Shown here in pieces: positions 1 to 64,000 of a stretch of DNA of 64,000 nt. The stretch comes from Isoptericola halotolerans (GTDB taxonomy: Bacteria > Actinomycetota > Actinomycetes > Actinomycetales > Cellulomonadaceae). A program made the translations under genes and the position numbers. Location of the stretch: the NCBI RefSeq assembly GCF_003003075.1, contig NZ_PVTX01000002.1, positions 62,001 to 126,000 of the forward strand, in the 5' to 3' direction. The notes under the pieces are model-generated. The model saw nothing but the letters and a program-made list of their open reading frames with translations. It ran no database searches and was not told where the DNA came from. Positions within the stretch are counted from its first letter, which is position 1, and each line of letters opens with the position of its first letter.

Positions 1-85
1 CGTTGAGCGCAGCCTCGGCGTCCGACTTGGTCAGGTCGGCCTTGGCGGCGATGGCCGAGGCGAGCTCGGACTTGTTCAGCGACAT
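1..85 (-). CDS. hup: HU-family DNA-binding protein, 5' fragment
   Basis: Only the first 28 codons lie in the window; the rest is beyond base 1. The visible N-terminus (MSLNKSELASAIAAKADLTK, continuing SDAEAALN) is the classic first two helices of HU/IHF proteins, small dimeric nucleoid proteins that bend and compact DNA. An AGAAGG ribosome-binding site lies 7 bases before the ATG. The 163 bases upstream (86-248) hold no gene and presumably contain its promoter; a short GGAAC...GTTCC inverted repeat sits there. Whether the actinobacterial basic C-terminal tail is present cannot be seen. Confidence 0.9.
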   Translation of the reverse strand, partial: MSLNKSELASAIAAKADLTKSDAEAALN

Positions 86-248
86 GTGAATCCCTTCTCC
101 GGATCACGACGTACGAGACCCGCACGTCGTCACGTTCTCGGTCGGTCCGGCGCGAACCGGTGGACCGGGAACACACTAAGGAACATCCGCACGTTCCTGC
201 GACTTTTGCGCCCTTCGGCGTGGCTCGCAGTCCCCGCGGACGGTTGGT

Positions 249-1013
249 TCAGCCCTGCGGTCCGTCCTGCCGGCCGGGCTCGACGGACTGGTGCAGGCGG
301 CGGCGCGACCGGGCGACGAGCACGCCCGCCGTCCCGACCAGGGCCACCAGGACAGCACCGTAGACCAGCGGCATCGCGCCGCCGGCCTCGGGTTCGGTGC
401 CCGCACCGCCGCCGGCGGGCGAGGAGGACGGCTCCGGTGCCGCGGCACCGAGGCCCTCCAGCTCGCCCGACTCCTCCAGCTCCGCCTCCGCCGCACCGGC
501 GTCCGCCGGCTCCGACGCCTCCGGGCTCGGCTCGGCGGGCGCGGCGACGTCGTAGGCGAGCTCGCCCTCGATCGGGTGCCCGTCCGCGGAGACCGCACGC
601 CACTGCACCCGGTGCTCGCCGCCCTCCGCGGGCGGGTCGAACGTCGCGGTGACGGTCTCGCCGTCGACGGCGACGTCGGCGTCGACCTCGGCGGCCGGCG
701 TGCTGACCCGCACCTGGGTGCCGTCCGGGATGATCGCCGCGCTGAAGGTCAGCGTGAGCGTGTCGACCGGCGCGTCGAGCTCGGCGCCGTCGGCGGGGTC
801 CGAGGAGACCAGCCGGTCGTGGGCGCTCGCCGACGAGGCCCCCAGGATGCTCACGGCCGTCCCCCCGATCGCCGTCAGCAGCATCGCCAGGGCCACGATC
901 GCCGCGACGACGCGGCCGCGGTTCTTGCGCACGGGCGTCCAGTCCGGTCCGGAGCCCCCCGAGCGGGGGGAAGGTCGGGGAGCAGGCTCGGAGCCCGCGG
1001 GTTTCTGCGCCAC
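249..1013 (-). CDS. CopC-domain copper-resistance-like membrane-anchored protein
   Basis: About 254 residues. Order: a charged N-terminus, a signal/transmembrane segment (VVAAIVALAMLLTAIGG) ending in ASAHDRL, a CopC-like Ig domain whose mature N-terminal His is typical of copper ligands, an acidic Ala/Glu/Pro-rich linker, then a C-terminal transmembrane helix (LVYGAVLVALVGTAGVLVA) and an Arg-rich tail. CopC proteins bind copper outside the membrane and usually work with a CopD permease. No copD is adjacent here, so copper handling is inferred from the domain alone. I chose the GTG at 1013 (VAQKPAG); longer in-frame starts would overlap the divergent NAD synthetase gene. Confidence 0.8.
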   Translation of the reverse strand: MAQKPAGSEPAPRPSPRSGGSGPDWTPVRKNRGRVVAAIVALAMLLTAIGGTAVSILGASSASAHDRLVSSDPADGAELDAPVDTLTLTFSAAIIPDGTQVRVSTPAAEVDADVAVDGETVTATFDPPAEGGEHRVQWRAVSADGHPIEGELAYDVAAPAEPSPEASEPADAGAAEAELEESGELEGLGAAAPEPSSSPAGGGAGTEPEAGGAMPLVYGAVLVALVGTAGVLVARSRRRLHQSVEPGRQDGPQG

Positions 1014-1083
1014 GGTGCGACCATATCCGGGCCGCGCCGCCCGCGGCGAACACGGAGGGCAGGACGTCGGGCACACTCGGAGG

Positions 1084-3132
1084 GTGGACTTCCGCAACGC
1101 CTACGCCCACGGCTTCGCCCGTGTGGCCGCCTGCACCGTGCCCGTGACGGTCGCCGACCCCGCCGCCAACGCGGCCGCCATCCTCGCCGAGGCACGCGCC
1201 TGCCACGACGACGGCGTCGCCGTGGCGGTCTTCCCCGAGCTGTCCGTGTCGGGCTACGCGCTGGACGACCTCCACCTGGCCGACACCCTCCTGGAGGCTG
1301 TCGCCGACGCCCTCGCCGAGATCGTCGCCGCGAGCGTCGACCTGCGCCCGCTGCTGGTGGTGGGCGCACCGCTCGAGGTCGGCGGACGCGTGCTGAACTG
1401 CGCCGTCGTCGTCCAGGGCGGCCGGGTGCTCGGCGTCGCCCCGAAGTCCTACCTGCCGACCTACCGCGAGTTCTACGAGTCGCGGTGGTTCGCCGCCGGC
1501 GCGGACCGCCGGGGCGGCAGCGTCCGGCTGCCGTTCGCCGACGACGACGTCCCGTTCGGCCCGGACCTGCTGTTCCGCGCCGCGGACGTCGCCGGCCTCA
1601 CGGTGCACGTCGAGGTGTGCGAGGACATGTGGGTCCCGGTCCCGCCGTCCGCCGAGGCCGCCCTGGCCGGCGCCACCGTGCTGCTCAACCTGTCCGCGAG
1701 CCCCATCACGATCGCGCGCGCCGAGGACCGGCGCCTCATGGTGCGCTCGGCGTCGTCCCGCTGCCTGGCCGCGTACGTGTACGCCGCCGCGGCGCAGGGC
1801 GAGTCGACCACCGACCTGTCCTGGGACGGCCAGACGATGGTCTACGAGGCCGGCGACCTCCTGGCCGAGACCGAGCGCTTCCCGGACGGGCCCCGCCGCG
1901 CCGTCGCGGACGTCGACCTCGACCGGCTGCGCCAGGACCGCCTGCGGCAGGGCACCTTCGACGACAACCGGCGCGGGCTCGGCGAGCGGGTCGCGGGCTT
2001 CCGCACCGTCGAGTGGGAGGTCCGGCCGCCGACGGGCGACCTCGGGCTGCTCCGCAAGGTCGACCGCTTCCCGTTCGTGCCCGACGACGCGGCGCGCCTC
2101 GCGCTCGACTGCTACGAGGCGTACAACATCCAGGTCACGGGCCTGGAGAAGCGGTTGCAGGCCATCGGCCGGCCGAAGGTGGTCATCGGCGTCTCCGGCG
2201 GGCTGGACTCCACGCACGCGCTCGTCGTCGCCGCCCGGGCGATGGACCGGCTGGGGCGACCCCGGACGGACGTCCACGCGATCACCATGCCGGGGTTCGC
2301 GACGTCGGCCGCGACGAAGGACCGCGCCACCCGGCTGGCGCGCGCCCTCGGCGTGGGGTTCGAGGAGCTGGACATCCGGCCCGCCGCGACCCAGATGCTG
2401 CGCGACCTCGGCCACCCCGCGGGCGACGGCGAGCCGGTGTACGACGTGACGTTCGAGAACGTCCAGGCCGGGCTGCGCACCGACTACCTGTTCCGGATCG
2501 CGAACCACCGCGGCGGGATCGTGCTGGGCACGGGCGACCTGTCCGAGCTGGCGCTGGGCTGGTGCACGTACGGCGTGGGCGACCAGATGTCGCACTACGC
2601 CGTGAACACCGGCGTGCCGAAGACCCTCATCCAGCACCTCATCCGCTGGGTGGCCGACTCCGAGGACTTCCCCGCCGAGGTGGGCGACGTGCTGCGCGAG
2701 ATCGTGGTGCAGGAGATCTCCCCCGAGCTGGTCCCCGTCGGCGAGGGCGAGACGCCGCAGTCCACCGAGGCGATGGTCGGGCCGTACGCGCTGCAGGACC
2801 TCACGCTGTACTGGACGCTGCGGCACGGGCTGCGGCCGTCCAAGATCGCGTTCCTGGCGTGGCACGCGTGGCGCGACGCGTCCGTCGGGGACTGGCCGCC
2901 GAACTACCCCCACGACGAGCGTTCCGCCTACGACCTGGCGACCGTCCGGCACTGGATGCTCGTGTTCTACCGGCGGTTCTTCGCCGCGCAGTTCAAGCGC
3001 TCCGCCCTGCCCAACGGGCCCAAGGTCTCCGCGGGCGGGACGATGTCGCCCCGCGGGGACTGGCGGATGCCCTCGGACGCGTCGCCGGCGGCCTGGCTGC
3101 GCGAGATCGAGGAGAACGTCCCGGAGGCCTGA
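1084..3132 (+). CDS. nadE: glutamine-dependent NAD+ synthetase
   Basis: A 682-residue two-domain enzyme that converts nicotinate adenine dinucleotide to NAD+ using glutamine-derived ammonia and ATP, in the cytoplasm. The N-terminal nitrilase-type glutaminase domain (about 1-290) shows the full Glu-Lys-Cys triad: E52 in VFPELSVSGY, K121 in APKSYLPTY and C179 in EVCEDMW. The C-terminal synthetase domain has the ATP-pyrophosphatase loop SGGLDS at 371-376. Length and residue spacing match the long actinobacterial type (mycobacterial NadE is about 680 residues). I start at the GTG at 1084 because VDFRNAYAHGFARVA is the usual family start; upstream in-frame sequence is antisense to the CopC-like gene. 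Confidence 0.96.
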   Translation: MDFRNAYAHGFARVAACTVPVTVADPAANAAAILAEARACHDDGVAVAVFPELSVSGYALDDLHLADTLLEAVADALAEIVAASVDLRPLLVVGAPLEVGGRVLNCAVVVQGGRVLGVAPKSYLPTYREFYESRWFAAGADRRGGSVRLPFADDDVPFGPDLLFRAADVAGLTVHVEVCEDMWVPVPPSAEAALAGATVLLNLSASPITIARAEDRRLMVRSASSRCLAAYVYAAAAQGESTTDLSWDGQTMVYEAGDLLAETERFPDGPRRAVADVDLDRLRQDRLRQGTFDDNRRGLGERVAGFRTVEWEVRPPTGDLGLLRKVDRFPFVPDDAARLALDCYEAYNIQVTGLEKRLQAIGRPKVVIGVSGGLDSTHALVVAARAMDRLGRPRTDVHAITMPGFATSAATKDRATRLARALGVGFEELDIRPAATQMLRDLGHPAGDGEPVYDVTFENVQAGLRTDYLFRIANHRGGIVLGTGDLSELALGWCTYGVGDQMSHYAVNTGVPKTLIQHLIRWVADSEDFPAEVGDVLREIVVQEISPELVPVGEGETPQSTEAMVGPYALQDLTLYWTLRHGLRPSKIAFLAWHAWRDASVGDWPPNYPHDERSAYDLATVRHWMLVFYRRFFAAQFKRSALPNGPKVSAGGTMSPRGDWRMPSDASPAAWLREIEENVPEA

Positions 3133-3147
3133 ACGGGGCGGCAGCGC

Positions 3148-3690
3148 TCAGGCGGTGCCGGTGGTCCGCCGGCGGGCACGGCGGTACCCGACGACCGCCG
3201 CGAGCGCCAGGAGCGCCGTCGCGGTCAGCGACACCCCGGCCGAGACGACGGCGATCGTCCGCGTCACCTCGTCGCCGGTGACGCTCTCCACGTCGCGCAC
3301 GGCCATGACCGTCTCGACGTCGGCAGGATCGTGCAGGACGTCGAACGTCCCGGCATAGGGCCCGCTGTCCACCGGACGCCATGCGCCGGACAGCTCCGCG
3401 CCGACCGACGCCGGTGCCAGGTCGGAGTCCGCGACGGTCGCTCCGTCGAGCCGGAGCCGACGGTCGCGGCCGGGCAGGGCGACCGACGCCTCGACCGCGC
3501 GCTCCCGGCCGCCCGACCCCTCGGCGTCGGCCGCTGTGGTGGCCTCCCCGTGGGTGGCGAGACGCTCGGCGGTCAGGACCGTGGATCCCGCGTCCCCGGC
3601 GACGAACGCGCCGCCGACGGCGAGGACGAGACCCACGCACACCGGCAGCAGCACCCGCCAGGGGACCGTCTCGGCACCGCCGGCGGTCAC
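3148..3690 (-). CDS. hypothetical two-helix membrane protein
   Basis: 180 residues from a GTG start, function not recognised. An N-terminal transmembrane helix (WRVLLPVCVGLVLAVGGAFV), an extracytoplasmic domain of roughly 100 residues, a second helix (VVSAGVSLTATALLALAAVV) and a basic tail YRRARRR give a topology with the loop outside. The loop includes GPYAGTFDVLHDPADVETVMAVRD, so it may be a small sensor or binding domain, but I see no catalytic motif. Its start overlaps the stop of the upstream kinase gene by four bases (GTGA), so the two are probably translationally coupled. It converges on nadE. Confidence 0.7.
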   Translation of the reverse strand: MTAGGAETVPWRVLLPVCVGLVLAVGGAFVAGDAGSTVLTAERLATHGEATTAADAEGSGGRERAVEASVALPGRDRRLRLDGATVADSDLAPASVGAELSGAWRPVDSGPYAGTFDVLHDPADVETVMAVRDVESVTGDEVTRTIAVVSAGVSLTATALLALAAVVGYRRARRRTTGTA

Positions 3691-4280
3691 GGGTGCGCTC
3701 CTCCGACGAGAGCGACGACGCGCTCCGCTGACTTCCGCGGTGTCTGCCCAGCGGTCACGAGGACGCCGGTCGCGATCTCGCGGGCGCCCGGGTCGTCATA
3801 CCACTCGGCCAAGAAGTCATGGCCCCCGGCGATCCAATCGGTCCCCTTGTCGGCGAGCGACCTGTGTCGTAGCTCGCCCAGCGCCGTCCTCCGGTCCAGG
3901 GACGGCACGAGGAGCACGCGGTGCGGCACTCGTCGGAGGGAGGACGCCGCGCGCTCGCGCTGCTCGGGGTCGACGTAGGTGGTGTGCCCGGCGCCCAGAG
4001 CGAGCACGGCGTCCGGGCTCGACTCGATCGCGCGCCCGACGGCATGCGTCCGTGCCGGCTCCCACTCACGCTCGGCAGCCACCCGCCCCACGACGGCGAT
4101 CCGGTCGACCAGGCGCTCGATGCTCCAGCCGACCTCCGCGTAGTAGTCGGCCGCGACGGCGTCGAGGTCGACGAACGGCCGATCGAGCCGACGGGCCACG
4201 ATCTCGCCGAGCGTCGACTTCCCGCTCGACGCCGGGCCGACGAGGGCAAGGAACGGTGGGCGCAGCACGGACCGAATCAT
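3687..4280 (-). CDS. P-loop kinase, shikimate-kinase-like fold
   Basis: About 197 residues with a Walker A loop GPASSGKST at residues 15-23, followed by a helix and FVDLDAVAADYYAEVGWSIE, the Asp and helix arrangement of shikimate/gluconate kinases. LGAGHTTY occupies the place of the substrate-binding Gly-rich loop. It is too diverged to name a substrate: true AroK has DxD and GGG motifs in fixed places, and no other shikimate gene is nearby. I chose ATG 4280, which puts the P-loop near residue 15 as usual; an in-frame GTG at 4304 with a GGCAGGTG element is an alternative. Coupled by overlap to the downstream membrane protein. Confidence 0.65.
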   Translation of the reverse strand: MIRSVLRPPFLALVGPASSGKSTLGEIVARRLDRPFVDLDAVAADYYAEVGWSIERLVDRIAVVGRVAAEREWEPARTHAVGRAIESSPDAVLALGAGHTTYVDPEQRERAASSLRRVPHRVLLVPSLDRRTALGELRHRSLADKGTDWIAGGHDFLAEWYDDPGAREIATGVLVTAGQTPRKSAERVVALVGGAHP

Positions 4281-4360
4281 CGCACCGGGAGGCACGGCCG
4301 TCACCGCGCACCTGCCGTCCGACCGGTGACCCGGGCGACGGGACCGGGCAGGATGGGGTG

Positions 4361-5632
4361 ATGACCTCTTCGACGCGACCCGGCACCCCGGGCACCACCC
4401 GCAGCTCCGTGGCCCTCACCAACGCCTACGTGGTCCCCGTGGTCGGCGACCCGGTCGACGGCGGGACCGTCCTGGTCACCGACGGCGTCATCACCGCCAT
4501 CGGCACCGACGTCGCCGTGCCCGACGGCGTGCGCACCCTCGACGTGGGCGGGCGGTGGGTGCTGCCCGGGTTCGTCGAGTCGCACGGGCACGTCGGCGTG
4601 CACGAGGAGTCCGAGGGCTGGGCGGGCAACGACACCAACGAGATGACCGACCCGAACGGCGCCGCGCTGCGCGCCCTCGACGCCATCAACATCGAGGACG
4701 AGGGGTTCCGTGACGCCCTCGGTGGCGGCGTGACGTCCGTGGTCGTCAAGCCCGGCTCCGGCAACCCGATCGGCGGGCAGACCGTCGCGATCAAGACGTG
4801 GGGCGGGCGCACCGTCGACGAGCAGCTCCTCGCGGAGGCCGTCTCGGTGAAGTCCGCCCTCGGCGAGAACCCCAAGCGCGTCTACGGCGACCAGAAGAAG
4901 CTGCCGTCCACCCGGCTCGGCGTCGCCGCGGTCATACGCCAGGCCTTCGTCGAGGCCCAGCACTACGCCGCCGCCCGCGCCGCCGCCGAGGCCAAGGGCG
5001 AGCCGTTCGCCCGCGACCTCGGCAAGGAGACGCTGGCCCGCGTGCTCGCCGGCGAGCTCGCCTGGGACCAGCACGTCCACCGCGCCGACGACATCGCGAC
5101 AGCCCTGCGGCTCGCCGACGAGTTCGGCTACCGCCTCGTGATCAACCACGGCACCGACGGCGCGGCGGTCGCGGACGTGCTCGCCGAGCGCGACGTGCCG
5201 GTCATCTTCGGCCCGATGTTCACCACGCGCACCAAGGTCGAGCTGCGCAACCGGGCGATCTCCAGCCTCGCGCGCCTGGCCGAGGCCGGGGTGCGGGTCG
5301 CCATCACCACCGACCACCCCGTGGTGCCGATCAACTTCCTGGTGCACCAGGCGTCGCTGGCGGTCAAGGAGGGCCTGGACCGGCAGGTGGCGCTCGAGGC
5401 GCTCACCGTGAACCCGGCGGCGTTCCTCGGTCTCGACGAGCGCGTCGGGGCACTGCGACCCGGGCTGGACGGCGACGTCGTCGTCTGGTCCGGCGACCCG
5501 CTCGACGTGACCTCCCGTGCCGAGCACGTGTTCGTCACCGGCACGGAGGTCTACACCTGGGACGCGGCGGCCGACGGCGGGCGGGGTGCCGGACGCGTCG
5601 CCGAGCGCGGCGCACGGTTCGTCCGGGAGTGA
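4361..5632 (+). CDS. amidohydrolase-family protein, imidazolonepropionase-like
   Basis: A 423-residue TIM-barrel metal-dependent hydrolase. The N-terminal beta-sandwich half (ALTNAYVVPVVGDPVDGG, VITAIGTDVAVPDG) leads into LPGFVESHGHVG, the HxH metal motif after beta-strand 1. Later ligand candidates are the His in WDQHVHRADD, VINHGTDG and the Asp in AITTDHPVVP. The C-terminal GLDERVGALRPGLDGDVVVWSGDPLD is the typical sandwich closure of this superfamily. The large insertion (GETLARVLAGELAWDQHVH region) is common in uncharacterised prolidase- or imidazolonepropionase-related members. The substrate is unknown; the absence of other hut genes argues against histidine catabolism. Single gene, divergent from the kinase. 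Confidence 0.85.
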   Translation: MTSSTRPGTPGTTRSSVALTNAYVVPVVGDPVDGGTVLVTDGVITAIGTDVAVPDGVRTLDVGGRWVLPGFVESHGHVGVHEESEGWAGNDTNEMTDPNGAALRALDAINIEDEGFRDALGGGVTSVVVKPGSGNPIGGQTVAIKTWGGRTVDEQLLAEAVSVKSALGENPKRVYGDQKKLPSTRLGVAAVIRQAFVEAQHYAAARAAAEAKGEPFARDLGKETLARVLAGELAWDQHVHRADDIATALRLADEFGYRLVINHGTDGAAVADVLAERDVPVIFGPMFTTRTKVELRNRAISSLARLAEAGVRVAITTDHPVVPINFLVHQASLAVKEGLDRQVALEALTVNPAAFLGLDERVGALRPGLDGDVVVWSGDPLDVTSRAEHVFVTGTEVYTWDAAADGGRGAGRVAERGARFVRE

Positions 5633-5694
5633 CCCTCGGCACAGTCGGGGGCTGAGGATTGCCTGGGCGTGGCACCTCGTAGTCGAATCGCCCC

Positions 5695-6132
5695 ATGCGT
5701 CCCCTCGCCGCCGCCGCGGCCCTCTCCGCCGTCCTCCTGCTCGCCGCGTGCGCCCAGCCGGGCAGCGGCGGCCCCGCCGCCGAGTCCCCCACCGCCGCCG
5801 CCGGTCCGGCGGAGGCGGAGAGCGTCGACGTCGCGGCCACCTGCCGCGCGTACCACGTCGGCGGCAGCCAGTCGATCAACAAGCGCGTCAAGCGGTGGAC
5901 CTCGGCGGTCGCCTACCCCGCGACCGCCGAGAACTCCGTGGAGCTGACCACCATCCGGGACCGTCTCGAGGGACAGATCCTCGACGCGCAGCCCGGGCCC
6001 GCCTCGATCCTCGAGGCCGTCCGCGAGCCGTTCGCCACCTCGCTCGCCGGCGGTTCGGCGGATCCCGCCGACGTCGAGTCGGCCGCCGACGTGGTGAAGC
6101 GGATGTGCGCCGACGCGGGCTACCGCTCCTGA
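5695..6132 (+). CDS. hypothetical lipoprotein
   Basis: 145 residues. The N-terminus MRPLAAAAALSAVLLLAACA is a lipoprotein signal with the lipobox LAAC, so the protein is probably acylated at Cys19 and anchored to the outer face of the membrane. A Gly/Ala/Pro-rich tether follows, then a small helical domain (TCRAYHVGGSQSINKRVKRW ... VVKRMCADAGYRS) with two cysteines, one near each end of the domain, that could form a disulfide. No known family recognised. It converges on the penicillin-binding protein gene, with an 11-base repeat cluster between the two stops. Confidence 0.7.
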   Translation: MRPLAAAAALSAVLLLAACAQPGSGGPAAESPTAAAGPAEAESVDVAATCRAYHVGGSQSINKRVKRWTSAVAYPATAENSVELTTIRDRLEGQILDAQPGPASILEAVREPFATSLAGGSADPADVESAADVVKRMCADAGYRS

Positions 6133-6180
6133 GCCGCTGACCAGCGGCTGATGAGCGGCTGACCGGCGGCTCAGCGGCCC
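6133..6180 (+). repeat. 11-base tandem repeat between convergent genes
   Basis: Imperfect units of GCGGCTGA lie about 11 bases apart (near 6134, 6144, 6155 and 6166), filling the gap between the lipoprotein and PBP genes and running into the PBP stop codon at 6171-6173. GCCGCT...AGCGGC near 6133-6148 can fold as a short hairpin, so it may act as a bidirectional terminator. Confidence 0.6.
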
Positions 6181-8201
6181 GCGAGGAACCTCTCCATCAG
6201 CGGGCCCGCCGTCGTCGAGCCGTACTCGCCGTCCTCGACGAACACCGCCACGGCCAGGTCGTCCGCGACCGCCAGCATCCACGCGTGCTGGCGTGAGCCG
6301 TCGCCGTACTGCGCCGTGCCGGTCTTGGCGCCCACCACGTCGGGGACGTCGGCGAGCACCGACGCGCTGCCGTCCGTGACCACGCCGCCCATGAGGTCGA
6401 GCAGGTCGGCGGCCTCCGTCTCGGTCAGCCCGTCCCCGGCCGGGCCGTCCTCCGGCGCCTCGGCGGAGGCGTCCGCAGAGGCCTCGGGCTCGGCGGACGT
6501 GTCCACCTCGGCGCCCTCGGCGTCCGTCACCGACCGGACGATGCGCGGCTCGACCCGCTCCCCCGCGGCGACGCTCGCCGCCACGGTCGCCATCCCCACG
6601 GGGGACGCGAGCACCTTGCCCTGCCCGATGACGGACTCCGCGTGCCCCGTCTGCGACGCCTCGTCCGGCACCGAGCCGGTGAACACCGGCGTCCGGTCGA
6701 ACCGGGTGGAGGTGCCGAGCCCCAGGTCCGCGCCGGCCGCGGCGAGCTCGGCCTGCGTGACCGCCTCGGCCGTCCCGATGAAGGCCGTGTTGCACGAGTG
6801 CGCGAACGCCGTGGCGAACGAGACCTCGCCCGTCGCCGACGCCGGGTAGCCGGGCACGTTGGAGTAGGTGCGACCGTTGACCGTGATGGTCTCCGGGCAC
6901 TCGACCGTGTCCTCCGGGAAGGTGTCGGCCCGCAGCAGGGCGAGCGCGGTGGCCACCTTGAAGGTCGAGCCCGGCGCGTACTGGCCGAGCGTCGCCGTCG
7001 ACCACCCCTCGCTGCCCGGTCCGCTCGCGGCCGCCAGCACGTCACCGGTGGACGGCCGGATCGCGACGATCGCGCTGGCCGGCTCCACGCCCGCCAGCGT
7101 CTCCTCGGCGAGCACCTGCAGCGCGGGGTCGAAGGTGGTCCCGACGTCGGCGCCCTCGGTCGGCTCGACCCGGTAGAGCTCCCGGGGCTCCTCGCCGTCC
7201 TCGGCGTCCCCCTCCGAGGGGACGGCGCTCACCACGAGCCCGTCCGCCCCGCGGAGCTGCTCGTCGTAGTCACGCTGCAGCCCGGAGAGCCCGACGACGT
7301 CGCCCGCGACGACCTCGCCGTCGGACTCCTCGATGATCTCGGCCGTCGCCTCGCCGGACCGGCCGAGGATCGGCAGCGCGAACGACGACGTCGGCGCGAG
7401 CTCCATCGTGTCGGAGATGACGTTGACGCCCTCGATGCCCCGCGCCCGGCCGACCGAGAAGTCGATGCCCGGGTCCTCCTGGCGCACGGTGATCGCCTCG
7501 ACGAACGCCTTGTCGCCCGCGGCCTCGACGCGCGCGACGTAGTCGGCGGGATCCGTCCAGATCATCTTGCCCAGGCGGCGGGCCTGCGCGGCCCACTGCG
7601 TGGACGCGATGCGCGTCTTGTCGATGCCGACCCGGTAGACGTCGCGCTCGGTGACGAGCGGTTCGCCGTCGACGTCGAGGATGTCGCCGCGCTCGGCGGG
7701 CAGCTCGTCGATCGCGAGCCGCTCGCCCGCCGCGAGCCCCGGCACGGCGAGATCGGTGTCCCACTGCGTCTCCCAGGTGCCCGGCTCCTCGGAACCCTCG
7801 GGCGGTGCGACCCAGACCAGCTCCGTCGTGGTGGTGTACTCCCACGTCCGGTCGCCGTCGAGCGGCCAGGTCCACGCGAGGGTGACCTCGGCGGCGGGCG
7901 GGGCGTCGTCGGACCCCTCGTCCACCTCGGTGACCTCGGCGACGGTCACGGTGGGCTCGACGCCGGCCGCCTCGGCGACCTCGACGAGCGGCTCGGTCAC
8001 CTCGACCAGGTGCGCCTGCGGGTCCGCCGACGTGCTCGTGGCGACCGGGACACCCGTCAGGTCGAGGGAGGCCAGCGCCGTGGCCAGCGTGTCGGCCGCG
8101 TCGGACGCCGGTGGTCGGTCCGCGCCGGTGCAGGCCGCCAGGGCGAGCACGACGGCAGGCGAGAGGAGGGCGGTCACGGTGAACGTTGTCCGTCGGCGCA
8201 C
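6171..8201 (-). CDS. penicillin-binding protein, MecA/PBP2a-like domain layout
   Basis: A 676-residue class B-type transpeptidase. From the GTG at 8201 the N-terminus is VRRRTTFTVTALL...LALAACTG with a lipobox (Cys24), suggesting a lipid anchor rather than a simple transmembrane start. An NTF2-like MecA_N-type domain follows (about 35-160), then a PBP dimerisation domain beginning at ELPAERGDILD, then the transpeptidase: active serine in PGSTFK (about residue 412), SCN, and AKTGTAQYG. It cross-links peptidoglycan outside the membrane. An acidic Glu/Ala/Ser insertion (SAEPEASADASAEAPEDG) lies before the KTG motif. The start has no obvious Shine-Dalgarno sequence. Divergent from the VanY gene. 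Confidence 0.9.
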   Translation of the reverse strand: MRRRTTFTVTALLSPAVVLALAACTGADRPPASDAADTLATALASLDLTGVPVATSTSADPQAHLVEVTEPLVEVAEAAGVEPTVTVAEVTEVDEGSDDAPPAAEVTLAWTWPLDGDRTWEYTTTTELVWVAPPEGSEEPGTWETQWDTDLAVPGLAAGERLAIDELPAERGDILDVDGEPLVTERDVYRVGIDKTRIASTQWAAQARRLGKMIWTDPADYVARVEAAGDKAFVEAITVRQEDPGIDFSVGRARGIEGVNVISDTMELAPTSSFALPILGRSGEATAEIIEESDGEVVAGDVVGLSGLQRDYDEQLRGADGLVVSAVPSEGDAEDGEEPRELYRVEPTEGADVGTTFDPALQVLAEETLAGVEPASAIVAIRPSTGDVLAAASGPGSEGWSTATLGQYAPGSTFKVATALALLRADTFPEDTVECPETITVNGRTYSNVPGYPASATGEVSFATAFAHSCNTAFIGTAEAVTQAELAAAGADLGLGTSTRFDRTPVFTGSVPDEASQTGHAESVIGQGKVLASPVGMATVAASVAAGERVEPRIVRSVTDAEGAEVDTSAEPEASADASAEAPEDGPAGDGLTETEAADLLDLMGGVVTDGSASVLADVPDVVGAKTGTAQYGDGSRQHAWMLAVADDLAVAVFVEDGEYGSTTAGPLMERFLAGR

Positions 8202-8304
8202 GCTGGGAGGGTAGCGCGCGCCGTCCCGATCCCGTCGAACGTGCCACGAGCGAGCCGCCTGCTCGTGTGGCCAAGGTGGCGGGACGCCTGGCAGGCTGTC
8301 GTCC

Positions 8305-9339
8305 GTGCCCCGCCCAGCCTCCCGACGTCGCGCCGCCCGCACGCTCCTGGCGGCGGCGGTCCTGGCTGCCCTCGGGTGGCCGACGACGGCGGGCGCGGCA
8401 GAGGTCTCGCCGGCCGGCCCGCCCGTGGCCGCCCGGCACGTGCCGCTGCCCGAGGCCACCACGATCACCGGATGGCGGCCGGCGGAGTCCGGCGTGGCCG
8501 GGGAGCACCTCAGGGACGTCGTGCTGGTCTCGCCGGCCCGGGGCCGTGAGCTCGAGGTGCAGCAGCAGGTCGGCGGCACCTGGGTGACGCGCCAGGTCCT
8601 CCGGCTCGCGGACGGCGAGGTGGACGTCACCGACGTGCCGCTCACCCGGCACTGGACGCACGACCGTGCCACCCGCTGGCGTCTCGCCGTCGGCGGCAGC
8701 GGGTCCGCGGCGCCCGCCGTGAGCGGCGTGAAGGTGGTCACGGCCTCCTGGGAGGCTGCCGACGACCCGCGCGACCCGGCCGTCCTGGTCAACAAGCGGC
8801 ACCCGGTGCAGCCCCGGTCCTGGGAGCCGGACCGGCTGGTCCGGCCCGCGCTCGCCACCGCCGGGTCGCGTGTGCGGCTGCGGCCCGTGGCCGCCGACGC
8901 GCTGGCCGGGCTGGCGACCGCCGCCCGGAAGGCGACCGGCAAGGAGCTCGTCCTCGTCTCGGGCTATCGGTCCGCCGGCTACCAGGAACGGCTCCACGAC
9001 CGGTACGTGCGCGGGCACGGAGCAGAGGCGGCAGAGCGGTTCTCCGCCCGCGCCGGGCACTCGGAGCACCAGACCGGGCTGGCGGCCGACGTGACCCAGG
9101 CGGGGGTGGACCTCACGCGCTTCGGGGGGACGCCGTCGTCGGACTGGGTCGCGGCCCACGCCTGGCGCCATGGGTTCGTGGTGCGCTACACCGCCGGCGA
9201 CGCGGACGTGACCGGCTACGCGGCCGAGCCGTGGCACCTGCGCTACGTGGGGCCGGACCTGGCGGCGTACGTGCACCACACCGGGCTCACGCTCGAGGAG
9301 GCGCTCGGCGCCGAGGCGGCCCCCGACTACCTCGGCTGA
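8305..9339 (+). CDS. secreted VanY-family D-Ala-D-Ala carboxypeptidase (M15B)
   Basis: 344 residues from a GTG start. A twin-Arg-containing basic N-terminus and hydrophobic stretch (ARTLLAAAVLAALGWPTTAGAA) give a cleavable signal peptide. An N-terminal domain of about 150 residues is of unknown type; the C-terminal 180 residues are the M15 peptidase: VSGYRSAGYQERL, the zinc motif SEHQTGLAADV (SxHxxGxAxD) and EPWHLRYVG carrying the second zinc His. It trims the terminal D-Ala from peptidoglycan stem peptides. It is divergent from the PBP gene, so two cell-wall enzymes share one 103-base promoter region. Its final codons (DYLG, then stop) fall inside the first unit of a 20-base repeat array. 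Confidence 0.88.
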   Translation: MPRPASRRRAARTLLAAAVLAALGWPTTAGAAEVSPAGPPVAARHVPLPEATTITGWRPAESGVAGEHLRDVVLVSPARGRELEVQQQVGGTWVTRQVLRLADGEVDVTDVPLTRHWTHDRATRWRLAVGGSGSAAPAVSGVKVVTASWEAADDPRDPAVLVNKRHPVQPRSWEPDRLVRPALATAGSRVRLRPVAADALAGLATAARKATGKELVLVSGYRSAGYQERLHDRYVRGHGAEAAERFSARAGHSEHQTGLAADVTQAGVDLTRFGGTPSSDWVAAHAWRHGFVVRYTAGDADVTGYAAEPWHLRYVGPDLAAYVHHTGLTLEEALGAEAAPDYLG

Positions 9340-9376
9340 ACCGGTACTACCTCGGCGCGAGCGCTACTACCTCGGC
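9325..9376. repeat. 20-base tandem repeat array, three units, at convergent gene ends
   Basis: The core CTACCTCGGC (GCCGAGGTAG on the other strand) occurs at 9327, 9347 and 9367, exactly 20 bases apart with unrelated 10-base spacers. The first copy lies in the last codons of the VanY gene and the third supplies the TAG stop of the convergent MalY-type gene. The same core and period recur at 14.85, 29.85 and 60.26 kb. Confidence 0.85.
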
Positions 9377-10566
9377 GGGAGGGCCTTCGTCAGGCGCGAC
9401 ACCGCCTCCGTGAGGGTCTCGGCCGACGCCGCGAGGTTCAGCCGGAGCCGGCCCTCACCGCCGGTGCCGAACTGCCGGCCGTCCCCGAGGGCCAGGCGTG
9501 CCGTCCGCAGCACGTGGTGGTGCGGGTCGGCGCCCTCGGGCACCGCATCCCGCACGTCCAGCCACATCAGGTAGGTGCCGTCGGCCGGGTGGACCCGCAC
9601 CGCCGGCGCGTGCTCGGCCAGCAGCCCCGTCACCAGCTCCCGGTTGCGCACGATCCCCGCCCGCAGCGCGTCGAGCCACTCGTCGCCCTCGGTGTACGCC
9701 GCGGCGTGCGCGATGACGGCGAGGTGGTTCACGGCGTGCCCGGCGATCTCGGGCATGCGCCGCAGGTCGTCGGCCGCGCCGGGGCCACCCACCGCCGTCG
9801 CGGCCCGCAGGCCGGCGAGGTTGAACGCCTTCGACGCCGAGTGCACCGCGATCGCGCCCTCGCTCCCCGCGACGGAGAGCAACGGCGTGAACGGGGTGGC
9901 GCCGTCGGCCAGGTCGGCGAACGTGAAGGGTGCGTGGATCTCGTCGGCCACCACCCGGACGCCGTACCGGTCCGCGAGCGCCAGCACCGCCTCGAGCTCG
10001 GCGCGCGTGTGGACGGTGCCCGTCGGGTTGTGGGGGCTGCACAGCAGCAGGACGGCGCGGCGGCCCGAGCCGGGGCCGCGGCCGTGCCCCGAGATGCCCG
10101 TCGCGACCTTGAAGGCCGACTCGAGCGTGCCGAGGTCGAGGCGGCCGGCGGCGTCGAGCGGCGCCTCGACGACCTGGCGGCCCTCGTTGCGGGTGTACGC
10201 GTAGAACGGCTGGTAGACGGGCGGGGTGACGACGACGGCGTCCCCCGGGCCGGTGAGGACTCGCAGCACCTCGACCACGGCCACCATCACGTCCGGCAGC
10301 GTGCGGCTCGTGCCGACGTCGGGCGTCCAGCCCCAGCGGCGCGCGGCGAACGGTGCGAGCGCCGCGGCGTACCCGGTGCCGTGGTCGTAGCCGGTGTCGC
10401 CGAGCTCCAGCGCGCGCTGCACGGCGGCCACGAGGAACGGCGCCTGGGGCACGTCCATCTCCGCGACGAACAGCGGCAGCACGTCCTCGGGGTAGGCGCG
10501 CCACTTGACGGAGGTACGACGGCGCAGGTCAGCCAGTGAGAGCTGGTCCAGGGGGTTCTCGATCAC
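9367..10566 (-). CDS. MalY/PatB-type PLP-dependent aminotransferase or cystathionine beta-lyase
   Basis: 399 residues, fold type I PLP enzyme. The N-terminus NPLDQLSLADLRRRTSVKWRAYPEDVLPLFVAEMDVP is the hallmark of the MalY/PatB branch, which cleaves cystathionine or cysteine conjugates. Other motifs: PPVYQPFYAY, CSPHNPTGTVHTRAEL, VVADEIHAPF (PLP Asp), SASKAFNLAGLR with the PLP-binding Lys, and GRLRLNLA near the C-terminus. Likely cytoplasmic sulfur amino-acid metabolism. The only possible start is the GTG at 10566, since an in-frame TAG lies just upstream; that GTG and a GAGGGG element lie in the 3' arm of an 11-bp hairpin. The stop codon comes from the 20-base repeat. Confidence 0.88.
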   Translation of the reverse strand: MIENPLDQLSLADLRRRTSVKWRAYPEDVLPLFVAEMDVPQAPFLVAAVQRALELGDTGYDHGTGYAAALAPFAARRWGWTPDVGTSRTLPDVMVAVVEVLRVLTGPGDAVVVTPPVYQPFYAYTRNEGRQVVEAPLDAAGRLDLGTLESAFKVATGISGHGRGPGSGRRAVLLLCSPHNPTGTVHTRAELEAVLALADRYGVRVVADEIHAPFTFADLADGATPFTPLLSVAGSEGAIAVHSASKAFNLAGLRAATAVGGPGAADDLRRMPEIAGHAVNHLAVIAHAAAYTEGDEWLDALRAGIVRNRELVTGLLAEHAPAVRVHPADGTYLMWLDVRDAVPEGADPHHHVLRTARLALGDGRQFGTGGEGRLRLNLAASAETLTEAVSRLTKALPPR

Positions 10567-10596
10567 CCCCTCGGTCTACCAGACGCCGAGGGGGTG
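10564..10596 (-). terminator. 11-bp hairpin overlapping a start codon
   Basis: CACCCCCTCGG at 10564-10574 pairs perfectly with CCGAGGGGGTG at 10586-10596, leaving an 11-base loop. It begins 9 bases past the stop of the upstream minus-strand gene, so it could end that transcript. Its 3' arm, read on the minus strand, contains the Shine-Dalgarno-like GAGGGG and the GTG start of the MalY-type gene, so it could also block translation. Confidence 0.6.
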
Positions 10597-10604
10597 CGCG
10601 GTCC

Positions 10605-11300
10605 TCAGACCTCGGCGGGCCGCACGACGTCGACCCACTGCTCCGCGCGCAGCTCCTGCGAGCGCTCCTCGAGCCCCGACCAGTGGCGCGCGTCCTCGAT
10701 GGTGGCCTGCAGCAGCTCCCGAAGCCGCGCGTCGGAGTCGGGCACGTACGCCTCGCTGATGCCCTGGACCGCCGTCGACACCACGGACGGCGCGGCGTCG
10801 CGCACGAACCGCTTCGGCTTGACGTGCGTCCCCGCGCAGAACCGGCGGGCCCAGTCGGCCGTCTTCGGCGCGCTGGCCAGCGCGGCCACGCTCTCGGGCC
10901 CCAGCGTCCCGTCCGGCCTGCCGTCGAGGGCGTCGAGCATGCGCTCGGCGCCGAAGACGGCCACGGCCAGGGTCTGCTGCCGGTCGGCAGGTGCCACCGG
11001 CAGCGCCGTCCGGGCGGACCGCAGCGCGATCCGGACGTCCCAGCGCGGATCGTCGCTCGTCAGGCCGATGACCGACGGGATCATGGTCGACAGCCGTGGC
11101 CGCGCCTGGTCCGAGGTCAGGTCGTTGACCGCACGTGCCAGCATCGCCAGGAGCGGATGCGTGCACTGCGGATGGTCGCTCCAGCGCTCACCGGCGAGGA
11201 ACGACGCGAGCTCCATGAAGCACGCGCCCTTCTTCGGGTTGCGGTGCTTTCCCCGCCCCAGCATGGGCAAGGCGTCGAACGTTCCAGCGGTTCCCACCAC
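10605..11300 (-). CDS. conserved actinobacterial protein of unknown function
   Basis: About 231 residues from a GTG at 11300 preceded by a GGGGGTGG element. The start region HRNPKKGACFMELASFLAGE, followed by RWSDHPQCTHPLLAMLAR, with its Cys and clustered His residues resembles a conserved but unnamed actinobacterial protein I have seen in other genomes. The middle is helical (RTALPVAPADRQQTLAVAVFGAERML) with no transmembrane segment, so it is probably cytoplasmic. No enzyme motif recognised; the Cys/His cluster might bind a metal. It is divergent from the GAF-PP2C phosphatase. Its last bases (GCCGAGGTCTGA) look like a one-mismatch copy of the GCCGAGGTAG repeat core. Confidence 0.7.
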   Translation of the reverse strand: MVGTAGTFDALPMLGRGKHRNPKKGACFMELASFLAGERWSDHPQCTHPLLAMLARAVNDLTSDQARPRLSTMIPSVIGLTSDDPRWDVRIALRSARTALPVAPADRQQTLAVAVFGAERMLDALDGRPDGTLGPESVAALASAPKTADWARRFCAGTHVKPKRFVRDAAPSVVSTAVQGISEAYVPDSDARLRELLQATIEDARHWSGLEERSQELRAEQWVDVVRPAEV

Positions 11301-11460
11301 GAGTCCACCCCCGTATCGGTTCCTGCTCCCAGTGTGCGCGCGGTGTGACGTAGGTCGCAACGGGTAGCGCGAACCCTCCTGCCGCGCCCCGCCGGAGGCG
11401 CGACGCGTCGAGGCACCGGAGGAGGCACGCGATCCGGGAGATGGGGGCCATACTGGGTCC

Positions 11461-13800
11461 GTGCCCGCGACCAAGGTCCTGGGTTCGCTGCTCCGTGGCG
11501 CCCCGGACGAGTCCATCGCCGACGAGGTGTTCGACCGCATCGTGCGGCTCGTCCACCGCAACCTGGGCGTGCCCGCAGCCGCCTTCGTCGTGCTGGCCGA
11601 CGGCGTGCAGCTCCTGCCCGGTGCGGTCGGCATGCCCGCGGCGCTGCAGCGCGAACGGGCCATCGACGTCGCGGACCCCGCGACCGGGATCGTCGTCGCG
11701 GAGCGGTCGCCGCTCGTCGTGGACGACACCCGGACCGACGAGCGCTTCGCCCACCGGTACATCTCCCAGAAGATGGGGACGCTGGCCGTCGCGGGGTTCC
11801 CCGTCGAGGACGGCCGGGGACAGGTCGTCGGCGCCCTCTGGGCGCTCGACACGGCGGTGCGCCGCTGGACCGAGGACGAGCTCGCGACGCTCAGCGACCT
11901 GGCGGCCTCCTGCACCGGCGAGCTGCGGCTCCGGGCCGAGCGGGAGCGCGCCCGCCGCGCCGAGCAGGTCGCGTTCCGCGCCCACCAGCGGGCGCAGTTC
12001 CTGCTCGGGCTCTCCGAGCAGTTCGCCGGGGTGACGACGCTCGAGGAGGTCGAGGAGACCATCGCCCAGGTGGTCGGCACCGGCATGGGGGCACGCTGGT
12101 GCTCGCTCGCCCTCGTCGACGCGGACCGCCGGCACCTGCGCTACGTGACCGTCGGGCACCAGGAACCCGGGTTCCCCGACACCATGCGCTCGACGCGGCT
12201 CGACTCCCCCCGGCCGGACACCGCCGTCGTGCGCGAGCGCCGGACGCTCTTCTACCGCGACCAGCGAGAGATGGGCGAGGCCTACCCCGCCATGGCGGGC
12301 GTGGGCCTCATGACCACCGGCGCGCGGTCGTTCCTGCCGGTCGTCGCGGACGACGACGTCATCGGCGTCGTCGTGTGCGTGTGGGAGGAGGCGCGCGAGC
12401 ACGACGCCGGGACGGCCGCGCTGGAGACCACGCTCAGCCGGTACGTGGCGATGGCCCTCGAGCGCGTCGCGCTGCTGGAGGCCCGACGACGGGTCGCGAC
12501 GACGCTGCAGGAGTCGCTGCTCTCCGACGCGCCCGAGGTCGCGCACCTCGACATCGCCACGACGTACGCGCCCGCCGCCCGCACCGACCAGGTGGGCGGC
12601 GACTGGTACGACGCGGTGGTGCGCGACGACCGCACCGCCGTGCTGACCATCGGCGACGTCGCCGGGCACGACGTGAACGCCGCCGCGCAGATGGGCCAGC
12701 TCCGGTCCATGCTGCGGGCCCTCGCCTGGAGCCACGACGAGTCGCCGGCCGCGCTGCTGAGCCGCCTCGACCGGGCCAACGCCACCCTGGGCCCCCAGGC
12801 GCTGGCGACCGCCGTCGTCGTGCGGCTCGACCACGACGAGCACCCGCAGGGCGACACGGGGCAGGACGGCACCCCCGAGCGCGGGTACACCCTGACCTGG
12901 TCCGACGCCGGGCACCCGCAGCCGCTGGTGCTGCGCCGCGACGGGACGGTCGAGCAGCTCGACGCCCGCACCGACATGCTGCTCGGCGTCGACCCCGGCA
13001 CCGACCGGCACGACCACGTCACCCGCCTGCTGCCCGGCGACACGCTGCTGCTCTACACCGACGGGCTCGTCGAGCGGCGCGGCGTGATGATCACCGACCG
13101 CATGCGCGACCTGCGCGAGGCGCTCGCCGACGTGCACGGCGAGGCGACGGCGGCCCTGCCGCGGGCCCTCGTCCGGCGGCTCGTGGGGCGGGCCCAGCGC
13201 GACGACGTCGCCGTGCTCGCGGTGCGCGCCCGCGTCCCGGCGCCGTCGGGACCACCCGGGGAGGACGGGCCCGCCACCGCCGAGCGCAAGGTCGCCGAGG
13301 CTCTCAGCGACCTCGGGCCCGCGCGGCGCTGGGTCGACGACGTGCTGGAGTCGTGCGACGTCGACGGCGAGCAGCGGCGCACGGCGATGCTGCTCGCGAG
13401 CGAGATCCTCACCAACGCGCTCGAGCACGGCCGGGGACCGATCGTGGCGACCGTCGAGGTGGACGACCGCCGGCTGCGCGTCGGGGTGCGGGACGGCTGC
13501 ACCCGCCCGCCGGTGCTGCGTGCCCCGGAACCCCAGGACCTGTCCGGCCGGGGGGTGCAGTTCCTCGAGAAGCTCGCGTCGCGGTGGGGGGTCCAGCAGC
13601 ACCAGGTGGGCGACGTGGTCGGGCGGCACGCCGCCGTCGGCGCCGGCAAGACGGTCTGGTTCGAGATCGACCGGACGGCGCGGCCGCTGAGCGGCAACGT
13701 GCCCGTGGTGCGGCGCTCGTCGCCCACCACGAGCTCGGTGCCGCTCGTCGAGCGGGTGCTGCCGTGGACGCGTGACGAGGCGCGACGTCGGCGGACGTGA
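11461..13800 (+). CDS. GAF-GAF-PP2C(SpoIIE)-HATPase signalling protein
   Basis: 779 residues, soluble. Two GAF sensor domains (about 20-165 and 190-345), a short coiled helix, an SpoIIE/RsbU-type PP2C serine phosphatase (about 370-590) with metal-binding motifs VGGDWYDAV, GDVAGHDVNAA, LLLYTDGLVE and RDDVAVLAV, and a C-terminal RsbW-like ATPase domain with N-box ASEILTNALEHGRG and G-box-like DLSGRGVQFLEKL. Phosphatase and anti-sigma-type kinase modules in one chain suggest it controls a phosphorylated anti-sigma antagonist in response to redox, light or small ligands. The SigG-type sigma gene lies 54 bases downstream on the same strand, but ECF factors are not usual partners of this system. 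No STAS-domain antagonist gene is in the window. Confidence 0.9.
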   Translation: MPATKVLGSLLRGAPDESIADEVFDRIVRLVHRNLGVPAAAFVVLADGVQLLPGAVGMPAALQRERAIDVADPATGIVVAERSPLVVDDTRTDERFAHRYISQKMGTLAVAGFPVEDGRGQVVGALWALDTAVRRWTEDELATLSDLAASCTGELRLRAERERARRAEQVAFRAHQRAQFLLGLSEQFAGVTTLEEVEETIAQVVGTGMGARWCSLALVDADRRHLRYVTVGHQEPGFPDTMRSTRLDSPRPDTAVVRERRTLFYRDQREMGEAYPAMAGVGLMTTGARSFLPVVADDDVIGVVVCVWEEAREHDAGTAALETTLSRYVAMALERVALLEARRRVATTLQESLLSDAPEVAHLDIATTYAPAARTDQVGGDWYDAVVRDDRTAVLTIGDVAGHDVNAAAQMGQLRSMLRALAWSHDESPAALLSRLDRANATLGPQALATAVVVRLDHDEHPQGDTGQDGTPERGYTLTWSDAGHPQPLVLRRDGTVEQLDARTDMLLGVDPGTDRHDHVTRLLPGDTLLLYTDGLVERRGVMITDRMRDLREALADVHGEATAALPRALVRRLVGRAQRDDVAVLAVRARVPAPSGPPGEDGPATAERKVAEALSDLGPARRWVDDVLESCDVDGEQRRTAMLLASEILTNALEHGRGPIVATVEVDDRRLRVGVRDGCTRPPVLRAPEPQDLSGRGVQFLEKLASRWGVQQHQVGDVVGRHAAVGAGKTVWFEIDRTARPLSGNVPVVRRSSPTTSSVPLVERVLPWTRDEARRRRT

Positions 13801-13854
13801 GCCGGCGCTGCCCGTGGCGCGCGGGTGTCGGTACCTCGTCCTACCGTGTGAGGC

Positions 13855-14856
13855 ATGACACAGACCGTGACGGGTGTCGGCGACGTCCCCGACGTCGGCG
13901 CGCGCCTCGAGGAGTACCGGCGGGAGCTCACGGGCTACTGCTACCGGATGCTCGGCGGGGCCGGCGACGCGGACGACGCCGTCCAGGAGACGATGCTGCG
14001 CGCCTGGCGCGCCTACGACCGCTTCGAGGGGCGGTCCTCCCTGCGGTCCTGGCTCTACCGGATCGCGACCAACGTGTGCTTCGACGCGCTCGGCGCGTCC
14101 AAGCGCCGCGAACGACCGATGGGGCTCGGCGGCCCCCAGCCGGCCGAGATCGAGAACTTCGGCGAGACGCTGCCGGAGGACCGCTGGGTCGAGCCCGTGG
14201 CGGACGACGCCGTGCTGCCCCGCGAGGGGGACCCGGCGCAGATGGCCGTGGGGCGCGAGTCGGTCCGGCTCGCGTTCGTCGCCGCCCTGCAGCATCTTCC
14301 GCCCCGCCAGCGCGCGGTGCTGGTGCTGCGCGAGGTGCTGCGCTGGTCGGCGGCGGAGACGGCGACCCTGCTCGACACCACCGTGGTCTCGGTGAACTCC
14401 GCGCTGCAGCGGGCCCGCGCCACCCTCGGCACGAAGGCGCTGGAGCGCGACGAGGCCCGGTGGGGCACGGTCGACGACGAGCTCCTGGAGCGCTACCTCG
14501 ATGCGTTCGAGCGCTACGACATGGAGGCCCTGGTCGCCCTGCTGCGCGAGGACGCCGTGCTGAACATGCCGCCGTACACGCTGTGGGTGTCCGGTCCGCG
14601 GGAGATCGCCCGGTGGATGCTCGGCCCGGGGCACGGGTGCCGCGGGTCGCGGTGCCTGCGGGTGCGGGCCAACGGCTCGATGGCGTTCGGGCAGTACCGC
14701 GCGTCCCCGGACGGCGGGTGGGCGCCGTGGGGGCTGGTGGTCCTCGAGGACGACGGCGTCGGTCACATCACCGGCATCACGACGTTCCTCGACACGGCGA
14801 CGTGGTTCCCGCGCTTCGGGCTCCCCGACCACCTGCCCACCGAGCCCGCGAGGTAG
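13855..14856 (+). CDS. ECF RNA polymerase sigma factor, SigG/SigX5 type with SnoaL-like tail
   Basis: 333 residues. Region 2 (about 20-90) includes LTGYCYRMLGGAGDADDAVQ followed by ETMLRAWRAYDRFEG and LRSWLYRIATNVCFDAL; region 4 (about 140-195) includes LQHLPPRQRAVLVLREVLRW and the helix-turn-helix TTVVSVNSALQRARA. The C-terminal 130 residues form a SnoaL/NTF2-like domain (ERYLDAFERYDMEALVALLR, DAVLNMPPYTLWVSG), as in the SigG family (TIGR02960), where it is thought to replace a separate anti-sigma factor. The stop codon TAG and last Arg come from the first unit of a five-copy 20-base repeat. Confidence 0.93.
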   Translation: MTQTVTGVGDVPDVGARLEEYRRELTGYCYRMLGGAGDADDAVQETMLRAWRAYDRFEGRSSLRSWLYRIATNVCFDALGASKRRERPMGLGGPQPAEIENFGETLPEDRWVEPVADDAVLPREGDPAQMAVGRESVRLAFVAALQHLPPRQRAVLVLREVLRWSAAETATLLDTTVVSVNSALQRARATLGTKALERDEARWGTVDDELLERYLDAFERYDMEALVALLREDAVLNMPPYTLWVSGPREIARWMLGPGHGCRGSRCLRVRANGSMAFGQYRASPDGGWAPWGLVVLEDDGVGHITGITTFLDTATWFPRFGLPDHLPTEPAR

Positions 14857-14940
14857 CGCGGGACACGCCGAGGTAGCGCGGGACTCGCCGAGGTAGGGCG
14901 GAACTCGCCGAGGTAGGGCCGCTCGCGGCGAGGTAGCAGC
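14848..14940 (+). repeat. 20-base tandem repeat array, five units, spanning a stop codon
   Basis: GAGGTAG occurs at 14850, 14870, 14890, 14910 and 14930, an exact 20-base period. The unit reads roughly GCCGAGGTAGSGCGGRACWC. The first copy is the end of the sigma gene (AGG-TAG, Arg-stop); the remaining copies fill almost the whole gap to the fluoride-channel pair. Confidence 0.92.
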
Positions 14941-14954
14941 GCGGCGCGTCCGCC

Positions 14955-15416
14955 ATGATGGTGCCCGTGACCTCGCCCCGGCCCCCGCACCGCGACCTGC
15001 GGCTGCTCGGGCTCGTCGCGCTCGGCGGGGCCGTCGGCTCCGGCCTGCGCTACGCGGTGTCGCTCGCCCTCCCGGCCGAGCCGGACGGCTGGCCGTGGGC
15101 GACCTTCGCCGTCAACGTCGTCGGGGCGTTCGCCCTCGGATGGCTGCTCGAGGCCCTCGCGGTCCACGGTCGCGAGACCGACCGCCTGCGCCGGCTCCGC
15201 CTGTTCGGGGGCACCGGCGTGCTCGGCGGCTTCACCACCTACTCGTCGCTCGCGCTCGACGTCGAGACGTTGCTCTCGGGCGGCCAGTGGCAGACGGCGC
15301 TGGCGTACTCCGGAGCCACGCTGCTGCTCGGCCTCGTGGCTGCGCTGCTCGGGGTGCTCGCCGGCCTGCGCACGTCCCGCGGCCCCCGCGGCCCCCGCCC
15401 GGGGCGGGGCCGATGA
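14955..15416 (+). CDS. crcB: fluoride channel subunit FluC/CrcB, first of a pair
   Basis: Up to 153 residues with four hydrophobic helices: LLGLVALGGAVGSGLRYAV, WATFAVNVVGAFALGWLLEAL, the break motif GGFTTYSSLALD, and LLLGLVAALLGVLAG. The NVVGAF Asn and FTTYSS polar track line the fluoride path in Fluc dual-topology channels. The N-terminal start is uncertain: ATG 14955 and 14958 and GTG 14967 are all close together. The stop overlaps the start of the second subunit by four bases (ATGA), as expected for subunits made in equal amounts. No convincing fluoride riboswitch was seen upstream. Confidence 0.88.
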   Translation: MMVPVTSPRPPHRDLRLLGLVALGGAVGSGLRYAVSLALPAEPDGWPWATFAVNVVGAFALGWLLEALAVHGRETDRLRRLRLFGGTGVLGGFTTYSSLALDVETLLSGGQWQTALAYSGATLLLGLVAALLGVLAGLRTSRGPRGPRPGRGR

Positions 15417-15820
15417 CCGCCACGGTGTCCCCGCTGCTGGGGATGCTGCTCGTGGGCCTCGGCGGCGGGATCGGCGCGGCGGCCCGCTTCTGGCTCGCCG
15501 ACAGCATCAGGGCCCGCCGCCCGACCGGGTTCCCGTGGGGGACGTGGATCGTCAACGTGCTCGGCTCGCTGCTCATCGGCGCCGTCGCGGGGTGGCTCGT
15601 CCTCGCCGGCCCGGGCGGGGAGCCGTGGCGGCTGCTGCTGGCGACAGGTCTCTGCGGCGGCTTCACCACCTTCTCGACCGCCACCGTCGAGACCGTGACG
15701 ATATTCCGGGGCGGGCGCCACGTCGCCGCCGTGCTCCACGCGCTGAGCACGCTCGCCGTGACGGTGCTCGCCGTCGTCGGCGGGATCGCCCTGGTAGGTG
15801 CCGCCGTGGGTGGCTCCTGA
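15413..15820 (+). CDS. crcB: fluoride channel subunit FluC/CrcB, second of a pair
   Basis: 135 residues, four helices: LLGMLLVGLGGGIGAAARFWL, WGTWIVNVLGSLLIGAVAGW, the GGFTTFSTATVE break motif, and VTVLAVVGGIALVGAAV. Paired CrcB homologues in Gram-positive bacteria form antiparallel heterodimers that export toxic fluoride. The first paralogue has WATFAVNVVGAF and this one WGTWIVNVLGSL, so both keep the functional Asn. ATG overlaps the upstream stop codon; the exonuclease gene follows after 12 bases and may be cotranscribed. Confidence 0.9.
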   Translation: MTATVSPLLGMLLVGLGGGIGAAARFWLADSIRARRPTGFPWGTWIVNVLGSLLIGAVAGWLVLAGPGGEPWRLLLATGLCGGFTTFSTATVETVTIFRGGRHVAAVLHALSTLAVTVLAVVGGIALVGAAVGGS

Positions 15821-15832
15821 GAGGCTGGCCCC

Positions 15833-16804
15833 ATGCGCCTGATGCTGCTGGACACCGCGAGCCTCTACTTCCGGGCCTACTTCGGCCTGCCCGGCTCCCT
15901 GCGCTCCCCCGACGGCCGCCCCGTCAACGCGGTGCGCGGCCTGCTCGACATGATCGCGTTCCTGGTCACCGAGCACCGGCCCGAGCGCCTCGTGGCCTGC
16001 TGGGACGACGACTGGCGGCCCGCCTTCCGGGTCGACGCGATCAGTTCCTACAAGGAGCACCGGGTCGCCGAACGGCGCGACGACGGCCCGGACGTCGAGG
16101 AGGTGCCGGCGGACCTGGTCCCGCAGGTGCCGGTCGTCGTCGACGTCCTCGCCGCGCTCGGCATCGCCCGCGTCGGTGCGCCGGGCTTCGAGGCGGACGA
16201 CGTCATCGGCACGCTGGTCGCCCGCGAGCTCGCCGCGTCCGCCGCCGACGGCGGCAGCCCCGCCGGGACCGGGGGCGCCGGCCCGCGGGTCGCCGTCGTC
16301 ACGGGTGACCGCGACCTCTTCCAGCTCGTGGACGACGACGCCGGGGTGGCGATCCTCTACCCGGCGCGCGGGGTGCGCGATCCCGACGTCGTGGACCAGG
16401 CGCTGCTCGCCGAGAAGTACGGGGTGCCGACCGGCGCCGCCTACGCCGAGATGGCGGTCCTGCGCGGGGACCCCTCGGACGGCCTGCCGGGCGTGCGCGG
16501 CATCGGGGAGAAGACGGCGGCCAAGCTGCTCGCGGCGTACGGCTCCCTGGACCGCCTGCTCGAGGCTGCCGCCGCCGGCGACAAGGGCGTCACCCCGACC
16601 CAGCGCGCCAAGCTCGCCGAGGCGGCCGACTACCTCGCGGTGGCTCCCGCCGTCGTGCAGGTCTCCTCGGACGCACCCGTCGGGACGTTCGACGACGCCC
16701 TGCCGCGCGAGCCGTACGACGCCGAGACCCTCGACGCCCTGGCCGACCGCTGGGGCATCCGCTCCAGCGTGGACCGCGTGCTGACAGCGCTCGCGCGGCG
16801 ATGA
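15833..16804 (+). CDS. 5'-3' exonuclease, polymerase I N-domain type
   Basis: 323 residues, the size of stand-alone homologues of the DNA polymerase I 5'-nuclease domain. Visible: MRLMLLDTASLYFRAYFGLP (first acidic ligand), LVACWDDDWRPAFR, SSYKEHR (helical arch Lys), GFEADDVIGTLVAR and VVTGDRDLFQLVDD (acidic cluster binding two metal ions), then the helix-hairpin-helix LPGVRGIGEKTAAKLLAAYG. It should cleave flaps or RNA primers in repair or Okazaki fragment processing. Mycobacteria and relatives carry such a protein in addition to polA. Confidence 0.92.
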   Translation: MRLMLLDTASLYFRAYFGLPGSLRSPDGRPVNAVRGLLDMIAFLVTEHRPERLVACWDDDWRPAFRVDAISSYKEHRVAERRDDGPDVEEVPADLVPQVPVVVDVLAALGIARVGAPGFEADDVIGTLVARELAASAADGGSPAGTGGAGPRVAVVTGDRDLFQLVDDDAGVAILYPARGVRDPDVVDQALLAEKYGVPTGAAYAEMAVLRGDPSDGLPGVRGIGEKTAAKLLAAYGSLDRLLEAAAAGDKGVTPTQRAKLAEAADYLAVAPAVVQVSSDAPVGTFDDALPREPYDAETLDALADRWGIRSSVDRVLTALARR

Positions 16805-16881
16805 GTTCCGCCGTCGGGCACCGTCTGTCCTGACGAGCGCCGGCCGCCGGCCGGCGCCGAGCCGACACCACGGAGGACGAC

Positions 16882-17643
16882 ATGCCCGCACGCGGAGACC
16901 TGCCGGACGGCGCGCCGATCTGGATCGACCTGGGGACGGACGACGTCGACGCCGCCATCCCGTTCTACACCAAGCTCTTCGGCTGGGAGCACGTCGGCTT
17001 CGGCGAGGAGTTCGGCGGCTACGGGCAGTTCCTCCACCGGGGAGAACCGGTGGCGGGCGTCGGCCCGAGCATGCGGCCGGGCGGGCCGAGCGAGTGGTCG
17101 GTCTACCTGGCCACCGCGGACCTCGACGCCGTGTCCGGGCAGGTCACGGAGCACGACGGCACGCTCCTCATCGGTCCCGACGACGCGGCCGGGCAGGGTC
17201 GGTTCCTCGTCGCCGACGACCCGGTGGGCGGGTCCGTCGCGTTCTGGGAGCCGCACGGCCACGACGGGTTCGCGCGCGTCATGGAGCCCGGCGCACCGTG
17301 CTGGTTCGAGCTGTGGACGACGGACTTCGACGCCGCGACGGCGTTCTACCGCGACGCCGTCGGCTGGCGGATCACGCTCGTGCCGTCTGACGGCAGCATG
17401 CGGTACGCCACGAACGACACCCAGGAGGCGGCCACGGCCGGCGTCTACGACGCGGCCGGCGAGGAACGGACCGACCGGTCGTCCTGGCTCGTCTACCTGG
17501 GTGTGGCCGACGTGGACGCGGCAGCCGCGAGGGCCGCGGAGCTCGGCGGCACCGTCCTCGGCGAGCCGACCGACTCCGCGTTCGGCCGGCTGGTCGACGT
17601 GCGCGACCCGGTCGGGGCCGTGCTTCGCCTCATCACCGCCTGA
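16882..17643 (+). CDS. VOC-superfamily protein with two glyoxalase-like domains
   Basis: 253 residues made of two related halves, each starting with the beta-alpha pattern of the family: IWIDLGTDDVDAAIPFYTKL near residue 14 and CWFELWTTDFDAATAFYRDA near 140. Each half ends with the matching final strand (DPVGGSVAFWEP and DPVGAVLRLITA). Members include glyoxalases, dioxygenases and antibiotic-binding proteins; the substrate cannot be read from the sequence. It has a good GGAGG-type site (CGGAGGACGAC) before the ATG. Its last 11 bases overlap the end of the convergent cutC gene. Confidence 0.85.
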   Translation: MPARGDLPDGAPIWIDLGTDDVDAAIPFYTKLFGWEHVGFGEEFGGYGQFLHRGEPVAGVGPSMRPGGPSEWSVYLATADLDAVSGQVTEHDGTLLIGPDDAAGQGRFLVADDPVGGSVAFWEPHGHDGFARVMEPGAPCWFELWTTDFDAATAFYRDAVGWRITLVPSDGSMRYATNDTQEAATAGVYDAAGEERTDRSSWLVYLGVADVDAAAARAAELGGTVLGEPTDSAFGRLVDVRDPVGAVLRLITA

Positions 17644-18408
17644 CGGCAGCGGCCGCGGCGACGGCAGCGGCCGCGGCGGCCGCCACCTCGGGGTCGGTCA
17701 CCTCGTAGCCGGAGCCTCCGCCGCCGCCGGGCCCGCCGTCGTCGGCCACGGTGCGCTTGGCGGACAGGTGGACCGCGTCGACGCCGGCGGCACGCAGCGC
17801 GGCGACGTCCTCGACGCGCACACCGCCGCCGGCCATGACCTGCACCGCGCCTCCGAGCCGGCCGCGGGCGTGCGCCGCGCAGGCGCGCAGCTGCTCGACG
17901 CCGTCCGCGCAGCGGGCGGCCCCGCCCGAGGTGAGGACGCGGGCGACGCCGGCCGCGGCGAGCGCGTCGAGGCCGGCGACCGGGTCGGCGAGCTGGTCGA
18001 ACGCCCGGTGGAACGTCACCTCGGCCTCGCCCGCCGCGGCGACGAGCGCGCGCAGCGCCGCCCCGTCGACCCCGCCGGCGGCGGTGAGCGCACCGACGAC
18101 GACGCCGCTCGCTCCGGCGTGCACGGCCGCCTCGACCTCGCGCACCTGCACGTCCAGCTCGCCGGCGGCCAGGACGAACCCGCCCGGCCGCGGGCGCACC
18201 AGCACGTGGACCTCCACGGGGGTGCCCGACGGCGGAGCAGCGGCACGCTCGACGGCCGCGGCCAGCAGACCGGGGCCCGGCGTCACGCCGCCGGTGGCAC
18301 CCAGGGCGGTGCAGAGCTCGACCCGGCGCGCGCCCACGGACGCCGCGACCGCCACGCCCGCGACGTCCTGCACCGCCAGCTCGAGCGCGACCGCGGCGTC
18401 CGGCGTCA

Positions 18409-18409
<1 letters not shown>
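17633..18409 (-). CDS. cutC: CutC-family protein
   Basis: 258 residues, TIM barrel. Family signatures: LELAVQDVAGVAVAASVGARRVELC (the strand with Glu and Cys), ATGGVTPGPGLL, VHVLVRPRPGGFV, VVVGALTAAGGVD, VTFHRAFDQLADP, VLTSGGAARCADG, VMAGGGVRVEDV and AVHLSAKRTVADDG. CutC was first linked to copper tolerance, although its direct biochemical role is disputed. The ATG at 18409 overlaps the ppc stop by one base (TGATG), so it is probably cotranscribed with ppc. The C-terminus is an unusual run of Ala codons (about ten Ala with Val breaks) made by the 18-base duplication, and its last codons overlap the VOC gene. Confidence 0.9.
17642..17677. repeat. 18-base tandem duplication at convergent gene ends
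   Basis: GACGGCAGCGGCCGCGGC occurs twice in a row (17642-17659 and 17660-17677). The first copy begins inside the stop codon of the VOC gene; both copies are read on the other strand as Ala/Val codons at the C-terminus of CutC. Confidence 0.85.
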
Positions 18410-21132
<2,723 letters not shown>

Positions 21133-21224
21133 GCCCTAGAGACTAAGCCGAACCCCGCTTGAGACATAGTTTGCGTCCGCCGTACGGACCGGCAGGTGCC
21201 GCAGGCGACGCGAGCAGCCGGGGT

Positions 21225-22070
21225 TCAGGCACCCTGCGGTGCGTACGCTCCCTGCCACACGGTGTCGAACGGCGTGTGCGCGGCCACGCGCGCACGGATC
21301 CCCTGGGTCACGACGTCCTTGGCGGTCCGGACCGCCGTCGGGACGTCGGTGCCCTTCGCGAGCTCGGCCGTGATGGCCGCCGCGAAGGTGCAACCGGCAC
21401 CGGAGACCCGCTCCTCGCCGACCTTGGGCGTGCGCAGGACGGTGACGTGCTCGCCGTCGTACAGGACGTCGACGGCGTCCGGCCCGGGCAGCTCGACGCC
21501 GCCCTTCGCCGCGACGTACCGCGTCCCGTCCCCGGCGCCCTCCGTGGTGCCGAGCCGGCCGTGGATGCGGCGCGCCGCCTCGACCAGGTCGTCGACCGTC
21601 TCCACGGAGTCCATGCCGGCGAGCGTCTTCGCCTCGAAGAGGTTCGGGGTGACCACCGTGGCGAGCGGCAGCACCTGCGCGCGCAGCGCGGTGTCGGTGT
21701 CCAGGGCGGCGCCCGGCTCCTGGCCCTTGCAGATGAGCACCGGGTCCAGCACGACGTGCCGCCACGGCCGGGAGGCGAGGGACCGCGCGACGACGTCGAT
21801 CGTGGCGGGTGTGCCGAGCATGCCGATCTTCACGACGTCGAGGTCGTGCGTGGCCGTGGCGGCCCCGAACTGGTCGGCGATCACCTGCGGCTCGACCGGC
21901 ACGAACCGGTGCCCCCAGTCGTTCTCCGGGTCGAACGACACGATGCAGGTCAGCGTGCCGACGCCGTAGGTGCCGAGCTGTTGGAACGTCTTCAGGTCCG
22001 CCTGGATCCCGGCACCGCCGGTGGCCTCCGAGCCGGCGATGACGTAGGCGAGCGGTGGTGTGCTGGGCAT
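21225..22070 (-). CDS. hydroxymethylpyrimidine/pyridoxal kinase, ThiD/PdxK family
   Basis: 281 residues, ribokinase-like fold. YVIAGSEATGGAGIQADLKT at the N-terminus and RVSGAGCTFAAAITAELAKG (anion hole with the catalytic Cys) near the C-terminus are ThiD/PdxK signatures; VVLDPVLICKGQEP and TPNLFEAKTLAG lie between. The pattern GSEATGGAG with FDPENDWGHRF fits the Gram-positive ThiD-like pyridoxal kinases better than the thiamine-specific enzyme, so it may phosphorylate pyridoxal, HMP or both. No thiamine genes or TPP riboswitch are adjacent. Monocistronic by spacing. Confidence 0.85.
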   Translation of the reverse strand: MPSTPPLAYVIAGSEATGGAGIQADLKTFQQLGTYGVGTLTCIVSFDPENDWGHRFVPVEPQVIADQFGAATATHDLDVVKIGMLGTPATIDVVARSLASRPWRHVVLDPVLICKGQEPGAALDTDTALRAQVLPLATVVTPNLFEAKTLAGMDSVETVDDLVEAARRIHGRLGTTEGAGDGTRYVAAKGGVELPGPDAVDVLYDGEHVTVLRTPKVGEERVSGAGCTFAAAITAELAKGTDVPTAVRTAKDVVTQGIRARVAAHTPFDTVWQGAYAPQGA

Positions 22071-22132
22071 GCGTTCCAGCGTACGACGCGTGCCTGCCGT
22101 CGCGATCCGGGTCCTCGGTCACCCGGGTAGCG

Positions 22133-22390
22133 TCACAGGGTACCCAGCAGCCGGGCCCGGGCCTCGGCGCGTTCGTCGTCCGTGATCCGGCCGGCGTCGT
22201 GGAGGCGGTCGAGGTGGTGCAGCCGCTGCTCGAGGAGGCCGGGTCGGTCCGTCGGCGCTCCGGCCGCCCGCGCCGGCGAGCCGCCGCGGACCATGGTCAC
22301 GGCGATCACCACGACGGCGACCGCCGTCACCAGCGGGAGGAGCATCTGCAGGATCACCATGACCAGCCCGCTCAAGCCCATCGAGAACAT
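22133..22390 (-). CDS. small membrane protein with SHOCT-like C-terminus
   Basis: 85 residues. One long hydrophobic segment ([23 protein letters not shown]), a short polar linker, and a C-terminal helical hairpin [27 protein letters not shown] matching the SHOCT motif, a short oligomerisation domain common at the ends of small bacterial membrane proteins. A strong AGGAGG site precedes the ATG by 5 bases. Function unknown. Confidence 0.8.
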
Positions 22391-22464
22391 TTGTCCTCCT
22401 CGTCGACTGCGGGCACCGTAGCAGCCGGGCCACCACCGTCGGGGTCTCGCCCTACGCTGAACCC

Positions 22465-23247
22465 ATGAGCCTCAGGATCGGTGCCCACGTGAGCCTCGCC
22501 GACACCGTCGCGGACGCGGCGGCCATCGGTGCGGACGTCGTCCAGGTCTTCGTCTCGGACCCGCAGGCGTGGAAGGTGCCGCCGCTCGCCGACGGCGAGG
22601 CCGAGGCGTTCCGTGCGGCGACGGCGGCGGCCGGCCTGGACGTCTACGTGCACGCCCCGTACGTCATCAACGTGGCGTCCACCAACAACCGCATCCGCAT
22701 CCCCAGCCGCAAGCTCCTGCAGCAGGTCATGGCGCGCGCCGGCGAGATCGGCGCCCGGGGCGTGGTGGTGCACGGCGGGCACGTGACCGCGAACGACGAA
22801 CCGGCCAAGGGGTTCGACAACTGGCGCAAGGCGATCGACTCCCTGGAGACCGACGTCCCCGTCCTCATCGAGAACACCGCGGGCGGCGACCACTCGATGG
22901 CGCGGCGCCTGGAACGGATCGAGCAGCTCTGGGCCGCCGTGCAGCAGGCCGACGGCGGCTCGGACGTCGGCTTCACGCTCGACACGTGCCACGCCTGGGC
23001 GGGTGGGATCGACCTGGCCTCCGCGGTCGCGGACGTCCGGGCGATCACCGGGCGCATCGACCTGGTGCACGCCAACGACTCACGCGACGACGCCGGCTCC
23101 GGTGCCGACCGGCACACCAACTTCGGTGCGGGCACCATCCCCCCGGAGCTGCTGGTGGGCGTGGTCCGCGAGGCCGGCGCGCCGGTGATCTGCGAGACCA
23201 AGGGAGACGTCGGCACCGACATCGCCTGGCTGCGCGAGCGCCTCTGA
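22465..23247 (+). CDS. nfo: endonuclease IV (AP endonuclease)
   Basis: 260 residues, TIM-barrel enzyme that nicks DNA 5' of abasic sites during base-excision repair. Zinc-ligand motifs appear in order: [81 protein letters not shown] and VICETKGD. The length is slightly below the E. coli enzyme (about 285), as in many actinobacteria. Monocistronic or followed by the small HTH gene 80 bases downstream. Confidence 0.95.
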
Positions 23248-23327
23248 GCGCCCCCACCGCGCGCCGCGCGGCGACCGACCCTGTGGACGACCGCCGTGCC
23301 GGGACGGGACGGCACGACACTGCTGCC

Positions 23328-23693
23328 ATGCGGAGATTCTTCGATGTCCCCGACCTCGAGCTGGTCCTCGACGTGGACGACGGCGAAGGCGGCCCCGAGG
23401 GTGGCCGTGGAGCGACCGGACGCGCGCGCCCACGACCCGCTCCCCGGATGGCGCGCGACGGGCTCAGCAGGGTGGCGGCCGGCGCCGTCCGCCTCGAGAG
23501 CGCACGGCGCGGGCTGTCCCAGCAGCAGCTCGCCATCGAGCTCGGGCTGTCGCGCACGGCGGTCTCGGCCCGGTTCCGGGAGCGCGTCCCGTGGTCCCTC
23601 GACGAGATCGGTCGCCTGGCGCAGCTCTTCGGCTGCCGCGTGATCGAGCTGGTCAGCGAGGCGCCCGACCGGAACGGGCGAATCCCTTGGTAG
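23328..23693 (+). CDS. small helix-turn-helix (XRE-like) DNA-binding protein
   Basis: 121 residues from the ATG at 23328. The first 45 residues are acidic then Arg/Pro-rich. A Cro/CI-type domain follows (about 50-115): LESARRGLSQQQLAIELGLSR, then TAVSARFRERVPWSLDEIGRLAQLFGCRVIELV, with the recognition helix at SRTAVSARFR. It probably acts as a repressor or accessory regulator; the target is unknown. No toxin or peptidase partner is attached. The downstream junction holds an extensive palindrome. Confidence 0.8.
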   Translation: MRRFFDVPDLELVLDVDDGEGGPEGGRGATGRARPRPAPRMARDGLSRVAAGAVRLESARRGLSQQQLAIELGLSRTAVSARFRERVPWSLDEIGRLAQLFGCRVIELVSEAPDRNGRIPW

Positions 23694-23733
23694 ATCCCGC
23701 ACGTGCCGCGGGGCGCGGCACTGCGAAACAGGG

Positions 23734-23851
23734 GTGTCCGGCAAGCGGTAATCCTGACGCGAGTCGCGCACGCCACTCACGCTGTGCGTGAATCTCACGC
23801 GGAGCGTGAATGGCGTGCGCTGCGGTGGCTCGGATCCCGCTCACCGGACAC
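23734..23851. repeat. 118-base nested palindrome at a convergent junction
   Basis: Three nested stems share one centre: an outer pair 23734-23754 with 23832-23851 (GTGTCCGG...CCGGACAC, imperfect), a middle pair 23766-23783 with 23803-23820 (17 of 18 bases complementary, GCGCACGCCA...TGGCGTGCGC), and an inner pair 23786-23791 with 23795-23800 (GCGTGA/TCACGC). It lies between the HTH gene and a response regulator gene. It could be a bidirectional terminator or a mobile hairpin element. Confidence 0.8.
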
Positions 23852-23923
23852 GTGCGAAAAAAGCAGCTTCGACCGGCGGGCCGTGCATCCGGCCGGGCAG
23901 CTCGCGGACGGCGCGCGAGCGCT

Positions 23924-24649
23924 CTACCTGCCGCCCGACGCGGCGTCGTGGACCGCGATCGCCGCCTGCACCCGGTTGGCCGCCCCCAGCTTGTCGAGGA
24001 TCCGCGACACGTGCGTCTTGACCGTCGGCACGCTCAGGTAGAGCCGGGCCGCGATCTCCGCGTTGGACAGACCCTCGGCCAGCACCGCGGCGACCTCCCG
24101 CTCCCGGTCGGTCAGTGTCGCGAGACGGCGCCGTGCGAGCAGCCGCGCGTCGCGGGCGCCGTCCGCCGGGTCCGCCGAGAACTGGGCCATCAGCTGGCTC
24201 ATGACCGACGGTGACAGCGTCGGCTCCCCGTCCGCCGCCGCCCGGACCGCGGCGACCAGCCGGTCGGGCGGGGTGTCCTTCAGCAGGAAACCCGCGGCCC
24301 CGGCACGCAGGGCGCGCAGCACCATGTCGTCCGTGTCGAACGTGGTCAGCACGATGACCCGCGGCGCACCATCACTCGCACCGCCACCGGTGGCACCACC
24401 CGCGGCACCACCCGCGGCACCTCCGGGTGCGACGATGCGCCGGGTCGCCTCGATCCCGTCCATGCGCGGCATCCGGATGTCCATGAGGACGACGTCGGGG
24501 CGCATGCGGCGTACCAGCTCCACGCCATCGTCGCCGTCGCCGGCGTCGCCGACGACCCGCACCTCCGGGGCGCCGCCGAGGATCAGGCCCAGCCCGGCGC
24601 GTACCAGCGCGTCGTCGTCGACCACGACGACGGAGATCGAGTCGGTCAT
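23924..24649 (-). CDS. NarL/LuxR-type response regulator
   Basis: 241 residues. Receiver domain (about 5-140): VVVVDDDALVRAGL, phospho-acceptor Asp in DVVLMDIRMPRMDGIEA, VIVLTTFDTDD, and Lys in FLLKDTPPD. DNA-binding domain (about 175-240): LTDREREVAAVLAEGLSNAE then IAARLYLSVPTVKTHVSRILDKLG. A Gly/Ala run (GGAAGGAAGGATGGGASDG) is inserted between alpha-3 and beta-4 of the receiver, coded by near-repeats of 12 bases. The ATG overlaps the stop of the sensor kinase by four bases. It probably controls the divergent ABC transporter at 26.1 kb. Confidence 0.92.
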   Translation of the reverse strand: MTDSISVVVVDDDALVRAGLGLILGGAPEVRVVGDAGDGDDGVELVRRMRPDVVLMDIRMPRMDGIEATRRIVAPGGAAGGAAGGATGGGASDGAPRVIVLTTFDTDDMVLRALRAGAAGFLLKDTPPDRLVAAVRAAADGEPTLSPSVMSQLMAQFSADPADGARDARLLARRRLATLTDREREVAAVLAEGLSNAEIAARLYLSVPTVKTHVSRILDKLGAANRVQAAIAVHDAASGGR

Positions 24650-25929
24650 GGCGCCCACGGTAGCCAGGCACGCAACGTGAAGCGGCCGTCCGTCGCCCGT
24701 GCCGTCAACGTGCCCCCGGCCAGCTCGGCCCGCTCCGTGAGCCCGAGCAGCCCCAGGCCCGACGGCGGCACCGACGGTGCGTCGTCCCCGCCGGCGTCCG
24801 TCAGCGCGGTCGGGTTCGTCACCGTGATCCACAGCCCCTGCCCCGGCGCACCGTGCAGCACCACCGAGGCGGAGAGCTCCGGCGCGTGCTTGCGCACGTT
24901 CGTCAGGGCCTCCTGGACGATCCGGTACGCGGTGCGGGACGCCGCCGTCGGCAGCTTCTCCGGACTGTCCCGGCGGTCCTCCAGCCGGACCGGGGTCCCG
25001 GCGTCCGTGGTGGAGCGGGCCAGCGCCGGCAGGTCGACGAGCGTGGGCTGGGGACGCTCCGGATCGGCTGCGTGGGGCCCACCGACCGCGCCCGCCGGCG
25101 GACCGTCCAGCCCGCGCAGCACGCCGAGCACCTCGCGGAGCTCGCCGAGCGCCGCGTGGGCGCTGTCCCGCACCAGCGCGGCCGTCTCGGCGACCTGCTC
25201 GCGCGGCAGGTCCGTCCGGTACGCCAACGCGCCCGCGTGCATCGCGACCAGCGACATGCGGTGCGCCAGCACGTCGTGCATCTCCCGCGCGATCCGTGCG
25301 CGCTCGTTCGCCCGTGCCTGCGCGACCCGGCTCGCCTGCTCACGCTCCGCCGTCGCGATCCGCTCGTGCAGGCCGGCGAGGTACTCGCGCCGCAGGCCGA
25401 TGTACGCCCCGATCCACACCATGAGCGAGTAGAGGACGACTCCCCCGCCCAGGGCGACGGGCCACCCCACGCTGTCCACCGGCGGGTAGAGCCGTTCGTA
25501 CGTCCAGCCGCTGAGGACGTACACCACCCCGACCGCGACGATGCGCCACCACTGCCGGTGCGTCGCCAACGACACCACCGCCAGGGCCACCGGCCCGACG
25601 GCGAGCACCGACACGGCAGCACCCGCACAGACGAGCAGGGCGATCGTCGTCGGCCACCGCCGACGCAGGAGCACCAGGCCGAAGCAGACCAGCCCCACCA
25701 GGACGTCGAGGGCGACCTGCTGCTCGGAGATCGGCTGCTGCGCCGACTCGGCCTCCACCGCCATGCCACCGAAGACGATCGTGCTGAACACCAGCGCCAC
25801 CGCCAGCCGCCACGTCTCGCCCCACACCCGACGCCAGACCCCCCGGGTGCGTGCCCTGTCCCGCGCTGCGGGGTCGGTGTCGAGCACGGCCGGGTCGGGC
25901 CGGTACGGGTCGTCCGTCGGGGTGGGCAC
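24646..25929 (-). CDS. sensor histidine kinase, HisKA_3/NarX-DesK class
   Basis: 427 residues from the GTG at 25929. An N-terminal cytoplasmic tail, about five or six transmembrane helices (residues about 35-180), a coiled segment, the dimerisation/phosphorylation helix ARIAREMHDVLAHRMSLVAM with the phospho-His, and an ATPase domain with QEALTNVRKHAP (N-box) and SGLGLLGLTERAELAGG (G-box). Few extracytoplasmic residues suggest it senses in or near the membrane, as do cell-envelope-stress kinases. Coupled to its response regulator by an ATGA overlap. Confidence 0.92.
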   Translation of the reverse strand: MPTPTDDPYRPDPAVLDTDPAARDRARTRGVWRRVWGETWRLAVALVFSTIVFGGMAVEAESAQQPISEQQVALDVLVGLVCFGLVLLRRRWPTTIALLVCAGAAVSVLAVGPVALAVVSLATHRQWWRIVAVGVVYVLSGWTYERLYPPVDSVGWPVALGGGVVLYSLMVWIGAYIGLRREYLAGLHERIATAEREQASRVAQARANERARIAREMHDVLAHRMSLVAMHAGALAYRTDLPREQVAETAALVRDSAHAALGELREVLGVLRGLDGPPAGAVGGPHAADPERPQPTLVDLPALARSTTDAGTPVRLEDRRDSPEKLPTAASRTAYRIVQEALTNVRKHAPELSASVVLHGAPGQGLWITVTNPTALTDAGGDDAPSVPPSGLGLLGLTERAELAGGTLTARATDGRFTLRAWLPWAP

Positions 25930-25960
25930 CCAGCGAGCGTAGGGCGATCGCCCCGGCCGG

Positions 25961-26003
25961 GCATCCGCCGTCGGACGCTGCCTGGCCTGGCCGGCATCCG
26001 CCG
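25961..26003. promoter_or_regulatory. direct repeats between two-component system and ABC transporter
   Basis: GCATCCGCCG occurs at 25961-25970 and 25994-26003, both after GGCCGG-like sequence and 33 bases apart (three helical turns). They sit in the 162-base region shared by the divergent kinase and exporter genes, so they are candidate response-regulator sites. No footprint or second example supports this. Confidence 0.35.
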
Positions 26004-26091
26004 AAGGGATGACACGGACGAGCCCGACGGCGGACACGGACCCACCCTGCGGGCGATGCGCGGGCCCCTGCTCCCGCGGCAGCCTGGAGGC

Positions 26092-26991
26092 ATGATCACC
26101 GTGGAGCACCTGACCAAGAGATACGGGCCGGTCTCGGCCGTGAACGACGTGTCGTTCACCGCCGAGCCAGGCCTCGTCACCGGCTTCCTCGGGCCGAACG
26201 GCGCCGGGAAGTCCACCGCCATGCGCATGATGACCGGCCTGACGCCGCCCACCAGCGGGACCGCGCGCATCCTGGGCAAGCCGTACGGCGCGCTCGCCAA
26301 CCCCGGCCGCCGGGTCGGCGTCCTGCTCGACGCCGCGGCACAGCACGCCGGACGCACCGGCCGCGAGACGCTCGCCCTGTCCGCGCTGCTCACCGGCGTG
26401 GGACGGCACCGCGTCGACGAGGTGCTCGACGTCGTCGGCCTCACCCCGGCCGAGGCCGGCCGCCGCGTGCGCACCTACTCCCTCGGCATGCGCCAGCGGC
26501 TCGGCATCGCCGGGGCGCTGCTGGGCGAGCCCGACGTCCTCATCCTCGACGAGCCGGCCAACGGCCTCGACCCCGCCGGCATCCGGTGGATGCGTGACCT
26601 GCTGCGCGACTTCGCGGCGGACGGCGGCACGGTGCTGCTGTCCTCCCACCTGCTCTCCGAGATCGAGCACGTCGCCGACCGGCTCGTCGTCATCGGACGC
26701 GGCCGCGTCGTCGCCGAGGGCACCAAGGACGACCTGCTGCGCGCCGCCGGGACGTTCGTGCGCTCCACCGACGACGCCGCGCTGGCCGCCGCGTGCCGCG
26801 AGGCCGGGATCGACGTCGAGCCGCAGCCCGGCGGCGGGTTCACCACCACCGCCGGTGCCGAGCAGGTCGCACGGACCGCCGTCGCCGCCGGTGTCCTGGT
26901 CGTCGAGCTGCGCGACACGTCCTCCCGCGGGCTGGAGGAGCTGTTCCTCGAGCTCACCGCCGACGACGCCCGAGAGGCGGTGTCCGCATGA
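26092..26991 (+). CDS. ABC transporter ATP-binding protein
   Basis: 299 residues. Walker A GPNGAGKST (about 36-44), Q-loop region near GVLLDAAAQ, signature YSLGMRQRLGIAGAL, Walker B VLILDEPANGLDP, and H-loop SSHLLSEIEH. The C-terminal 80 residues (after VIGRGRVVAEG) form the regulatory extension of the bacitracin/antimicrobial-peptide and DrrA-like exporters. AGCCTGGAGG before the ATG gives a good ribosome-binding site. Its stop overlaps the permease start by ATGA, so the two are one transporter. Confidence 0.93.
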   Translation: MITVEHLTKRYGPVSAVNDVSFTAEPGLVTGFLGPNGAGKSTAMRMMTGLTPPTSGTARILGKPYGALANPGRRVGVLLDAAAQHAGRTGRETLALSALLTGVGRHRVDEVLDVVGLTPAEAGRRVRTYSLGMRQRLGIAGALLGEPDVLILDEPANGLDPAGIRWMRDLLRDFAADGGTVLLSSHLLSEIEHVADRLVVIGRGRVVAEGTKDDLLRAAGTFVRSTDDAALAAACREAGIDVEPQPGGGFTTTAGAEQVARTAVAAGVLVVELRDTSSRGLEELFLELTADDAREAVSA

Positions 26992-27782
26992 CCGCCGTCC
27001 AGCAGTCCGCGCCTGCCACCCGCACCCGGAAGCACGACCTCAGGCCCGTGCCGTTCACCCGGCTCGCGGCGTACGAGTGGCGCAAGCAGCTCGACACCCG
27101 GGCGGTGCGCTGGCTGTTCGTCACCATCGCCGTGATCACCGCCGGGGTCCTGGCCGTCACCGGGCTGGTGGGCGACGGCAACGTGTCGTTCGAGGCGTTC
27201 GTCACCAACACGTCGACGCCGCTGGCGATGCTGCTGCCGATCGTCGCCATCCTCGCCACCACCGCCGAGTGGTCCCAACGCACCGGGCTGACGACCTTCA
27301 CGCTGGAGCCGCGCCGGCTGCGCGTCGTGTGGGCGAAGCTGGTCACCGCCGTCGGCTCCGGGCTGGCCTTCTTCCTGGTCGCCGTCGCGATCGCCGCGAT
27401 CGCGCACCTGGCGGTCATCACCTTCCGCGACGCCGACGCCGACTGGGGCCTCGGCGCGATGACGGCCGGCATGGTGCTGATGCTCGCGATCTGGATGATG
27501 CAGGGCGTGGCGTTCGGTCTGGCGCTGCAGAGCACGCCGGGCGCGATCGTCGTCTACCTCGTGGTGCCGACCATCGTGGGAGGCCTGACGGCGCTGGTGC
27601 AGTCGTGGCAGGACGTGTGGCCGTGGCTCGACCTGCAGACCGCCTCCATGCCGCTGATCACGGGCGGGTCGATGGGTGGCGAGCAGTGGGCGCAGCTCGC
27701 GGTCACCACCGCGATCTGGGTCGGCCTGCCGCTGCTGGTCGGAGTCCTGCGGGTCCAGCGCGGAGAGATCAAGACCGCCTGA
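26988..27782 (+). CDS. ABC-2 type transporter permease
   Basis: 264 residues with six predicted transmembrane helices, beginning WLFVTIAVITAGVLAVTGLV and ending IWVGLPLLVGVLRVQRGE, preceded by an amphipathic RLAAYEWRKQLDTRAV segment typical of ABC-2 permeases. It pairs with the ATPase just upstream as a homodimeric exporter, possibly of a lipid, antibiotic or peptide. The divergent kinase/regulator pair suggests substrate-induced expression, as in BceS- or LiaS-type modules. Confidence 0.9.
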   Translation: MTAVQQSAPATRTRKHDLRPVPFTRLAAYEWRKQLDTRAVRWLFVTIAVITAGVLAVTGLVGDGNVSFEAFVTNTSTPLAMLLPIVAILATTAEWSQRTGLTTFTLEPRRLRVVWAKLVTAVGSGLAFFLVAVAIAAIAHLAVITFRDADADWGLGAMTAGMVLMLAIWMMQGVAFGLALQSTPGAIVVYLVVPTIVGGLTALVQSWQDVWPWLDLQTASMPLITGGSMGGEQWAQLAVTTAIWVGLPLLVGVLRVQRGEIKTA

Positions 27783-27811
27783 GCCGCCCTCACTCCCGCC
27801 GCCTCCAGCCG

Positions 27812-27871
27812 CCGAACGTGTCGATCCGGACCGCTTTGACTCCGCAAAGCGGTCCGGATCGACATGTTCGG
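27812..27871. terminator. 27-bp near-perfect hairpin between convergent genes
   Basis: Left arm 27812-27838 (CCGAACGTGTCGATCCGG then ACCGCTTTG) pairs with right arm 27845-27871 at 26 of 27 positions, with a 6-base loop ACTCCG. It lies between the stops of the ABC permease (+) and the antiporter (-). There is no U-run. A bidirectional terminator is likely, but the stem is far longer than a terminator needs. Confidence 0.8.
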
Positions 27872-27907
27872 CACCGAGACGTTCGGCACCGAGACGTTCG
27901 GCGGCGG
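27862..27907. repeat. 15-base tandem repeat next to the long hairpin
   Basis: GTTCGGCACCGAGAC and its near copies start at 27866, 27881 and 27896 (third copy GTTCGGCGGCGGGGC). The first unit begins inside the right arm of the hairpin and the last ends 3 bases before the antiporter stop codon. Confidence 0.75.
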
Positions 27908-27909
27908 GG

Positions 27910-29781
27910 CTACTCGGCGCGCATCTCCACGGCGATCTGCTCCGCGTCGAGCAGCTCCAGCGCGCGGTTCAGGAGCACGGAGTCGTACCTGCCGACGGAC
28001 CGTGCCTCGAGGAGCGCCGCGCGCTGCGCACCGATGGTCGCGAGCCGCAGCTCGAAGAACTGGGTCGCCAGCTCCTCCGGCGTCTGCTCCTCCTCGACCT
28101 GGTCCTCCTGGTCGCGCAGCACGAGGTCGCGCACCCGTGCCACGACCACCGGGGCGTAGGTGCCGCCGTCGGGTCGCCGCAGGCCGGGGTCGTCGAGCAT
28201 GGCGCGCGACGCGGCGTCGTGGACGGCGCGCAGCCCTTCCATGCCCTCGGCGTGCCGGGGTGACGCGCTGCCCGCGAGACCGAGGCGTCGCACGACCCAC
28301 GGCAGCGTGCCGCCCTGCACCAGCAGGGTCCCGGCGGCCACGCCGAAGGCCACCAGCACCAGCAGCGACCGCTGCGGGAAGTCCGCCGGCAACGTCTGCG
28401 CCGCGGCCAGGGTGACGACACCGCGCATCCCCGCCCAGACCAGCACCATGCCCTCCCGCGGCCCGAGCGGCGCAGCCATGAGGTAGTCGACGTCGGCCAG
28501 CTTGCGGAGCATCCGCCGCTGGAACTGGGCCATGCGGGTGGCCATGCCGGCCTCGCGACGCTCGGTGCGGGGTGCGGCCCGGCGTCGCTGCTCGGCCTCC
28601 ACGCGTCGGGTCATGCGCTGCACCGCGCGGCGCCGTCGTCGTGGGTCCATCCCGGCGGGCAGGCTGGCGGCGTACGCCTCCGCGACGGCCGCCGCGGTCA
28701 GGCCGCGGCCCGGCTCCTCGGACGACGCCCGCCCGGCCTCCAGCCGGGCCTGCATCCCGTGGACGACCTCCCGCACCTGCTCGGCGCGCCGACGACGACG
28801 TTCCAGCAGCGCCAGCAGCGGCAGCACGAACGCGGCGCGCACCAGCACGATGCCGACCGCGCCGATGGTCGCGACGCCGAGCGCGAGCGCCAACGAGCCG
28901 TGCTCCGCCCGGACGTCCTCGACCAGCCCGAAGATCTGCAGCCCCATGACCAGGAACAGCCCGCCCTCGAGCAGCACCTCGACCGTCCGCCAGTTCGACT
29001 CCTCGGACAGCCGGTCCTGGGGCCGCAGGTGCCGCGCCGCGAGCGTGCCCGTCACCAGCCCGGCGGCCACCGCGGCGACGATGCCCGAGGCACCCAGGGC
29101 CTCGGCGGGCGCGTAGGCGGCGAAGGGCACGACGAACGAGGCCGCGGTGGACAGCGCCGCGTTGCGCACCCGAGCCCGTACCCACAGGCCCAGCCGGCCG
29201 ACGATGACGCCGCACACCACGGCGATCGCCACCGCCTGCAGGAAGTCCCCCACCACGCTCCAGACGGACACCGTCGCGGCGGTCGCCGCGATGGCGGAGC
29301 GCAGCAGGACGAGGGACGTGGCGTCGTTGAGCAACCCTTCGCCGTCGAGCATGACCACGACGCGGCGTGGCGCCCCGAGCTTCTTGATGATGGAGGTGGC
29401 GACGGCGTCCGTGGGGCTGACGATGGCGCCCAGCGCGATGCCGGCGGCGAGCCCGATCCCGGGGACGACGGCCGCGAAGACCGCACCGAGCACCACCGCG
29501 GACACCACGACGAGCAGCACCGACATGCCGCCGATCGCCGTGAGCTCGCGGCGGAACTCCATGGCGGGGAAGGACGCCGCCGCCGCGTACAGCAGCGCGG
29601 GCAGGACGCCGGCGAGGATCAGCTCGGGATCGATCTCGATGGCCGGCGTCGTCGGCAGGAGGCTGATGCCGGTCCCGATCAGCACGAGGATCAGCGGGGC
29701 CGCCACCCCCGCCCGCGGGGCGAGCGCCGTGACGGCGATGATGATCACCACCGAGGCGACCGCGACCAGCATGACGTCCAT
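27910..29781 (-). CDS. Na+/H+ antiporter, CPA1 family
   Basis: About 623 residues. Ten to twelve transmembrane helices in the first 400 residues; IALGAIVSPTDAVATSIIKKLG holds the transport Asp of the CPA1 motif, followed by LLNDATSLVLL (the paired Asp) and EVLLEGGLFLVMGLQ. A soluble Arg/Glu-rich insertion (about 315-440) precedes a last helix pair (MVLVWAGMRGVVTLAAAQTL), and a cytoplasmic helical tail (VEEEQTPEELATQFFELR) ends the protein. It would exchange Na+ or K+ for protons for pH and salt balance. Start ambiguous: ATG 29781 chosen, an in-frame TTG at 29790 is possible. Confidence 0.88.
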   Translation of the reverse strand: MDVMLVAVASVVIIIAVTALAPRAGVAAPLILVLIGTGISLLPTTPAIEIDPELILAGVLPALLYAAAASFPAMEFRRELTAIGGMSVLLVVVSAVVLGAVFAAVVPGIGLAAGIALGAIVSPTDAVATSIIKKLGAPRRVVVMLDGEGLLNDATSLVLLRSAIAATAATVSVWSVVGDFLQAVAIAVVCGVIVGRLGLWVRARVRNAALSTAASFVVPFAAYAPAEALGASGIVAAVAAGLVTGTLAARHLRPQDRLSEESNWRTVEVLLEGGLFLVMGLQIFGLVEDVRAEHGSLALALGVATIGAVGIVLVRAAFVLPLLALLERRRRRAEQVREVVHGMQARLEAGRASSEEPGRGLTAAAVAEAYAASLPAGMDPRRRRRAVQRMTRRVEAEQRRRAAPRTERREAGMATRMAQFQRRMLRKLADVDYLMAAPLGPREGMVLVWAGMRGVVTLAAAQTLPADFPQRSLLVLVAFGVAAGTLLVQGGTLPWVVRRLGLAGSASPRHAEGMEGLRAVHDAASRAMLDDPGLRRPDGGTYAPVVVARVRDLVLRDQEDQVEEEQTPEELATQFFELRLATIGAQRAALLEARSVGRYDSVLLNRALELLDAEQIAVEMRAE

Positions 29782-29827
29782 GGCGTTCAAGGTAGGCGGG
29801 TTCGTCCCGCTCGGCAGCGGGGCGCCA

Positions 29828-29880
29828 CGACCTCGGCGAGGTTCGCACTACCTCGGCGGGGACGGGACGACGTCGGCGGG
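29828..29880. repeat. 20-base tandem repeat array, one good and two degenerate units
   Basis: CTACCTCGGCG at 29848 has CGACCTCGGCG at 29828 and CGACGTCGGCG at 29868, each 20 bases away. The middle copy supplies the TAG stop of the nuclease gene on the minus strand (PPR-stop). Same core and period as the arrays at 9.33, 14.85 and 60.26 kb. Confidence 0.8.
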
Positions 29881-30744
29881 TCCGGTGAGCTCCGTCCAGC
29901 CCGACGGCGGCCGGTGGGAGACGGTCCTCGGCTCGAGCGGGCGGTCGGGCGCCGGGCCACGGACGTCGGCGGCCACCAGCGGGCCGAGGCCCAGGCCGGT
30001 CAGCCGCTCGACGTCGGCGACCGGCACCTGGAACGTGCGGAAGGGGCCGAGGGGCGGCACGTGCCCGACGGCGAGCGCCCGTCCCGTCGCGGTGCTCAGC
30101 TCGGCGTCGGTGAGCAACGGCGTCTGGTCGAGCACGAACGCGGCGGACTGCAGGGTGGGTGCGGGGCTGCCCGTCCCCGGCCCGTCGCCCGCTGCTGCCC
30201 AGGCGACGACCTTCCAGAACTGCCGCGGGATCGCGACGCCCCGGTAGACAGGGTCGGCGCCGAGGAACACGCACCCGGTTTGGACCACGACCCGGTGGTC
30301 GTGGGCGTCGGCGTACTCGAGCACGTGGTCCTCGAGCCCGTTCCACAGCTCCTTCGACTGGTTGAGCTCGGCGACCTGCGGCGCCGCGTTGGTGTAGACG
30401 AACGTGGCCTCGCCCGCCTCGCGAGCCTCCTCGATCGTGCCCCACATGGGGTCCAGCCGCCGGACCAGGTGCCCGCGGTCGAGCGGGTTGTGGCGGTAGA
30501 GCTCGTTGCCCGCCTGCTCGTGCGGCGGCGCCTGCGGGTCGAGCCGCCAGCTCCCGGACCTGGGCAGGGGCCGGAGCCGTGCCCCGTCCACGGTGCAGGC
30601 CGTGGCGGCGGCGAGTCGGCGCTGCGGGTCGAGGAGCACGCTGAATCGGGGGTGGTCGAGCTGCCGCAGCGGACGCCCGGCGGTGGGCAGGGGTACGCGG
30701 ACGGCCTCGTCGGGGCCGAGGAACTGGGCGTCGTAGCCGGTCAC
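29848..30744 (-). CDS. DNA/RNA non-specific endonuclease (NUC1/NucA type)
   Basis: 298 residues from a GTG at 30744. LYRHNPLDRGHLVRRLDPMW contains the DRGH catalytic motif (general-base His), and TFVYTNAAPQVAELNQSKE with the metal-binding Asn follows, as in the beta-beta-alpha-Me nuclease family. VVVQTGCVFLGADPVYRGVAIPRQFWKVV is the typical family strand pair. No clear signal peptide is seen, unusual because most relatives are secreted; either the start is wrong or the enzyme acts in the cell or by another route. The last residues lie in the 20-base repeat. Confidence 0.85.
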   Translation of the reverse strand: MTGYDAQFLGPDEAVRVPLPTAGRPLRQLDHPRFSVLLDPQRRLAAATACTVDGARLRPLPRSGSWRLDPQAPPHEQAGNELYRHNPLDRGHLVRRLDPMWGTIEEAREAGEATFVYTNAAPQVAELNQSKELWNGLEDHVLEYADAHDHRVVVQTGCVFLGADPVYRGVAIPRQFWKVVAWAAAGDGPGTGSPAPTLQSAAFVLDQTPLLTDAELSTATGRALAVGHVPPLGPFRTFQVPVADVERLTGLGLGPLVAADVRGPAPDRPLEPRTVSHRPPSGWTELTGPADVVPSPPR

Positions 30745-30775
30745 AGGTGCGAGCCAACCACGTCCGGCCGATCTC

Positions 30776-30810
30776 TTGTCAACGATATATCGTTGATGTA
30801 TCTTCGATAC
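30776..30810 (+). promoter_or_regulatory. padR promoter with overlapping palindromic operator
   Basis: TTGTCA (30776-30781) and TATCTT (30799-30804) are 17 bases apart, a near-consensus sigma-70-type promoter. A perfect 18-base palindrome TCAACGATATATCGTTGA (30779-30796) overlaps the -35 box and spacer, and a second partial palindrome GTATCTTCGATAC (30798-30810) covers the -10. This is the expected place for PadR autorepression. It also lies 35 bases from the start of the divergent nuclease gene. Confidence 0.75.
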
Positions 30811-30854
30811 GTCGGGTGAGCATCCGGCTCCCCGCGCTCGACAGGAGAACCACC

Positions 30855-31475
30855 ATGCGTACCCCTCGCACCCCCCACCCCGATCCCTTCGACCTGCCCG
30901 GCGGCCCGCACCGCCGCGGCGACCACCCGCGCGGCGGCCGTGGACGACGCGGCGGCTTCGACGTCGGCTGGGAGACCGGCCCGCGCGGCGGCCGCGGCCC
31001 CGGCGCGGGAGGCCCCGGCGGCCGTCGCGGCGGCAGCCGGCGCGGCCGCGGCCAGATGCGCGCCGCGATCCTGCTCCTGCTCGCCGAGGCGCCCCAGCAC
31101 GGCTACCAGATCATCACCGAGCTCGCCGACCGCTCCGAGGGCGGCTGGCGCCCGAGCCCGGGTGCTGTCTACCCGGCGATCGCCCAGCTCCAGGACGAGG
31201 GCCTCGTCGAGGTCGCCGACGACGGAGGTCGTCGTCTCGCGTCCCTCACCGACGCCGGCCGCGAGCACGTCGAGGCGCACCGGGACGAGCTCGGCACACC
31301 CTGGGCGCCGACCGGCCCGCGCGGACCGGGCCGCGAGCTGCACGGGGCGATGCGCTCGCTCGCCGGCGCCGTCGAGCAGGTCGCCCGCACCGGCACGCCG
31401 GAGCAGGCCACGGCCGCCGCGGCGATCCTGGCCGGGGCGCGCCGCGACCTCTACCTGCTGCTCGCCGGCGAGTGA
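30855..31475 (+). CDS. PadR-family transcriptional regulator
   Basis: 206 residues. The first 65 residues are a disordered Gly/Arg/Pro-rich arm (FDLPGGPHRRGDHPRGGRG). The winged-helix PadR domain follows: MRAAILLLLAEAPQHGYQII, then TELADRSEGGWRPSPGAVYPAIAQLQDEGLVEV with the family motif HGYQI...SPGAVYPAIAQLQ. The C-terminal helices (AMRSLAGAVEQVARTG) would form the dimer interface. PadR proteins usually repress an exporter or detoxification gene and themselves, releasing DNA on ligand binding. AGGAGA lies 6 bases before the ATG. No exporter is directly downstream, so the target is unclear. Confidence 0.9.
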   Translation: MRTPRTPHPDPFDLPGGPHRRGDHPRGGRGRRGGFDVGWETGPRGGRGPGAGGPGGRRGGSRRGRGQMRAAILLLLAEAPQHGYQIITELADRSEGGWRPSPGAVYPAIAQLQDEGLVEVADDGGRRLASLTDAGREHVEAHRDELGTPWAPTGPRGPGRELHGAMRSLAGAVEQVARTGTPEQATAAAAILAGARRDLYLLLAGE

Positions 31476-31481
31476 CGCCCC

Positions 31482-33176
31482 CTATGAGGTGGTGAACCCC
31501 GCGAGCCCCAGGGGCCACCACCGCAGCAGGTGGCCGTCCACGGCGACGTCGACGCCCCAGCCGTCCTCGGGCAGGTCGGTGGACCACAGGTCCTCCCCCG
31601 TGATGGCGTCGATCGCCCGCCACCGCGACACCACCCCGGTGTCGGTGTAGGTCGGGACCACGAGGGCCACCACCCTCCCGTCGGTGAACACCGACTGCAC
31701 CTGGCCGTCCGGCCCGTCGCTCAGCGCCGCGTACGCCTCGAACAGGTCCTCGCGCACCCACAGGACCTCGCCGGTGGCGAGGTCGAGGCCCACCACCCGG
31801 TCACGCTCGTCGAGCACGACGGCGGTGCCCCCCGCCCGGGCGAGGTAGCGCGTGGCGGCCAGCCGCACCGACCACGTCGTCGCACCCTCAGGCCCCACGG
31901 CGCGGGTCTCGCCCCGTCCGGTGACGAGCCGCTGCCCGTCCGGACGCCCGTCCGTGGCGAGCGGGTCCAGCAGCCGGCCCTCGAGGTCGAACCGGTGCCG
32001 GCCGTCGGCGCCGAGCACCTGGAACTCCCACGACGCCTGGCCCCACGGCCCGGCGGACACCGCGTACCCGCCGTCCGCCAGCGGCCGCACGCGCCGGACC
32101 ACCTCCCCCTCGGCGTCCTCCAGGCCGGTCAGGTCCAGCCGCTGCCCGTCCGGGGTGAAGTACGCCAGCACGCCGCAACCGGAGAAACCGACCAGGCGCC
32201 CGCTGACCATGTGGTCGACGTCGCCACGGCGGTCGAGCTCGACGGTGCGGCCCCCGGTGTTCCAGCGCACGCACTGGGTGGAGTCGATCACCTCGCCGAA
32301 GGGCACCACCTCCGACCACCGCTCCGCACCCGTGACGGCGTCCGTGGCCCGCACCTCGAGGTCGTACCCGTCGTCGATCGTGCCCACGACCGTCAGGTCG
32401 GTCATCGGGTTGCCGCGGAGCTGGACGTCGACGGCGCGGGCCTCGCCCACCCATGTCGCCGTGAGCACCGTGCCCTGCGGTCCGGGCACCACGACGTCGT
32501 GGTCCTCCGCGACCGCGCGACGTCCCAGCACCGTCCCGTCCGGGTCCACGGTGGTCACCATCACCTCCCCCGAGACCGCCTCGCCCACGCACACCACCTG
32601 GGCCGTCGGGGTCAGCTCGACCGTCTCGGCCCAGAAGGCCAGCCCCGGCCCGCACGCCGCGGCCCGGTCCACGAGGTCCACGGTCCAGCGCCGCTGCCCC
32701 GTCAGCATGTCGATGCCGAGCAGCTCGTCGCTGCGGTGGACGGCCGCCACGCCGCCCGCGACCGCGACGAGCCCGCCCGGCATCTGCACCCCGGCCTCCG
32801 CGTCGTCGAGCCGCCAGGCCTCGGTCGGCGGCACCGACAGGTCGACGACGCCGCCCGCGGCGGCCCGCAGCTCGGCCGACCGCCCGCGGTCGAGGACGCC
32901 GTCGACCACCACCGCCGTCGCCACCAGGGTCGCGGCCACCACGACGGCACCGAGCCGGACGCCGCGGGACAGGCCGCGCCACCGCCGACCGGCGCGGGAC
33001 AGGGCGCCCGGCCCGGGAGACGACGGCACGGCGGGTCCGGCGCCGACGGCGGCAGGCGGGTCGGAAGGTGCCGGTGCGGCCGGGCCGGCCGCAGGGGAGC
33101 CCGCGGCCTCCGCGCCGTCGTCGGGCACGAGGTCGAACGTGTAGGCCCCCTCAGGGGCTCGACGCCGCCGCCCCAC
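31482..33176 (-). CDS. membrane-anchored PQQ-like beta-propeller protein, paralogue A
   Basis: 564 residues: a Pro/Ala-rich cytoplasmic N-terminus (about 70 residues), one transmembrane helix (LGAVVVAATLVATAVVVDGVL), then an extracytoplasmic domain of repeated beta-blades with Trp-docking-like units such as IDMLTGQRRWTVDLV, VTGAERWSEVV and LDLATGEVLWVRED, as in PQQ-dehydrogenase-like and BamB propellers. Paired Cys residues probably form disulfides. No catalytic residues for a quinoprotein were seen, so a scaffold or ligand-binding role is more likely. Third in a tandem set of three; 9 bases separate it from paralogue B. Closest internal match to C is the segment LARAGGT...GLDLATGE. Confidence 0.8.
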   Translation of the reverse strand: MGRRRRAPEGAYTFDLVPDDGAEAAGSPAAGPAAPAPSDPPAAVGAGPAVPSSPGPGALSRAGRRWRGLSRGVRLGAVVVAATLVATAVVVDGVLDRGRSAELRAAAGGVVDLSVPPTEAWRLDDAEAGVQMPGGLVAVAGGVAAVHRSDELLGIDMLTGQRRWTVDLVDRAAACGPGLAFWAETVELTPTAQVVCVGEAVSGEVMVTTVDPDGTVLGRRAVAEDHDVVVPGPQGTVLTATWVGEARAVDVQLRGNPMTDLTVVGTIDDGYDLEVRATDAVTGAERWSEVVPFGEVIDSTQCVRWNTGGRTVELDRRGDVDHMVSGRLVGFSGCGVLAYFTPDGQRLDLTGLEDAEGEVVRRVRPLADGGYAVSAGPWGQASWEFQVLGADGRHRFDLEGRLLDPLATDGRPDGQRLVTGRGETRAVGPEGATTWSVRLAATRYLARAGGTAVVLDERDRVVGLDLATGEVLWVREDLFEAYAALSDGPDGQVQSVFTDGRVVALVVPTYTDTGVVSRWRAIDAITGEDLWSTDLPEDGWGVDVAVDGHLLRWWPLGLAGFTTS

Positions 33177-33185
33177 CCCTCGACG

Positions 33186-34880
33186 TTAGCGCGGAGCGAG
33201 CACACTCACCGAGGTGAGGTCGGCCTCCTCCACCCACGAGTCCGGGGGCACGGTCAGCTCCTGCAGCAGCAGGTGGCCGTCGACGGCGGCGAGGTACGGC
33301 ACGGTCCCGGCGCCGAGCCGCTCCCGGCGCGCGGTCCCGGTGGCCAGGTCCACGGTGAGCAGCTCGCCCACCTGGTCGTCGTCACCCGTGACCGCCGTGA
33401 GCGCGACCGTCACCCGGTCGCCGTCGGTCACGGCCGACGTCGGCCAGGCGTACGGCCGGCCCTCCGGAGCGCTCATCGCCACGCGCCACCGCTCGGTGCC
33501 GTCGGTGACGTCCACCCCGACCAGGTCCTCGTTGCCCGCGACCACGGCCACGTCGCCGGCCCGCGCCAGCACGCCGGCAGCCTCGTGGTCCAGGCGCCAG
33601 AGCTCCTCCCCCGCCGGGTCCAGGCCGGTCAGCGCCTGGCCGAAGCCGTCGGTCGCGAGAACGACGGACTCGTCGGCGTCCACCGACGCCCCGGGCGTCG
33701 CGACCTGGCGCGTCGGGCTCTCGAGGAGCACGGACCCGTCGGCGCCGACCAGGTCCGAGCCGATCTCACCGCTGGCCGGATCCTGGGACGGGACGACGAA
33801 CCGGTCGGCGGAGTACGCCTCGACGGCTGCGACACCCCCGAGGAACACCGCGTCCTCGCCCGTGCTCTCGACGAGCACCGCCCCGGTCGTCGTGGTCGCC
33901 CCGCCGACGTCGCACCACTGGTAGCCGACCAGCGCCGGTGACGCCACCAGGGTCCGTGGCGGGGACACCTCGATCCGGAAGGGGGTCGCCTGGTCGAAGC
34001 TCCGCGGGAAGCTGCCGTCGGACCGGTCCCACACGAAGGCGCACTCGTCCAGGAGGCGGCCGGAGGGTGCGCCGGTCGGCACCTCGAACCGGACGTCACC
34101 GGTCACGGCGTCCTCCACGTGCACCCTCGCCTCCTCCGGGTCGACCCGCCGGATCGCCGCCCGCGCCCCGGCCTGGGTCGCGTGGTCGAGGCGGTCGGGC
34201 ATGTCGGTGTCGTGCTCCACCACGAGCAGGCCGCCGTCGGCGGCCGGTGCGACGTCGCGGTCCTCGCCGCCGTACTCCGCGCCCGGGAGCTCGCGCTGCC
34301 CGACGACGTCTCCCGCCGCGTCGAGGACCGTCACGGCGCGCTCGTCGGTGGGTCCGTGCAGGCACGTGACGAGCTCGCTCGGCATCGCCCACTCGACGCC
34401 GCTCTCCAGGCGCGGCTGCGGGCCGCAGACCGGGTCCGCCCCGAGCGCGGCACGCCAGCGCTCCTCGCCGGTGCCGGCGTCGAGCGCGACCGCGTCGTCG
34501 CCCTCCGCCAGCACGACGAGCCCGTCCGGGAGCACCACCGGCACGCCGCCACCCTCGACCCGCCACACCGCGGCGAGCTCACCCTCGAGCGAGACGACTC
34601 CCCCGGGAGAGTTCCGGAGCCGCTCCGTCTGCGTGTGCGAGGCGACGGCGGCTCCCACGGCCGTGCCGCCGACCAGGACGATCGCGAGCCCGCCCGCCAC
34701 GCCCGCGAACAGCCGGCGCTGCCGAGGGTCCGCGCGGTGCCACCGTTCGCCGGCGCGCGACCACCACCCGGGGCGCGCCTCCGCCACCGCGGGCGCACCG
34801 CCGTCGTCCCCCTCGAGACCGGCGTCGGCGTCGGACGAGACGTCGAAGGAGACCATGCCGGGGTCACGTCGTCGGGCCAC
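33186..34880 (-). CDS. membrane-anchored PQQ-like beta-propeller protein, paralogue B
   Basis: 564 residues. It begins MARRRDPGMVSFDVSSD, identical to paralogue C for 17 residues, then diverges. An acidic/Trp-containing cytoplasmic stretch, one transmembrane helix (LFAGVAGGLAIVLVGGTAVGAAVA), and an external propeller of blades such as LDAGTGEERWRAAL and VDVTDGTERWRVAM. The start is a GTG; an internal ATG lies at codon 9. The blades keep the Trp spacing of PQQ-like repeats but no catalytic Asp/Glu was identified. Probably anchored outside the membrane and cotranscribed with C and A. Function unknown. Confidence 0.8.
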   Translation of the reverse strand: MARRRDPGMVSFDVSSDADAGLEGDDGGAPAVAEARPGWWSRAGERWHRADPRQRRLFAGVAGGLAIVLVGGTAVGAAVASHTQTERLRNSPGGVVSLEGELAAVWRVEGGGVPVVLPDGLVVLAEGDDAVALDAGTGEERWRAALGADPVCGPQPRLESGVEWAMPSELVTCLHGPTDERAVTVLDAAGDVVGQRELPGAEYGGEDRDVAPAADGGLLVVEHDTDMPDRLDHATQAGARAAIRRVDPEEARVHVEDAVTGDVRFEVPTGAPSGRLLDECAFVWDRSDGSFPRSFDQATPFRIEVSPPRTLVASPALVGYQWCDVGGATTTTGAVLVESTGEDAVFLGGVAAVEAYSADRFVVPSQDPASGEIGSDLVGADGSVLLESPTRQVATPGASVDADESVVLATDGFGQALTGLDPAGEELWRLDHEAAGVLARAGDVAVVAGNEDLVGVDVTDGTERWRVAMSAPEGRPYAWPTSAVTDGDRVTVALTAVTGDDDQVGELLTVDLATGTARRERLGAGTVPYLAAVDGHLLLQELTVPPDSWVEEADLTSVSVLAPR

Positions 34881-34953
34881 GGGAGCAACGTAGCCCGCCG
34901 CCGTGCGCGAGGCCCGCCCGACGGCGGGCGAACTCCTGGCCGGCCCCGGCCGG

Positions 34954-36594
34954 TCAGCCCAGGCCCCGCAGGACCCCCTCGACCGTCGCGGCCGATCTGC
35001 CGCCGGACGGGATGCCGCCGGCGTCGTGCTCGAGCAGGTGACCGTCGACCGCGACGAGACCGGTCGCGGCCTCGCCGTCCGCGCTCCAGCGGGTGCTGCC
35101 GTCGGCGAGGTCGAGCGCGACCAGACGGGGATCGCCCGGGACCACGACCGCGACCACCGTGCCGTCGGTGACCGCCCCGCCGGTACCCGGCACGCCGTAG
35201 CCCCCCGCGCCCTCGACGAGGTCGTCCCGGGACCAGAGCTCCTCCCCGGTGGCCAGGTCGAGGCCCGTCAGACCCGAGGCCTCGCCGGACACGACGACGG
35301 TCCCACCGGCGCGGGCGAGCACGTCCCACACCGTCATGTCCTTCGTCCACAGGCGCTCGCCGGACCTGTCGAAGGCAGCCAGCGCACCGTCGCCGTCGTG
35401 GGCGACGAACGGGCCCTCGGTCCCGTCGGTGGCGTGCGGCTCGAGGACGAACCCCGGCAGGACGACGTCGTCGTCCGCGTCGTCGCCGGAGATGATCCGG
35501 GTGCCCTCCTCGGTGTACTCCAGCAGGTCACCGTCGACCGTCCGCCGCGGGAAGGCGTCCTGCACCGTGCCGTCGGCGGCGATCCATACGCCGAGACCGC
35601 AGAACGACAGCGCCGTGCCCGCGGGCTCCGCACCGAGATGCGCGGTCAACCAGACCTGCCCTCCCGGCTCGTCGCTCCAGCTGCCCAGGCCGCAGCCCTC
35701 CAGGTCGTCCCGCCCCACCTCGAGCGTCTCCTCGGCCCGGACCTCCCCGGTCCGCGCGTCCTCGATCCGCAGGACGGGGTCCCGCCAGGTGCCCTCCGCG
35801 CGATGCTCCTCCAGCACGGCGAACGCCTCGGCGGGGGAGATCGCGGAGTCCAGGACCAGGTCGCTCCGCTCGAGGACGGCGACCGCACCGCCGGCGGCGG
35901 GCACCGCCGCCCGCACGTGGCCGTCCCCCTGGCCCGCCATCTGCTCGTCCTGGGTCGTCGCCGCGGGCCCGATGTCCCGCTGACCGAGCACGTCACCGCT
36001 CGCGTCGACGACGGTCACCGTCCGGGACGGTGCCCCGCTGAGGCAGACGATGCGGTCCACCGGCCTGGTCAGATCGGCGGGTGTCCGCTGCCGCGGGCCG
36101 CAGTCGGGCTGGACGCCCAGGTCGTGGCGCCACACCTCGGCGCCGCTGGCGGCCTCGACCGCCAGCACCTCCGACCCGGCGGTGGTGACGACCACGCCGC
36201 CGGGCAGCACGGCCAGCACCCCGTGGTCGCTCGCCACCTCCCAGGTCGGCTCCACCGGGGCCGACAGATCCACGACGCCGCCGGGTGCGGCCGCCAGACG
36301 CTCGGCGTGCTCGGTGTCGAGGTGGTGGTCGACGGCGACGGCCGCGCCGGTGCCGAGCACCAGGACCGCGGCGGTGGCGGTCACGGTGATCCGCCGGGCC
36401 CGCCGCGGGACCGCGCTCCAGCGGCGAGCGGCGGGCCGGCCGACCCGGCGGACGAACCAGCCGTCGCCCTGCCCGGGGCCGGCCGGGCCGTGCGGGCCGT
36501 GCGGGCCGGCCGGCGCGCCGCCGTCGGCCCCCTCGGTCTCGTTGTCGGACGAGACGTCGAAGGAGACCATGCCGGGGTCACGTCGTCGGGCCAC
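34954..36594 (-). CDS. membrane-anchored PQQ-like beta-propeller protein, paralogue C
   Basis: 546 residues with the same plan as B: identical 17-residue start, a Gly/Pro/His run (GPHGPHGPAGPGQGDG), a transmembrane helix (RITVTATAAVLVLGTGAAVAV) and an extracytoplasmic propeller (VEAASGAEVWRHDLG, LDLATGEELWSRDD, LDLADGSTRWSADG). Three copies in a row with paired Cys sites suggest surface-exposed scaffolds. It lies 47 bases downstream of the ABC permease gene on the same strand, so it may belong to the kinase/regulator/exporter unit. Confidence 0.8.
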   Translation of the reverse strand: MARRRDPGMVSFDVSSDNETEGADGGAPAGPHGPHGPAGPGQGDGWFVRRVGRPAARRWSAVPRRARRITVTATAAVLVLGTGAAVAVDHHLDTEHAERLAAAPGGVVDLSAPVEPTWEVASDHGVLAVLPGGVVVTTAGSEVLAVEAASGAEVWRHDLGVQPDCGPRQRTPADLTRPVDRIVCLSGAPSRTVTVVDASGDVLGQRDIGPAATTQDEQMAGQGDGHVRAAVPAAGGAVAVLERSDLVLDSAISPAEAFAVLEEHRAEGTWRDPVLRIEDARTGEVRAEETLEVGRDDLEGCGLGSWSDEPGGQVWLTAHLGAEPAGTALSFCGLGVWIAADGTVQDAFPRRTVDGDLLEYTEEGTRIISGDDADDDVVLPGFVLEPHATDGTEGPFVAHDGDGALAAFDRSGERLWTKDMTVWDVLARAGGTVVVSGEASGLTGLDLATGEELWSRDDLVEGAGGYGVPGTGGAVTDGTVVAVVVPGDPRLVALDLADGSTRWSADGEAATGLVAVDGHLLEHDAGGIPSGGRSAATVEGVLRGLG

Positions 36595-36641
36595 CAGGGC
36601 AACGTACCAACCAGCGGCTGGTCACGAACCCCATGTGCAGG

Positions 36642-37874
36642 TCAGGCCTCCGCGCGCAGCGCCTGCTTCCAGGAGATCCGGCCGCCGGTCTGCATCAGCG
36701 CCCCGCGGAACGCGCGCTCGGAGACCAGCAGGGCCAGCACCGCGAACGCCGCCAGGATCAGCAGCGAGACCACCGGCTCCCACCACGACGTGTCGCCCGA
36801 CAGCACCCGCGCCGGCATCGCGACCACGTTGGCGACCGGGACGTACGACAGCACCGTGAGGAAGGAGCCCGAGGCCGTGAACGTCAGGAAGTAGACGCCC
36901 ATCACCAGCATCGTCATCGGCGTGGAGGTGTACTGCAGGTCCTCGGACCTGCTGGCCAGCGCCCCGGCCACCGCGTAGAGCGCGGCCAGCGCGAGGAAGC
37001 CCACCGTGAAGAACACGACGAACCAGATCAGCGACGTCGACAGCGCGGGCAGCGCGATCGCGATCGGGCTGACGGCCACGGCGGCCAGCCCCACGGCCGC
37101 GAACAGCAGGTTCTGCCCCGCCGCGATCACGGAGCTGCCCACGATCTTGCCGGCCAGGAGCTGGCGCAGCGGCACCGCCGTCGCGATGATCTCCACCAGC
37201 CGCGACTGCTTCTCCTCGACCACCGAGCTCGCGATCATCATCCCCGAACCGATCGCGCCGGCGAAGAAGAGGAACGACAGGGCGAAGCTCGCGAAGAACA
37301 GCGTGTCCTCGCCCATCGCGTCCGGGTCCAGCGCCTCCGTGGTGAGCGCGGCGCCCTCCGACAGCTCCGCCGGAGTGGTCCCGGCGGCCTCGGCGTTGGC
37401 CGCCAGCACCTCCTGCTCGACGGCGGTACCCACCAGGCGGGAGACGGTGCTGTCCGGCTGACCCTCGCCCGCCAGCACCCAGCCGTCGCCGCCCGGGTGC
37501 AGCCACACGTCCGCGTCGCCCGCGGACAGCGCGGCGCGCGCCGCGTCGTCGTCGGCCACCTCGAGGAGCTCGAGCTCGGTGCTGCCGCCCTCCGCGTCGG
37601 CCAGCTCGGCCGCCGCCGTCGCCGACGCGACCGCCGTGGCGTCGGAACCCGCCACCGCGACCGTGTACGTGTCGACCCGGGTGGACTGCCACGTGAAGAA
37701 CGCGGCGAGCAGGGCGATCACGGCGAGGGAGACCAGCAGACCGATGACGAACGCCTTGTTCATCACCCGGGTCACGATCTCGCGCTGCGCCACCAGGAGC
37801 CAGGCGCCCCGGGAGCCGTCGTCCGGCGGTTCCTGGGCCGGCGCGTTCGAGGAGTTCTGCCTCACGGTGGTCAT
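36642..37874 (-). CDS. ABC-2 type permease, NatB/YhaP-like
   Basis: 410 residues. N-terminal helix (AFVIGLLVSLAVIALLAAFFTW), a large external loop of about 150 residues, then five or six C-terminal helices (LFFASFALSFLFFAGAIGSGMM, LIWFVVFFTVGFLALAALY, LLILAAFAVLALLVSE) with VVEEKQSRLVEII, the signature of the Na+ exporter NatB/YhaP family. It is coupled to the ATPase upstream by an ATGA overlap. Together they probably export Na+, a peptide or an antibiotic; the family does not settle which. Confidence 0.9.
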   Translation of the reverse strand: MTTVRQNSSNAPAQEPPDDGSRGAWLLVAQREIVTRVMNKAFVIGLLVSLAVIALLAAFFTWQSTRVDTYTVAVAGSDATAVASATAAAELADAEGGSTELELLEVADDDAARAALSAGDADVWLHPGGDGWVLAGEGQPDSTVSRLVGTAVEQEVLAANAEAAGTTPAELSEGAALTTEALDPDAMGEDTLFFASFALSFLFFAGAIGSGMMIASSVVEEKQSRLVEIIATAVPLRQLLAGKIVGSSVIAAGQNLLFAAVGLAAVAVSPIAIALPALSTSLIWFVVFFTVGFLALAALYAVAGALASRSEDLQYTSTPMTMLVMGVYFLTFTASGSFLTVLSYVPVANVVAMPARVLSGDTSWWEPVVSLLILAAFAVLALLVSERAFRGALMQTGGRISWKQALRAEA

Positions 37875-38758
37875 GCCGTCACCTCACGGTAGATCTGGGC
37901 CAGGGAAGGCCGGACGGGGCTGAGCTCGCGGACCTGGCCGCGCTCCAGGGCGGTGGCGAGCAGGCGCTGCGTGGTGGCGTCGTCGGCGAGCTCGACCAGC
38001 GCCGTCGGACCGTCGACGTCCACGGCATGCACGCCGGGCACCCCGCGCACCCACCCGGCGTCGGAGTCGAGGACCAGCCGGTGGCGCACCGTGCCCGCCT
38101 CCTGCAGCTCGGCGGGCGTGCCGTCGGCGACGACCTCGCCCGTGCGCAGGATGACGAGCCGCTCGCAGAGGCGCTCGACCAGGTCGAGCTGGTGCGAGCT
38201 GAACAGCACCGGGACGCCGCGAGCGGTGTGCTCACGCAGCAGGTCGACCATGCCGTCGACGGCCGCCGGGTCCAGGCCGGAGAACGGCTCGTCGAGGATG
38301 AGGGCACGCGGCCGGCCCATGAGCGCCGCCGTGATCTGCACGCGCTGCTGGTTGCCCAGGCTGAGCTTCTCGACGTGGTCCTTGGCCCGCTCGGCCAGCC
38401 CGAGCCGGTCGAGGTGCTCCATCGCCTCGGTCCGGGCGGCCGCGGCCGGGATGCCGCGCAGCCTCGCCAGGTAGACGAGCTGGTCGATGGCGGGCTGCTT
38501 CGGGTAGAGGCCGCGCTCCTCGGGCATGTACCCGAACGTGCGGCGGTCGGCGCGGGTCACGGGTGCCCCGCCGAACCGCACCTCACCCGAGGTGATCGAC
38601 AGGACGCCCATCATCATGCGCATGGTGGTGGTCTTGCCGGCACCGTTGGAGCCGACGAACCCGGTGAGCATCCCTCCGGGCGCCTGGAAGGAGACCGCGT
38701 CGACGGCGCGGCGGTCTCCGAAGGTTCTGGTCAGGTCGTGGACCTCGAGCGTGGTCAT
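37871..38758 (-). CDS. ABC transporter ATP-binding protein, NatA-like
   Basis: 295 residues. Walker A GSNGAGKTT, signature LSLGNQQRVQITAAL (the second position is an SLGNQQ variant typical of NatA-like ATPases), Walker B ALILDEPFSGLDP, and H-loop FSSHQLDLVERL. The EERGLYPK element after the Q-loop (MPEERGLYPKQP) is also diagnostic of the NatA/YhaQ group. The C-terminal 75 residues are a regulatory extension. It lies 125 bases downstream of the response regulator gene. Confidence 0.93.
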   Translation of the reverse strand: MTTLEVHDLTRTFGDRRAVDAVSFQAPGGMLTGFVGSNGAGKTTTMRMMMGVLSITSGEVRFGGAPVTRADRRTFGYMPEERGLYPKQPAIDQLVYLARLRGIPAAAARTEAMEHLDRLGLAERAKDHVEKLSLGNQQRVQITAALMGRPRALILDEPFSGLDPAAVDGMVDLLREHTARGVPVLFSSHQLDLVERLCERLVILRTGEVVADGTPAELQEAGTVRHRLVLDSDAGWVRGVPGVHAVDVDGPTALVELADDATTQRLLATALERGQVRELSPVRPSLAQIYREVTA

Positions 38759-38883
38759 GGCACCGACGCTACGGAACCAGGCCCCGGCGCGGATCCGCCG
38801 CCAGACGGAATCGCCTGTCTCCCCCGCGAGACGGACCGCCGTCGTGCTGGTGCAGCCATCCAGGCGTGATGCCGGACGTTCCG

Positions 38884-39591
38884 CTACGTCACCCCGTGCT
38901 GGTGGACGTAGACCACCGCCTGCACCCGGTCGCGCAGGTGCAGCTTCGACAGCACGCTGGACACGTGCGTCTTGACGGTGGCCTCGCCGAGGAACAGCTC
39001 GGCCGCGATCTCCGCGTTGGACAGCCCTCGTCCCACGTGCACCAGCACCTCGCGCTCGCGGGGTGTCAGGAGCTGCACACCGGGCGCCGACGCCGGTGCA
39101 CCGGTCGGGTGCGGGACCGCGGCCGGGGAGGATCCGACCGCACCGGCCGGTGAGTCGCCGGACGCCGCCGAGCCCCGGCCCACCATCCTGTCCACCACGC
39201 GGCGCGTCACCTGGGGAGACAGGAGCGCCTGGCCCTCGGCCACGGTGCGCACCGCCTCGACGAGGTGCTCGGCGTCGGAGTTCTTCAGGAGGAACCCGGA
39301 CGCACCCGCGCCGAGGGCGTCGAACACGTAGGCGTCGTCGTCGAACGTGGTCAGGACCAGCACCCGGGACAGGTCCTGCGCCACGATCTCCCGCGTCGCC
39401 TCGATCCCGTCCATGACGGGCATCTGCACGTCCATGAGGACGACGTCCGGCCGCAGCCTGCGGGCCGCCTCGACGGCCTGGGCGCCGTCGGCCGCCTCGC
39501 CGACCACCTCGAGGTCGTCCTCCACCGACAGGATGAGACGGAACCCCGACCGGACCAGCGCCTGGTCGTCCACCAGCAGGACGGTGGTCAT
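38884..39591 (-). CDS. NarL/LuxR-type response regulator
   Basis: 235 residues. Receiver with [18 protein letters not shown], phospho-Asp in [17 protein letters not shown] and Lys in [10 protein letters not shown]; a long Ala/Gly/Pro/Ser linker ([20 protein letters not shown]) of about 40 residues; LuxR domain [20 protein letters not shown] then [23 protein letters not shown]. Its ATG overlaps the kinase stop by ATGA. Likely target: the adjoining ABC exporter and possibly the PQQ-like genes. Confidence 0.93.
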
Positions 39592-40964
39592 GACTCCTCC
39601 AGCGGCAGGGGCAGGCGGACGCGCACACGGTACCCACCCGTGACGCGGGGGCCGATCTCCGCCACCCCGTGGTGCGTCGCGACCCGCTCACGGATGCCCA
39701 CGAGCCCCAGGCCCGAGCCCGACGACCCGGGCCGGGCGCGGCCGTCGTCGATCACCTCGACCTCGGCGTACCCGCCGCGGAACCGGGCGTCGTCGGCGGC
39801 CGGGCGCCGGTCGACCCGCACGGTGACGCTCGCGGCACGCGCCGTGGAGTGCTTGCGGACGTTGGCCAGCGCCTCCTGCGCCGTGCGGAACAGGCTGAGA
39901 CCCATCGGCCCGGACACCGCCTCCTCCGCACCCGCCGGTTCGGCGACCAGCGCGTAGGTCACCTCGAGCCCGCCGTCCGCGCCGGCCAGCCGCTCGATGT
40001 CGGCGATCCCCGGCTCGGGCGAGCGGTCCCCGCCGCCCGCCGTGCCGCCGTCGTCCCCGATGTCGCGCAGCGTGCCGACCAGCCCGCGCATCTGCTCGAC
40101 GGCGTCGCGCGAGGCCGCTTCGATCGTGCTCAGCGGCACCGCCGCAGAGCCGGGGTCCTTGGCCAGCAGGCGCCGCGCGGCCGCGGCCTGGATGCCGATG
40201 ACCGACACGTGGTGCGCGACGACGTCGTGCAGCTCGCGCGCGATGCGCAGCCTCTCGGTGACGACGGCGCGGCGGCCGAGCTCCTCGGCCTGCCGCTCGA
40301 TGGTGGCGGCCTGCTCCGCGAGCTGGGCGCGCCGCCGGGCGGCGTGCCACGTGACCTGGCCGAGGGCGATGGCCCCGAGGAAGTAGGCGATGTTCGTCAG
40401 CCAGGTCTGGGCGATCATCGCGTCGAGGGGCGACAGGAACCCCGGCGGGTCGTCGAGCAGGCCCTCGCTCTCGGCGTACTGCTGCATGCCGGTGCTGACC
40501 GCCACCTGCCAGAACAGCCAGCCGAACATCGCGGCCAGGCAGACGGCGACCACGATGAGCATCGCGCGGCGGTCACGGGCCCAGGCCACCGCCGTGTAGA
40601 GCGTCATGAAGTACACGACCTGCAGCACCTGGCTCAGCGGGACCACCGGCACGGTCAGACCGACCAGCAGGAAGTGCGCGTAGACGACGGCGAGCACCGT
40701 CAGGGGGTACCGGCGCCGGACCACGAGCGGCAGGGCGCCCGCCCCCGCCAGCACGTAGAGCAGCCAGGCCGGGCTGTCGTCGGACTGGGCGAGGTAGCCC
40801 GCCGAGCGGGTCAGCTCCATGCCGCCGACGGCGAGGACGGTGAGCGCCAGGCCGAGCCACACGTCGCGGCGGTAGGCCGTGGGCGGGTCGGCGGGGACTC
40901 TCTCGAAGTCGGCGTCGACGCCGAACCACTCGGCGATCACCTCGGCGGGGTGGGGGCGCGGCAT
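39588..40964 (-). CDS. sensor histidine kinase, HisKA_3 class
   Basis: 458 residues. A cytoplasmic N-terminus, about six transmembrane segments (residues about 35-200, including [20 protein letters not shown] and [18 protein letters not shown]), a coiled linker, phosphorylation helix [20 protein letters not shown] with the phospho-His, and an ATPase domain with [12 protein letters not shown] (N-box) and [13 protein letters not shown] (G-box). First gene of the kinase-regulator-ATPase-permease set. Its promoter must lie in the 99-base gap shared with the divergent hydrolase gene. Confidence 0.92.
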
Positions 40965-41063
40965 CCCCTCAGCCTAGGGAGTCGGCGGTGCGGCGGGATC
41001 CGTCGCACGACGGAGGCGCCGGCCCGCCGGGTGGGTCGGCCGGCCCCGTGCCAGCCTGTGGCC

Positions 41064-41900
41064 ATGACGTCCTTCTGGATCTGCCGGACCTGCGCCGTCG
41101 AGCACGCGACACGGCCCGAGGTCTGCGCGATCTGCGCCGACGAGCGCCAGTGGGTCCCGGCGTCGGGCCAGTCCTGGACCACGCTGGACGAGCTCGCCGC
41201 CGAGGGCCGGCACATCGAGGTCGAGGAGCTGGAGCCCGACCTGTTCGGGCTGCAGACCACGCCCGGCGTCGGGATCGGGCAGCAGGCCAAGCTCCTGCGC
41301 ACCCCGGCCGGGTCGCTGCTGTGGGACCCGCTGGGCTTCGTGGACGACGACGGCGCCGCGGCCGTGCGCGACCTCGCCGGCATCGCGGGTGTCGTCGCCG
41401 TGGCGGCGAGCCATCCGCACATGTTCGGGGTGCAGGTGGAGTGGAGCCGGCGCCTCGCGGGCGACGCCGGACCGGTCCCGGTCCTGGTCGCCGAGGCCGA
41501 CGCCGGCTGGGTCGCCCGCCCGGACGACTCGATCGTGCCGTGGTCCGGCGAGCGGGAGGTGCTCCCCGGGGTGACGCTCAGCCAGCCGGGCGGGCACTTC
41601 CCGGGTTCCGCCGTCGTCCACTGGGCCGCGGGGGCGGGCGGCCGGGGCGTGCTGCTGTCGGGCGACACGATCTTCGCGAACCCGGACCGCACGGCGAGCT
41701 TCCTGCGCAGCTACCCGAACCGCATCCCGCTGTCGGGGGCGGTGGCGCTGCGGGTCGCCGGGCACGTGGCCCGGCGACCCTTCGACCGGATGTACAACAA
41801 CTTCGACGGCGTGATCCCGGCCGACGCGCGCGCCGTCGTGCTGAGATCAGCACGACGGCACGCGGCATGGGTGCGCGGGGACTTCGACCACCTCACGTGA
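41064..41900 (+). CDS. metallo-beta-lactamase-fold-like protein with N-terminal zinc ribbon
   Basis: 278 residues. The start MTSFWICRTCAVEHATRPEV followed by CAICADERQW holds two CxxC pairs that likely bind zinc or iron as a rubredoxin-like knuckle. The rest resembles the metallo-beta-lactamase fold: LRTPAGSLLWDPLGFVDDDG, VVAVAASHPHMFG, QPGGHFPGSAVVHW and LLSGDTIFANPDR. The usual HxHxDH is reduced to SHPHMFG, so the active site is atypical, as in a group of uncharacterised actinobacterial proteins. Substrate unknown. A perfect 16-base palindrome CACCTCACGTGAGGTG spans the stop codon (41889-41904). Confidence 0.75.
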   Translation: MTSFWICRTCAVEHATRPEVCAICADERQWVPASGQSWTTLDELAAEGRHIEVEELEPDLFGLQTTPGVGIGQQAKLLRTPAGSLLWDPLGFVDDDGAAAVRDLAGIAGVVAVAASHPHMFGVQVEWSRRLAGDAGPVPVLVAEADAGWVARPDDSIVPWSGEREVLPGVTLSQPGGHFPGSAVVHWAAGAGGRGVLLSGDTIFANPDRTASFLRSYPNRIPLSGAVALRVAGHVARRPFDRMYNNFDGVIPADARAVVLRSARRHAAWVRGDFDHLT

Positions 41901-41925
41901 GGTGTCGCGCGGGGCGCCGCACGGA

Positions 41926-43299
41926 TCAGTGGTCGTGGTCCTCGTCGGCGTGCTCGTCCTCCGCGTGCTCGTCCTCCGCGTGCTCGTCCTCCGCGTGCTC
42001 GTCCTCGGCGTGGTCGTCCTCGCCCTCCGCGTGGTCGTGCTCGGGCTCGGGCTCGCCGAGCGCGCCGGCGATCTCGTTCGGCGTGACGCCGAGCTCGCCG
42101 GTGGCCCAGACCTCGCCCTCGACAAGGTCCACCGCGTGGATCGCGTCGTTCGCCGGGTCGGTGACGTAGACGGAACCGTCGAGCGTGAGCACGGCCGGGC
42201 GCGGCTCCTGCCACTCCATCGGCTCCTCCCACTCGTCCAGCACCGGGATGGACGCGGTGATCTCCGCGGTCTCCGGGTCGATGACCTGCAGGTCGCCGTC
42301 GGTGGTGAGCACCAGCGCCTCGCCGTCGTCGCCGCGGGCGAGCGACCGGAACGTGTACGAGGCCGGCAGCTCGACGAGCTCCAGGCTCGCGTCGCGGGTG
42401 TCGATCAGGCTGACGGTCGTGGGGCGCTCGAGCTCGGCGTCCGGGTCGGTCTTGTAGTCGCCGAGCATGATCGGCGACGCCTCGGTGCCGGCCTGGTTGC
42501 CGATGCGGGAGTAGTCGTCCGGCGTCTCGACCTTCGTGACCGTGCCGTCGGCGTAGATCAGCGCGCCGTCCTCGCACCCGACGACGACGGCCTCGCCCTC
42601 GGCCACGGCCTCCCCGTGCACCCCGGGGCAGTCGTCGCTGGCGACGATCTCCTCGCCGTCTGCGTCGAGGACGCGGACGGTGGAACGCTCGTCCTCGTTG
42701 CCGTCGGTGACCAGCAGCGAGCCGTCGCTCAGCGGGACGGCCACGCCGTGGTGGGCCTCGGGGAGCTGGACGTCCTCGACACCCTCCTGATGGGCGATCT
42801 CGGCGGACTCGACGAGCTGCACCAGGCCGGTGCCGTCGTCGAAGAGGGCGGTGACGCCGTCGTGCACCACGGCGTGGCCGGGCTGCTGCGCCGCGTAGGT
42901 CACGTCCGTGAGGTCCGGCGTGGCGGTGAAGTAGTGGAAGTGCTCGCCGTGCCCCTCGCCCCAGGTGCCGGTGTCGAGCACCTGGAACCCTCCGGTGGTC
43001 GAGACGAGCACGTGCCGGCCGTCACCGGCGGCGTTGAGCCGGTTGAAGCCGGCCAGCTCGAGGTCGGCGAGCTCCTCGAACGACTGGGCGTCGAGCACCT
43101 TGATGCCGCCGTCGTAGGTGACGGCGAGGCGCGGGCTGCGGCCCTGGACCTCGGTGGGCGCCGCGGGGGCCGACTCGTCGGCGGTGCTGCCCGCGGACCC
43201 GGCGGATGCCGGGTCCTCGGACTCGGTGGCGCAGGCCGCGACGAGCGCGAGCGGCAGGGCCAGGGCGAGCGCCGTGGCGGCGCGGGAACGGGAGCTCAT
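41926..43299 (-). CDS. aztD: AztD-like zinc chaperone lipoprotein with His/Asp/Glu-rich tail
   Basis: 457 residues. The lipoprotein signal ALALPLALVAACATESE is followed by a beta-propeller (RLAVTYDGGIKVLDAQSFEE, PDLTDVTYAAQQPGHAVVH, LPASYTFRSLARGDDGEALV) as in AztD, the extracytoplasmic chaperone that hands zinc to the AztC/AztABC importer. Ligand-rich spots include GEGHGEHFHYF. The last 45 residues are a tail of repeated EDEHA units ending DEDHDH, probably a zinc sponge coded by 15-base repeats. No aztABC genes are in the window, so it may serve a transporter elsewhere. Candidate Zur sites lie upstream. Confidence 0.82.
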   Translation of the reverse strand: MSSRSRAATALALALPLALVAACATESEDPASAGSAGSTADESAPAAPTEVQGRSPRLAVTYDGGIKVLDAQSFEELADLELAGFNRLNAAGDGRHVLVSTTGGFQVLDTGTWGEGHGEHFHYFTATPDLTDVTYAAQQPGHAVVHDGVTALFDDGTGLVQLVESAEIAHQEGVEDVQLPEAHHGVAVPLSDGSLLVTDGNEDERSTVRVLDADGEEIVASDDCPGVHGEAVAEGEAVVVGCEDGALIYADGTVTKVETPDDYSRIGNQAGTEASPIMLGDYKTDPDAELERPTTVSLIDTRDASLELVELPASYTFRSLARGDDGEALVLTTDGDLQVIDPETAEITASIPVLDEWEEPMEWQEPRPAVLTLDGSVYVTDPANDAIHAVDLVEGEVWATGELGVTPNEIAGALGEPEPEHDHAEGEDDHAEDEHAEDEHAEDEHAEDEHADEDHDH

Positions 43300-43336
43300 G
43301 GGTGGTGACTTTCCATCTCAGCGACAGGGGACCAGG

Positions 43337-43359
43337 ATGCGAACGAGAATCATTCGCAT
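43337..43359 (-). promoter_or_regulatory. candidate metal-regulator box 1 upstream of aztD
   Basis: ATGCGAACGAGAATCATTCGCAT has perfect 7-base inverted ends (ATGCGAA/TTCGCAT) and lies 38 bases before the aztD start. AATCATT in its centre resembles Fur-family operators. It matches the Zur consensus less well than the next box. Confidence 0.45.
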
Positions 43360-43384
43360 CATGCTCCGCCGAGTCAACCACGCA

Positions 43385-43399
43385 TGAGAACGGTTATCA
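43385..43399 (-). promoter_or_regulatory. candidate Zur box upstream of aztD
   Basis: TGAGAACGGTTATCA is a 7-1-7 inverted repeat (TGAGAAC and GTTATCA, one mismatch) close to the TGA-rich Zur/Fur-type boxes of actinobacteria. It lies 86 bases before the aztD start, between that gene and the ion-channel gene. Zinc-responsive repression is inferred from sequence and gene type only. Confidence 0.5.
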
Positions 43400-43417
43400 A
43401 GACGGGCCTCGTCCGGC

Positions 43418-44239
43418 TCAGCCGAGCGCGCGCTGGCGGCGCCCGGCGGCCAGACTGACGATGAGCGCCACGAAGACCACCAGGTACACCTGCCCGATGA
43501 TCGCCTCGCTGGTCGCGAGCAGCCGCCCGAGCGGCGTCACCGCCGCCAGGTCCCCGTAGCCCAGCGTCGTGATCGTGGTGAGGCTGAAGTACATGAACGA
43601 CGTCGTGGACTGCTCCGTGCCGAAGAAGTGTCCCTGCGTGACGTTGTCGACCGTGAGGAACGCGTAGTAGTAGGCCAGCGCGATCAGCAGGTAGGCCGAC
43701 ACCGCCCCCAGCAGCGTCGCCAGCGTCACGACGCGGTGCTGCACCAGCCGCCGCGCCACCACCACCGGGGCGCACGCCGCGATGAGCAGGAGCAGCGGTG
43801 GCGCCGACGTCACCTCGTCGGGCGTCTCGAGGACGAGGACCACCACCAGGGACAGCACGATCAGCGCGCCCACCAGCACGTAGCCCCAGCGGCGCCACCG
43901 CGCCCGCAGCCCGGACGCCCGCAGGGCGAGCGCGAGCGTCGCCCCCACCGTGAGGGTGGTCCCCAGCCCGGCCACCTGTGCGCCGACAGCCGCCGGCCCG
44001 GCGTGGATGTCGACCAGCGACAGCAGCGCCACCGTCAGGGCCGCCAGGACGAGCAGCAGCCCGAACCGGTCGACCCACCGCGAGCGCGGGTCGATGAACA
44101 GGTCGCCCTCCTCCGGCGGCTGCTGCCGGCGGGCGAAGAAGCCCCGCGGACCGTCCAGGTGCGGATCGACGCCAGCGTGCGGGTCAGCGTCGGTCCGCGG
44201 ATGGGCGTCCGGGTCGCCGCCCGCGTCGGGGCTGGTCAC
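43418..44239 (-). CDS. potassium-channel-like two-TM pore protein with N-terminal membrane domain
   Basis: 273 residues from a GTG. An acidic His/Asp N-terminus (DPDAHPRTDADPHAGVDPHL), about four helices, then the pore unit: LLIALAYYYAFLTVDNV, loop FMYFSLTTITTLGYGDLAAV carrying the TLGYGD selectivity filter, and VYLVVFVALIVSLAAG. TLGYGD is a K+-channel-type filter (TxGYG), so K+ selectivity is likely. No RCK or cyclic-nucleotide domain follows. Its GTG overlaps the stop of the YibE/F gene by four bases, so both proteins are probably made together. Confidence 0.82.
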   Translation of the reverse strand: MTSPDAGGDPDAHPRTDADPHAGVDPHLDGPRGFFARRQQPPEEGDLFIDPRSRWVDRFGLLLVLAALTVALLSLVDIHAGPAAVGAQVAGLGTTLTVGATLALALRASGLRARWRRWGYVLVGALIVLSLVVVLVLETPDEVTSAPPLLLLIAACAPVVVARRLVQHRVVTLATLLGAVSAYLLIALAYYYAFLTVDNVTQGHFFGTEQSTTSFMYFSLTTITTLGYGDLAAVTPLGRLLATSEAIIGQVYLVVFVALIVSLAAGRRQRALG

Positions 44240-45564
44240 GGGCGGTCCTGCACGGCGTCCTCCAGGGATGGGTTCGTCCCCATCGTGGACGAGCCGGGCG
44301 CGGTGCGCGCGTCGAGGCCCGGGTCCGGGTCCGGGCCGGGCACCGTCACCGCCGCGATCGCCGTCGTGATCGGGATCGCCAGCACCAGCCCGATCGACCC
44401 GACGAGCGTGCGGACCACCTCCTCGGCGATCTCGCCCGAGGTGATGGTCATCAGCGGTGTCTGGTCCAGCAGCCAGACCGTGAGCAGCAGCGGCAGCGCC
44501 GCGCCGACGTACGCGAACGCGATCGTGTACACCGTCGAGGCGATGTGGTCCCGGCCGATCCGCATCGCCCGCGCGAACAGCACCCGTCGCGGGGCCGTCG
44601 GGGCGAGCGAGCGCAGCTCCCACACCGCGGACGCCTGGGTGATCGTCACGTCGTTGAGCACGCCCATGCCGGCGAGGACGAGGCCGCACAGGGCGATGCC
44701 CCGCAGGTCCACCGACGGCGCGATGATGGTCAGGTTCTGCGCCAGCTCGTCCGACGCCCCGGTGATGTGCGCGGCACCCGTCGCCCACGTGCCGATGCCC
44801 GCCGTCAGCGCCAGCCCGGCCAGGGTGCCCAGCAGCGCCACGGTGGTCCGCGCCGTCAGGCCGTGCGCCAGGTAGAGGACGGCCAGCATCACCGCCGACG
44901 ACGTCACGAGGGCCACGCCCATCGCGCTCTCCCCCGCCAGCAGCGCCGGGAACGTGAAGCCGACGAACACGGCGAACGCCACCGCCAGCCCCGCGATCGC
45001 CGCCAGCCCGCGCCACCGCGCCACCAGCAGCACCACCAGCGCGTAGACCGCCGCGAGGACGCCGAAGGGGACGTCACGCTGGTGGTCCATGAACACGTAC
45101 GGCGTCACCGTGTCCGCGAAGTCGCCGATGTACAGCGCCGTCACGCGTTCGCCGGGCTCCAGCTCGAACCGCGGGTCGGCCTGCATGCCGGACGTGCCGC
45201 CGTCGGGCAACCGGATCGCCACGTCCCCGGCCGTGGCGTCCTCCATGGTGGGCCAGGACTCGTCCGCCGTCTCCTCGAGCGGCCCGACGACGGTGACCAC
45301 CACGAGCTCGCTGCCCTCGACGACGACGGGGATGCGTTCGGGGACGTCGGCCGGGGACGGCCACAGGGTCCACAGCCCGAACGCGGTGGCGACCAGGGCG
45401 GGCAGCACCAGCAGCGCCAGCACCAGTCGGGTGCGCCACGGGGCCGGCGGGACGGGCCCGCCGTGGGAGTGCGCATGGCCTCCGGGCGGCAGGCCGTCGT
45501 CCGGCGAGCCGTCCCGCGGAGCGGCGGCGTGGCGTGCCCGGCGGGGCTCCAGCTCGGTCGTCAC
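44236..45564 (-). CDS. YibE/F-family membrane protein
   Basis: 442 residues from the GTG at 45564. A His-rich N-terminus (GHAHSHGG), one anchoring helix (LVLALLVLPALVATAFGLW), an external beta-domain of about 100 residues (VVVTVVGPLEETADESWPTM, VTALYIGDFADTV), then seven or eight helices. NDVTITQASAVWELR and LAGMGVLNDV are YibE/F family motifs. The family is linked to lipid or amino-acid transport by context only; function unknown. The His-rich start plus an adjacent ion channel suggests a metal or cation role, by inference. Confidence 0.85.
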   Translation of the reverse strand: MTTELEPRRARHAAAPRDGSPDDGLPPGGHAHSHGGPVPPAPWRTRLVLALLVLPALVATAFGLWTLWPSPADVPERIPVVVEGSELVVVTVVGPLEETADESWPTMEDATAGDVAIRLPDGGTSGMQADPRFELEPGERVTALYIGDFADTVTPYVFMDHQRDVPFGVLAAVYALVVLLVARWRGLAAIAGLAVAFAVFVGFTFPALLAGESAMGVALVTSSAVMLAVLYLAHGLTARTTVALLGTLAGLALTAGIGTWATGAAHITGASDELAQNLTIIAPSVDLRGIALCGLVLAGMGVLNDVTITQASAVWELRSLAPTAPRRVLFARAMRIGRDHIASTVYTIAFAYVGAALPLLLTVWLLDQTPLMTITSGEIAEEVVRTLVGSIGLVLAIPITTAIAAVTVPGPDPDPGLDARTAPGSSTMGTNPSLEDAVQDRP

Positions 45565-45620
45565 GCGGTCATGCTGCCACGCGGCCCGGGACCCGTCGGG
45601 AGCCCGCGCCGTAGACTCCC

Positions 45621-46625
45621 GTGGTGACCGACGCCGCCGTCCCCGCGCCCTCCACCGCCGCGATCGTCGGCGTCGGAGCCGCCGTGGTGGGCGGACTCTG
45701 TGCGGCACTCCAGACCCGCGTCAACGGCTCCCTCGCCGAGCACGTCGGCAGCGGCTTCGGCGCGGCGGTCGTCTCGTTCGGGTCCGGGTTGCTGTGGCTG
45801 CTGCTCGCCCTGGCCTGCTGGCCCGCCGCGCGCGGCGCCGTCGGACGCGTCCTGTCGGGCCTGCGTACCCGGCGCCTGCGGTGGTGGGAGGTGCTGGGCG
45901 GGACCGCCGGCGGCTTCTACGTCGCAGCCCAGGGCCTGACCGCCGCGACGCTCGGCGTGGCCCTGTTCATGGTGGCGGTCGTGGCGGGGCAGTCGACCAG
46001 CTCGCTGCTGGTCGACCGGTTCGGGCTCGCCCCGGGCGGCGTGCGGCTGATCACGCTCGGACGGGCGCTGGGACCGCTCCTGACCGTCGTCGCGGTAGGG
46101 ATCGCCGTCTCGGGCTCGGTGGGGACGGTGCCGTCCGTCGGCCTCGCCGTCATCCCGTTCCTGGCCGGGGCGTTCCAGTCGTGGCAGCAGGCGATGAACG
46201 GGCGCGTACGCGGGGTGGCCGCCGCGCCCGGCGACCGGTTCGCCGGGGTGGCTGCGGCCACCTTCGGCAACTTCGTGGTCGGGACGGCGGCGCTGGCGGT
46301 GGCGTTCGGCGTGTCCGTGCTGGCCGTCGGGCCACCCACCGGCACGCTGCCCACGCAGTGGCCGCTCGACCTGGTGCTCTACTCGGGCGGGCTGCTCGGG
46401 ATCGTGTTCATCGCCATCCAGGCCGCCGTGGTCCACCGGATCGGGGTGCTGCTGCTGGCGCTGGGGATGATCGCCGGGCAGATCGTCGGGGCGCTGCTGC
46501 TCGACGTCGTCGTCCCCGGCGTGGCGGCGCCCGGCCCCGCCATGTTCGCGGGGGCCGCGCTGACCCTCGTGGCGGTGACGGTGCCCGTCGTCGAGGCGCG
46601 GCTGCTCCGCCGACGGCGGCGCTGA
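45621..46625 (+). CDS. YdcZ/DUF606-type DMT-superfamily transporter
   Basis: 334 residues with ten hydrophobic segments in two related halves, each beginning with the same kind of helix: VGVGAAVVGGLCAALQTRVNGSLAEHVGSG and VGLAVIPFLAGAFQSWQQAMNGRVRGV. The ALQTRVNGSL and WQQAMNGRV motifs match DUF606 (YdcZ), usually found as a fused pair of five-helix units as here. Predicted inner-membrane transporter of unknown substrate. Start GTG 45621 or GTG 45624. It ends in an Arg run and is divergent from the YibE/F gene. Confidence 0.88.
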   Translation: MVTDAAVPAPSTAAIVGVGAAVVGGLCAALQTRVNGSLAEHVGSGFGAAVVSFGSGLLWLLLALACWPAARGAVGRVLSGLRTRRLRWWEVLGGTAGGFYVAAQGLTAATLGVALFMVAVVAGQSTSSLLVDRFGLAPGGVRLITLGRALGPLLTVVAVGIAVSGSVGTVPSVGLAVIPFLAGAFQSWQQAMNGRVRGVAAAPGDRFAGVAAATFGNFVVGTAALAVAFGVSVLAVGPPTGTLPTQWPLDLVLYSGGLLGIVFIAIQAAVVHRIGVLLLALGMIAGQIVGALLLDVVVPGVAAPGPAMFAGAALTLVAVTVPVVEARLLRRRRR

Positions 46626-46732
46626 ACCCCGAAAACCGAGGCTGACCAGCGCAGACCCGGGGCCGTCGGGCTCGACGTGCGAGCACACCCGCATCCGGGT
46701 CACGGTGGGGTCACCGACACGAAGGAGGATCC

Positions 46733-47182
46733 ATGGAAAGCGTCACCAAGTCCATCGACGTCGACGTCCCCGTGAGCACCGCCTACAACCAGTGGACGCA
46801 GTTCGAGGACTTCCCGCACTTCATGGAGGGTGTGGAGGAGATCCGTCAGCTCACCGACACGACCACGCACTGGAAGACGAAGGTGGGTGGCACGGAGCAC
46901 GAGTTCGACGCCCGGATCACCGAGCAGCACCCCGACGAGCGTGTCGCCTGGAGCAGCACCACCGGCCCCGACCATGCGGGAGTCGTGACGTTCCACCGGC
47001 TGAGCGACGCCCAGACGCGGGTCACCGTCCAGATGGACTGGGACCCGGAGGGTGCCAAGGAGAAGGTCGGCGCCGCCCTCAACTTCGACGACCGCCGTGT
47101 CGAGGGCGACCTGAAGAAGTTCAAGTCGTTCATCGAGTCGCGCGGCGCCGAGACCGGCGCCTGGCGCGGCGACGTGAGCTGA
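46733..47182 (+). CDS. SRPBCC-fold protein (CoxG/polyketide-cyclase-like)
   Basis: 149 residues, a small START-like helix-grip fold: SVTKSIDVDVPVSTAYNQWTQFEDFPHFMEGVEEIRQL at the N-terminus and VEGDLKKFKSFIESRG as the long C-terminal helix. The family binds hydrophobic ligands or acts in cell-wall and lipid homeostasis; no specific substrate can be assigned. A strong AAGGAGG site lies just before the ATG. Its last codons (GDVS-stop) lie in a duplicated 19-base unit. Confidence 0.85.
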   Translation: MESVTKSIDVDVPVSTAYNQWTQFEDFPHFMEGVEEIRQLTDTTTHWKTKVGGTEHEFDARITEQHPDERVAWSSTTGPDHAGVVTFHRLSDAQTRVTVQMDWDPEGAKEKVGAALNFDDRRVEGDLKKFKSFIESRGAETGAWRGDVS

Positions 47183-47207
47183 CGTCCGCGACGTGAGCTG
47201 ACGTCCC
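47171..47207. repeat. 19-base duplication spanning the SRPBCC gene stop
   Basis: GACGTGAGCTGACGTCC occurs at 47171-47187 and again at 47190-47206 (unit GACGTGAGCTGACGTCCGC). The first copy holds the last codons and TGA stop of the SRPBCC gene; the second repeats them after the stop. Confidence 0.85.
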
Positions 47208-47230
47208 CGATGTCGTCCGGCGCGCACCGA

Positions 47231-47278
47231 CGGCCGGTCACCCTGCTCCCCTCCGTGGGAGCGACGGGTGGCCGGCCG
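47231..47278 (+). terminator. intrinsic-type hairpin after the SRPBCC gene
   Basis: CGGCCGGTCACCC and GCTCCC pair with GGGAGC and GGGTGGCCGGCCG around a small loop, giving about 18 paired positions with an interior bulge. It lies between convergent genes, so it may serve both. No clear U-run. Confidence 0.7.
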
Positions 47279-47292
47279 TCGTCGTGCGCCGA

Positions 47293-47346
47293 GCCGTCAG
47301 CCGTGGCCGCAGGCTGTCAGCCGTGGCCGTGGGCCGTCAGCCGTGG
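47293..47346. repeat. 20-base tandem repeat spanning the LVIVD-protein stop
   Basis: GTCAGCCGTGG occurs at 47296, 47316 and 47336, exactly 20 bases apart. On the minus strand the last one is the FHG-stop end of the LVIVD-protein gene; the other two repeat it downstream of the stop. Confidence 0.88.
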
Positions 47347-48785
47347 AAGCGGACCTGCTGCTGCGGGTTGAGCTCCCTGTAGGTGTTCGGCTTCTGCTTG
47401 CCGACGCCGGCCGCGTCGTCGATCGCCAGCACGTCGAAGCCCTGCTGGATGTCGTTCGAGTAGACGTACCCGTTGTAGTAGTACGCCGACCACGAGCCGC
47501 CCACGATCAGCCGCTCGGTGGAGAGCGGGCCGCGGTCGAACCACGCCAGCTCGGTCGGGTTCGCCGAGTCGGTGAAGTCGAACACGGAGATGCCGCCCTG
47601 GTACCAGGCCTGGACCATGATGTCCTTGCCCTTGACGGGGATGAGCGACCCGTTGTGGGCCACGCAGTTCTCGGTGTTCGTGTTGGTCCGCGGGATCTTG
47701 TAGTAGCTGCGGAACTCGAGCTCGCCGTCGGCGATGTCGTAGATGCCGTTCGCGCCCCGCGTCTCGCCGACGTCCGGGTTGCAGGTGGCCGCGCCACCGC
47801 CGCCCAGCTCGTCGGTGAAGACGACCTTGGTCCCGTCGTTGTTGAACGTGGCCGAGTGCCAGAACGCGAAGTTCTCGGTGTCGCGCACGTTCGAGATCAC
47901 CTCGGGGTTCTCCCGGTCGGAGATGTCCATGAGGATGCCGTCACCCATGCAGGCGCCGGCCGCGAGGTCGAGCTTCACGTAGGTGGTGATGTCGTGGCAG
48001 CCGGAGGTGTTGGTGTAGCCGCCCTCGGGGAAGAGGACCGGCTCCGACACGACGGCCGCGTCCGCCGGGGCCTTGGTCGGGATCTTCACCACGGAGATCT
48101 TGTCGTGCGGCGGCTGGCACCCGGAGAGCAGCGCGTTCGGCGAGTACGACGAGACGTAGACGTAGAGCGTCTTGCCGTTCTTCGTCGGCGCGAGGGAGTG
48201 GGTGTGCGAGCCGCACTTGGTCTCGACGGCGGAGACGTACTGCGGGTCGGTCGGGTCGGAGATGTCGAAGATCTTCAGACCCTCCCAGTAGTCGACGCCG
48301 ACGGGGTAGATCGACGAGCTCGAGCAGGAGTCGTCCGTGCGCCAGGAGTCGGTGGACAGCACGAGGATGTCGCCGTAGACGGAGACGTCGTTCTGGGATC
48401 CGGGGCACACGACCTGCGCGGCCTGCTCCGGGCTCTCCGGGTCGCTGATGTCGTACACCGTGAAGCCGTCGTAGTTCCCGGCGAACGCGTAGTCCCCCTG
48501 GAACGCCAGGTCGGAGCTGTAGGAGCCCTCGGACGCGAAGGCACCGTTCTTCGGGATGTTGGCGAGCAGCTCCATGTTGAGCGAGTCCGTGGTGCCCGGG
48601 TCGGTGAGGGAGGCCGGGGCGCTGGAGTCGTCCAGAGCGGCGATGCTCTGGGCGGGCAGCTCCGACCCGTCGCTCGGTTCGGCCGAGCCCGGTGCCGCGA
48701 CGGCGAACGAGCCGAGCGCCAGGAGTCCGGTCATCGCCCCGGCCCCCAGCGCTCGGCGTCGCTGCATCGTTGTCAGTTGACGCAC
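47337..48785 (-). CDS. secreted LVIVD-repeat beta-propeller protein
   Basis: 482 residues. I start at the GTG at 48785, since AAGGAGGT lies 9 bases before it, whereas the GTG at 48794 overlaps that site. A basic start, a hydrophobic segment (ALGAGAMTGLLALGSFAVAAPGSAEP) and a likely cleavage site make it secreted. Repeated units such as LAFQGDYAFAGNYDGFTVYDISDPE, LKIFDISDPTDPQYVSAVE and IMVQAWYQGGISVFDFTDSANP are LVIVD-type blades. Many Cys residues suggest disulfides. Function unknown; the divergent DUF305 lipoprotein partner is a common neighbour in actinobacteria. Confidence 0.85.
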   Translation of the reverse strand: MRQLTTMQRRRALGAGAMTGLLALGSFAVAAPGSAEPSDGSELPAQSIAALDDSSAPASLTDPGTTDSLNMELLANIPKNGAFASEGSYSSDLAFQGDYAFAGNYDGFTVYDISDPESPEQAAQVVCPGSQNDVSVYGDILVLSTDSWRTDDSCSSSSIYPVGVDYWEGLKIFDISDPTDPQYVSAVETKCGSHTHSLAPTKNGKTLYVYVSSYSPNALLSGCQPPHDKISVVKIPTKAPADAAVVSEPVLFPEGGYTNTSGCHDITTYVKLDLAAGACMGDGILMDISDRENPEVISNVRDTENFAFWHSATFNNDGTKVVFTDELGGGGAATCNPDVGETRGANGIYDIADGELEFRSYYKIPRTNTNTENCVAHNGSLIPVKGKDIMVQAWYQGGISVFDFTDSANPTELAWFDRGPLSTERLIVGGSWSAYYYNGYVYSNDIQQGFDVLAIDDAAGVGKQKPNTYRELNPQQQVRFHG

Positions 48786-48869
48786 TGGCGTCACACCTCC
48801 TTGGTAGTGTCACCCCACTCTGGCCTGATGTGACGTGAGTCACCAGGCGAAGCGCCGAGAATTAACGGG

Positions 48870-49610
48870 ATGGTGACAGTGGACCTCCAGCCTCCGCCCA
48901 GGCTCGTCCAGCGTGCCCGACGACGGCGCCCGCCACGGGTCGCCGCCGCGGCCGTCACGCTCCTGCTCGCCGCGCCCGTCGCCGCGTGCACCGCCGACGA
49001 CCCCGCCGACGACGCCGTCCCGCCGTCGAGCGTCGTCGTCCAGCCGGGCCGTCCCGGCGAGGGCAACACCACCGTCCAGCCCGAGGACTACGAGGCGCGC
49101 GACCGCAGCCCGGAGTGGAACCAGGCCGACGCCGACTTCGTGACCGGGATGATCCTGCACCACCGCCAGGCCCTCGACATGTCCGAGCTGGCGCCCGACC
49201 GCGCGCAGGACCCGGCCGTCCGCTCGCTGGCCAGCCGGATCTACGACACCCAGGGCGCCGAGATCCATGGGATGGCGGCCTGGCTGCAGGAACGCGACCT
49301 GCCCGTCCCCGTCGAGGTCGAGGAGGGGGACGGATCCGGCCCTCGGCAGCCCGACGCCGGCCACGACCACGAGGGCATGCCCGGCATGCTCAGCGAGGCC
49401 CAGCTGGCCGAGCTGGAGCAGGCGTCCGGTGCGGAGTTCGACGAGCTCTACCTCGCCGGCATGATCCAGCACCACGAGGGTGCCATCACGATGTCGACCA
49501 CGGTGATGACCGAGGGCGTCGACGAGCGCGCCCACGAGCTCGCGAACGACATCGGCGCCGGTCAGCTCGCCGAGATCGGCCGTATGCAGGAGCTCCTCGA
49601 CGGGCTGTGA
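48870..49610 (+). CDS. DUF305-domain lipoprotein
   Basis: About 246 residues. A basic N-terminus and a lipobox (LLLAAPVAACTADD) give an outer-face lipoprotein. The DUF305 ferritin-like helical domain shows its two paired His motifs, FVTGMILHHRQALDMSELA and YLAGMIQHHEGAITMSTTV, likely metal (copper) ligands, with Met and His in the linker (GHDHEGMPGML). DUF305 proteins are often tied to copper or metal handling. Start: ATG 48870, with GTG 48873 also possible. Divergent from the LVIVD-protein gene, sharing 84 bases of promoter region. Confidence 0.88.
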   Translation: MVTVDLQPPPRLVQRARRRRPPRVAAAAVTLLLAAPVAACTADDPADDAVPPSSVVVQPGRPGEGNTTVQPEDYEARDRSPEWNQADADFVTGMILHHRQALDMSELAPDRAQDPAVRSLASRIYDTQGAEIHGMAAWLQERDLPVPVEVEEGDGSGPRQPDAGHDHEGMPGMLSEAQLAELEQASGAEFDELYLAGMIQHHEGAITMSTTVMTEGVDERAHELANDIGAGQLAEIGRMQELLDGL

Positions 49611-49674
49611 GGCCGGACGGTCCGGGCTCGCCGATGCGCCCCGCCTCCTGACCCGCTGCCCGCACGCACGAGCG

Positions 49675-50475
49675 TCAGGGAGCGGTGACGAAGACGTCCA
49701 GCAGCTCGGGGTGGTGGCCGTGCACCAGCACCCCGAAGACGACCGCGTCGAAGAGCAGGTGCACGGCCACCACGTAGGAGAGCGACTTGTACCGCGCGAA
49801 GATCCAGCCCTGCACCAGCGCGAACGGGATCGTCAGGACCGGCCCCCACTCGCGGTAGCCGAGCTCCCACAGGAACGACACGAACACCATCGCCTGCAGC
49901 ACGTTGGCGGCCTGCACCGGGAAGTGCCGGCACAGCAGGGCGAACACGACGCAGATGAAGAACAGCTCGTCCCAGAGCCCGACGGCGTTCACGCCGACGA
50001 ACAGCCGCGCGATGTCGGTGTCGCCCTCCAGCGACGGCCAGTTGAGGTACGCCCCGGACCCGAGGAAGTACGGCGGCAGGATCAGGTAGCCGATGACCAC
50101 CACGGCCGCGAGGTAGATCCACTGCCCCCGCGTCCACCGCCGTCCCGTGGCGACGGGGAAGCGCACCGCACCCGCGCCGTCGTCGTCCCGCAGGACGAAC
50201 CGGGACAGCGCCCACGGCACCAGCACGGCCAACGAGAGCGCGACGGTGAACCGCGTCATCCCGGCGTTCGAGAGGTCCGCCGCGAGAGGGATGGCCGACA
50301 CGATCGCCATGCCCGCCGCGATGAGCGCGAGGTGCTTGCCCAGCGCCCGGTCCACCAGCAGCCCGAGCAGGACGCCGGCCACGAGGGGCACGTAGCCCAG
50401 CGGACGGACGTGCACGGCGAACAGGAGGATGGCGGAACCGCAGACGAGCACGGCGGCGGCGTAGCGGGCGACCAT
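49675..50475 (-). CDS. CPBP-like intramembrane protease-family protein
   Basis: 266 residues with about eight transmembrane helices. LWDELFFICVVFALLCRHFP, FVSFLWELGYREWGPVL and VVAVHLLFDAVVFG fit the three CPBP/Abi motif regions, but the first motif normally reads EExxxR and here is DELFFIC...R, and the second (usually FxxxxH) is poor. It may therefore be an inactive or atypical member. CPBP proteases process prenylated proteins or act in bacteriocin self-immunity. The neighbours do not indicate a bacteriocin. Confidence 0.7.
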   Translation of the reverse strand: MVARYAAAVLVCGSAILLFAVHVRPLGYVPLVAGVLLGLLVDRALGKHLALIAAGMAIVSAIPLAADLSNAGMTRFTVALSLAVLVPWALSRFVLRDDDGAGAVRFPVATGRRWTRGQWIYLAAVVVIGYLILPPYFLGSGAYLNWPSLEGDTDIARLFVGVNAVGLWDELFFICVVFALLCRHFPVQAANVLQAMVFVSFLWELGYREWGPVLTIPFALVQGWIFARYKSLSYVVAVHLLFDAVVFGVLVHGHHPELLDVFVTAP

Positions 50476-50558
50476 GAGCGCACCCTACCGACGGGAGCGG
50501 GCGGCCAGCGGGAGGACGCCGTCAGGTTCGTCAGGCCGCCGGGCCGGTCGCCGGGATG

Positions 50559-50765
50559 TCACGCCCGCACGGCGGCGACGACGCCGAGCACGAGCCCCCA
50601 GAAGACGAGACCGACACCGACGGCGATGAGCATCCCGTGCGCGCCCGTCGAGCCGCGCCGCGCCGTCCACACCGACCTTGCGGCCAGCGCGACGCCGAGC
50701 ACGACCAGGACAGCCCCCCACCACAACATGCGCCCTATGGTGCGCGATTCTGGTTGCCCGTGCAT
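50559..50765 (-). CDS. small two-helix membrane protein
   Basis: About 68 residues from the ATG at 50765 (or 56 from ATG 50729). Two hydrophobic segments, MLWWGAVLVVLGVALAARSV and MLIAVGVGLVFWGLVLGVVAAV, flank a short basic turn (WTARRGSTGAHG). No family recognised. It is coding by frame quality, but start and existence as a functional protein are moderately uncertain. Confidence 0.55.
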   Translation of the reverse strand: MHGQPESRTIGRMLWWGAVLVVLGVALAARSVWTARRGSTGAHGMLIAVGVGLVFWGLVLGVVAAVRA

Positions 50766-50808
50766 CCTGAGGTCTTTGCCCGGATTGCCCGGATGCCTGC
50801 TGGGCCGC

Positions 50809-50862
50809 GTCACACGCCCGTCACACGCCCGAATGTTGCCTGCATCACAGAAGGGCTATCTT
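50809..50862 (+). promoter_or_regulatory. subtilase promoter region with tandem 11-base repeats
   Basis: GTCACACGCCC occurs twice in a row (50809-50819 and 50820-50830), just upstream of a possible promoter TTGCCT (50836-50841) and TATCTT (50857-50862), spaced 15 bases, which is short. The repeats are placed where an activator would bind. Confidence 0.4.
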
Positions 50863-50916
50863 GCGAGGGACCTCCGGCGACGGAAAGGCCACGACGAGGT
50901 GGCCCCCGGGTCGGGA

Positions 50917-50936
50917 GTCTCGTTACGGACCGAGAC
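50917..50936 (+). promoter_or_regulatory. 5'-leader hairpin before the subtilase start
   Basis: GTCTCG (50917-50922) pairs with CGAGAC (50931-50936) around an 8-base loop, ending 15 bases before the ATG and next to the GAAGGG ribosome-binding element. It could stabilise the mRNA or modulate translation. Confidence 0.45.
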
Positions 50937-50951
50937 GAAGGGTGCGCTCAC

Positions 50952-53900
50952 ATGCGCTTACGGAAGCACCAGTCCAGAACCCGGCTCGCCGCCATCACCT
51001 CCGGCGCCGCGCTGGTCATCACCTCCCTCACCGCCACGGGGGCCGGCGCCGCGCCGGCGGACCCGGACGACCTGAGCCTCACCGAGTCGCAACCGACCGC
51101 GACGTCGCGGGAGGACGGCCCCAAGGCGCCGACCAGCGCGCTCGTCGAGACACCGAAGAAGCTGCTCTCGCTGAGCTCGAGCAAGAAGATCCCCGTCCTG
51201 GTCAAGTACGACTACGACGCCGTGGCCTCCTACGACGGCTCCATCCCGGAGTACGACGCCACCAGCCCGGCCGTGACCGGCGAGCCGCTGACCGAGGACG
51301 CGCCCGCGGAGAAGCGCTACCGCGGGTACGTCAAGAAGCAGGAGCGCTCGATCACCGCCGACGTCACCGACGCCGTCCCCGCCACCGAGGTCGTGGACAC
51401 CTTCGACGTCGTCTACGGCGGCATCGCGGCACTCGTGCCCGGCGACGAGATCCCCGCTCTGCTCGACGTGCCCGGCGTCGTCGCCGTGCAGGAGAACACC
51501 CTCGAGAAGCCGTTGACCGACTCCAGCACCGACTTCATCGACGCGCCCGCGGCCTACTCCGAGCTGGGCACCACCTCCGAGGCCGGCGACGGCCTCGTGC
51601 TCGGCAACATCGACACCGGGCTGTGGCCGGAGCACCCGTCGTTCGCCGACGACGGCAACCTCAGCCCGTACGACGGCCCGCCGGTGGCCTGCAACTACGG
51701 CGACAACCCGCTGACCGCCGCGGTCGACCCGTTCGAGTGCAACGACAAGCTCATCGGCGGGTACTCGTTCACCGAGCTGTACGACCTGCTCGACCCGGAG
51801 GGGTACCTGTACGAGGGCACCGCCCGGGACGCCGAGGGCCACGGCTCGCACACCTCCGGCACCACGGCGGGCAACGTCGTCGAGGACGTCCAGACCATCG
51901 GGCCCGAGCTCGAGCGGATCCAGGGCGTCGCCCCCGGCGCGAAGATCATCGAGTACAAGGCGCTCGGCCCGGGCGGCGGCTACACCTCCGACCTGGTGGC
52001 CGCGGTGCAGCAGGCGATCGTCGACGACGTCGACGCGATCAACTACTCGATCTCCGGCGGCAGCACCGTCACCGACCCGATCGAGATCGCGTTCCTCAAC
52101 GCCTACGACGCCGGGATCTTCGTCGCGGCGTCCGCGGGCAACGACGGACCGGGGGCGGCGACGTCGAACCACGTCAGCCCGTGGGTCACCACGGTCGCCG
52201 CCTCCACGCAGACGCGCGAGTTCAGCTCGACGCTCACGCTGACCGCGGACGACGGTTCCACGTTCACCGCCGACGGGGCCTCCATCGTGGAGGGGGTCGA
52301 GGAGCCGCTGCCGGTCGTGCACGCCTCCGAGCCGCCCTACTCCGACCCGATGTGCCTCGAGCCGGCACCCGAGGGCACCTTCGAGGGCATGATCGTGCTC
52401 TGCGAGCGCGGTCAGAACGCCCGCGTGCTCAAGGGCTACAACGTGCTGGAGGGCGACGCCGCCGGCATGGTCCTCTACAACCCCACGCTCGCCGACGTGG
52501 CCACCGACAACCACTACCTGCCGGCGCTGCACCTCGCGGACGGCACCGAGATGATGGCGTGGTTCGGTGAGCACTCCGGCGTGACGGGGACGTTCACGGA
52601 CGGCGCGCCGTCCGAGGGACAGGGCGACGTCATCGCGGCGTTCTCCTCCCGCGGCCCGGCCGGCCCGTTCATCAAGCCGGACATCACCGCGCCCGGCGTG
52701 CAGATCCTCGCGGCCATGACGCCGACGCCGGAGGTTCCGGAGAGCGGCCCGTCCGATCAGTACTACCAGGCGATCAACGGCACCTCGATGTCGTCGCCGC
52801 ACGTCGCCGGCGTGGGTCTGCTGCTCCAGGCGGCGAACCCGGACTGGACGCCCGGTCAGATCAAGTCCGCCATCATGACGCAGTCGACCACCGACGTCGT
52901 CAAGGAGGACCTGACCACCCCGGCCGACCCGTTCGACATGGGTGCGGGGCGCGTCGACGTCGGCGAGGCGCTGACACCGCCGTTCACGATCAGCGACACC
53001 ACGGAGAACTTCGCGGCGCTGACCACGGACCCGGTGCACGCCGTGGACCTCAACATCCCGTCGATCAACGCACCGACCCTGCCCGGTCGGCTGACCACCA
53101 CCCGCACGCTCGAGAACACCTCGGGCCGCACGCTCGTGGTGCGCCCGACGGCGGACACGCCCCGTGGCACGAAGATCTCGTTCAGCCCGCGGATCGCGAC
53201 CGTGCGACCGGGCAAGAGCGTGGAGTTCGACATCACCATCACGGACACCTCGGCCAGCGGCGAGCAGAAGTTCGCCGAGATCACGTTCCGCACCCAGCGG
53301 GGCGACGGCCACATCCCGGTGGCGTTCGTGCCCACCCAGGGCAACGTGGCGCTGACGCAGTCCTGCGAGGAGGAGTCGATCCACTTCAAGGACGACGTGA
53401 CCTGCACGGTGACGGCGACCAACGAGTCGTTCAACGAGCAGTCGGTGTCGGCGACCACCACCGGTGAGCGGGCGCTGCGGGGCAAGCACACGGAGACGGC
53501 GACCCTCGCGGCCGCCGAGCTCGGCGTGCCGAGCGTCGACACGCTCGACGCCTCCGGGTTCCTCGACCTCGAGAGCTTCGGCATCTCGCCGGAGGCCTTC
53601 GGGGACGAGACGCTGACGACCTACGACGTACCGGCCTACGAGTACAACGGCCGCACGTATACGTCGCTCGGCGTCGACTCCAACGGCTACCTCGTGGCCG
53701 GCGGCGGGACGTCGGAGGACAACAACTGCTGCGACCTGCCGGGCGGCGCCTCGTCGGCCCGCCCCAACTCGGTGCTCGCGCCGTTCTGGACGGACCTCAA
53801 CAGCGAGGCCGGCGACGGCACCGCGGCCGAGGGCGTCCGGATCGGCAGCCTGAGCGACGGGGTGAACAGCTGGCTCGTGGTCCAGTGGGACATGTACGTC

Positions 53901-54251
53901 TGGGGCACCCAGGACGCGCGGTCGTTCCAGGTGTGGATCGGCACCAACGGTGAGCAGGACATCACGTTCGACTACGCCGAGCCGATGGCTTCCCCGGGGA
54001 TGGACTTCCTCGTCGGGGCGGAGAACGCCGCCGGTGCGGGCGACATGGTGGCGGAGCTGCCGGACGGCAACACCCAGGTGGTCACCTCGACCGACCCGAC
54101 CCCCGGAGGCAGCCTCACGTACGACGTGACGCTCGAGGCCAAGCGGCCGGGCAAGGGCGTGGTGCACACCGAGCTCGTGGCGGACGAGGTGCCCGGCACC
54201 ACGATCGTCGAGACGCCGGTGAAGGTCACGGTGTTCAGGCACCGCGACTGA
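50952..54251 (+). CDS. large secreted subtilisin-like serine protease (S8)
   Basis: 1099 residues. Signal peptide (RTRLAAITSGAALVITSLTATGAGAAPA), an I9-type propeptide (about 55-190, VVDTFDVVYGGIAALVPGDE), then the S8 catalytic domain: D221 in LGNIDTGLWPEH, H297 in GHGSHTSGTTAGNV and S612 in NGTSMSSPHVAG. A PA domain (about 430-560) is inserted before the Ser, which explains the long spacing. Fibronectin-like beta domains follow, and a C-terminal beta-sandwich (SLGVDSNGYLVAGGGTSEDN) whose DSNGYL stretch resembles calcium-binding loops. It is exported and probably degrades extracellular protein. Preceded by its own leader and followed by a strong hairpin. Confidence 0.93.
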   Translation: MRLRKHQSRTRLAAITSGAALVITSLTATGAGAAPADPDDLSLTESQPTATSREDGPKAPTSALVETPKKLLSLSSSKKIPVLVKYDYDAVASYDGSIPEYDATSPAVTGEPLTEDAPAEKRYRGYVKKQERSITADVTDAVPATEVVDTFDVVYGGIAALVPGDEIPALLDVPGVVAVQENTLEKPLTDSSTDFIDAPAAYSELGTTSEAGDGLVLGNIDTGLWPEHPSFADDGNLSPYDGPPVACNYGDNPLTAAVDPFECNDKLIGGYSFTELYDLLDPEGYLYEGTARDAEGHGSHTSGTTAGNVVEDVQTIGPELERIQGVAPGAKIIEYKALGPGGGYTSDLVAAVQQAIVDDVDAINYSISGGSTVTDPIEIAFLNAYDAGIFVAASAGNDGPGAATSNHVSPWVTTVAASTQTREFSSTLTLTADDGSTFTADGASIVEGVEEPLPVVHASEPPYSDPMCLEPAPEGTFEGMIVLCERGQNARVLKGYNVLEGDAAGMVLYNPTLADVATDNHYLPALHLADGTEMMAWFGEHSGVTGTFTDGAPSEGQGDVIAAFSSRGPAGPFIKPDITAPGVQILAAMTPTPEVPESGPSDQYYQAINGTSMSSPHVAGVGLLLQAANPDWTPGQIKSAIMTQSTTDVVKEDLTTPADPFDMGAGRVDVGEALTPPFTISDTTENFAALTTDPVHAVDLNIPSINAPTLPGRLTTTRTLENTSGRTLVVRPTADTPRGTKISFSPRIATVRPGKSVEFDITITDTSASGEQKFAEITFRTQRGDGHIPVAFVPTQGNVALTQSCEEESIHFKDDVTCTVTATNESFNEQSVSATTTGERALRGKHTETATLAAAELGVPSVDTLDASGFLDLESFGISPEAFGDETLTTYDVPAYEYNGRTYTSLGVDSNGYLVAGGGTSEDNNCCDLPGGASSARPNSVLAPFWTDLNSEAGDGTAAEGVRIGSLSDGVNSWLVVQWDMYVWGTQDARSFQVWIGTNGEQDITFDYAEPMASPGMDFLVGAENAAGAGDMVAELPDGNTQVVTSTDPTPGGSLTYDVTLEAKRPGKGVVHTELVADEVPGTTIVETPVKVTVFRHRD

Positions 54252-54268
54252 CCGACCGGAAGAGAGTG

Positions 54269-54314
54269 CGGCGGCCCCGTCGCCCGGGTACATCCCGGGT
54301 CGGCGGGGCCGCCG
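54269..54314 (+). terminator. strong hairpin terminator after the subtilase gene
   Basis: CGGCGGCCCCGTCGCCCGGG (54269-54288) pairs with the sequence at 54294-54314 (CCCGGG...GGGGCCGCCG) around TACAT, with one bulge: about 19 GC-rich pairs, followed by TCGTCT. A typical high-GC intrinsic terminator without a long U-run. Confidence 0.85.
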
Positions 54315-54341
54315 TCGTCTGACCGCGCAGCTTCACCGCTT

Positions 54342-54409
54342 CGTTCGGCAGTTTCAGCTCCGTTCGGCAGTTCGAACGACCGAACGGAGCGCGAACTGCC
54401 GAACGGAGC
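54342..54409. repeat. direct and inverted GTTCGGCAGTT repeats with 19-base period
   Basis: CGTTCGGCAGTT lies at 54342 and 54361 (19 bases apart), and its inverse CGAACGGAGC at 54381 and 54400 (19 bases apart). The arms 54357-54374 and 54392-54409 are a perfect 18-base inverted repeat. It lies between the subtilase terminator and the RidA gene. Confidence 0.85.
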
Positions 54410-54467
54410 ACGCGACAGCGGCGGTATCTCCGTGACGCCGACGACGACGCCGATCTAGCGTGCCGAC

Positions 54468-54866
54468 ATGACCGTTCAGCTGCTCGACGTCCCCGGCCTC
54501 GCGCCGACCGCCCCGTACGCCTACGCCGCGACGGCCGCCGCCGGCCACAGGCCCGTCCAGCTCGCCGGCGCCTGCCCGCTCGACGCCGACGGGCGGACGG
54601 TCGCCCCGGGCGACGTCGCCGCCCAGACCGCCCGCTGCCTCGACAACCTCGTCACCGCGCTGGACGCTGCCGGAGCCGCCCTCACCGACGTGCTCGGCAC
54701 CCGCGTGCTCGTCGCCACCACCGACCGGCGCGACCTCCACACCGCCTGGGACGTGGTCGAGGCCCGGTTCGCCGAGCACGCCGTGCCGAGCACCCTGCTC
54801 GGGGTCACCGTGCTCGGGTACCCGGACCAGCTCGTCGAGATCGAGGCCTGGGCCGCCGTGCCCTGA
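54468..54866 (+). CDS. RidA-family protein
   Basis: 132 residues, YjgF/YER057c/UK114 fold: trimeric enzymes that hydrolyse reactive enamine or imine intermediates, or act as binding proteins. APYAYAATAAAGHRPVQLAG, AAQTARCLDNLVTALDAAGA and VLGTRVLVATTDRRDLHTAW fit the fold, and ALLGVTVLGYPDQLVEIEAWA is the final strand pair. The Arg that binds the carboxylate in active RidA (usually R105 near the R-V-x-V motif) is represented by TRVLV, so activity is plausible. Single gene. Confidence 0.85.
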   Translation: MTVQLLDVPGLAPTAPYAYAATAAAGHRPVQLAGACPLDADGRTVAPGDVAAQTARCLDNLVTALDAAGAALTDVLGTRVLVATTDRRDLHTAWDVVEARFAEHAVPSTLLGVTVLGYPDQLVEIEAWAAVP

Positions 54867-55015
54867 GGCACCTCAGGCCGCCTGAGTCGTCGTGCGGTTC
54901 GCGTCTGAGGTACCCCCGCCGTGCAGGACTGGGCGACCGGCCGATCCGCCGGGCCCCACCTCAGCACGAGTGTGGAGTCATGCCGGAACGACCGGCGCAC
55001 GGCGAGGGGAACATC

Positions 55016-55333
55016 ATGAACCTGCAGGGACCTGCCTTCGAGGCAGAGCTGGCCTACCGACGCGAGCGTGCGGCGCAGTCGTTCGGCGCGCCGTCCTTCT
55101 GGGCCCGGTGGCGCGCTCGTCGCGCCGCCAGGGTTCAGGCCCGGTCGCGGCGCCCGGAGCTGGCAGCGCGAGCGCGTGAGGCCGTCGACCGCCTGGCCGA
55201 CACGATCGACACCGTGGCGGACCGCACCGACCGCGCCGCCTGGGACGCCCGCATGGCTCGCCGGGTCGCGGAGATCGAGGCCGGCCTCGCCGCGCTCCGT
55301 CCCACGACCGACCGCACCCACCGCGCGGCGTGA
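55016..55333 (+). CDS. small Arg-rich helical protein of unknown function
   Basis: 105 residues from the ATG at 55016, preceded by GAGGGGA, a good site that decides the start over ATG 54980. Composition is strongly basic and Ala-rich (FWARWRARRAARVQARSRRP, then helices EAVDRLADTIDTVADRTDRAAWDARMARRVAEIEAGL). The second half is a predicted long amphipathic helix, possibly a coiled coil. Its stop overlaps the GTG start of the LuxR-type gene (GTGA), so it could be a partner. No family recognised. Confidence 0.65.
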   Translation: MNLQGPAFEAELAYRRERAAQSFGAPSFWARWRARRAARVQARSRRPELAARAREAVDRLADTIDTVADRTDRAAWDARMARRVAEIEAGLAALRPTTDRTHRAA

Positions 55334-58300
55334 GCCCGGGCCCGACGACGACGGCGGACCGGGCTGCGGTCCCGGCCGAATTACCCTCGGCCGTTGTCGG
55401 TAGCGGGTGGGACGATGCGAGGGTGCGCCGGTCGTCTCAGATCCCTCTCATCGCTCGAGAGCACCAGGTCGCCGGGTTCCGTCGGTCCTTCGACCGCGCG
55501 GCCGCCGGTGAACCGGGAGTGCTCCTCGTGGGTGGCGACGCGGGCGTGGGCAAGACACGACTGGTGACCCACCTCGCCACGCAGGCAGCGCAGACCGGTG
55601 GACGCGTCGTCGTCGCCCACTGCGTCGACCTCGGCGAGATCGGCATCCCGTACCTGCCGTTCACCGAGGCGCTGGGCCACCTCCAGCGGCCCACCGGGAC
55701 GGACGACGACGTGGCCTCCTGCGTGGCCGAGCTGATCGCCGAGCGTCCCGCGCTCGCCCGGCTCCTCGACCCGGCCGGTCCCCGGACCGCCCAGGACGAC
55801 CAGCACGCGGAACGTCTGCCGCTGCTCGACGGGCTCGCGAGCGCCCTCGCGGCTGCCGGTGGGCCCGGTGCACCGCTCGTGCTGGTGGTCGAGGACCTGC
55901 ACTGGGCCGACCCGTCGACCCGCGACGTGCTGCGTTTTCTCGTGACCCGGCTGCGCGCCGAGCACCTGCTGCTCGTGCTCACCTACCGCAGCGACGACGT
56001 CGACCGCCGCCACCCCCTGCGGCCGCTGCTGGCCGAGCTGCACCGGTCCGAACGGGTGGACCACGTCGAGCTCGATCCCTTCACGGCCGGCGAGCTGCGC
56101 GAGTTCACCACCGCCCTCAACGACGGCCCGCTGCCCGAGGCCGACTTCACGGAGGTGCTGCGACGCTCGGAGGGCAACGCGTTCTTCGCGGAGGAGCTGG
56201 TCGCCGCCGGCCTCGCCTCCGGGACGCTGCCGTGGTCGCTCGCCGACGTCCTGCACGCCCGCATGCAGCACCTCGACCCGGGGGTGCAGCAGCTCGTGCG
56301 GCTCGCCTCGGTCGCCGGTCGCCAGGTGCGCGAGGACCTGCTGCGCGCTGCGGCCGAGCGCACACCCGGGCTCGACGCCGCCACCACCGCGACGGCCCTG
56401 CGCGACGCCGTCACCCACCAGGTCCTCGCCGTCGAGGGCGCCCACCTGGCGTTCCGGCACGCCCTGCTCGCCGAGGCCCTCTACCTCGACCTGCTGCCCG
56501 GCGAGCGCACCGCCATGCACCTGTCCTACCTCGCGGCGCTGCTCGACTCCCCGGACCTCGGCTCGGCCGCGGAGCGCGCGCACCACGCCCAGCAGGGCCA
56601 CGACCTGCCGACGGCGCTCGCCGCGTCCTACGACGCCGCCGTCCGCGCCCGGGACCTGCTCGCACCGACGGAGGAGCTCCGGCACCTCGAGCAGGTGCTC
56701 TCGCTCTGGGACTCCGTGCCCGACGCCGTCGCACGTGTCGGTGTCGACCGGGTCGAGGTCGCGCTCGACGCGGCGGCGGCCGCCTCGCGCAACGGTCAGC
56801 CCCAGCGCGCCGTCCAGCTCACGCGCCGCACGGTCGAGTCGCTCGACGCCGACCGGCGACGCCAGGCGAGCCTGCGGCACGTGCTGGCCCGCTACCTCCT
56901 GGACGTCGAGGAGGACATGACCGAGGCGACCCGCCAGACCGACCTCGCGCTCGCGGCCCTCCCGGCGGAGCCGACGGAGGACCTCGCCGCCACCCTCGCC
57001 GTCCGCGGCCGGATCGAGATGAACCGCGACGCCGACGACGCGGCCCGTGACTTCCTGGAACGGGCGGTCGACGTGGCCCACCGGGCACGCGCTCCCCAGG
57101 CGGAGGCCGACGCGCTCGCCTCCCTCGCCGTGATCGAGGTGGGCGACCCGGAGACGGCGGCCCGGCTCATCGAGTCGGCGATGCACCGCGCGATCGACGC
57201 CGGCAGCCTCGCCGCCGAGATGCGCTGCCGGTACAACCTCGCCACGACCTGGTACTACGCGGGCCGCCTGGACGACGCGCAGGAGCTGCTGCACCAGGGC
57301 CTGGCGCGGGCGGAGGAGACGGGCACGACCCGCAGCTCCACCGGCATCTCGATGCGCATGATCGCCGAGCTGCTGCGCTACGTGCGCGGCGACCTCACCG
57401 AGGCCCCGCGGCGCGACGGCGTCCCCGCGCTGGAGGCCATGGTCCTGGAGAGCGCGGGCCTGTACGCCGCGGTCGCCCGCGGTGACGAGCGGGTCCTGGA
57501 GCGGACCGCGGCCCTGCAGAAGGACTGGGACGTCGACGGGTTCGTCGCCCTGATCTCCGGCGGCTGCCGCATCGACGCCCTGACGTACGCCGGCCGGTAC
57601 GACGAGGCGGTCGACCTCGCCGAGGCCGTCGTCGCGCACCTCGGCGCCGTGTGGAGCACCTACTTCCTCGGGCGTATCTGGATCTCCGCGCTCGCCCTGG
57701 CCGCCCTGGCCGACGCCGCGGAGGAGGCCGCCGTCGGCCCCGCCGATGCACAGCAGGCGGAGCGCCGGGAGGCCGGCGACGCGCTGCTCGCCGTGGCCCG
57801 CGAGACCGCTGAGCGGGGGCGCCCGCGCGGCGGCGTGCTCGGGCCCGAGGGCCGCGCGTGGCTCCGGCGCGCCGAGGCCGAGCACGCACGGCTCGCCGCC
57901 GCCACCGACGGGACGCCCGCCGATCCCGCCCTCTGGGAGGCCGCGGTGCGCGAGTTCTCGTACGGCTACCGGTACGAGACCGCGCGGTCGCGGTTCCGCT
58001 GGGCGCAGGCGTTGCGAGCCGTCGGAGACCGGTCGGCTGCCGAGCTGGAGGCCGCCGAGGCCCTGCACGAGGCGCAGGAGATGGGTGCCCGGCCCCTGAC
58101 CGACACCGTGCTCGCCTGGACCCGGCGCGCCCGCCTCGCCGTCCCGGGCGCGCGCCGGGAGTCCTCGACGCTCACGGAGCGGGAGGAGCAGGTCCTCACC
58201 CTCGTGGCCCAGGGCCTGTCGAACCGGCAGATCGGCGAACAGCTCTACATCTCGACCAAGACGGTCAGCGTCCACGTGTCCAACGTCCTCGCCAAGCTCG

Positions 58301-58362
58301 GGGTCTCGGGCCGGGCGGAGGCCGTCGCCGTGGCCACCCGCCGCGGCCTGCTGGCCGTCTGA
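55330..58362 (+). CDS. LuxR-family regulator with N-terminal ATPase (LAL-type)
   Basis: 1010 residues. After a short low-complexity start, the STAND-type AAA domain has Walker A GGDAGVGKTRL and Walker B PLVLVVEDLHWADPST. A long middle of helical TPR-like repeats (about 450-870) follows, and a C-terminal helix-turn-helix (LTEREEQVLTLVAQGLSNRQ then IGEQLYISTKTVSVHVSNVL). LAL regulators sense a ligand through the repeats and switch on operons for catabolism or antibiotics. The GTG at 55330 overlaps the previous stop by four bases; GTG 55423 (VRRSSQIPLIARE) is a plausible alternative that removes a weak 31-residue tail. Confidence 0.88.
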   Translation: MSPGPTTTADRAAVPAELPSAVVGSGWDDARVRRSSQIPLIAREHQVAGFRRSFDRAAAGEPGVLLVGGDAGVGKTRLVTHLATQAAQTGGRVVVAHCVDLGEIGIPYLPFTEALGHLQRPTGTDDDVASCVAELIAERPALARLLDPAGPRTAQDDQHAERLPLLDGLASALAAAGGPGAPLVLVVEDLHWADPSTRDVLRFLVTRLRAEHLLLVLTYRSDDVDRRHPLRPLLAELHRSERVDHVELDPFTAGELREFTTALNDGPLPEADFTEVLRRSEGNAFFAEELVAAGLASGTLPWSLADVLHARMQHLDPGVQQLVRLASVAGRQVREDLLRAAAERTPGLDAATTATALRDAVTHQVLAVEGAHLAFRHALLAEALYLDLLPGERTAMHLSYLAALLDSPDLGSAAERAHHAQQGHDLPTALAASYDAAVRARDLLAPTEELRHLEQVLSLWDSVPDAVARVGVDRVEVALDAAAAASRNGQPQRAVQLTRRTVESLDADRRRQASLRHVLARYLLDVEEDMTEATRQTDLALAALPAEPTEDLAATLAVRGRIEMNRDADDAARDFLERAVDVAHRARAPQAEADALASLAVIEVGDPETAARLIESAMHRAIDAGSLAAEMRCRYNLATTWYYAGRLDDAQELLHQGLARAEETGTTRSSTGISMRMIAELLRYVRGDLTEAPRRDGVPALEAMVLESAGLYAAVARGDERVLERTAALQKDWDVDGFVALISGGCRIDALTYAGRYDEAVDLAEAVVAHLGAVWSTYFLGRIWISALALAALADAAEEAAVGPADAQQAERREAGDALLAVARETAERGRPRGGVLGPEGRAWLRRAEAEHARLAAATDGTPADPALWEAAVREFSYGYRYETARSRFRWAQALRAVGDRSAAELEAAEALHEAQEMGARPLTDTVLAWTRRARLAVPGARRESSTLTEREEQVLTLVAQGLSNRQIGEQLYISTKTVSVHVSNVLAKLGVSGRAEAVAVATRRGLLAV

Positions 58363-58396
58363 CCCCTCGATCCCCGACACGGCGAAGGAGCCCTGC

Positions 58397-58984
58397 GTGA
58401 ACACGCTGCCCGACACGAAGCAGATGCTGCTGCACTACCTGCACGAGGTCCGCGAGTCGCTCCTGTGGAAGACGGCGGGCCTCTCGGAACGGGAGCTGCG
58501 GATGCCGCGCACGCCCACCGGGACCAACCTGCTGGGCCTGGTCAAGCACGCCGCCAGCATCGAGTCCGGCTACTTCGGCGAGGTCTTCGGACGGCCCTGG
58601 CCGACGCCGCACGAGGTGCCCTCGGACGCCCTGCTCGAGGACGACCCGAACGCGGACTTCTACGCGACGGCCGACGAGTCCGCCGAGCAGATCCTCGACC
58701 TGTACCGTCGCGTCGCGGAGTTCGCGGACGCCACCATCACCGAGCTGCCCCTGGACGCGCCGGGCCGCGTGCCGTGGTGGGGCGAGCGGGGTGACGTCAC
58801 GCTGGAGCGGATCGTCGTGCATGTCATCTACGACCTGAGCCGGCACGCCGGGCACGCCGACATCCTGCGCGAGGGCATCGACGGCGCCGTCGGCCTGATC
58901 CCGCGCGCCACCAACATCCCCGACATCGACCAGGACGCGTACGTGACGAAGGTCCGGTCGATCGCCGAGCAGTTCCCGGGCTGA
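58397..58984 (+). CDS. DinB/DUF664-family protein
   Basis: 195 residues, four-helix DinB bundle: MNTLPDTKQMLLHYLHEVRE, LGLVKHAASIESGYFGEVFG, IVVHVIYDLSRHAGHADILR. The conserved His in VKHAA and the two in RHAGH are the likely metal ligands. The family holds nickel- or zinc-dependent thiol transferases and unknowns. Start GTG 58397 with GAAGGAG 9 bases upstream. It sits between the LuxR-type regulator and the RlmC-like gene on the same strand. Confidence 0.88.
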   Translation: MNTLPDTKQMLLHYLHEVRESLLWKTAGLSERELRMPRTPTGTNLLGLVKHAASIESGYFGEVFGRPWPTPHEVPSDALLEDDPNADFYATADESAEQILDLYRRVAEFADATITELPLDAPGRVPWWGERGDVTLERIVVHVIYDLSRHAGHADILREGIDGAVGLIPRATNIPDIDQDAYVTKVRSIAEQFPG

Positions 58985-59003
58985 CCCGCGGGACAATGGT
59001 CCG

Positions 59004-60284
59004 GTGCAGTGCCCCCACTACGACGCCGGCCGGTGCCGTTCGTGCACCCTGATCCAGCTCGACCGCCCCACACAGGTGGCCGGCAAGGAAGCGCACGTCC
59101 GTGAGCTGCTCGCGGTGTACGACGACGTCACGTGGCTCCCGGCCGTCACCGGGGCCGAGAGCGGCTTCCGCAACAAGGCCAAGATGGTGGTCACCGGCAC
59201 GGTCGAGGAGCCGGTGCTCGGGATCGTGGGCCCGCCGGGGCCGTTCGCCGGGCAGAGCGTGGACCTCACGGACTGCGGCCTCTACCCGCCGGCCCTGCAG
59301 GCGGCGTTCGGCCCGCTGGCCGAGCTGGTCACCCGAGCACGGCTCCGGCCCTACGACCTCTCGCCCGCGGCGCAGGGCGGTGGCCCGGGCACTCCCGGCC
59401 GCCGCCGCAAGGTCACCCCGCGCGACGCCGCCCGGCGCGGCGAGCTCAAGCACGTCCTGGTGACCCTCTCCCCCGACGGCGAGCTGATGGTCCGTCTCGT
59501 GCTGCGCTCCACCGAGGCCGTCGCCCGGATCCGCAAGCACCTCCCGTGGCTGCAGAGCGCGCTCCCCGGCCTGGCGGTGCTCAGCGTCAACGTCCAGCCC
59601 GTGCACGCCGCGGTGCTGGAGGGCGAGCAGGAGATCGTCCTCACCGACCGCGAGACGCTGCCCATGGGTGTCGACGGCGTGACCCTGCACCTGCGCCCGC
59701 AGAGCTTCTTCCAGACCAACACCGAGGTGGCCGCGGCCCTGTACCGGCAGGCCCGCCAGTGGGTCGGTGAGGTCGACCCGGGGTCTCTCTGGGACCTGTA
59801 CTGCGGGGTCGGCGGCTTCGCGCTGCACTGCGCCGCACCGGGCCGGGCCGTGACCGGCATCGAGATCTCGGCGGAGGCCGTGGCGTCGGCGACGACGACG
59901 GCGGGCGAGCTGGCCGCGCTGCCGCCGGACGCCGTCGTCGGCGGGCAGGACGCCGCGTGGTGGCGCGACGCGATGGCGGACGTGCGGTTCGCCGCGGGCG
60001 ACGCGACCGGGTTCGCGCTCGGCACGGACGCGGACCCGGAGCTGGTGGTCGTCAACCCGCCGCGGCGCGGGATCGGGACGGAGCTGGCGCGGCGGTTGGA
60101 GGCTTCGAACGCGCAGCACGTGCTGTACTCGAGCTGCCACGCCACGACGCTGGCCCGCGACCTGGCCGAGATGCCGTCGCTGCGGCCGCGTCGCGCCGTG
60201 CTGCTCGACATGTTCCCGCAGACGGACCACTACGAGGTGCTGGTCCTCCTCGAGCGCGAGGTAGTGCCCCACCCCGCGAGGTAG
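59004..60284 (+). CDS. rlmC: 23S rRNA (uracil-C5)-methyltransferase, RlmC/TrmA family
   Basis: 426 residues from a GTG. The 4Fe-4S-type Cys cluster is C3, C11 and C14 (MQCPHYDAGRCRSCTLIQLD), with DCGLYP farther on supplying the fourth. SAM site WDLYCGVGGFALHCA, ligand strand VVNPPRRGIGTELA, and the catalytic nucleophile in YSSCHATTLARDL. It methylates uracil at C5 in 23S rRNA. RlmC (U747) is the best match by length and lack of a TRAM domain; RlmD or a tRNA enzyme cannot be fully excluded. Its last codons (VVPHPAR-stop) lie in a 20-base repeat that supplies the TAG. Confidence 0.88.
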   Translation: MQCPHYDAGRCRSCTLIQLDRPTQVAGKEAHVRELLAVYDDVTWLPAVTGAESGFRNKAKMVVTGTVEEPVLGIVGPPGPFAGQSVDLTDCGLYPPALQAAFGPLAELVTRARLRPYDLSPAAQGGGPGTPGRRRKVTPRDAARRGELKHVLVTLSPDGELMVRLVLRSTEAVARIRKHLPWLQSALPGLAVLSVNVQPVHAAVLEGEQEIVLTDRETLPMGVDGVTLHLRPQSFFQTNTEVAAALYRQARQWVGEVDPGSLWDLYCGVGGFALHCAAPGRAVTGIEISAEAVASATTTAGELAALPPDAVVGGQDAAWWRDAMADVRFAAGDATGFALGTDADPELVVVNPPRRGIGTELARRLEASNAQHVLYSSCHATTLARDLAEMPSLRPRRAVLLDMFPQTDHYEVLVLLEREVVPHPAR

Positions 60285-60304
60285 TGCCCCACCCCGCGAG
60301 GGAG
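60256..60304 (+). repeat. 20-base tandem repeat array, two full units and a partial, at the rlmC stop
   Basis: GCGAGGTAGTGCCCCACCCC occurs at 60256 and 60276, with GCGAGGGAG at 60296. The second copy gives the rlmC stop (AGG-TAG); the first, in a different frame because 20 is not a multiple of three, encodes EVV. The partial third lies before the convergent sigma4-ZAS gene. Confidence 0.9.
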
Positions 60305-60308
60305 GACG

Positions 60309-61739
60309 TCAGCCGTGGTCCCAGCGCCGCAGGACCGCGCCCGGCGCCGAGCCCTCCGCGCCGCGGACGGTGACCTCGACGGTGCCGCGCCTGGCGTTCG
60401 CCGTCCACACGCGCCAGTGGTCGTTCCAGCCGAACTCGGCCTTGGTGTAGCCCTCGACCGTCTCGACCGCGACGATCTCCGCACCGTCGGTCGCGACCAC
60501 GCGGAACCACCCGATGCCCTCGACCGTGAGCGTCAGCGTGCGCACCTCGGGCTCCGGCTCGACGGGCGGTGGCGATGACGGGACCGGCGACGGGGACGCC
60601 GACGGCGGTGGGCTCGTGGGCGCCGTCGTCGGCTCGGGCTCCACGGGCTCGGGATCTCCCGGCTCGGGCGCCCGCGTCGGTTCGGCGGCCGGCGCCGTCG
60701 TCGGGTCCGGCTCGGCCGCGAGGTCCTCCTCCGGCGTCGGCTCCGGCTCGGGTTCCCAGACGGTCTGGGGCTGCGGCTCCACCGTCGGTCCGGGTTCGGG
60801 CTCGGGCTCGGCCGACGGCGTGGGCTGCGGCGTGCCCGACGGCGAGGGCTCCGGTGCGGGATCGGGCGTGGGCGTCGGGGAGGCCTCCTCGATCACCGGT
60901 TCCTGCGGAGGGTCGGACGCCTGGGAAGGACCCGCGACCGCCGGCGGTGGAAGGTCCTGGGCACCGCCGCCCGGGATCCCGCCCACGAGCGCGACCGCGG
61001 CCACGGCCACCGCGGCGACCCCGACGCCGGCGGTCACGGCGACGGGGCGGCCGAACAGCTGCCGCAGGACACGGGCGACCCAGTCCCCGGCGGCCGCGAT
61101 CCCCGCCCCGAGCGGGCCGAGCCAGCCCAGCAGCCCGGTGTGTGTCGTCGCGGCGCCAGCCGCGCCGATGACGACCGGCCCGGCCGCGCCCGCGACGGCG
61201 AGGCCGCCGGCGAGCAGCGGCGCCGTGTCCCGCAGCGCCCACGCGGCGTGGCGCACGTCGATGAACGCGCGCATGCACCCGGCACAGCCGAACAGGTGGT
61301 CCTCGAGCGACTGGCGACGCCCGGCGCCGAGCCGGTGGGTGACGTAGTCGTGGAGCGCGCCGCGGGTCTCCATGCACCGCTCGCGCCCGGGGGCACGGGA
61401 GTGCGCGGCGGAGAGAGCACGTCCGAGCCGGTCCTCCGCGGCCCGGAGCCGCCGCGCCGCCGCCCGCACGTGGAGGCCCAGCTCGCGGGCGACCACGTCG
61501 ATGCCCCGGCCCAGCACGTGCTGGGACCACAGGAGCTGCTGATCCTCGTGCGGCAGGGTCGCCAGCGCCGTGCGGACGATATCGGGGTCGGCCGATCCGG
61601 CGGCGCCGGGGCCGTCGGCGTGCCCGGCAGCCGCGGCCACGGCACGCAGGCGCTGGACGGCGTCGTCGACGGCAGGGTCGCTCCGCGGGGCCGAACCGTC
61701 GTCGGGAGCACGCTCCCGACCACTCCCTGACGCGCTCAC
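60309..61739 (-). CDS. sigma-region-4-like / zinc-finger anti-sigma membrane fusion
   Basis: 476 residues from the GTG at 61739, with a GAGG element 6 bases upstream. Residues about 52-115 form a sigma-70 region 4-like helix-turn-helix (IVRTALATLPHEDQQLLWSQ, then HVLGRGIDVVARELGLHVRAAARRLRAAEDRLG); there is no region 2. A ZAS/zf-HC2 domain follows, with HxxxCxxC at H148, C152 and C155 (LEDHLFGCAGCMRAF). Then a hydrophobic stretch with one or two transmembrane helices (VAVTAGVGVAAVAVAAVALV), a Pro/Glu/Thr-rich linker of about 130 residues and a small external domain (LTLTVEGIGWFRVVATDGAE). It may sequester sigma at the membrane and sense outside; function inferred from domains only. Confidence 0.72.
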   Translation of the reverse strand: MSASGSGRERAPDDGSAPRSDPAVDDAVQRLRAVAAAAGHADGPGAAGSADPDIVRTALATLPHEDQQLLWSQHVLGRGIDVVARELGLHVRAAARRLRAAEDRLGRALSAAHSRAPGRERCMETRGALHDYVTHRLGAGRRQSLEDHLFGCAGCMRAFIDVRHAAWALRDTAPLLAGGLAVAGAAGPVVIGAAGAATTHTGLLGWLGPLGAGIAAAGDWVARVLRQLFGRPVAVTAGVGVAAVAVAAVALVGGIPGGGAQDLPPPAVAGPSQASDPPQEPVIEEASPTPTPDPAPEPSPSGTPQPTPSAEPEPEPGPTVEPQPQTVWEPEPEPTPEEDLAAEPDPTTAPAAEPTRAPEPGDPEPVEPEPTTAPTSPPPSASPSPVPSSPPPVEPEPEVRTLTLTVEGIGWFRVVATDGAEIVAVETVEGYTKAEFGWNDHWRVWTANARRGTVEVTVRGAEGSAPGAVLRRWDHG

Positions 61740-61910
61740 GCGACCTCGCTCCCTGCCGGCCGACCGGCGCATCCCGTGCGGTCTCTACCCCGCGCCGGCC
61801 CATGATCGCAGGGCACCGCAGGGGGAGGGCAAGTCGGCCCCGCGGTGGCGGCGCCCGGGCCGCCGCACCGTCGACGAGAACCGCGGTGCACATTCGGGTT
61901 GACTGGTCGT

Positions 61911-63002
61911 GTGCCGCCCACCGCCCGTCCCCGCCCCTGGTCCCGCCTCGTCACGTGGTGGGCGTCGCCCGCGCACCAGACCGACGCCCTCCAGATGCTC
62001 AAGTCGGCGGTGGCCGCCACGGTCGCGTGGGCGCTCGCCGAGATGGTGCTCGGCCTGGAGCAGGCGTTCCTGGCGCCCTGGATGGCGCTGCTCACCGTGC
62101 ACGCCACGGTGTACCGGACCGTCTGGCGCGGCGCCCAGACCGTCATCGCCGTGGCAGCGGGCATCCTGGTCTCGCTCGTCGTCGTCGAGCTCTTCGCGGC
62201 GACCGTCTGGTCGTTCGGGCTGGCGATCCTGGTCGGCCTCGTCCTGGGGCGGGTCAAGGCGGTGCGGGACGAGGGGATCACCGTCGCGACCACCATCCTG
62301 TTCGTCATCACCTCGGGCTACGGCGTCCCGGACCAGCAGGCGATCGACCTGCTGCCGGACCGGCTCCTCGCCACCGCCGTCGGCGTCGTCGTCGCCGTGC
62401 TGGTCAACCTCGTCGTGTTCCCGCCGCTGAACGACCGCAGCGCCCAGCACCAGATCGACGACGTCGACCAGCGCCTCGGCCGGCTGCTCAGCGACATGGC
62501 CGTACAGATGCGCCGGTCGACGGAGTCGCAGGAGGAGGACGACTGGATCGAGCGCACCCGCTCGATCTCCGGCGACGTCGAGCACGCCTGGTCGCTCGTG
62601 CGCGGAGCGGAAGAGGCCGGGCAGTGGAACCCCCGCCGGCGGAACCACCCGGACGACGAGGTCCACGACTATCCGCGCGTCCTCGTCCGGCTCGAGGAGG
62701 GGGTGGCGCAGGCGCGGAGCATCGCGCGCCACGTGCGCCGCTCGCACCACGACGCCCAGGAGTGGGACCCCCGGTTCCGCGACCGGTTCATCGAGCTGCT
62801 CGACGAGACCGGACGCCGGGTGGCGGATCCTGACGCCTCGGTCGCGGAGCTGCGCTCCGACCTCAGCCGCCTGGCGGACGACCTCTCCGACGAAGACCTC
62901 TCAGGCCGGTACTGGCCGCTCTACGGCGCGCTCATCGCGAACCTGATGGCCATCGTCGACGTCGTGGACGACGTCGCGACGGCACGGCCGGTGCGTACCT
63001 GA
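61911..63002 (+). CDS. FUSC-family (aromatic acid exporter-like) membrane protein
   Basis: 363 residues from the GTG at 61911. Six predicted helices in the first 190 residues (MLKSAVAATVAWALAEMVLG, WMALLTVHATVYRTVWRGAQ, VIAVAAGILVSLVVVEL, and so on) fit one FUSC half. The C-terminal cytoplasmic domain (about 190-360) is helical and charged (VDQRLGRLLSDMAVQMRRSTESQEEDDW). FUSC proteins export small aromatic acids, or act in stress tolerance. Full-length AaeB-type members are about 650 residues and dimer-like; this short form would need to dimerise. Confidence 0.82.
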   Translation: MPPTARPRPWSRLVTWWASPAHQTDALQMLKSAVAATVAWALAEMVLGLEQAFLAPWMALLTVHATVYRTVWRGAQTVIAVAAGILVSLVVVELFAATVWSFGLAILVGLVLGRVKAVRDEGITVATTILFVITSGYGVPDQQAIDLLPDRLLATAVGVVVAVLVNLVVFPPLNDRSAQHQIDDVDQRLGRLLSDMAVQMRRSTESQEEDDWIERTRSISGDVEHAWSLVRGAEEAGQWNPRRRNHPDDEVHDYPRVLVRLEEGVAQARSIARHVRRSHHDAQEWDPRFRDRFIELLDETGRRVADPDASVAELRSDLSRLADDLSDEDLSGRYWPLYGALIANLMAIVDVVDDVATARPVRT

Positions 63003-63024
63003 CCCGGCCGCGCCGTCGGCGCCG

Positions 63025-64000
63025 TCACACCAGAGGCTGCAGCACCTCCGCGGAGACCAGGGACCACAGGTCCTTGGGGTCGGTCGGCTCGGCGATCAGG
63101 TCGACCTGCTGCAGCAGCCCGCGGGCCGCCGGGTCGGCGAGCATCGCCGCGTGCACGTAGCGCAGCGCGGTCCAGTCCTCGACGGCGAACCCCACGGAGT
63201 CGAACACGGTGACCTGGTCGGGGCTGGTGCGTCCGGGGGCGTCACCGGTGAGGATCTGCCACAGCTCGGTGATCTCGGAGTCCGGCGGGAGCTGCTGGAT
63301 CTCGCCCTCGATCCGCGTCTGCGGCTCGTACTCGACGACGACGGCGGTGCCCGGCGCGGCGAGGATGCTCGCCTCGAGCTCGGTCTTGCCGGGGCAGTCG
63401 CCGCCGATGGCGTTGACGTGCACGCCCGGTGCGGCGTCGGCGAGCATGTCGGCGGTGAGCACGGTGGCGTTGCGCTTGTCGGCCGTGCAGGTGGTGACGA
63501 CGTCGGCGCCGCGGACGGCGTCGGCGCCGCTGGTCGCCTCGTGCACCTCGAAGCCGAGGCTGCGGGCGTTGCGCACGAGCTTCTCGCGCGCGGCGGGGTC
63601 CACGTCCCAGGCCCGCACGTGGGTGATGCCGAGGGCGGAGCGCATGCCGAGCGCCTGGAACTCCGCCTGCGTGCCGGTGCCGATCAGCGCGAGCGTCCGG
63701 GAGTCCGGCCGGGCCAGGGCGCGGGCGGCGAGCGCCGAGGTCGCGGCCGTGCGCAGCGCGGTGAGCAGCGTCATCTCGGCGAGGAACGTCGGGTAACCGT
63801 TGTGCACGTCGGCGAGCACGCCGAACGCGGTGACGGTCTGGAAGCCGCGCAGCGGGTTCACCGGGTGGCCGTTGACGTACTTGAAGCCGTACGTGACGCC
63901 GTCGGAGGTGGGCATGAGCTCGATGACGCCCTCGGCGGAGTGCGAGGCGACGCGGGGGCGCTTGTCGAGCTCGGGCCAGCGGCGGAAGTCGGTCGCGAGG
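63025..64000 (-). CDS. ornithine cyclodeaminase-family protein, 5' end cut by window edge
   Basis: At least 325 codons; the reading frame stays open to base 64000, where it reads ATDFRRWPELDKRPRVASHS, so the start lies outside. Family features: MPTSDGVTYGFKYVNGHPVN with substrate-binding residues, LALIGTGTQAEFQALGMRSA (NAD-binding GxGxxA/Q), VTTCTADKRNATVLTADML, and VNAIGGDCPGKTELEASILA. Ornithine cyclodeaminase converts ornithine to proline; close relatives are alanine dehydrogenases or lysine cyclodeaminases, and the sequence does not decide between them. Confidence 0.85.
   Translation of the reverse strand, partial: LATDFRRWPELDKRPRVASHSAEGVIELMPTSDGVTYGFKYVNGHPVNPLRGFQTVTAFGVLADVHNGYPTFLAEMTLLTALRTAATSALAARALARPDSRTLALIGTGTQAEFQALGMRSALGITHVRAWDVDPAAREKLVRNARSLGFEVHEATSGADAVRGADVVTTCTADKRNATVLTADMLADAAPGVHVNAIGGDCPGKTELEASILAAPGTAVVVEYEPQTRIEGEIQQLPPDSEITELWQILTGDAPGRTSPDQVTVFDSVGFAVEDWTALRYVHAAMLADPAARGLLQQVDLIAEPTDPKDLWSLVSAEVLQPLV

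Follow-up and report, generated by a model that had tools for sequence, protein, structure and literature searches.

Plasmid iterons and tandem operator arrays are direct repeats spaced by about two turns of the helix, with a conserved core and a looser spacer. The Sal-box (TTF-I) terminator repeats of animal rRNA genes are likewise tandem, oriented protein sites behind a gene, and they change fast and in a species-specific way. REPs, by comparison, are palindromes tied to Y1 transposases. One kind, the GTAG REPs, is described by Di Nocera et al. 2013 (PMC3733652) as intergenic, near 3' ends and mainly between convergent and co-directional genes; their termini often provide a TAG stop codon, and their families are species-specific. 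The DNA uptake sequences (DUS) of Neisseriaceae are described as dialects (PMC3630211), each a short word peculiar to its species in which a core is fixed and other positions vary. Here we describe ladders of the word GAGGTAG repeated at an exact step of 20 bases. Among the matches listed from the open-access literature (subscription journals lie mostly outside this coverage) no description of such arrays was found.

The window, by which we mean the whole 64-kb stretch of Isoptericola halotolerans DNA that was analysed, contains 23 copies of GAGGTAG, compared with 2.3 expected from shuffles. Genes were called throughout by a purpose-written caller, whose starts, and some of whose short genes, may be wrong. 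The arrays and the genes beside them are as follows.

9327..9373, minus strand: array of three units where the aminotransferase gene ends, its first unit forming that gene's TAG stop
9367..10566, minus strand: class I/II aminotransferase gene, its C-terminus (Pro-Pro-Arg-stop) inside the array
13855..14856, plus strand: sigma-70-family gene (regions 2 and 4) with a C-terminal SnoaL-like domain
14848..14940, plus strand: five-unit array, GAGGTAG at 14850, 14870, 14890, 14910 and 14930
14955..15416, plus strand: CrcB-like gene, its called start 18 bases past the last core of the five-unit array
29828..29874, minus strand: degenerate ladder, a single exact core at 29848-29854, flanked 20 bases away by GAGGTCG and GACGTCG
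29848..30744, minus strand: non-specific DNA/RNA endonuclease gene, its TAG stop within the single exact core
59004..60284, plus strand: tRNA (uracil-5-)-methyltransferase-like gene, its stop in the second unit of the next array
60255..60304, plus strand: two exact units, spanning 60258-60284, followed by a degenerate third (GAGGGAG); the stop comes from the second unit

The five positions given for the sigma-gene array in the initial annotation are borne out by a direct count. The same core and step had also been reported at three other loci. Two of these stand, 9327-9373 (minus strand, three units) and 60258-60284 (two exact units, the third degenerate), but the locus at 29.85 kb has a single exact core; in the sense direction, the word 20 bases upstream of it is the degenerate GACGTCG and the one 20 bases downstream the degenerate GAGGTCG. 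As reported, all four adjoining genes take their stop from a core; the sigma gene's TAG, for example, comes from the first unit of its array (AGG TAG, Arg-stop). At 60.26 kb the second unit supplies the stop; in the called frame the first lies within the gene and is read through. The constancy of reading frame that had seemed informative is automatic, because a TAG stop read from AGGTAG always gives Arg-stop; the frame changes from each unit to the next, since 20 is not divisible by 3. Most gene ends of the window have no core in any compared species (20-kb syntenic stretches), and a search of the window for Rfam families gave no matches at gathering thresholds. Another convergent gene pair, at 47171-47346, carries at both ends tandem duplications that include the stop codon, one of 19 bases twice over (GACGTGAGCTGA region) and one of 20 bases three times over (CCACGGCTGAC region, minus strand); these are unrelated to GAGGTAG.

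The initial annotation had let its case turn on whether core and step recur elsewhere in the genome. They do: GAGGTAG-N13-GAGGTAG occurs 236 times in the 3.85 Mb (22 contigs) of the window's genome, 144 times forward and 92 times reverse, compared with no matches to the same pattern read backwards. Where successive cores are separated by gaps of at most 130 bases, 100 of the 106 gaps are exactly 20 in this genome, and 51 of 58 are so between cores of a second word, GAGTCAG, in two relatives. Arrays have 2 to 13 units, each made up of an 8-base core (CGAGGTAG or CGAGTCAG), then two or three species-specific bases, and then a freer spacer. Constraint was measured on middle units lying between two exact cores 40 bases apart, and so without selection on the unit's own core. 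GAGGTAG middle units (n=70 from the window's genome, n=192 from relatives) have core letters fixed at 97-100% and spacer letters at 34-79% (40-79% in the window's genome). Those of GAGTCAG (n=35) have core letters at 91-100%, with spacer letters beside the core at up to 97%. Step-20 duplications in 633 3'-end windows of array-bearing genomes comprise 12 with GAGGTAG, 11 with GAGTCAG-type cores and three others. A general habit of 20-base duplication at gene ends was rejected on this count (the ladder core is present in 23 of 26 cases and absent from 3), and the step is specific to the core.

Most arrays lie behind genes and run in the direction of transcription. Distances and frames to stop codons, which the initial annotation proposed to tabulate, were compiled for 30 arrays, namely those of the window and, on contigs 1-3, the genome matches listed: 26 are behind a gene in the sense direction. 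The same holds in named relatives (arrays of at least three units) for 55 of 66, the latter being 97 arrays minus 31 near a locus end. The first core falls between -27 and +30 bases from the stop in 19 of the 26 sense arrays of the window's genome and in 53 of the 55 of the relatives. Stop supply is less general, for the first or second unit gives the stop in only 11 of the 26 (eight at offset -7 and three at -27, the remaining sense arrays following a separate stop codon) and in 19 of the 55. Seven of the 15 arrays that lack an upstream sense gene have a nearby facing partner array, and one more has a partner behind a short gene; of 47 pairs of neighbours on opposite strands in the first sets, 46 pointed towards each other. 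Across array-bearing genomes, arrays occur at 15/194 convergent versus 8/334 co-directional gene ends (p=0.007), a difference that is not significant when the comparison is with co-directional gaps longer than 60 bases (8/142; p=0.52). No link to gene families emerged, the 144 array-bearing genes forming no cluster larger than four and several clusters being orthologues. Nor did one to tRNA or tmRNA: in the array-bearing loci searched, from a scan of 170, one array lies within 800 bases of a tRNA.

GAGTCAG arrays were all in the sense direction in a first small sample (7/7). A larger sample from a single genome, G116, has 29 of 43 in sense and 14 antisense, some arrays between divergent genes, and several back-to-back junctions, and these features together weaken the case for a purely 3'-end or RNA role. 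Three G116 loci (L272, L282 and L283) share an exact palindromic back-to-back junction, CTGACTCGCGAGTCAG, where the GAGTCAG ladder flips direction. Read in sense, GAGTCAG has no stop codon in any frame and nevertheless keeps the 20-base ladder. Selection for a stop codon, which the initial annotation had suggested, therefore fails as a general function, and stop supply is a by-product of ladders that reach up to the gene end.

The congeners G110 and G084 have no GAGGTAG ladders; samples of 60 and 40 kb from them, not selected for arrays, give a step-20 signal with the core GAGTCAG, into which GACTCAG is mixed in G110. The bases that follow the core in consensus units vary as well: TG in the window's genome, GCA in AK164, CGC in two metagenome-assembled genomes and G141, TTC in K. 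flava, TAC in G149 and QY 916, and AAC, AGC, AGG or TAC in a related genus, g8 (which we take to be probably Cellulosimicrobium), with CGC or GAC after GAGTCAG. Common to these dialects is CGAG-NN-AG, then two variable bases, often then C.

The comparison of orthologous gene ends proposed at the outset, made over 20-kb stretches of synteny with the window, shows differences between species in both unit number and core word. The sigma gene ends in five GAGGTAG cores in the window's genome (G000), one in G094, one in G042, and none in G021, G058 and G141, and in four GAGTCAG cores in G116 and six or more in G110. The end of gene 23924-24658 has seven GAGGTAG in G058, and five GAGTCAG in G116 and three in G110. 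At one convergent pair the ladders are of GAGTCAG in G084 and of GAGGTAG at the orthologous pair of the metagenome-assembled genome RH59_bin.036. The core word differs between species at two gene ends or more, being GAGGTAG in one and GAGTCAG in another, which is a small overlap. GAGTCAG appears in two places on a sigma-gene tree (single gene, midpoint root), in G116 with G110 and in G084 beside the GAGGTAG-bearing G058. Such differences of core word between species suggest a fast-evolving reading factor. No ladders were found in G021, a genome that clusters with G000 and G094, both of them array-bearing. At the ends of its sigma and aminotransferase genes stand cores with a single mismatch (GACGTAG and GCGGTAG), possibly relics, possibly chance resemblances.

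Near relatives differ in unit number at the same gene end, with five cores versus one behind the sigma gene, and three versus two, the latter only 13 apart, behind the aminotransferase gene. Spacers are more alike between adjacent units than between loci, with similarities of 0.64 versus 0.52 in the window's genome and 0.72/0.60, 0.76/0.62, 0.78/0.61 and 0.59/0.56 in four further genomes, so ladders appear to grow locally. The self-amplifying 3'-end element of the initial annotation is thus partly supported. Identical spacers at different loci do not exceed chance in the window's genome (one pair versus 0.34 expected), and none occur in the small G110 sample. G116 has 14 such pairs versus 2.2 expected (maximum 8 in 100 simulations), and some inter-locus copying is conceivable there. 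Two related forms may be recorded here. At loci L031-L037 of genus g8 a pair of cores points towards a pair in reverse orientation, with a spacing of 20 bases throughout; some of these four-site forms have exactly complementary 27-base arms, and 5 of the 7 lie between convergent genes. A dispersed palindrome-like element with CCCGAAGTGGAGGGC and GCCCGTGAACGCGAC occurs beside or between ladders in several species (L117, L227, L229, L230, L174 and L232), and its seed, CCCGAAGTGGAG, in 24 loci, some of them overlapping.

The two-core GAGGTAG pattern is present in 34 of 150 genomes and 8 of 25 genera of the family sample, in which the reversed-pattern control matched once each in two of the 150 genomes. 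Ten of 16 genomes of the window's genus have it, with 0 to 286 matches each. Triples of GAGNNAG were matched in 14 of the 18 genomes of the genus searched, the four without being G021, G072, G127 and G132. Three-unit GAGGTAG ladders in a scan of named genomes came, among the matches listed (80 loci of at least 103 stretches), mainly from Isoptericola and Krasilnikoviella, with two loci of Oerskovia flava and one record labelled Sphaerisporangium cinnabarinum; five loci of unrelated organisms (L071, L075, L090, L096 and L133) were left out of all counts. An order-wide search matched 10 of 248 genomes, a sample from which genus g8 is absent; many matches occurred only in the three Isoptericola genomes sampled, and the other seven had one to seven each, several of them perfect or ten-base repeats. 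The sole match in one genome of another family, G258, is a three-unit CGACTGAG ladder of step 20 (L240:9317-9364) whose first unit forms a TGA stop, and this single array may be due to chance. A viral origin was considered and rejected. Three-unit ladders turned up in IMG/VR on 10 contigs in one scan and on 1 in another; we judge these contigs unrelated because 10 of the 11 have a ten-base period and their G+C content is 39-55%; the exception, L261, is a perfect 20-base repeat on a contig of 45% G+C. Six of these metagenomic viral contigs (L260, L262, L263, L265, L266 and L267) share the ten-base tandem repeat gaggtagACT and a similar flank.

The arrays show little structure when folded. Isolated 24-base units fold about as well as spacer-shuffled units in five Isoptericola-group genomes, and those of G116 slightly better than controls (-4.99 versus -4.38, sd 2.3). 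A G+C-rich hairpin followed by a T-run (judged by eye), as in intrinsic terminators, was not found in the unit. Four arrays of the window and relatives, folded alone, gave z scores of -1.8 to 1.9, one more gave -0.3, and the median of 122 arrays was -0.5. Strong hairpins (z < -2) accompanied 17% of arrays and 21% of downstream stretches versus 46% of controls in a first test, the controls of which took in array-negative genomes. Over whole intergenic regions of array-bearing sets, stems of at least 10 pairs occur at 0.33 of 55 single-orientation array ends versus 0.36 of 254 others. As this comparison shows no difference, the first result reflects position and not the replacement of terminators by arrays: hairpins are displaced from array-bearing ends, yet they are present there. 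Being equally common at ends with and without arrays, hairpins are not clearly replaced by the arrays, and a terminator role for the latter is unproven.

Our preferred explanation, held tentatively, is that the arrays are multi-site recognition ladders for a putative sequence-specific factor. Fixed step, constrained core, freer spacers, orientation and change of dialect would together be best explained by something that reads several sites at once. The factor would probably be a protein that binds cooperatively to repeated sites at the fixed 20-base spacing, or about two turns of DNA; a reader of the 3' untranslated region at the RNA level is a possible variant. The G116 data lean towards DNA. 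Ladders would persist chiefly behind genes, oriented with transcription and often as facing pairs between two genes, where their likely role would be to mark or insulate the ends of transcription units. Local slippage would add and remove units, 20 bases or a multiple of 20 at a time. A shift in the specificity of the factor would shift the core and the following bases genome-wide, giving rise to species dialects, and loss of the factor would leave the ladders to decay. That these dialect-switching CGAG-NN-AG ladders form a new class of bacterial chromosomal element, with a putative fast-evolving trans-acting reader and repeated core switches between close species, is a more doubtful proposition, though a possible one.

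A serious rival to the recognition ladder is a satellite of no benefit to the cell, in which a seed at a gene end expands into the free space behind genes by replication slippage, or by the action of an unspecified enzyme that prefers 20 bases. It fits the differences in unit number between close relatives, the greater likeness of adjacent than of inter-locus spacers in five of five genomes, the excess of spacers common between G116 loci (14 pairs versus 2.2), and the lack of matches in 4 of 18 congeners. We consider it rather unlikely: the core is constrained while the spacers are freer, sense orientation is strong in GAGGTAG genomes, and few 20-base duplications of other sequences, and in G000 no inter-locus copying, are seen. 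Were the arrays instead sense-strand RNA elements, an RNA-binding protein would read 3' untranslated repeats and affect 3'-end formation or decay. The closeness of sense arrays to stops (19 of 26 and 53 of 55 within the -27 to +30 interval) agrees with this, as does the position of the array between stop and hairpin at some loci; the antisense arrays and those between divergent genes in G116, and the hairpin that precedes the sigma-gene array in G110, do not. The scant structure of array RNA is neutral here, and on balance we find this explanation improbable.

A REP-like element moved by a REP-associated (IS200-type Y1) transposase is largely refuted and very improbable. Location at 3' ends and supply of TAG match the GTAG REPs (PMC3733652), GTAG does end the GAGGTAG core, and some inverted four-site forms of genus g8 have exactly complementary 27-base arms. 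However, none of the 18 genomes of the genus searched, the window's own among them, yielded a Y1 transposase (PF01797; positive control, 5 of 14 reference genomes), units form no hairpins beyond those of spacer-shuffled controls, and the GTAG tag at the element end, present in GAGGTAG dialects, is absent from those of GAGTCAG. With inter-locus spacers at chance as well, the mobile element of the initial annotation is not supported in the window's genome. The species dialects, in which a short word has some positions that are fixed and others that vary, also resemble DUS (PMC3630211), and the ladders might by analogy with Neisseriaceae tag a species' own DNA for natural transformation. ComEC (PF03772) is present in 15 of 18 genomes of the genus, but it was not found in the array-bearing drafts G137, G149 and G151, where contig breaks could hide it. 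CGAGTCAG occurs per 100 kb of coding sequence 0 times in G110 and G084 and 9.3 times in G116, and is therefore not generally spread through genes. We know of no exact 20-base tandem ladder in DUS, and regard this possibility as exceedingly slight. Slighter still, and refuted as a general function, is that of a three-frame stop cassette. The arithmetic is sound, since a TAG word at a 20-base step would place stops in all frames after three units, and 11 of 26 and 19 of 55 sense arrays do supply the stop; most GAGGTAG arrays, however, follow a separate stop, and the GAGTCAG ladder persists without a sense-strand stop in any frame.

If the ladders do have a reader, they would amount to a natural experiment on how, from one close species to the next, a binding specificity and its hundreds of sites shift in concert, the positions that stay fixed and those that vary being already on display; they may also reveal a new mode of marking gene ends in high-G+C actinobacteria. 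If there is none, they are an unusually orderly satellite, and the exact 20-base step then calls for a mutational explanation.

Compared with GTAG REPs, the ladders are similarly intergenic near 3' ends, supply TAG stops and are species-specific, so that position and stop supply alone are not new. Unlike REPs, the ladders consist of direct repeats, not palindromic, that recur exactly every 20 bases, one dialect lacks GTAG, and no Y1 transposase was found among 18 genomes of the ladder genus; what differs, then, is the non-palindromic ladder without a Y1 transposase found in those 18 genomes, and the switch of core word. Like DUS, ladder words are short and species-specific with a fixed core and variable positions, but they are tandem, number a few hundred copies, lie mostly behind genes, and occur in drafts where ComEC was not found. 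They share with iterons and operator arrays the spacing of the repeat, the conserved core and the looser spacer, and differ in being scattered over the chromosome behind unrelated genes. With the Sal-box repeats they have in common that they are tandem, oriented, behind genes and subject to fast species-specific change, the protein sites being putative in our case; unlike those repeats, the ladders are bacterial and stand behind many different genes.
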